The notes under the pieces are model-generated. The model saw nothing but the letters and a program-made list of their open reading frames with translations, was not told the origin of the DNA and made no database searches. A program made the translations under genes and the position numbers. Shown here piece after piece: positions 1 through 21,124 of a stretch of 21,124 nt of DNA; position 1 is the first letter of the stretch, and every line of letters begins with the position of its first letter. The DNA is taken from the IMG/VR virus record IMGVR_UViG_3300037226_000019, positions 1 to 21,124 of that record; one strand, written 5' to 3'. The stretch is from a virus.

Positions 1-561
1 GAGTGCCCATAGTTGTTTTCCAAGGCCTGCTGCTCCCTGGGCAGCTGCTCCGAATGGTCCTGGCATCGCAGAAAGTTTGCCCAGGGCGCCATCGATGGCT
101 TCGCTGTAGCTCCCGACATTTAGCCGATTATCGCTGATCGATTTTCCAAAGGCATCCAGGCCTTTCTTTGCGTTATCCACGGCTACCTTCGCCTCCATAT
201 GCTTTTGGGAAAGGGTCATAACTCCCTGGGCGTTTTTCTCATAAGCACCTCCGACCAGTTTGAGCTGGGTTTGTGCCAGTTGCCATTGCTTATAAAGTTC
301 CTGGTAGGATCCTTTCTCTGCATTGTTTGCGGCTGTTGCCAGGTCCACGGATTTCTTGGCGAGCTTGTATTCCTGCTCTGCGGTCCGTAGTGCTGCATTG
401 TTCTTTTCAATCTCCACGGCAGTTGCCGTTCCGGATTCCTTTAGCAGTTTGTTCGCTTCTCGGAGTTCGTCCACTTTCTTTTTGGCCTCGACTGCTTCTG
501 CAGCGTATTTTGGTAGGTTGCTCTCTACCTGGACGAGGTATTTTTTTGTTTCGTCTGTCAT
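1..561 (-). CDS. Phage tail tape measure protein, N-terminal 187 residues (runs off window)
   Basis: The reading frame opens at ATG 561 and stays open to position 1, so the C-terminal part lies outside the window. The visible part is rich in Lys, Glu, Ala and Gln with heptad-like spacing (about residues 1-130), as expected of a long coiled coil, and then has the stretch DNRLNVGSYSEAIDGAL followed by an Ala/Gly-rich segment. That N-terminal pattern is common in tape measure proteins of Bacteroidota phages, which set tail length inside the tail tube and are usually much longer than 187 residues. The gene starts two bases after the stop of the 772-aa tail protein, consistent with a tail operon. 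The identification is by pattern and context; a coiled-coil structural protein of another type is the alternative. Confidence 0.75.
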   Translation of the reverse strand, partial: MTDETKKYLVQVESNLPKYAAEAVEAKKKVDELREANKLLKESGTATAVEIEKNNAALRTAEQEYKLAKKSVDLATAANNAEKGSYQELYKQWQLAQTQLKLVGGAYEKNAQGVMTLSQKHMEAKVAVDNAKKGLDAFGKSISDNRLNVGSYSEAIDGALGKLSAMPGPFGAAAQGAAGLGKQLWAL

Positions 562-563
562 GA

Positions 564-2882
564 TTAAAGTTTTACTAATTCAACGGTGCACAGGTGGCCT
601 GGAACGTAATTTGTGATTTTGTTAACGTAAAAATACGCGCTGAACTGCCTGAGATAAATGGGGATGTAATGTTTGAGGCCTGCTACCTCATAAACCGGTA
701 GGTTGAATTTCTCATTCCGTAGATTTGTTTTGGTCAGCATCCGGGAGAGGGCTGCATAGTTAATGTTCAAAAGTGAAAAAGCCACCTCGATGGATGAGGC
801 CTTTTGTGGGGTGATCGTGTCGTATGAAGTTCCTCCCGATACCGCTGTTCTGATTCCGAATGTCTTTTCATAAAGAGGGCTTACTGCCGATACCTTTGTC
901 CTGGAAACGTAAACGATCCGGGGGTCGATGCTGTCTTTTTGTACATAAGTCACCGGCGTTTTCCCATCGCTTATGTTGAAGGCTATCCGGGAGACATTAA
1001 CATCGATCAGAATTTTTACTTCATCGCAGGTTGAAACCGGGATCTGCACCACGTCTTTTTCTGCCGGGAGGGTTTCGTCGTCTATTTGTATCACTCCATT
1101 GCCGTTGTTTTTTATGACGTCGCTGGAGTCTTTATACTTGAGGTTGTTTCGCTGCGCATAATCCCCAAATTTGAACTCGCAGTCGGTTTCCGCTTCTGAT
1201 AAATATTCCGACCAGTCTCTCGCAATTGGTATATTGTCATATAGCTCTGAATAGTTCCAGAATTTTATCTTTTTGTCCCTGGGGACGGCTTCCGGGATGA
1301 GTCCGAATAAATTGCAAATCATCTTTAAAAAGTCCGTCTGGCTTATGTCTGGTAGCAGGAAGTGCGGCTCAACATTTGAAAGATATGCTATTTTAACTGC
1401 CGTGATGCCTGTCACTTGGATGTCATAGTAAGCGAGCCCGGTCGTGGTAACCACTACCCGGAGGGTGTCCAGGGCTGTCGTTGTATAGTCCACAGTATAA
1501 GCCCGGAGCCATGCGTTTGTGTGGTATGTTCCATCATCCTTGAATTCGGCGACCTGGACGGCGTCGTTATACAAATAAACATGGGATGGCAAATAGAAAC
1601 TACCTCCTGCTGCTTTCAAAACGACCCGGATGGTATAGCTCGCTGCATACCGGGTTATGTATCTTCCGTTCATCTTAAAAAACGAGTCTCCCAGGATGCA
1701 AGTGACGTCGGCATAAACCGTATCGAGTGCGTTCCTGCTTGCGTTCATTACTTTGTGGTTTATTGCGTGTAATGAATAAAGCCAGGGCTTAATGTCGACG
1801 TTTGAAAGATTCAAATTTGAAACCGGCATAAAAAGGCTGTTAAAAATATCGTCATCCAGGATCTTGCCTGCGCAAAAATAAGCGGCATTGGTGAATATCT
1901 CATTCCAAATTGCCCGGATCTTAATGAAAGGCCAGATCCAGCCTCCAAACATTTCGACCCGATCGCCGTCGTCTGTGAGCGGGGCGATTCCGCCGTCGTC
2001 TGATGGTTCGCAAAGTGGATAGACATAGTCCAGGTTTCCTGCGTTGCTCGCTGCCTGAATTACGGCTGCCCATATGTGGTTCGTTGATGGGAGGAGAAGG
2101 TCCGTGATTTTGAGCTTATCAATTGCGTTGAAAAAATTGAGGTTTCCGGATAAAATTGAAACGTAGTAATATTGATCGTCCGCGTTGGTAAGCGTCATTA
2201 TCCCTGCGGTTATTATCTCGATATTGTTCTGGACCAAACGGCAGGGCTGATTTTTATAGGGGAAAGTCGTGTTGGCTCCTGCATCACCAGATAATTCAAA
2301 AAGCAAACGCATTGCCCTGGTCTTTCTAATCTTGAATGTTCCTGTGAAGTCCGATTGCCGGTCCTTCATCTCTGCGACGTCATTAACCTGTTTATTGATC
2401 GGGATCATTTCGTCGTCATCCAGGTCGCAGAGCTGGTCCCCTAAATATAGGAATTGGCTCTTCTGAAAAACGGAGGGCGCATTCGGAAGCTCTTTCCGGG
2501 TGATCTCAAATTCAAAAATATAACCCGGCGCTCCCTCTTCTTTGATCGTGTGTGCTCCGCGGGTGATGTCCACCTCATACCACTTCTCGTTTTCATATTG
2601 CTCGACCATTTCTGCCATAAGCACTCCGGTGAATGCTCCGATGTTTTCTTTGGTTATTCCTTCCAGGCCAACGGTATATGAATACTTTGCTGTGATCATT
2701 GTGGCTCGCTCGATCCTGGATATGACAGAAAACTTCTTTGTCACCATCGTATCGGCATTCTCGGTCTGCATGGTTACTTCGTATCCGTTGGTAAACAGAA
2801 AATAATGCCAGCCATTAAAATACCAGCGGAGGTATATTCCTTCGCTGCATCGTATAATCGGTATGCGTATGAGTTTTATCAT
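564..2882 (-). CDS. Large tail/baseplate-type structural protein (772 aa)
   Basis: This protein is 772 aa long and overlaps the FISUMP adhesin gene by ATGA. Its N-terminus (residues 15-28) carries GIYLRWYFNGWHYF, almost the same motif as at the start of the next upstream gene, so the two share a paralogous N-terminal domain of roughly 110 residues. The rest looks beta-rich, with many Tyr, Thr, Val and Ile residues, and has no enzyme motif that I recognise. Its place between an adhesin and the tape measure gene suggests a distal tail, baseplate or tail-associated protein that the shared domain docks onto the tail. The exact role is unknown. A hub or receptor-binding protein is possible, but nothing in the sequence decides this. 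Confidence 0.6.
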   Translation of the reverse strand: MIKLIRIPIIRCSEGIYLRWYFNGWHYFLFTNGYEVTMQTENADTMVTKKFSVISRIERATMITAKYSYTVGLEGITKENIGAFTGVLMAEMVEQYENEKWYEVDITRGAHTIKEEGAPGYIFEFEITRKELPNAPSVFQKSQFLYLGDQLCDLDDDEMIPINKQVNDVAEMKDRQSDFTGTFKIRKTRAMRLLFELSGDAGANTTFPYKNQPCRLVQNNIEIITAGIMTLTNADDQYYYVSILSGNLNFFNAIDKLKITDLLLPSTNHIWAAVIQAASNAGNLDYVYPLCEPSDDGGIAPLTDDGDRVEMFGGWIWPFIKIRAIWNEIFTNAAYFCAGKILDDDIFNSLFMPVSNLNLSNVDIKPWLYSLHAINHKVMNASRNALDTVYADVTCILGDSFFKMNGRYITRYAASYTIRVVLKAAGGSFYLPSHVYLYNDAVQVAEFKDDGTYHTNAWLRAYTVDYTTTALDTLRVVVTTTGLAYYDIQVTGITAVKIAYLSNVEPHFLLPDISQTDFLKMICNLFGLIPEAVPRDKKIKFWNYSELYDNIPIARDWSEYLSEAETDCEFKFGDYAQRNNLKYKDSSDVIKNNGNGVIQIDDETLPAEKDVVQIPVSTCDEVKILIDVNVSRIAFNISDGKTPVTYVQKDSIDPRIVYVSRTKVSAVSPLYEKTFGIRTAVSGGTSYDTITPQKASSIEVAFSLLNINYAALSRMLTKTNLRNEKFNLPVYEVAGLKHYIPIYLRQFSAYFYVNKITNYVPGHLCTVELVKL

Positions 2883-4642
2883 TCTGCGCTTCTATCGGTT
2901 GAGTCGTAAAAAATACTATATGCCCTGTTCTTTAATTGTGGCAATCCTGTAATCCATTGGTTAAATGCCAGACCGTCTTTTGCTCCAAACGATAGCACGT
3001 TTCCAATCACCGGATCTAAAACTCCTCCGTCCCGGACCCATACGTACATTGTTCGGGATCCGCTTCCGGAATAGAATCCGTTTGGTGTTCCGGTTATTCT
3101 GATCGTTTGGTCATTCCATGCTGCGGATCCTGATGGTCCTGAAGAGAAGCCTGGCGTCCATGCGGCTTCATGATTGAAAAATGGGGGGTCGCCATAACCA
3201 TAGAAGGTCTGTGCTCCTGATGCCGTTGCTCCATAAAGCATCAAATCGCTGCTGTTGGCTATCGTAATTGAAAAACTTTTATTTGTTAGGTCCTCGTTGT
3301 TTGCTATGGGGTTAACTTTTACGATCATCCCGGTTGTAAAGATTCCGTCCAGGACCTGTTCTGAATTATCCGCTTTCCAAATCTGGATATTAAAACCTTC
3401 ATATGAGGAGGCGCTTGCGATATACCATCTCGCCATGTTGGTGGTAACAACAAATTGTTTCTGGTCTGTCTCGTTCCACTTCCAGGTTAGTTCTGTAGGT
3501 TCAACGCTTGCCGTGTCGGTGCTTGGTGTACCTACTATTCCGGGTCCTGTATTATCTCTGACGCAGCGAACAGAAAGACCTGATAAAAACAATTCCTGGC
3601 ACCATTCGGGAATTATATCTGCGCTATCATAACTTATAGTTGACTGTCTAATGGCATCAAGACCGGGAGCATAATAGTCAGGAATCACGGTTGAACTCCA
3701 AAAATTAAAATGTATTTTAAGCTGTTCAAAAGAACCACCATATGTTCTTATTCCTGCGCCTCTGGCCCTGAATCCGACCTCATCAGTTGCTCCTGTGTTT
3801 GGACTATCCCAATGTGCGGTACCAGTTTCTTTCAATCTTCCTGCTCCTCCTGCACTCACGTTTATATAATCAAATAATTTTTGCCAGTCCGCTTCTGTGG
3901 GGATTCTCCATCCGGCTTCCGGGATTCCGTTTCTCTCAAAGTAAGCGAGGCCTCTCGCATCTTTAATTACAAATCCATTATAAATTAATCCATAAGGAGT
4001 TTTGTTGCTCAAATCGTTATTAAAAATACAATATGCAGGCGTTGTTCCTGTTCCCGCCTGATACCACGCGGTATCTGATATCAAGTTTGTTATTGGTGAT
4101 CCATCTGCAAACTTAGTTGTTTGCAGGTTTTCAACAATAAACTCTTGATCGCTTATTCTAACCGTAGTATAAATATTCCCATCAATGTCTTTCAAGTCGC
4201 CAGAAGGTGGAGGGGGCGGTGGTGGCGGGGGAGGTGGCGGGATCACTGGTATAAAATTTACAGGGGTATATCCGGTTTCCTTGCTTCCCACGATTGCATT
4301 AAATTCAAATTCAAATCCGCTTATTTTAGTCCCTGCAAATATGACGCTGGTCGGGTCTATCCTTATGTTCATCCATCCATAAATGGTGAGCAGCGATACC
4401 TCGATGGCATTAAAAATTGTTTTAATTGCTGCGCTCTGAGGTGTAGTTATTTGTCCTGATCCCAGGGATAATTTTCGGGTACCGAGTGTTCGGTATTTCT
4501 CCCCTTCTGTATTAAAACTTATTTTCCCAGGCAGAAAGTTCCAATAATGCCATCCGTTATAATACCAGCGTAGGTAGTATCCTGGCTTCGGTTTTGCGAC
4601 AGGAATCCGGCAGGCAGCGTATATGTTTTTTCCCCATCCCAT
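2879..4642 (-). CDS. Tail adhesin with poly-Pro linker, FISUMP domain and BACON-like domain (587 aa)
   Basis: Domains in order: an N-terminal tail-attachment domain with GYYLRWYYNGWHYW (residues 21-34, shared with the 772-aa neighbour); a run of 12 prolines (135-146); a FISUMP (Fibrobacter succinogenes major paralogous) domain at about 149-364, recognised by VRISDQEFIVENLQTTKFADG, GWRIPTEADW, LKETGTAHW, PNTGATDEVGF, FWSST and the closing SVRCVRD; a BACON-like beta domain at about 380-470 (LTWKWN ... VVTTNMARWYI); and a C-terminal region without recognised motif. FISUMP domains have a C-type-lectin-like relation and BACON domains are linked to glycan or mucin binding, so I infer a surface-binding tail fibre or tip protein. 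It begins by TAATG overlap with the 313-aa gene and ends by ATGA overlap with the 772-aa gene. Confidence 0.7.
   Translation of the reverse strand: MGWGKNIYAACRIPVAKPKPGYYLRWYYNGWHYWNFLPGKISFNTEGEKYRTLGTRKLSLGSGQITTPQSAAIKTIFNAIEVSLLTIYGWMNIRIDPTSVIFAGTKISGFEFEFNAIVGSKETGYTPVNFIPVIPPPPPPPPPPPPSGDLKDIDGNIYTTVRISDQEFIVENLQTTKFADGSPITNLISDTAWYQAGTGTTPAYCIFNNDLSNKTPYGLIYNGFVIKDARGLAYFERNGIPEAGWRIPTEADWQKLFDYINVSAGGAGRLKETGTAHWDSPNTGATDEVGFRARGAGIRTYGGSFEQLKIHFNFWSSTVIPDYYAPGLDAIRQSTISYDSADIIPEWCQELFLSGLSVRCVRDNTGPGIVGTPSTDTASVEPTELTWKWNETDQKQFVVTTNMARWYIASASSYEGFNIQIWKADNSEQVLDGIFTTGMIVKVNPIANNEDLTNKSFSITIANSSDLMLYGATASGAQTFYGYGDPPFFNHEAAWTPGFSSGPSGSAAWNDQTIRITGTPNGFYSGSGSRTMYVWVRDGGVLDPVIGNVLSFGAKDGLAFNQWITGLPQLKNRAYSIFYDSTDRSAE
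4205..4240 (-). repeat. Twelve-codon proline run in the adhesin gene
   Basis: Twelve successive CCN codons form a hinge between the tail-attachment and FISUMP domains. All four proline codons are used, so the protein repeat is kept while the DNA is less than perfectly repetitive. The plus strand here is almost pure purine-rich G tract. Poly-Pro runs stall ribosomes unless EF-P acts, so the run may also slow translation between domains. Confidence 0.85.
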
Positions 4643-5583
4643 TACGGCGTCGTTATTTCAACGGTTAAATATGCGGCTGTATCCTCTATCATTGATGGAT
4701 TTATATTCAGGGAGTTGATAAATCCTTCGAGGTCTGTTTTTGACCTTGTTAGAATATCGGTGGCAATCAATACGTTCTCTGAGTTGTATCGCTTCATGGT
4801 GATGGTCAGTACTGTTGCCGGGGAGGTTGGGGGGATCGCTGGCAAAATAAAGGAAAGATCAAATGGCAGTCCCAAAAAATAAACCGGCTGTTCAAATGAA
4901 TTGAGCCAGGGGGCGTCGTCTATTTCTGTAGCGACGTAGTCGTGAAGGTTTGATCCTTGCTCTTCAGATCTTACGCACTGGGCATAATACCAGGTATTTC
5001 CTTCCGGAATAAAGGCTTCCTCGCTGCCATACCAACATTCCCTGTATTCAAATGTAAACTTTCCGGATTTTGCTGGCTCTTTCATTAGCAGTTCTGAGTA
5101 ATCTCCTGTCTTACCTGTGGCAATCATTATGCGCAGGATCCCGGAGACGTCCAGATCTGCTATTCCTTTGGTGTCCGGGGAGGCGATTACGGTTATCGGC
5201 TGCAGGATTCCGTTGACGGTCAGGCGTCCTTCAAAATAATAACCGGCCCGGAGAGTGTTATTATTGAGAAATGTTGCGACCATTCCTGCCGTCCAGGGGA
5301 TATCCGTGGTGATGGTTGTGGCTGGGCTTGCTTTAGCAGTTACCAGACCCACGTTCATCGCCAGGTTATTTGAGGTATAAACGGAGATCTGATCTCCCAG
5401 GTTTCCGGTAAATGCTACCGGCAGGGTCAGTTGGAGGAATCCTCCGGAGTTTGCCTGGCCCGATATCGCCTGGTCCTGTCTCTTCAGTCGGAAAAAATTC
5501 GCACTCTCTGTTGCCAGCCACCGGGATATGACTGGAGGCGTGGTGGGAGTGTTGTATTGCGGTGTGGAAACTAAGATTATCAT
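4642..5583 (-). CDS. Predicted tail structural protein, unknown (313 aa)
   Basis: The 313-aa product has no motif I recognise. It is rich in Thr, Ile, Val, Pro and aromatic residues and reads as all-beta. It begins at an ATGA overlap with a 53-aa gene and ends in a TAATG overlap with the adhesin gene. Since its neighbours on the downstream side are tail proteins, a role as a tail tube, distal tail or adhesin-connecting protein is a reasonable inference. There is no signal peptide or membrane segment. The number of aromatic and Gly/Asn turns fits a virion protein better than an enzyme. Confidence 0.5.
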   Translation of the reverse strand: MIILVSTPQYNTPTTPPVISRWLATESANFFRLKRQDQAISGQANSGGFLQLTLPVAFTGNLGDQISVYTSNNLAMNVGLVTAKASPATTITTDIPWTAGMVATFLNNNTLRAGYYFEGRLTVNGILQPITVIASPDTKGIADLDVSGILRIMIATGKTGDYSELLMKEPAKSGKFTFEYRECWYGSEEAFIPEGNTWYYAQCVRSEEQGSNLHDYVATEIDDAPWLNSFEQPVYFLGLPFDLSFILPAIPPTSPATVLTITMKRYNSENVLIATDILTRSKTDLEGFINSLNINPSMIEDTAAYLTVEITTP

Positions 5584-5741
5584 TTCTTTCTCATTTTTTT
5601 GCGTGGATGCTCTGCTCTGTTTCTGTTCTCGCTTTGTGTGGTCCGCTGGGTCATGAATTCGCTCAGGGATCCGGCGTATGATCGTTTAAATAAATTCCTG
5701 CTTTCCAAAAAAGCAAATAAACCTTTATCCTGTTTTTTCAT
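5580..5741 (-). CDS. Small basic protein (53 aa), hypothetical
   Basis: A 53-aa frame fills the only gap in this part of the tail operon. ATG 5741 overlaps the stop of the 148-aa gene by ATGA, and its own stop overlaps the next start by ATGA, which strongly supports it as a real, coupled gene. The product starts MKKQDKGLFAFLESRNLF and ends in a very basic tail (HPRKKMRKK). It has no recognised domain. A small assembly factor or nucleic-acid-contacting connector component is possible, but no function can be shown. Confidence 0.7.
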   Translation of the reverse strand: MKKQDKGLFAFLESRNLFKRSYAGSLSEFMTQRTTQSENRNRAEHPRKKMRKK

Positions 5742-6184
5742 ATTATGTCCATCGTTATTTTGCTAATCGCGAGTACAAATTTCTTATTGATTTTCTCGAT
5801 CGTCTTCTTCCTTTCGCTCTCGAAAACGTCGACAAAAACTCCGCTCTGGAAGTGCTGGTTTCCATGTTTGTTGATCCACCAGGTCATCCGCTTTGCCTCG
5901 TTGATTTTTCCTTCAGCACTTGCGCTCTCAAACATGTTTTTTTTCTCCATCCATCGGTATATGATCTTCCAGAGTCCATGGTCCTTCGTGCTCTTCCTGG
6001 GTCCGCGGCCCTTCTGCAGGACGGATATCCAATAGGGGACCAGGATGCCTCCTCCGTTCTCAGAAATCACCACCTCAAACATTTTCATAATCGAGGCCGG
6101 GATCTTGTTTCCGTAGTATCCGTTGCGCTTGCTGATGGCTGATATCAGCTCTTCAAATTCCGGTTTCAAATCAGGGAGTGCCAT
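5738..6184 (-). CDS. Putative tail completion or connector protein (148 aa)
   Basis: The 148-aa product contains a Gly-rich turn (ENGGGILVPYWISVLQKGRG) and a basic, mixed-charge remainder (RMTWWINKHGNQHF ... SERKKTIEKINKKF). Size, charge and position, after a 155-aa gene and before beta-rich tail proteins, recall the small neck or tail-completion proteins of siphoviruses, such as HK97 gp10-like proteins, but I see no decisive motif. It starts four bases after the previous stop and overlaps the next small gene by ATGA. Treat the role as a context-based guess. Confidence 0.45.
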   Translation of the reverse strand: MALPDLKPEFEELISAISKRNGYYGNKIPASIMKMFEVVISENGGGILVPYWISVLQKGRGPRKSTKDHGLWKIIYRWMEKKNMFESASAEGKINEAKRMTWWINKHGNQHFQSGVFVDVFESERKKTIEKINKKFVLAISKITMDII

Positions 6185-6188
6185 GATT

Positions 6189-6656
6189 TTATGGTTTTGG
6201 GATCACTATCCAGTTTCCGTCTTCGTCACACTTGAGTTGGTTCTCCAGTGGTTTTAATGTCAGCTCCAGGGACCATCCGATCGGGTTCGTGTCGTACTTT
6301 GTTTCCGGGATCTTCGTTGCCGGAATGGTGTCCATCTTCTGAAATATCTCGCTTCCGATCAAAAGTAAAACAAACCGCTCAGCGATCTGGAACAGGTACG
6401 TGTATTTTTCCTCGTTGTTATCGGCTGAGTCTTCCAGGTTCACTTGCTGCATTATTTCGACGCGATATGGGATGTATTCCTCCTGGATCCCATTTCCCTT
6501 AATGTTCAGGTTGATGGTATCTGGCTGGATTGCCAGGCCTATGATATCTGCTGGTCCGCTTTCGTCTGTTCTGAGATTGGCGATTTCCTTCGCTTCGTAT
6601 ATCACCTTCGTGCATCCGGCTGTCGTCAGAAGCGTTTTTATTGTTGAGGTTATCAT
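6189..6656 (-). CDS. Putative tail terminator or connector protein (155 aa)
   Basis: This 155-aa protein opens with MITSTIKTLLTTAGCTKVIY and has alternating hydrophobic strands and a central helix (YLFQIAERFVLLLIGSEIF), an alpha/beta layout seen in small tail terminator proteins. No family could be named from the sequence. Its ATG overlaps the stop of the sigma factor gene (ATGA), so its translation is probably coupled to that of the sigma factor, and the 148-aa putative connector follows after four bases. Position argues for a virion component at the head-tail junction. Confidence 0.45.
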   Translation of the reverse strand: MITSTIKTLLTTAGCTKVIYEAKEIANLRTDESGPADIIGLAIQPDTINLNIKGNGIQEEYIPYRVEIMQQVNLEDSADNNEEKYTYLFQIAERFVLLLIGSEIFQKMDTIPATKIPETKYDTNPIGWSLELTLKPLENQLKCDEDGNWIVIPKP

Positions 6657-7171
6657 GCTATCAGTTTTTTTAGTTGTTTCCTGGCTCTGAAAAGGTAGGC
6701 CCTTAATAGGTTAGACCGGTTGCCATATCCGTTGATCTGTCGGATAATTGCTTGCTTATAATTTGGCTGTAAGCAGTTAATGGCTTCCCGGATTGAGATC
6801 CTGGTTTCTCCCGATATGATTTTTTGCAATTGGTTAGGATCCTGGTTCTCAATCGTATTTATTAATAGATCGATGTCGTCGATTGTTTTGCGCCGGTTTC
6901 GGTATTTCAAAAAGTCCAGGGCAGTGTTGGTCGCTATCTTTGCGAGCCAGGTTTTGAATAAATTATTAGGGATAAAGGTTTCTATTTTTAGGTATGCCTT
7001 TGTAAAGGTTTCCATCATTAGGTCCTCTGCATCGGTGTCGTTACCCACGATCGATTTGATCAAATAAAAGGTGGGCTTCTCATGCCTGGTAAATATCTCA
7101 TTAAAGGCGTTTTTGTCTCCTGCTCTGATTTTATGCAGCGAGACCAGGTCGATATCAACCTTATCAGTCAT
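6653..7171 (-). CDS. RNA polymerase sigma-70 family (ECF-like) factor with shortened region 4
   Basis: The 172-aa protein reads as a two-domain ECF-type sigma factor. Region 2 (about residues 16-95) is clear: DAEDLMMETFTKAYLKIETF then FKTWLAKIATNTALDFLKYRNRR, which in the family binds the beta' coiled coil and the -10 element. Region 4 (about 125-172) ends in FRARKQLKKL, as usual, but the helix-turn-helix is short. Between LQPNYKQAIIRQINGYG and the final helix there are only a few residues (NRSN), where the family has about nine more containing the EIA...L first helix. -35 recognition may therefore be lost or altered. It overlaps the glycosyltransferase gene by 8 bp and the next gene by ATGA. 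I infer a phage regulator of host RNA polymerase, perhaps for late genes. Confidence 0.85.
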   Translation of the reverse strand: MTDKVDIDLVSLHKIRAGDKNAFNEIFTRHEKPTFYLIKSIVGNDTDAEDLMMETFTKAYLKIETFIPNNLFKTWLAKIATNTALDFLKYRNRRKTIDDIDLLINTIENQDPNQLQKIISGETRISIREAINCLQPNYKQAIIRQINGYGNRSNLLRAYLFRARKQLKKLIA

Positions 7172-8192
7172 CTCTGTGGTGATGGAATGCTTCCTGCATA
7201 AACCTGTGCCATTTCCTTTTTGCTTCCCGGTTGTATTCCATCAGAGCGGTGCGGGTCAGTTGTTTCAGGGCGAAGTCGTTGCGGTGATGATATACCCATA
7301 TGATTTTTGCGACTGCCTGCTCGTAGTTGGTTGTGGATGCCTGCATAATTTCTGGCATCCAGTCGATGGCCTGGCTGGCCACCAGAAGTTTATTTTTGCT
7401 GATAAAATCTGCAGCCACGATGTTGAAACTCTCTGTGTAAGAAAGCTGCAGGCCCAGGTCCATCTTGGATATGAGTTTATGGAATTTGTCGGTGTCCATC
7501 CATGGGTGGATTACCAGTTCGTGTTCTGTCGTTTCAAAAATCTGCACCAGGTTCCGGAAGACCGGATCGTTCTCGCTGGTCAGGTGGGGTGTTATGTGAA
7601 ACATCAGTTTTTTGTGCATTTTGTTGGCGGCTTCAATTGCGCAGAGTGCCTGGAAGCATTGGTTCTTTAAAATCCGGAGCGCTCCAAAACAACCGATGTG
7701 AATGCGGCTCCGCTCCCTGGTGTAATCTTCCAGCGGTTCGTGGAAGGTTATCACGTTCGGGAGGTATACGAAGGGGTGGTCCAGGCAGTTGGTCATCGCC
7801 TTATTAAAACTGGCATTGTTAAAAGAAATTACCAGGCCGCGTCCGAGTTCGATGTAATCGTTTATGTATTTTATCCCATTGCCCTCTTCCGAAAGGTAGC
7901 CTATATCGCTGTGGATCCGGACGGCCCATCTGCGGTGATGGTGTCTGTGCAACATCATAAGTTCGGCCAGTTTATGGGCGCTTACCCACAGGGCCTCTAT
8001 TATAACCAGGTCTGCATCGAATGCTGTTACTTCCCGGTCTATGCTATTGCTGTCAATTACAGAAACGACCTTGCAGAGGTTCCCTTGCTCCGTTAAATAG
8101 GCGGCTACCTGGCTGGCAGAATTGATAAGGCCATATGATCCTCTGGCTGGGGAATAATGGCGATGTTTAAGGATAAATAATACTTTTTTCAT
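7164..8192 (-). CDS. GT-B type glycosyltransferase (342 aa)
   Basis: The protein starts MKKVLFILKHRHY, followed by a first Rossmann-like domain, and has in its C-terminal half the typical second-domain features of GT4-like enzymes: a strand-turn IHIGCFGALRILKNQ (165-178) and TESFNIVAADFI (253-264), which matches the E-x-F-...-E/A motif region that binds the nucleotide sugar. It probably transfers a sugar from a nucleotide donor; the acceptor is unknown. It overlaps its upstream gene by ATGA and the sigma factor by 8 bp, so it is integral to the late operon. Candidate acceptors are virion proteins, host surface glycans (superinfection exclusion) or modified DNA bases. The sequence does not discriminate. 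Confidence 0.75.
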   Translation of the reverse strand: MKKVLFILKHRHYSPARGSYGLINSASQVAAYLTEQGNLCKVVSVIDSNSIDREVTAFDADLVIIEALWVSAHKLAELMMLHRHHHRRWAVRIHSDIGYLSEEGNGIKYINDYIELGRGLVISFNNASFNKAMTNCLDHPFVYLPNVITFHEPLEDYTRERSRIHIGCFGALRILKNQCFQALCAIEAANKMHKKLMFHITPHLTSENDPVFRNLVQIFETTEHELVIHPWMDTDKFHKLISKMDLGLQLSYTESFNIVAADFISKNKLLVASQAIDWMPEIMQASTTNYEQAVAKIIWVYHHRNDFALKQLTRTALMEYNREAKRKWHRFMQEAFHHHRDD

Positions 8193-8848
8193 TTGGATTT
8201 AGATTTGCTTTTTATTTTGGCTTCACTTTCTTCTCTTAAGATTTCGTAGTAACGCTCCTGATATACTGCCTGCTCTTTTGCCATCATAAACCGGACCAGG
8301 CATTCGTTGTAAGGGGTGAGGAGGACCTGTTCTTCTGTTTTGTTCATTGTGCTCCGAAGGAAATCGATTGAATTTAATTCTGCAAAAATACTCAATTTGT
8401 TAATCCCGGCTGCCTTCTCTTGATTCGATGGCTCCCGGTAGAGGAGCTTCTGTTCCCTGGTCACCAGTTCTCCGAGTAAATTGATCAGGGAAAGTGCGAC
8501 CGGGTATAAATTAATCACGGTGCAAGTTAGAACCTTTTTTCCGAATATCAACGCTTTTCTGTCGTCCCACTTTTTTCCTGTGTGGATCGGATAAAAAAAT
8601 CCGTCCATTGTCCGGAGGATCATTGCATAATCATCCTTTTCTGGTTGCGCCAAGAATAGGCGCTGTGCGTAGCAAAGTTTATCAGAAAACTCCTCCAGCG
8701 TTTTGGGTACCGAGTGCTCCTGGAAGCCGATAAATATTTTTTCCGGGACGGGAAGTTCGACCAGGCCGTCGGCGACCCGATCGTATGTCGGCTGGTGTTT
8801 CATCATCTGCAGCAGGGTCAGTTTCTCGATGGGGATTATCCGTGCCAT
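8189..8848 (-). CDS. Conserved phage protein after terminase, unknown (219 aa)
   Basis: The 219-aa product begins inside the last codons of terL (13-bp overlap) and ends by ATGA overlap with the glycosyltransferase. It is largely helical, has a hydrophobic segment around ALSLINLLGELV, a helical C-terminal half rich in Glu, Gln, Arg and Lys, and a terminal KIKSKSKSK tail. I do not recognise a family. In most siphoviruses the gene after terL encodes the portal, but at 219 aa and with this composition it is too small to be a usual portal. A packaging accessory protein or small structural protein are options. Confidence 0.5.
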   Translation of the reverse strand: MARIIPIEKLTLLQMMKHQPTYDRVADGLVELPVPEKIFIGFQEHSVPKTLEEFSDKLCYAQRLFLAQPEKDDYAMILRTMDGFFYPIHTGKKWDDRKALIFGKKVLTCTVINLYPVALSLINLLGELVTREQKLLYREPSNQEKAAGINKLSIFAELNSIDFLRSTMNKTEEQVLLTPYNECLVRFMMAKEQAVYQERYYEILREESEAKIKSKSKSK

Positions 8849-10005
8849 ACCTGTGCGCCTCCTCCACTGTAGCTTTCTAAGAATGAATATCTTCCGGCAT
8901 CAATTTCGTGATTGAAGGCGTCGATCGGGATGCCAGCTGTCTTATCACTCCAGATGTAATTGTTGAATTCCTTTGCCAGGTTGGGGGAGTCTTCGGTGAT
9001 AATGTGCTGGTAGTTCTGCATTATCTTAAGCGCTTGGGGGACGGTCCACTTCTGTTTGTTGGTTGGTTTGATGTTGAAATATTTCTTTAGTTCGCTGATC
9101 ATCCTGGCATCTGCCGAGTCGGCAATGATCAGGTCATTTCGTTTGCAGTGCAGTCCGACCAGGGTCTTTAGGTCGTCGGTGCTGTTCCCGCTCTTGTAGA
9201 TCTTCTCCTGCCAGTATACTTTTTTACGTTTTTCGTCGACTGCCATTTTTACCATTGCGTCCGGTGCATTAAATCCGAAGTCCAGACCGAAACTGTAAGG
9301 GAGGCTGGTATCAAAGGCTCCGTATGTCCAGTTCTTAAATATCGCGCCTTCGAGCTTTCCGAGTTCTCCCATCCCATAAACCTTCCACCAGTTCTCAAAT
9401 TCGGGTTTGTCTTTCTTTAGCAGGATGTTCTGCAGTTCGGCATATGGGAGGTATGGGTTGTCCAGGTAGCTGGATTTGATTAAAACGTGGGGGATGTGCG
9501 GGAGGACCTTTTCGTGGAGCCAGAACTCCTGGTCCGGGTTAAAGTCCAGGATCGTTATTTCGCTCCTGGAGAAGAGCTGGTCGAAAACCTCATAGGTGAT
9601 CTTGTGGTTTGCCTCGTTTACGAATAGGATTTTGCGCCGGGGTCCGTGGGCCATTGCCAGGTTTCCTTCCACTCCGTAACAGTTGATTTCTGATTTTCCG
9701 ATGTGGTAGACCGGCTGCATGGGGGAGCTTTTCACACGGCTCACGTTTTCGCCGAATGTTTCCAGGATATCATCAAAGTTGGCGATCGCTCCGAGCTTAA
9801 GATGTGGCAAGGCATAGCTGCTGAAGGTCGTTTTCATGGCTGGACCTTCTTTTAGCGCTTCGTAGATTGCCTGGAGGATGCTGTATGTCTTGGAGGATCC
9901 CTGGCCTCCCTGCTCCACAATCAATCGAGGGCCAATTCCGAGTATCGCATCAGTTAGTGCCTTCGCCGTCTGTCGGAAGACGCTTGTCAATTTTACTAAG
10001 CTCAT
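8836..10005 (-). CDS. terL: Terminase large subunit (389 aa)
   Basis: This is the DNA-packaging motor ATPase and nuclease. Visible motifs are Walker A GGQGSSKT (33-40), Walker B ILFVNEA with the catalytic Glu at 131, the coupling motif TILDFNP (151-157), and nuclease-domain acidic residues in FGLDFGF (D242) and IIADSAD (D296), plus DAFNHEIDAGRY near the C-terminus. The order and 389-aa length fit the Terminase_3 type. The start overlaps terS by 56 bp, which is common for this pair. The motor pumps concatemeric DNA into the prohead through the portal, but no portal gene is recognisable next to it. Confidence 0.95.
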   Translation of the reverse strand: MSLVKLTSVFRQTAKALTDAILGIGPRLIVEQGGQGSSKTYSILQAIYEALKEGPAMKTTFSSYALPHLKLGAIANFDDILETFGENVSRVKSSPMQPVYHIGKSEINCYGVEGNLAMAHGPRRKILFVNEANHKITYEVFDQLFSRSEITILDFNPDQEFWLHEKVLPHIPHVLIKSSYLDNPYLPYAELQNILLKKDKPEFENWWKVYGMGELGKLEGAIFKNWTYGAFDTSLPYSFGLDFGFNAPDAMVKMAVDEKRKKVYWQEKIYKSGNSTDDLKTLVGLHCKRNDLIIADSADARMISELKKYFNIKPTNKQKWTVPQALKIMQNYQHIITEDSPNLAKEFNNYIWSDKTAGIPIDAFNHEIDAGRYSFLESYSGGGAQVWHG

Positions 10006-10504
10006 CCTTCATTCTCTTAAATTCGTTTGCTGTTTCGCTGGAGTCAACCATGAAAATTGTTTCTTTGTTTTCCACTTCTGCCTGGATAGTAAATTTGTTA
10101 CGAAATCCCATCATTTCGTTGATCTCTCTCTGCATTGCCAGGGCTGCTTTATAGTCCTGGATTTTTAAACAATTGGCAAAGAGAAAGTTAAGGCGCCGGA
10201 GGGCTTTTCCGAATTCTTCGCTGTGATGGGCCAGGGCATCCTTCTCAAAAAGTTTGTAAGCCTCGACTAGATAGTTGTCCAGGGTCCGGTCAGAAATTCC
10301 CCACTTCAATTTCTCCGAGGTGTACTGAAGAATTTGGGGGCCGGTTAATCCTTGCATTAATAGTTCGGCGACTTTTATAATTCGCTGAATTTTTTCTTTT
10401 TTAGTTGGCTTCTGGCTGATCCGAATATTTGGATCTACAGGAATGTTTTCCTGGGGTTGTGGTGATGGTTTTTCTTCCTGGTCACCTGGTTCTAATTCAT
10501 TCAT
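9950..10504 (-). CDS. terS: Terminase small subunit (184 aa)
   Basis: Directly upstream of and overlapping terL, this 184-aa protein has a Pro/Glu-rich N-terminal tail (1-30), a helix-turn-helix-like stretch (VAELLMQGLTGPQILQYTSE ... GISDRTLDNYLVEAYKLF, about 46-88) and a helical centre with RRLNFLFANCLKIQDYKAAL, ending in an acidic-basic tail. Such proteins bind the packaging start site and assist TerL. The ATG lies 33 bases downstream of a TACCTTTG promoter box and about 57 bases downstream of the heptamer array, which may be its own DNA target. Confidence 0.8.
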   Translation of the reverse strand: MNELEPGDQEEKPSPQPQENIPVDPNIRISQKPTKKEKIQRIIKVAELLMQGLTGPQILQYTSEKLKWGISDRTLDNYLVEAYKLFEKDALAHHSEEFGKALRRLNFLFANCLKIQDYKAALAMQREINEMMGFRNKFTIQAEVENKETIFMVDSSETANEFKRMKDELSKIDKRLPTDGEGTN

Positions 10505-10536
10505 TTATTTGTGTTTTATTTGGCTACCTGGAGTTG

Positions 10537-10544
10537 CAAAGGTA
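10537..10544 (-). promoter_or_regulatory. Putative late promoter -7 box TACCTTTG upstream of terS
   Basis: The minus strand reads TACCTTTG, a full match to the Bacteroidota -7 consensus TAnnTTTG, 33 bases before the terS ATG. There is no TTTG at the normal -33 distance; with a 20-base spacer the four bases there are TGGT, part of the first GGTCGGA heptamer. This suggests a promoter that needs an activator. Assignment is by pattern only. Confidence 0.55.
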
Positions 10545-10560
10545 CGCTATCTTTTTATTT

Positions 10561-10672
10561 TCCGACCATACCGGGGTCGGAGTCATGGTCGGAAGGGTCG
10601 GAATATATACAAAAAACGCGGGGTATCAATAAGTTATAATTCCGACCCAGGGTCGGAATGAGGGTCGGAATT
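10561..10672. repeat. Array of seven GGTCGGA heptamers in two clusters
   Basis: The heptamer GGTCGGA occurs on the plus strand at 10575, 10587, 10596, 10651 and 10663, and inverted (TCCGACC) at 10561 and 10641. Each cluster starts with one inverted copy followed by direct copies spaced 9 to 12 bases. In the second cluster 10639-10659 is a perfect 10-bp inverted repeat around one base. The array fills most of the 210-base gap between the 88-aa gene and terS. It may bind a phage activator or repressor, or TerS itself (pac site). Confidence 0.8.
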
Positions 10673-10714
10673 TTACTTAATTAGCGAAAGATAACGCAAA
10701 ATAAATCGTTTGAG

Positions 10715-10981
10715 TTATTTAAAAAAAGTATCAGCTACAATTGCATTTAAGTACCAATGCTCTTCTCCTTTCCTAAACTCTAATTTTCTATCAACAATTT
10801 TAACATCGATTCCATGCCAGTCTTTTATCATATCTCTGTACTTTAAATTCTTTGCTAACTGCGATATTCCTGAGTTTTTAATATTTACGATATCTCCGAT
10901 CGAAGGTACTTGTGTTGAGCTGTAATCAAAACCTGCGATCAAATGCGGTTTTTTATTAAAACAAGTGATTCGTATATTCAT
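10715..10981 (-). CDS. Small hypothetical protein (88 aa)
   Basis: The 88-aa product (MNIRITCFNKKPHLIAGFDY ... YLNAIVADTFFK) begins 10 bases after the PLD-like gene and is the last gene before the heptamer array. It has alternating strands and a Gly-containing turn (VPSIGDIVNIK), like a small beta-barrel, but no named family. The local DNA is more AT-rich than the flanking genes. Role unknown; position at the end of the early or middle operon suggests an accessory protein. Confidence 0.6.
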   Translation of the reverse strand: MNIRITCFNKKPHLIAGFDYSSTQVPSIGDIVNIKNSGISQLAKNLKYRDMIKDWHGIDVKIVDRKLEFRKGEEHWYLNAIVADTFFK

Positions 10982-10991
10982 ATCTGTCTAT

Positions 10992-11702
10992 TTATTTGTT
11001 TGCTTTCTTAAATGCGTCCCGGATCCATCCCGCATGAAATTCGAACAGTTCCCGGCTGTTGGTTATTGTCGTCTGCTCGATCCTGGGATTGCTCGTAAAG
11101 TTAGCGGATCCTTCCATAACTAAAAAATCATGCCCATTGCTGAGGCATGTCACTTTCGCGTGGTTCATAAAGGCCTTAAACTTCTGGCCTCGCTTGATCA
11201 GCTCCGTGATCAGGAGTGCGTATGTCACGGCTTCGCGCTTCTTGAAATAATCTCCGGTGATGAATGTTAGGTTCTGGATTTTCCCGGCATCGTATAGGTC
11301 CATCAGTTCCATTGCGTTGCTTCGGTTCATGGTCCAGGTGCTCATGTAGGTTTCTGTGCTGCCGTCCATCAGGCGTATCAGGATCGGGATAAATGTCCAA
11401 TAGTCAAATTTGCCGTTGGTGATGTAATGTATCGATTCTCCTGGCAGGGGTATTTCTGTTATGACGTCTTCGGCTCTTTCTGTCTTCATGCCGGATCGCA
11501 TCCGGAGTCGGAGGTCCATTTTCTGTTTCCGGGCTGTTATGAATATGCCGTCGTCGCCATATTGTTCCTGTTCATCAAAGACGGGGATATCAAAGTCGAC
11601 GGCCAGGGAGTCTGGATCCTGCTGCAGCTTTGCGCGTTCCTGGTCCCGGAATTCTTTTAGCATCTGCTGCTTTGTTTGCTTTTTGGGCTGGTCTTCACTC
11701 AT
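10992..11702 (-). CDS. Phospholipase D-like domain phage protein (236 aa)
   Basis: I chose ATG 11702 (MSEDQPKK) over ATG 11723 because it lies two bases after the stop of the 47-aa gene. The C-terminal part contains HAK (181-183) and GSANFTSNPRIEQ (198-210), which match the second half of a PLD-type HKD motif (H-x-K ... GS-x-N). The Asp expected five residues after the Lys is not there (a Ser occupies that place). One HKD half per chain would require a dimer. PLD-like proteins include nucleases and phosphotransferases. Its place after two methyltransferases hints at DNA metabolism; it may be non-catalytic. Confidence 0.6.
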   Translation of the reverse strand: MSEDQPKKQTKQQMLKEFRDQERAKLQQDPDSLAVDFDIPVFDEQEQYGDDGIFITARKQKMDLRLRMRSGMKTERAEDVITEIPLPGESIHYITNGKFDYWTFIPILIRLMDGSTETYMSTWTMNRSNAMELMDLYDAGKIQNLTFITGDYFKKREAVTYALLITELIKRGQKFKAFMNHAKVTCLSNGHDFLVMEGSANFTSNPRIEQTTITNSRELFEFHAGWIRDAFKKANK

Positions 11703-11704
11703 TA

Positions 11705-11848
11705 TTAATTGTTTTCTATACACATTATTTCAATAGATATAGATTTTGCCTGTTTTCTATCCACGTTGCAATCGTCAGGACATCCTGAACCGAGCCAGTA
11801 CTTGAAACAAAACGAGCCACAACAGCCTTGCTTTTTGACTGTTTTCAT
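11705..11848 (-). CDS. Cys-rich miniprotein (47 aa)
   Basis: A 47-aa frame sits exactly between the ParB-methyltransferase gene (ATGA overlap) and the PLD-like gene (two-base gap), which supports it as real. It contains six cysteines, MKTVKKQGCCGSFCFKYW and CPDDC among them, spaced as in small metal-binding knuckles. It could bind zinc or an Fe-S cluster or be held by disulfides; there is no signal peptide, so a cytoplasmic metal site is more likely. No family recognised. Confidence 0.65.
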   Translation of the reverse strand: MKTVKKQGCCGSFCFKYWLGSGCPDDCNVDRKQAKSISIEIMCIENN

Positions 11849-13155
11849 GGGGTTTTCTTTTTGGCTTTCCTGCTTTTGGCTTCGACGTTTTCCGGGATAT
11901 AATGGGTTCCGTTTTTCTCGATGCGGATCTCCGGGTTAAACTTGTGCATCCGGTCCAGGATTATGTGGCAATAGACCGGGTCGATCTCCATCATGTATAC
12001 TGGTCGGTCGGCCTGCTCTCCGGCGACCATCGTGGATCCGGAGCCTCCGAATAAATCCAGGACGATGCCTGATTCCGGGCAGCTGTTGATCATTGCTCTT
12101 CCGGCCAGGGTTACTGGCTTCTGAGTTGGGTGCATGTAATTCAGAACCTTTTCCCGGTCGATTTCCCAGGTTGTGGAGTCGTCCAGAAGGTTGCGGATAA
12201 TCTGGACCAGCTCGGATTTTTTCAGGAGGGTCAGTTCTGTCCTTCGCTGCCGGAGAATTGTTTTTGCGGTCCGGTCCCCATACCATTCGGTTGTCTGGTC
12301 CTTCTTTTTGCAATAAAGCAGGGGTTCGTGGCTCCAATGGTAATCTGCAAATCCCAGGGTCATTCCTTTGTTCCAGATCAGCTGCTGCTTCACTTCCCAT
12401 CCCGCGGAAACAAGGGCGACCTCGAATTGTATGTGGATCTTGCTGGCGTACCAACAATAAAGCGCGATGTTTTCCTTCGTGTACTTCATTGCGTTCTCAA
12501 AGGCCAGGAATAGAAACTGGACCAGGCCGTCGCCGCGCAGATTGTCGTTTTTTATCATTTCCCATTTGCGCCGGTCCATGTGGCCCATATAGCTGATGCC
12601 GTATGGCGGGTCCGTGAAGACCAGGTCTGCTTTCTCTCCGTTCATCAAAGCTGCGACGTCTTCCTCGATCGTGGAGTCGCCGCACATTAATCTGTGTCGG
12701 CCCACCTGGAAGATGTCTCCTGCTTTGATGTCGGTTTTTATTCCTTCCGGAGCTGTGTATTCGTCTTCCCGGATCTGCTTTATTTCTTTGGGTTCCAGGT
12801 CCGGGATGTCAAGTCCCCAGGCTTCGAGTTCGTCGGCTGTGTAATCCTTTAGCACTTCGACCCAGTCCCACTCTCCCATGCTAATATTATCTTCAATAAC
12901 GAAGATTCGCTCCTCTTCCGGGGTTAGTTCGTCCGCAATTTTGACCCATTCGTCCGGGATTTCGGTATACTTCAGAAATAAAAGCGCTGAATATCTCATG
13001 TTTCCTCCCAGGATCATTCCTTCGCGGTTGGCTATAATCTGTCGGAGCTTCATCATCTTTGGGAATGTCCGGATGCTTTCCACCAGGCGGGAGAATTTGT
13101 CATCCTTGATTATCCTGGGGTTTGCCGGGTTGAGGTGAATGTCTGTGATTTTCAT
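11845..13155 (-). CDS. ParB-like domain fused to DNA N4/N6 methyltransferase (436 aa)
   Basis: Residues 1 to about 110 form a ParB/Srx-type domain (LNPANPR, LVESIRTFPKMM, MILGGNMRYSALLFLKY), and about 140-436 form an amino-methyltransferase. Catalytic motif IV is DPPY (182-185), followed by HPTQKP (342-347) and the SAM-binding motif LDLFGGSGST (366-375), so motif IV precedes motif I, the beta-class order. It methylates adenine N6 or cytosine N4 using S-adenosylmethionine. Phages use such enzymes to escape host restriction. No cognate restriction gene is nearby. It is coupled by ATGA at both ends to the other methyltransferase and to the Cys-rich miniprotein. Confidence 0.92.
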   Translation of the reverse strand: MKITDIHLNPANPRIIKDDKFSRLVESIRTFPKMMKLRQIIANREGMILGGNMRYSALLFLKYTEIPDEWVKIADELTPEEERIFVIEDNISMGEWDWVEVLKDYTADELEAWGLDIPDLEPKEIKQIREDEYTAPEGIKTDIKAGDIFQVGRHRLMCGDSTIEEDVAALMNGEKADLVFTDPPYGISYMGHMDRRKWEMIKNDNLRGDGLVQFLFLAFENAMKYTKENIALYCWYASKIHIQFEVALVSAGWEVKQQLIWNKGMTLGFADYHWSHEPLLYCKKKDQTTEWYGDRTAKTILRQRRTELTLLKKSELVQIIRNLLDDSTTWEIDREKVLNYMHPTQKPVTLAGRAMINSCPESGIVLDLFGGSGSTMVAGEQADRPVYMMEIDPVYCHIILDRMHKFNPEIRIEKNGTHYIPENVEAKSRKAKKKTP

Positions 13156-13676
13156 GGATAGTATTCTTCGTAAAACTTAAAAAAGGCCAGTCCGTTCCAT
13201 CCCTTCTCAAATTCCAGGATGCAAGTCTGGATCCGGGAGTATTCGAATGTCTTCCTGGGGAGAAGGGTGATCGACTTGAGGCCGAACTTATAAAATTGTC
13301 TATTTCGGACGTCGGAGTCTGTAATTACAAAAACCGGCATTAAAGCGATGACGTGGTCGCTTCTTTTGAGGCATTCATTCAAAAAATAGTAACCGAGTTT
13401 CATGCCTTTGAGCTCCAGTTCCGGCGGGATCCCGAATCCGTCTTTATCCGAAAATGGGGGATTCATAACGATGCAGTCGTAATGTCCTATCGGGTGATAG
13501 AAGAAATTCGTCGGGGCTGAGATCTGGATCATTGCTCCTGCGAATTGTTCGGCTCTCTGTCGGATCGCTGTCACCAGATTTCCTGCTCCTGGGGATGGTT
13601 CCAGGAAGGTCCGGCTGTTGATGGGTATCATGCTGGCCATGTATTTTGCGATGTGAGGCGGGGTCTGGAAGTTCAT
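13152..13676 (-). CDS. Adenine-specific DNA methyltransferase-like protein (174 aa)
   Basis: The SAM-binding motif EPSPGAGNL (26-34) comes before the catalytic NPPF (72-75), the arrangement of gamma-type N6-adenine methyltransferases. It is short, with no clear target recognition domain, like other phage orphan enzymes. ATG 13676 is preferred; a GTG at 13682 would overlap the preceding stop. It ends by ATGA overlap with the ParB-methyltransferase gene. The two enzymes probably mark different sites or form part of one anti-restriction island. Confidence 0.85.
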   Translation of the reverse strand: MNFQTPPHIAKYMASMIPINSRTFLEPSPGAGNLVTAIRQRAEQFAGAMIQISAPTNFFYHPIGHYDCIVMNPPFSDKDGFGIPPELELKGMKLGYYFLNECLKRSDHVIALMPVFVITDSDVRNRQFYKFGLKSITLLPRKTFEYSRIQTCILEFEKGWNGLAFFKFYEEYYP

Positions 13677-13678
13677 TA

Positions 13679-13861
13679 TCACATTTCCATCATGCGTTTA
13701 TCATGTTCTGTTTCCTCTATCGGTTCCTTCTCAGGCTTAGGCTTGGATCGTTCCTCTCCCCTGGCATATCCCATCAGGATCAGGACCTGTCTTTCAGAAA
13801 ACATAAAGCCTGTATTAAACTGGCTTTTGAACGCTTCGAGTAACTCTTTATCTGTTGCCAT
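13679..13861 (-). CDS. Small charged protein (60 aa)
   Basis: The 60-aa product begins MATDKELLEAFKSQFNTGFM and continues into a Lys/Glu/Pro-rich C-terminal half (KPKPEKEPIEETEHDKRMME). It starts three bases after the HNH-like gene and runs to the start of the methyltransferase gene. The N-terminal half resembles a small helical adaptor. Function unknown. Confidence 0.6.
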   Translation of the reverse strand: MATDKELLEAFKSQFNTGFMFSERQVLILMGYARGEERSKPKPEKEPIEETEHDKRMMEM

Positions 13862-13864
13862 GGC

Positions 13865-14173
13865 TCAAAGTATCAGGCGTGAGGGGAATGCCATCATTTC
13901 TTCTGATGGTGCGCGGGTTTCCTGGAGTTCCTTTTGGAATTCGTCGCTGCAGTTTTCTGGTTGATGGTCCAGGTGTGCGACCGTCAGGACGACTCGGATC
14001 GCTTCGTCTTCATCGCTCAGGCAGAGTTCCCTGGTCCGGCGGTTTACCCAGCTGTGGTTTATGGCGCCACATTTCTCGCATTGTCCTCCGGAACGCTCCC
14101 GGATCCTGGGGACGATTTCTGTGCTCCAGTTTGCCGGGTACCTGTTTCTATTTTCTTTTAAAATAGGACACAT
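13865..14173 (-). CDS. HNH-endonuclease-like protein with degenerate C-terminus (102 aa)
   Basis: ATG 14173 is chosen; the longer frame would need TTG 14194. The order KENRNRYPANW, then CEKCG (C32, C35), then VVLTVAHLDHQPENC (62-75) matches phage HNH proteins, in which AHLDH supplies the catalytic His. The family normally continues with NL..LC..CH, which gives the second zinc Cys pair and the last His. Here the sequence after PENC reads SDEFQKELQETRAP and has no Cys or His. It is either a degraded or a non-nuclease derivative. The start overlaps the lytic transglycosylase gene by 16 bp. Confidence 0.65.
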   Translation of the reverse strand: MCPILKENRNRYPANWSTEIVPRIRERSGGQCEKCGAINHSWVNRRTRELCLSDEDEAIRVVLTVAHLDHQPENCSDEFQKELQETRAPSEEMMAFPSRLIL

Positions 14174-14580
14174 GTTGCCAGTATTTTGTTCCAATATACG
14201 ACTACCGCTGATCCTGATCCATTCCAGGCCTTTACTGCCGTTTCTATGTCAGGATATCTCATGCAATGCCAGTAAAATATCTTTTTACTTAACTCGACAC
14301 CGAAGCAATCTGTCAATTTATAATTTGCCTTATTTGCCGTGTTATATTCACTCAGCTTAAGCCTACCTATTTGGGCTATACCGAATGATCCTCCATTGGG
14401 ATCATTCATATTGACGGCCAGTGGATTATTGTCAGACTCCGTTTTGCATACGGCGAGCCATATTTTCTCATATGGGCTGATAGCCTCTGGTCGTACCATC
14501 GTGAATTCTGGCGGGGGTTTCGGTGCAAATGCACGGATCGCGAGTAATGTGAAAATTACAAATAGTTTAATTTTTTTCAT
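14158..14580 (-). CDS. Lytic transglycosylase-like protein with N-terminal signal/anchor (140 aa)
   Basis: ATG 14580 gives MKKIKLFVIFTLLAIRAFA, a signal peptide or membrane anchor; a longer start at 14598 would add six residues before it. The domain begins at KIWLAVCKTESDNNPLAVN with catalytic Glu 48 in the ES motif, then GGSFGIAQIG and AVKAWNGSG, the classic SLT/lysozyme-like order. It would cut peptidoglycan in the periplasm, for host lysis or for DNA entry if virion-borne. A one-pass membrane protein lies just upstream. At 140 aa the domain is small but complete to the YWNK segment. Confidence 0.8.
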   Translation of the reverse strand: MKKIKLFVIFTLLAIRAFAPKPPPEFTMVRPEAISPYEKIWLAVCKTESDNNPLAVNMNDPNGGSFGIAQIGRLKLSEYNTANKANYKLTDCFGVELSKKIFYWHCMRYPDIETAVKAWNGSGSAVVVYWNKILATCVLF

Positions 14581-14595
14581 GTCTCTTGATTTTTG

Positions 14596-14603
14596 CAAAG
14601 TTA
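14596..14603 (-). promoter_or_regulatory. Possible -7 box TAACTTTG before lytic transglycosylase
   Basis: In the 30-base gap after the membrane-protein gene the minus strand reads TAACTTTG, a full match to TAnnTTTG, 15 bases before ATG 14580. No TTTG is found at a 19-21 base spacing. It could let the lysis gene be expressed apart from the upstream operon. Confidence 0.35.
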
Positions 14604-14610
14604 AGTTTAT

Positions 14611-14916
14611 TTATTTAAGCGTCTGAGCATCCTCTTTTTCAAGGTATTCGTGATACTTATCGTGAAATAAATTTTTGAGCTCGTTTGTGCGCCGGTGGTC
14701 CTTCCACTTCATTGCGCGCAGGCCATCGAGCATGTGCAAAATAAAATTAAAGTTCTGCTCGCAGACCTCATGTGTCTGGATGATCTCTTTAACTATTTCA
14801 TACCGGGCCAGGTAGTTTCGTTCGTTCCGGATATCTCGCTGGCCCGCTTTTTTCAATAGCCAGGCGCCGGTCGCCAGGGCTGCAATAAAGATTGTGATTC
14901 CAAGTGATGTACTCAT
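14611..14916 (-). CDS. Single-pass membrane protein, spanin- or holin-like candidate (101 aa)
   Basis: Residues 5-21 (LGITIFIAALATGAWLL) form one membrane helix, followed by KKAGQRD and an 80-residue charged, helical domain rich in Glu, Arg, His and Lys. It overlaps the upstream gene by TAATG and lies immediately before a lytic transglycosylase. An inner-membrane spanin subunit or an accessory lysis protein fits the topology; a membrane anchor for replication is also possible. No family was recognised. Confidence 0.6.
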   Translation of the reverse strand: MSTSLGITIFIAALATGAWLLKKAGQRDIRNERNYLARYEIVKEIIQTHEVCEQNFNFILHMLDGLRAMKWKDHRRTNELKNLFHDKYHEYLEKEDAQTLK

Positions 14917-15584
14917 TATTTCTTCCCTTTTCGTTCTTTTTTCACTTCGGTTTCTGTCACGCTGGATCCGGATGGGCTTTCTTTGTATTCCCGGTAGACA
15001 GGGCCTTTTTCAGCTGGGTTTGTCATCACTATTTCAGCTGTAATGCCGTCAATAAACTGTTCATTCCCTGCCATCTGATTAAACAGGTCGCTCTTTTCGT
15101 ATTCCGGGATGTCGGCTACGTGGCAGAGGTTCATCTGTTTATCAATCCAGGTGAAATAATAATACCGTCCCTTGTATGGTACCTGGAATGTGTGCTTCGC
15201 TTCCAGGTCAATTGGCTTAAGTCCGCGCTTCACTTCTGCGGCCATATTTTTTGCCCGGTCTACGGCTGAGGTATAGGCGTCTTCTGCAGACTTCTGTTTT
15301 TTCTTGGCTTCGGATAATGCGTTTTCTGCCTGGCTTAGTTCCTTTTCAAAAACCGGAAGGAGGTTTTCCAGGAGTTCGGAATAATCGCGGCGCAGATTAT
15401 TTTTTTCCAGTTCGTCCATCCACCTGGCGACTCTCATTTGCTTATTGATGCATGTCATGTTTCCGGCCATGAATTTACCGGCCTCTTCTGTGGTTGCAAA
15501 ATTCCCGAATGTTGGCGGGATGTTGGATCCGTCTTCGACGACGTTGAATTCGATTTTTGCTGGTCTGTAGTTTTCGTTGTTCAT
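14916..15584 (-). CDS. Coiled-coil phage protein, unknown (222 aa)
   Basis: ATG 15584 (MNNENYRPAKIEF) is two bases after the previous stop, so a longer frame reaching 15680 is not credible. The middle (about 70-130) is a strong coiled coil (ENLLPVFEKELSQAENALSE, then KKKQKSAEDAYTSAVDRAKN). The following half has strands with YKGRYYYFTWID. The C-terminal tail is basic (KKERKGKK). It ends one base inside the start of the membrane protein gene. Function unknown; context is the replication/lysis boundary. Confidence 0.55.
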   Translation of the reverse strand: MNNENYRPAKIEFNVVEDGSNIPPTFGNFATTEEAGKFMAGNMTCINKQMRVARWMDELEKNNLRRDYSELLENLLPVFEKELSQAENALSEAKKKQKSAEDAYTSAVDRAKNMAAEVKRGLKPIDLEAKHTFQVPYKGRYYYFTWIDKQMNLCHVADIPEYEKSDLFNQMAGNEQFIDGITAEIVMTNPAEKGPVYREYKESPSGSSVTETEVKKERKGKK

Positions 15585-15586
15585 AA

Positions 15587-16120
15587 TTAATCTATTTGGG
15601 GGTTTAGAAAATATTCGGGAATAACATCGAGTCCGGCATGGATCCGCTCCGCTACTTGCTTTAGCTCGATGCGGTCCCACTCCTCACTGGTTATTGCGCC
15701 GGAGAGGAGCCAGTCTATTTTTTGGTTTAGCGCTTTGCCCATCGGATATCGGTGTAGGTCCATCGGTGCGCCATCGGTCTTCATTCGTGCCACAATTTCC
15801 TCATGCTTCTCCTGTCGGTTATACTCCAGGGCCATCTCCCTGAGCCATCCGTATACCGTCCTGGGGATTAACCGGCCGGCGCCGTAGTCGCCTACGGATC
15901 CTTTCGTGATCGCGGATGCCACAAAGCAAACCGGCAGAAAATGAAAATCATTCCGGATGAGCTCGATAACTCGATCGAGGGTTTCCTTCTTCAGTTCGCT
16001 TCCCATGTCCTTGGCTGCGTCCATCAAAAACATATTTACTAAATATTTGACGTTTTCCACAGGTACATCTGTGATGCGCGTCGTCGCGTAGGTTCTGTAA
16101 ATGTCATCTTTAATTTCCAT
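15587..16120 (-). CDS. Conserved protein of replication module (177 aa), possible helicase-loader analogue
   Basis: The 177-aa protein starts 11 bases inside the end of the replication initiator gene. It contains ELIRNDFHFLPVCFVASAIT and GAGRLIPRTVYGWLREMALE, a pattern I associate with a conserved protein found beside DnaD-like initiators in Bacteroidota prophages. It is helical, with no ATP-binding motif. From context I infer a partner of the initiator, perhaps loading the host helicase, but nothing in the sequence proves this. Confidence 0.5.
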   Translation of the reverse strand: MEIKDDIYRTYATTRITDVPVENVKYLVNMFLMDAAKDMGSELKKETLDRVIELIRNDFHFLPVCFVASAITKGSVGDYGAGRLIPRTVYGWLREMALEYNRQEKHEEIVARMKTDGAPMDLHRYPMGKALNQKIDWLLSGAITSEEWDRIELKQVAERIHAGLDVIPEYFLNPQID

Positions 16121-16940
16121 CTTTTTTCGGTTTATAATATGGGTTGGCTACCTCTGGTTCTGAATTGAATCCTATTTTCGGTACGTATTTGTCCAGGTGG
16201 AATTCTTCCTCCCATGATCGCTGGTATAGGTAGGTTTTTAAATTCTTCCATTGTGGTATAAAATTCCTGGCTTTCTCTTTTTCTGCTCGTTGATCTATCT
16301 GGCTGTTTAGTCGGTCCATCAAGATCGGAATTATTTCTTTCCAGTCCTTGTGATTTTTTTGAAAATGGGCCAGCTCGGTATCGTGTCCTCTTTTTGTGCC
16401 GGGATATGCCTTTCTAAAAATTTCGAATTCTTCCTCCCTTTTCTCAGACTCTTTTTCCTCCTTTTTACCAATACCAATACCAATACCTTTACCATTACCA
16501 TTACCTAAGCCCCTACCAAGGGGCTTTGAAGCCCCTTCGCTATCGCTTGGGATGCCAGTTTCCGCTTCTGTTATAAATTGGTCAATATTTCCAATATCAA
16601 ATTTTAACTGGTAAAGTTCAAACCTTTTTATGATGCCTCGGTGTGCTGGATTTTTTTCAGGATTTAATGGGAGGTTTTTCTGGTGTCTTAAAAAATGTTT
16701 CAAGTAAATACAATCGGTCCATTTTGAGAAGATTAAGCCCCTTTGAAGCCCCTTCAAAGCCCCTTCAATAGTTCGCTTATCGGTTCCTATATCCGAGGCC
16801 CACTTTTTGGTGCTTACTTCTATGAATCCGGCAATGTCGCAATTGTCGCACAGGTAGTTAAATAAAAGCTTCTCCATTGGCTTCAAATCCAAATACCAGG
16901 CGTCGTTCCACTTATCGGTATTCGTGTATCTGTAAGCCAT
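16110..16940 (-). CDS. Phage replication initiator, DnaD/lambda-O-like (276 aa)
   Basis: ATG 16940 overlaps the upstream stop (TGATG); a TTG at 16943 is the only longer option. Residues about 18-90 form a winged helix-turn-helix (PMEKLLFNYLCDNCDIAGFI ... DKRTIEGALKGLQRGLI). A Gly/Asn/Ile repeat (141-158) and a Lys/Glu stretch link this to a C-terminal domain (173-276: EIFRKAYPGTKRG ... WKNLKTYLYQRSW) typical of phage replication proteins. It would bind the origin and recruit the replicative helicase. Two repeat clusters inside the gene look like iterons, as in the lambda O gene. Confidence 0.8.
   Translation of the reverse strand: MAYRYTNTDKWNDAWYLDLKPMEKLLFNYLCDNCDIAGFIEVSTKKWASDIGTDKRTIEGALKGLQRGLIFSKWTDCIYLKHFLRHQKNLPLNPEKNPAHRGIIKRFELYQLKFDIGNIDQFITEAETGIPSDSEGASKPLGRGLGNGNGKGIGIGIGKKEEKESEKREEEFEIFRKAYPGTKRGHDTELAHFQKNHKDWKEIIPILMDRLNSQIDQRAEKEKARNFIPQWKNLKTYLYQRSWEEEFHLDKYVPKIGFNSEPEVANPYYKPKKDGN
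16466..16539. repeat. Hexamer repeats plus AAGCCCC hairpin inside initiator gene (origin candidate, part 1)
   Basis: Seven TACCAA-like hexamers follow one another at 16466-16507 on the plus strand. Next come AAGCCCC (16507-16513), TACCAA (16514-16519) and GGGGCTT (16520-16526), a 7-bp hairpin whose loop is the hexamer, and a further AAGCCCCTTCG at 16529-16539. The hexamers encode the Gly-Asn/Gly-Ile run, so a purely protein-level low-complexity expansion is an alternative. Confidence 0.75.
16735..16767. repeat. Three tandem 11-bp iteron-like repeats (origin candidate, part 2)
   Basis: Three head-to-tail copies, AAGCCCCTTTG (16735), AAGCCCCTTCA (16746) and AAGCCCCTTCA (16757), match the element at 16529 about 200 bases away. 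At 11 bases each they place the same face of the DNA helix every turn, which suits protein binding. They lie in the part of the gene that encodes the winged-helix recognition region. Confidence 0.75.
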
Positions 16941-17104
16941 CAACTTTCCTTTTTAAAAAAACCACCTAGCTTTGTTGGCTCCGTTGGAGTCATCCTTTCT
17001 TTTAATGCAGCGATTTGTTTTCTTAGGCTTTTAATTCTTTGTTCGTCTGTAGTGTCGGCGAGCTCTCTGGATAGCCTCACGATTTTTTCTCTTAAACTTT
17101 CCAT
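16940..17104 (-). CDS. Small helical protein before the replication initiator (54 aa)
   Basis: A 54-aa frame (MESLREKIVRLSRELADTTD ... GGFFKKES) ends in a TGATG overlap with the initiator gene, which supports it as coding. It is mostly one charged amphipathic helix (about 1-38). A short coiled-coil regulator or initiator partner is possible; no family recognised. Confidence 0.65.
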   Translation of the reverse strand: MESLREKIVRLSRELADTTDEQRIKSLRKQIAALKERMTPTEPTKLGGFFKKES

Positions 17105-17223
17105 GATTTGTGGGTATTAAAAACCTCCCGGAGGTCGCTCGACGTAGGTGAGTTGCGCTGACCTGGCGTCGAGTTCCCTGGGGGAGGTGGTGGTATAATG
17201 GAAAAAATTAGTTTTCTTTTCAT
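17092..17223 (-). CDS. Possible Pro-rich leader peptide ORF (43 aa)
   Basis: An ATG 20 bases after a promoter-like box opens a 43-aa frame, MKRKLIFSIIPPPPPGNSTP and onwards, which passes through the whole hairpin region and stops 13 bases inside the next gene. The five Pro codons (17193-17179) lie on the outer arm of the long hairpin. Pro runs stall ribosomes, so it may be a regulatory leader. It may also be a chance frame; nothing else supports translation. Confidence 0.35.
   Translation of the reverse strand: MKRKLIFSIIPPPPPGNSTPGQRNSPTSSDLREVFNTHKSWKV
17118..17188 (-). terminator. Nested hairpin with T-tract (terminator or attenuator)
   Basis: Minus-strand RNA can pair ACCTCCC (17188-17182) with GGGAGGT (17129-17123), CTCGACG (17173-17167) with CGTCGAG (17144-17138), and AGGT (17164-17161) with ACCT (17149-17146). 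GGAGGT also pairs locally with ACCTC (17135-17131) in a short hairpin followed directly by a T-tract (17123-17119). So the 3' arm has two alternative partners. This sits between the deoxyribosyltransferase-like gene and the replication genes. Confidence 0.6.
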
Positions 17224-17243
17224 GGCTGCGCAACTTTAAAGGT

Positions 17244-17251
17244 CAAACATA
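17244..17251 (-). promoter_or_regulatory. Possible -7 box TATGTTTG before the replication operon
   Basis: The minus strand reads TATGTTTG, a full TAnnTTTG match, in the gap after the 117-aa gene. No clear TTTG lies at the -33 distance. A start a few bases downstream would give a short 5' leader before ATG 17223 and then the hairpin region. Confidence 0.45.
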
Positions 17252-17265
17252 AACCAATTTTTTGA

Positions 17266-17619
17266 TTAAACGCTATCTCCGTTGATAAAATCTTTTGTGG
17301 TTCCTTTGCTCATCGGACGGATTCTGATTCCGAGTTCCCTGGCCAGGCGTATTTCATGCCACATGCCGGATGATATCCCTGGTCCATAAAGCCGAACCTC
17401 ATCTACGAATTGTCTTCTTATCAGTTCCGTGTCATTTTTGATTCCCCTGGCTCGCTCTTCCGGGATCTGGTCATCGAGACAATGCAAGTCCATAAAATAA
17501 GGCACAAACGCTATCACCTCCTGTTCCTCTAGGTTTATCTTTCTGGCTATTTTTATAAGTTTCTCAATGTTTCCAGGGATATCTCCTGAAATTGGGTGAC
17601 AAATATATGATATTACCAT
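17266..17619 (-). CDS. Nucleoside deoxyribosyltransferase-fold protein (DUF4406-like, 117 aa)
   Basis: The sequence runs VISYICHPISGDIPGNIEKL, then VIAFVPYFMDLHCLDD, PEERARGIKNDTELI, and LYGPGISSGMWHEIRLARELGI. This layout, with an initial strand and a Gly turn, a Pro-Tyr strand and the SxGMxxEIxxA helix, is that of small phage proteins related to nucleoside 2-deoxyribosyltransferases. Related enzymes exchange or hydrolyse the N-glycosidic bond of nucleotides; the actual substrate here is unknown. It follows the homing endonuclease after seven bases. Confidence 0.7.
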   Translation of the reverse strand: MVISYICHPISGDIPGNIEKLIKIARKINLEEQEVIAFVPYFMDLHCLDDQIPEERARGIKNDTELIRRQFVDEVRLYGPGISSGMWHEIRLARELGIRIRPMSKGTTKDFINGDSV

Positions 17620-17626
17620 TTTTTAT

Positions 17627-18262
17627 TTATTTATATTTCCATTTAAAGTTACCTGCTGTTTTTCTTTTCCCTTGAAGTACTGCATTCATATTTGGAATTC
17701 CAAGTTCTTTTGCTGCAAAGTTCTGTCCCTTCCATTCTCTGATAAATTGATCATTTCTATCAAATTGTAAAATTGGAATTCTCTGCTTTTTTTTAGAGGA
17801 TTCGGATTGGTGTCTTCCTTTCATCGGGCTGGTCCTACCTTTCATTTTTTTTCTCATCATTTCACGGAAGGCTGGCGAGTGTTTAAGGGTATCTTTTTTG
17901 CCTTTATTCCATGGAATTCTTCCCTTTCTCACTTCACTGAGATGGGCGAGGGTTTCTGCTGTTGGTCTTATTCCGGTTGTTCTTCCCGCTATTCTGCAAA
18001 TATTAAAACAAGGGTTGAGGGAATCAATATAAAACTGCTCTCGCTCAATCAAGTTATTTTCTCCCTCTACGTATTCTATCGGGTCCATTTTCAAATCTAA
18101 AATTCCGTATTTATTGACGTGGTTTTGTAAAAAAACAGAATGATGGGTTCCTTTTTTAAGAGCCCGGAGGTGTTCTCTTTTCCTCTTTTGATAATCGATT
18201 GAACTTCCAATATAAAACCGCATTGGCTGAGAAATGGAGGCTATTTTATAAACTACACTCAT
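17627..18262 (-). CDS. GIY-YIG homing endonuclease with NUMOD domains (211 aa)
   Basis: Residues 1-90 form a GIY-YIG nuclease: VVYKIAS ... FYIGSSIDYQKRKREHL ... KYG ... EREQFYID. The first half of the motif is VYK rather than GIY. Next are NUMOD3-type DNA-binding repeats (RKGRIPWNKGK and GRTSPMKGRHQSESS) and a NUMOD1-like C-terminus (ILQFDRNDQFIREWKG ... GNFKWKYK). It is a free-standing mobile gene inserted between two small genes, with ATGA overlap upstream. The DNA is visibly more AT-rich than its neighbours, fitting recent transfer. Confidence 0.9.
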   Translation of the reverse strand: MSVVYKIASISQPMRFYIGSSIDYQKRKREHLRALKKGTHHSVFLQNHVNKYGILDLKMDPIEYVEGENNLIEREQFYIDSLNPCFNICRIAGRTTGIRPTAETLAHLSEVRKGRIPWNKGKKDTLKHSPAFREMMRKKMKGRTSPMKGRHQSESSKKKQRIPILQFDRNDQFIREWKGQNFAAKELGIPNMNAVLQGKRKTAGNFKWKYK

Positions 18263-18438
18263 CTTTTCTGGTTTTGCTTGATTTGGAGTTTTATGGTTTC
18301 CAGGTTGTCTTCAATATATTGCTTTACCTCCTGGTTGCATCTGTTGTTTTCGTAAAGCCAGAGGAGGTCCTGGGGAGGAATACTCCCCATGGTTTCTCCT
18401 TTGTGTTTGCCGTATGGCATTCTTGAATTGTCGTCCAT
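18259..18438 (-). CDS. DUF3820-like small protein (59 aa)
   Basis: A 59-aa frame between the homing endonuclease (ATGA overlap) and the SSB-like gene (10-base gap). It reads MPYGKHKGETMGSIP, then LLWLYEN and QYIEDNL, the hallmarks of DUF3820 proteins (MP.GK.KG..., YL.WL), which often lie near or fused to exonucleases and recombination genes. Its role is unknown, but the neighbours place it in the recombination module. Confidence 0.75.
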   Translation of the reverse strand: MDDNSRMPYGKHKGETMGSIPPQDLLWLYENNRCNQEVKQYIEDNLETIKLQIKQNQKR

Positions 18439-18448
18439 CGCCGTGGGT

Positions 18449-18823
18449 CTAAAATGGCAGATCGTCCTGCGGTTTAATTACCGGCGCTGCTTTACTGTCC
18501 TTCTGCATTAGGGGATTTTCATCTTCCTGCCAGACGGTCAGGTTGCCAAGGATCGGAGTCGCTTTCTTCTGTTCGTCGGTCATCGCTTTATAGACGTCCG
18601 TGGGGAACGACTGCTTGATCAGGTGGGTGTCGCTGCGACCCTCTTTTTTCTCCTTCAGTTCGAAGGCGATCAGGTCCAGGTAAAGGGCGCCATCTTTGCC
18701 CTCAAATAAAGCGTTCGCTTTGATCGGGATGATCAAACATTCAACAGGTCCGCTTGTGCCTTTCTCGGTACGACGGACGGCTCTGAGTAGAGCCAGGTTC
18801 AATTTTAAACTAATGTTGTTCAT
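18449..18823 (-). CDS. ssb: Single-stranded DNA-binding-like protein (124 aa)
   Basis: The protein ends in an acidic tip DDLPF (120-124), the conserved SSB C-terminal peptide that binds partner proteins. The N-terminal part is a beta-rich core (LKLNLALLRAVRRTEKG, CLIIPI, LYLDLIAFELKEKKEGRSDT) fitting an OB-fold variant of Bacteroidota phages, and a Gln/Lys/Pro linker follows. It would coat single-stranded DNA in replication and annealing. It lies with a YqaJ exonuclease and an annealing-protein candidate, as in many phages. Confidence 0.75.
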   Translation of the reverse strand: MNNISLKLNLALLRAVRRTEKGTSGPVECLIIPIKANALFEGKDGALYLDLIAFELKEKKEGRSDTHLIKQSFPTDVYKAMTDEQKKATPILGNLTVWQEDENPLMQKDSKAAPVIKPQDDLPF

Positions 18824-18835
18824 GTGGTTTGTGTT

Positions 18836-19228
18836 TTAAATTTTGAAACTTGGTTTAAATGTAAAGCTCGCGACCTGGGTCCCGGCTTTGTTCATAAAGA
18901 TCTCGACTGTATGCCTGGCTTCCAGGACGAGTAATGTCTGAGTAAAATTTCCGACACGGATTTTTTTCTCTTTTAATATTTGAACGTAGTCCGGATCCTT
19001 GGTGCTGATCCGCTGCAGTCCGGCAATGTTTCGGATTTCTTTTAGCGCTTCGATCGTTTTTTTACGGAGTTGCTTTGTCGGCCTGGTAATTATCGGTATG
19101 GGTTCCACGGCCCTTGGTGGTGCAGTTATTGTTATCGATGGATTCCTGATTGCTGATAATATTTCCTTCGCTTCTGATGCCGGGAAATAAAGCATTAAGG
19201 CTCCGTCCTGGTCTGTAGTTGCTCTCAT
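18836..19228 (-). CDS. Hypothetical protein of recombination module (130 aa)
   Basis: ATG 19228 overlaps the exonuclease stop by ATGA, giving 130 aa; an apparent longer frame to 19531 lies inside the exonuclease gene and is rejected. The product has an N-terminal beta segment, a central Pro-rich hinge and a Lys/Arg-rich helix (TKQLRKKTIEALKEIRNIAG), and a C-terminal beta sheet. No family recognised; the basic helix suggests nucleic-acid contact. Confidence 0.6.
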   Translation of the reverse strand: MRATTDQDGALMLYFPASEAKEILSAIRNPSITITAPPRAVEPIPIITRPTKQLRKKTIEALKEIRNIAGLQRISTKDPDYVQILKEKKIRVGNFTQTLLVLEARHTVEIFMNKAGTQVASFTFKPSFKI

Positions 19229-19815
19229 ATTTTCAGTTTTATTAACATGTTTTTCGCTATCTGAATTCCCACCTGGATCTCTTTCTCCAGGATCGCATGG
19301 TCTGCCGGGCTGGCAAATAGGCGGGTGATAACAGGCCTGAGCTTCGGGTGATAGGCCATAAAATCTGACCACTTTCTGCCGGTGATCATCATTTCGCCTT
19401 GCATCTGCCATCGGTATTCCGTGGGGATCTCCCTTTTCACCAGGTAGTTTATCATGGTGTTGTATGCGGGCGCTTTTACCTGTATCATTCCGTCGGTTCC
19501 TATCAGGCCATCCGGGGAGCACCCGGTCCATTCGTCGCGCTCCACAAAGCCGACTCTCTGGACGTTGTAAAATTTCAGATCTGAATAAAGCTCCAGACCG
19601 GCTGCTTCGAGTTCGTTCCCTCGGTCCATGTATCCGCTTTTAAAGTCATCAGGCATCTCTCCTGTCAAGCGCTCATAAACGACCCGGTAGATTGCCTTTT
19701 CGTATCCCTTGGTCGTTTTCCCTGACATGAGATCTGCAAAATGTGAGGCGGTAAATTTGCCGAGGCGAACTGCGAACCATTCCTGGCTCCCTTGAGCCAT
19801 GTTATGTGTGATCAT
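19225..19815 (-). CDS. YqaJ/lambda-type alkaline exonuclease (196 aa)
   Basis: Motifs: QGSQEWFAVRLGKFTAS (8-24), YMDRGNELEA (62-71), GCSPDGLIG (98-106, D102) and IQVKAP (111-116), then YRWQMQGEM (134-142). This is the order of the YqaJ viral recombinase family, which trims one strand of linear double-stranded DNA. In the family the core is D ... ExK; here the Glu is Gln 112. The gene is two bases after the annealing-protein candidate, forming the usual exonuclease-annealase pair. Confidence 0.85.
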   Translation of the reverse strand: MITHNMAQGSQEWFAVRLGKFTASHFADLMSGKTTKGYEKAIYRVVYERLTGEMPDDFKSGYMDRGNELEAAGLELYSDLKFYNVQRVGFVERDEWTGCSPDGLIGTDGMIQVKAPAYNTMINYLVKREIPTEYRWQMQGEMMITGRKWSDFMAYHPKLRPVITRLFASPADHAILEKEIQVGIQIAKNMLIKLKI

Positions 19816-19817
19816 AA

Positions 19818-20528
19818 CTAAATGATTCCCAATTTGCCAGCTATTTTCATCGCGAAGTCCAGGTCAAAAAGGCCGAGGGTTGTGGCTGCCTGGCATTCCT
19901 CCCGGATCTCTTCCAGGTCCGTTCCCTGGTACACGTCCAGCGTGTCCTTAATGTTTTTTTTGATTACGGTCAATTCGTCGTTTTTTTCAAATCGACCCTG
20001 GAGATGGGTATAGTCGATGTCCTCTTTTCGGTTCAGGTTTTTCCCGAAGAGCTTTCCGAGCGTTTCCGCTGCATCCTTAATCGCATAACTCTTTGCCATC
20101 GGCGCTGCAATCATCACCGCTGAGCTCTTTATCTTATCAAAGTCCGAGGCTGCGGATCCTGCATTCGTCTGCAGGGGAGCTGCTCCTATTCCGTCGGTGT
20201 GCTTCTCTTCTCCGGAGACCGGGTCCCGATAAAAAAGTCGGACCGTCACCTGGATGGAGTTGGCCACAAGTTTCGCCTCGAGGATCTCCACTCTCCAAAA
20301 TGTAAAAATGTAAGTCAGGAGCCATTCGACGATCGCGATCGGGATGTATTTCACTTTCGCGGCTGTCGGGTGGTCCTTCAGCCATTCCTTCGGGGGATCC
20401 TGGTTCAGTAAAACGACCAGGTCATTGTCCTTTGATAAAGCCAGGTTTTTGCTGGCTTCGTAGATGTCGCTCAGCTTCGGCAGGGAAGAGGCGGCGGGTT
20501 TTGTTAGGCTTGTGTTTTCTTTTGTCAT
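19818..20528 (-). CDS. Putative single-strand annealing protein (236 aa)
   Basis: ATG 20528 is used; the longer frame to 20633 reads through the preceding gene. The region DGIGAAPLQTNAG then AAPMAKSYAIKDAAETLGKLF (about 142-161) and KNLNRKEDIDY resembles the core of Rad52/RecT-type phage annealing proteins. It is followed immediately by an exonuclease and then by an SSB-like gene, the standard layout of a phage recombination operon. Which annealase superfamily it belongs to is not certain. Confidence 0.65.
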   Translation of the reverse strand: MTKENTSLTKPAASSLPKLSDIYEASKNLALSKDNDLVVLLNQDPPKEWLKDHPTAAKVKYIPIAIVEWLLTYIFTFWRVEILEAKLVANSIQVTVRLFYRDPVSGEEKHTDGIGAAPLQTNAGSAASDFDKIKSSAVMIAAPMAKSYAIKDAAETLGKLFGKNLNRKEDIDYTHLQGRFEKNDELTVIKKNIKDTLDVYQGTDLEEIREECQAATTLGLFDLDFAMKIAGKLGII

Positions 20529-20538
20529 GATTTTGTTA

Positions 20539-20730
20539 TTAAAGTGGTTTAAATGTTTCGTCACGGAAATTTGGCAGGGGGATAAGGGTCGTTGTGACTC
20601 CGTACATGTCGCCGTAGGTATAAATCCATCCACCTGGAACGCGGGTTAGGCGTTCGACGCTATTGTTAGTTGGGAATACCATTTTTGTTTCCCCTGCTTG
20701 CATCTTGAATGCGTCTGTCCAGATGTTCAT
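20539..20730 (-). CDS. Small hypothetical protein (63 aa)
   Basis: A 63-aa beta-rich product (MNIWTDAFKMQAGETKMVFP ... PGGWIYTYGDMYG) coupled by ATGA to the upstream gene and 10 bases before the annealing-protein gene. No family is recognised; tight spacing supports it being real. Confidence 0.6.
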   Translation of the reverse strand: MNIWTDAFKMQAGETKMVFPTNNSVERLTRVPGGWIYTYGDMYGVTTTLIPLPNFRDETFKPL

Positions 20731-20990
20731 GTGGTTAGGATTTTTTCAATTGGTTTGTTAAATTTCTGCATTAAATACTGCAGCATCTGATAGTCCGCGC
20801 TTTTGGCGACGCCGTTCTGATGGTAATGGATCATGTTCAGCGCCGATTTAAACGATTTGAGGATTCCCTGGTCGACCATTTCCCTTGCGAGATCTGCTTT
20901 CGTCAGGCATTCGGAGTTGGGGGAGAGACCTTTGGTCTTTCCCCTCTCCTGGTTGTACTCGTGAATGAGTGTGTTGAATTCGATTTTCAT
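20727..20990 (-). CDS. Small helical, possibly HTH, protein (87 aa)
   Basis: The 87-aa product contains LTKADLAREMVDQGILKSFK, then SALNMIHYHQNGVAKSADYQ and MLQYLMQKFN, helices arranged as in small DNA-binding regulators (the DLAREM and LNMIHYHQNG helices recall an XRE-like turn). It is the first gene after the promoter at 20997-21028, so it might regulate the early operon. Function is tentative. Confidence 0.55.
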   Translation of the reverse strand: MKIEFNTLIHEYNQERGKTKGLSPNSECLTKADLAREMVDQGILKSFKSALNMIHYHQNGVAKSADYQMLQYLMQKFNKPIEKILTT

Positions 20991-20996
20991 GTTTGG

Positions 20997-21028
20997 CTAA
21001 GGTAATATATTATTTTGTTATCCACAAA
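20997..21028 (-). promoter_or_regulatory. Bacteroidota-type promoter TTTG-N20-TACCTTAG
   Basis: On the minus strand TTTG (21028-21025) is followed by 20 bases and then TACCTTAG (21004-20997), one mismatch from TAnnTTTG. The box ends seven bases before ATG 20990, so the transcript may be nearly leaderless. Confidence 0.5.
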
Positions 21029-21124
21029 TTAAATAGTGATTTTTGCGTTTTTAACGTCGATGAACTGGCCTCCGTAATCTTCGACCTTCTTTAATAGGAT
21101 CTGGATGTTTCCGGAGAGGCTCTT
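21029..21124 (-). CDS. C-terminal 31 residues of an upstream gene (partial)
   Basis: The frame from the window edge ends in TAA at 21029-21031 and encodes KSLSGNIQILLKKVEDYGGQ and 11 more residues. Too little remains to name it. It is on the same strand as the other genes and ends 38 bases before the next start, where a promoter-like sequence lies. Confidence 0.55.
   Translation of the reverse strand, partial: KSLSGNIQILLKKVEDYGGQFIDVKNAKITI

Follow-up and report, generated by a model that had tools for sequence, protein, structure and literature searches.

A phage ECF-type sigma factor with a shortened region 4, carried in an accessory cassette of a late gene array

The viral record IMGVR_UViG_3300037226_000019 encodes a 172-aa ECF-type sigma factor in which region 2 is intact and region 4 has lost the first helix of its helix–turn–helix (HTH). 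We tentatively read the protein, with a probability of roughly 0.4, as an ECF sigma altered by a deletion specific to its lineage, which would be driven by region 2 and blind to the −33 element. The window analysed here is the whole stretch of 21,124 bases making up the record, which IMG/VR classes as linear and for which it holds no completeness data. All large genes of the window lie on the minus strand and run, from its high end, from recombination genes through terS and terL to tail genes. Bacteroides and Flavobacterium phages are among those matched by the window TerL, which points to a probable host in the Bacteroidota.

The sigma gene occupies positions 6653–7171 on the minus strand, as the sequence-only reading had it, with an open frame, matches in Pfam, PHROG and NCBIfam, and overlaps with both neighbours: 8 nt with a glycosyltransferase-like gene (7164–7171) and 4 nt with the next gene (ATGA, 6653–6656). 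Region 2 (residues 27–94, 6890–7093, minus strand) is complete, matching profile positions 2–71 of 71 in PF04542 (E 1.8e-13, 50.5 bits). In the predicted structure it superposes to 0.9 Å on region 2 of Escherichia coli sigma-E bound to −10 DNA (PDB 4lup; TM 0.93 by target length for the window model), which makes docking on RNA polymerase and reading of a −10 element plausible. Only this region 2 match is used from the fold comparisons, because domain orientation renders the whole-chain RMSD uninformative; fold-search E-values differ between the window model and that of a full-length control, L027. The protein also passes the curated sigma70-ECF model TIGR02937 (58.7 bits, cut-off 42.9) and is matched by the NCBIfam SigW and RpoE models. 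Judged by region 2 and overall sequence, it belongs to the ECF sigma lineage, and ‘deletion derivative of an ECF sigma’ is its best name, since a complete region 4, the defining feature, is absent.

The shortening of region 4 is seen in profile, length and structural comparisons alike. First, PF08281 aligns with the window protein over profile positions 3–27 of 54 only (13.6 bits, cut-off 25.7), and 39 of 40 aligned family members match Sigma70_r4 (PF04545, E<=0.1), the window protein being the sole exception.

Second, the distance between two anchor residues, L134 and R162, was compared with that in 51 non-redundant homologues, drawn from a viral set (31 homologue loci, the near-identical contig aside) and a genome set (48 locus sequences from Bacteroidota and one Clostridiales genome, some genes having been fetched twice). 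It measures 29 residues in the window protein, a spacing unique among the 52 sequences, against 39 (n=45), 38 (n=5) or 41 (n=1) in the homologues. The five 38-residue sequences are crAss-like factors; relative to these the deficit is exactly 9 residues, hence the 27 bases already named in the sequence-only reading, and relative to most others it is 10. That reading's estimate of nine or so missing residues, including the first HTH helix, was thus accurate.

Third, AlphaFold2 places region 4 helices of the window protein at residues 121–132, 136–147 and 154–171, and those of L027, modelled with the same alignment members, at 112–130, 134–145, 150–156 and 161–183; the short helix 150–156 of the control, the first HTH helix, is without counterpart in the window model. 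The two helices before the HTH are kept (residues 121–147, 6731–6811), as is the recognition helix NLLRAYLFRARKQLKKLI (residues 154–171, 6659–6712), which is near consensus. Between them, at a junction reading NGYGNRSN (residues 147–154, 6710–6733; all three segments on the minus strand), the first HTH helix has gone together with part of the turn, and all other sequences are longer at this point. The window model is only moderately confident in region 4 (pLDDT about 63–83 by blocks of ten), so the packing of its helices is not to be read closely. With the HTH scaffold lost, canonical reading of a −33/−35 element would be unlikely from the fold.

An artefact is an improbable source of the gap. 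A contig of another IMG/VR record, L001, differs from the window by 1 mismatch in 4875 bp and carries an identical sigma gene, which makes an assembly slip unlikely, although the two records may stem from related samples. The sequencing or assembly error that the sequence-only reading had held up against itself was accordingly not borne out at the level of contigs, the reads not being visible. Nor do the lost residues lie in another frame: the same-strand frames around 6710–6733, inspected by eye, give no missing helix, and there is no extra DNA at these bases.

Decay outside the gap was assessed by leave-one-out profile scores against the family. Region 2 scores 1.60 (family mean 1.81, sd 0.42; rank 13 of 51 from the bottom), the pre-HTH helices 1.08 (mean 1.23, sd 0.46; rank 18 of 51 from the bottom) and the recognition helix 1.73 (mean 1.51, sd 0.65; rank 31 of 51 from the bottom), whereas the junction, at −0.57 against a family mean of 2.05, comes below every other sequence. 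Apart from the gap the protein thus scores like a normal family member, with no general decay, and it follows that either the loss is recent or the remainder is under selection, two cases that one lineage cannot separate.

Profile scans of viral contigs, together with the DNA pattern for AYLFRARKQ, a profile scan of genome contigs, and 395 Bacteroidota genomes yielded either full-length homologues or the same phage, leaving no sign of a conserved truncated family. The sequence-only reading had counted homologues with a full region 4 against itself, and at the family level this is what is seen: every homologue checked is full-length. As far as these sequence searches reach, the collapse of region 4 belongs to this one phage lineage. 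We found nothing direct in the literature on ECF factors without region 4. Among the records retrieved, positions 1–532 of a 1.9-kb record labelled Salmonella phage (L020, OR851396.1) encode an ECF sigma resembling enterobacterial or gammaproteobacterial RpoE, which is probably host DNA in a phage preparation.

The sigma gene sits in the genome as one half of an insertion. The other half is a divergent glycosyltransferase-like gene of 342 aa (7164–8192, minus strand; phrog_2170, E 2e-4), and together the two form a 1.5-kb insertion between a conserved 219-aa gene on the left (8189–8848, minus strand), whose 45–55% identical homologues adjoin terL in related contigs, and a conserved 155-aa gene on the right (6189–6656, minus strand), with 39–46% identical homologues in related contigs. 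In twelve terL-related contigs (TerL identity 58–72%) the cassette is never present, nor does the slot hold the glycosyltransferase. Its two border genes, of 219 and 155 aa, are spaced by 0–24 bases in nine of the twelve and by 140 bases in L007, with tiny ORFs between them in L003 and L014; they are joined directly by a 4-nt overlap in L004 and L005 and by a one-base stop/start overlap in L013. The cassette itself keeps tight overlaps: it shares 4 nt with the 219-aa gene, its own two genes overlap by 8 nt and, at its far end, the sigma stop codon lies within the ATGA start of the 155-aa gene.

As relatives carry the same flanking genes without the cassette between them, we regard it as optional cargo. 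Nor does sigma region 2 (PF04542) occur anywhere in 8 related records, including five of 43–48 kb, with control genomes behaving as expected, which rules out a sigma factor conserved across the phage group. The sigma–glycosyltransferase pair is therefore an accessory cassette and not a conserved late-gene regulator. Its sigma gene is bacteria-derived. The functional coupling of sigma to tail genes that had been proposed from the gene order is unsupported, given an insertion absent from twelve contigs and a region 2 absent from 8 records. GC content and codon scores of the cassette fall within the range of other genes, so codon use does not mark it as foreign. Searches with the glycosyltransferase gave no matches in phage records, the PDB or 390 Bacteroidota genomes, an uninformative result in that no positive control matched either.

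Related phages differ in the small inserts that they carry around the 155-aa gene, in what appears to be a cargo slot within the late array: L014 has a 110-aa ORF in the same slot, L005 has ORFs of 112 and 301 aa between its 155- and 148-aa genes, and the variable positions lie at 2454–2797 in L003, 2549–2881 in L014 and 6320–7568 in L005.

Elsewhere in the window, a homing-endonuclease-like gene of the GIY-YIG/NUMOD3 type (17627–18262; GC 37% compared with 46% for the window) appears to be a free-standing mobile element. Two tail-region proteins, of 772 aa (564–2882) and 587 aa (2879–4642), share an N-terminal motif, YLRWYFNGWHYF / YLRWYYNGWHYW, that is also present in both of their counterparts in L004 (6982–11157), forming a duplicated domain. 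The second of these proteins contains a Fib_succ_major domain (E 6e-23) beside a proline run, which may bind the host surface.

The sequence-only reading had pointed to the terS promoter, with its missing TTTG box, as a late promoter that this sigma factor might serve. One promoter lacking a −35 element, that of terS, was examined. There is indeed no TTTG at −33, but the link to the sigma factor is not supported. Upstream of terS stands TACCTTTG (10537–10544, minus strand), a perfect fit to TAnnTTTG, the −7 consensus of Bacteroidota sigma-A (PMC9723704). Chance alone yields many matches to TAnnTTTG (19 present against 14.5 expected over the window), but few gaps here are truly intergenic, and this match falls in one of them. 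Farther upstream, at 10560–10671, are six TTCCGACC octamers in both orientations, including a perfect 21-nt palindrome, ATTCCGACCC-T-GGGTCGGAAT, and a spaced inverted repeat. The octamer occurs 7 times in the window against 0.79 expected, a count reached in 0 of 100 shuffles, and none of the 14 terL-related loci retrieved contains it. The array looks like a putative operator or activator array, and its innermost copy covers the −33 position, which better explains the missing TTTG box. The terS promoter is accordingly better explained by host sigma-A together with a DNA-binding regulator than by a −33-blind ECF factor; the sigma gene lies downstream of this promoter, in the same gene array. A scan for TTTG-N18-22-TANNTTTG promoters gave a single match in the window, no more than chance predicts, and no promoter assignable to the 172-aa sigma was found. 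At the high end of the window (20991–21124), upstream of an 87-aa ORF, TTTG-N20-TACCTTAG forms a near-canonical Bacteroidota −33/−7 promoter, the probable target of which is the recombination genes.

According to our preferred reading, an accessory Bacteroidota-style ECF sigma shares with a glycosyltransferase a variable slot of the late gene array, and in this lineage an in-frame deletion has removed the first HTH helix of its region 4. The resulting protein would dock on host RNA polymerase at the beta' clamp, with region 2 reading a −10/−7-type element and the collapsed region 4 no longer reading −33 canonically. Made late in infection, it may be a weak sigma, or one that depends on a partner, and show little preference at −33, in a working mode like that of T4 gp55 and unrelated to it by descent. 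What stands of the factor proposed from sequence, one steering RNA polymerase without −33 recognition and perhaps with a partner, is that canonical −33/−35 reading is unlikely from the fold; the links to tail genes and to terS, and the partner, found no support. Three points weigh against the preferred reading: the allele occurs in only one phage lineage, no partner-like or clamp-like protein is seen in the fragment, and the deletion may be recent and inactivating.

The last of these is a rival in its own right, and one that we hold nearly as likely as the preferred reading: that the cassette gene was recently inactivated, its function destroyed and the remainder intact only because the event is young. 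An accessory insertion absent from relatives, seen in a singleton lineage, is what this explanation would lead one to expect, and one-third of deletions are in frame by chance. Translation of the conserved gene that follows may have preserved the frame to the 3′ end, the two genes being coupled by the ATGA overlap at 6653–6656; overlaps of the same kind link the 219-aa gene of L004 and of L005 to its 155-aa neighbour. Opposed to inactivation are the lack of substitution decay anywhere outside the gap and the recovery of the same allele from a second record. Purifying selection after the deletion is not measurable, there being a single lineage.

Two further explanations appear improbable. The protein could be an RNA polymerase decoy, whose region 2 would take the sigma site on the clamp yet open promoters poorly, so that late competition with host sigma factors lowers host transcription. 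Such a role would suit a core-binding region 2 that is intact beside a damaged DNA-reading part, but the −10-reading part is intact too, and a decoy made inside the late array would compete with the sigma-A that apparently serves the terS promoter. Alternatively, the kept recognition helix could pack on the preceding helices, giving a rearranged region 4 that still reads −33 and an essentially ordinary ECF function. That helix is near consensus and is modelled as a helix; however, its usual scaffold, the first HTH helix, is gone, and region 4 is modelled at moderate confidence only. We likewise doubt the stronger proposal that an ECF sigma is here becoming a gp55-like, −35-blind phage sigma through adaptive loss of the helix, with a flap-holding partner supplied by the phage.

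Comparison with known systems bears on how a −33-blind deletion form might work. Among ECF factors, the closest likeness is to those of Bacteroidota and crAss-like phages (group IV, SigW/RpoE type), with which region 2, the pre-HTH helices and the recognition helix align at about 20–36% identity. The homologues checked each have a full HTH, whereas the window protein is without helix 1 and part of the turn (9–10 residues), and related phages lack its cassette. Ordinarily it is region 4 that grips the RNA polymerase flap and reads the −35 element (PMC7892883). T4 gp55 supports basal late transcription from promoters without −35 conservation (PMC7892883) and gains from gp33, a partner that binds the flap (PMC7892883, PMC2988020) and has no sigma homology (PMC2988020). 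The window protein would resemble gp55 as a phage sigma with docking of the domain-2 type and dispensable −35 reading (PMC7892883, PMC2988020); it differs in being a plain ECF with remnants of region 4, gp55 having diverged far within the sigma-70 family. A gp33-like partner or sliding clamp was not seen in the fragment, which is an incomplete contig; a partner of the gp33 kind would not show up as a sigma-4 match.

In SigO–RsoA of Bacillus subtilis, sigma-2 and sigma-4 are on separate chains (PMC8103513). The window protein shares with this system a sigma-2 without sigma-4 in the same chain (PMC8103513); RsoA, however, is sigma-2 only, with SigO as a separate partner, whereas the window protein still carries both ends of region 4 in its own chain. 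No other annotated protein of the incomplete window contig gave a Sigma70_r4 match, so no SigO-like partner was found there. These likenesses do not establish the protein as a gp55 or RsoA homologue. A third comparison is with the RpoE of an RNA-guided transcription complex (PDB 9n9q), also an ECF-type sigma, which is matched by both sequence and fold. The similarity is weak, 9n9q RpoE is longer (261 aa), and the L027 control fits it better than the window protein does; as, in addition, none of the annotated window genes encodes a Cas12-like protein, we set aside an RNA-guided sigma.

In one survey 86.6% of phage genomes had no sigma gene, and sporulation-like phage sigma genes are non-essential for lytic growth (PMC9429907). 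Phage sigma genes as non-essential cargo are thus already known (PMC9429907); new here is this particular deletion form, the importance of which hinges on an activity that is so far putative. If the protein is inactive, it would serve as a warning that phage structural operons can harbour sigma genes as passing cargo, and not necessarily as controllers of the operon. If it is active, it would be a natural experiment on how small region 4 can become in an ECF sigma, and it might stand between ordinary two-domain ECF factors and those phage sigmas, gp55 among them, that do not use sigma-4. Were the loss of the helix to prove adaptive in the manner of gp55, it would represent a second, independent origin of split-sigma late transcription.
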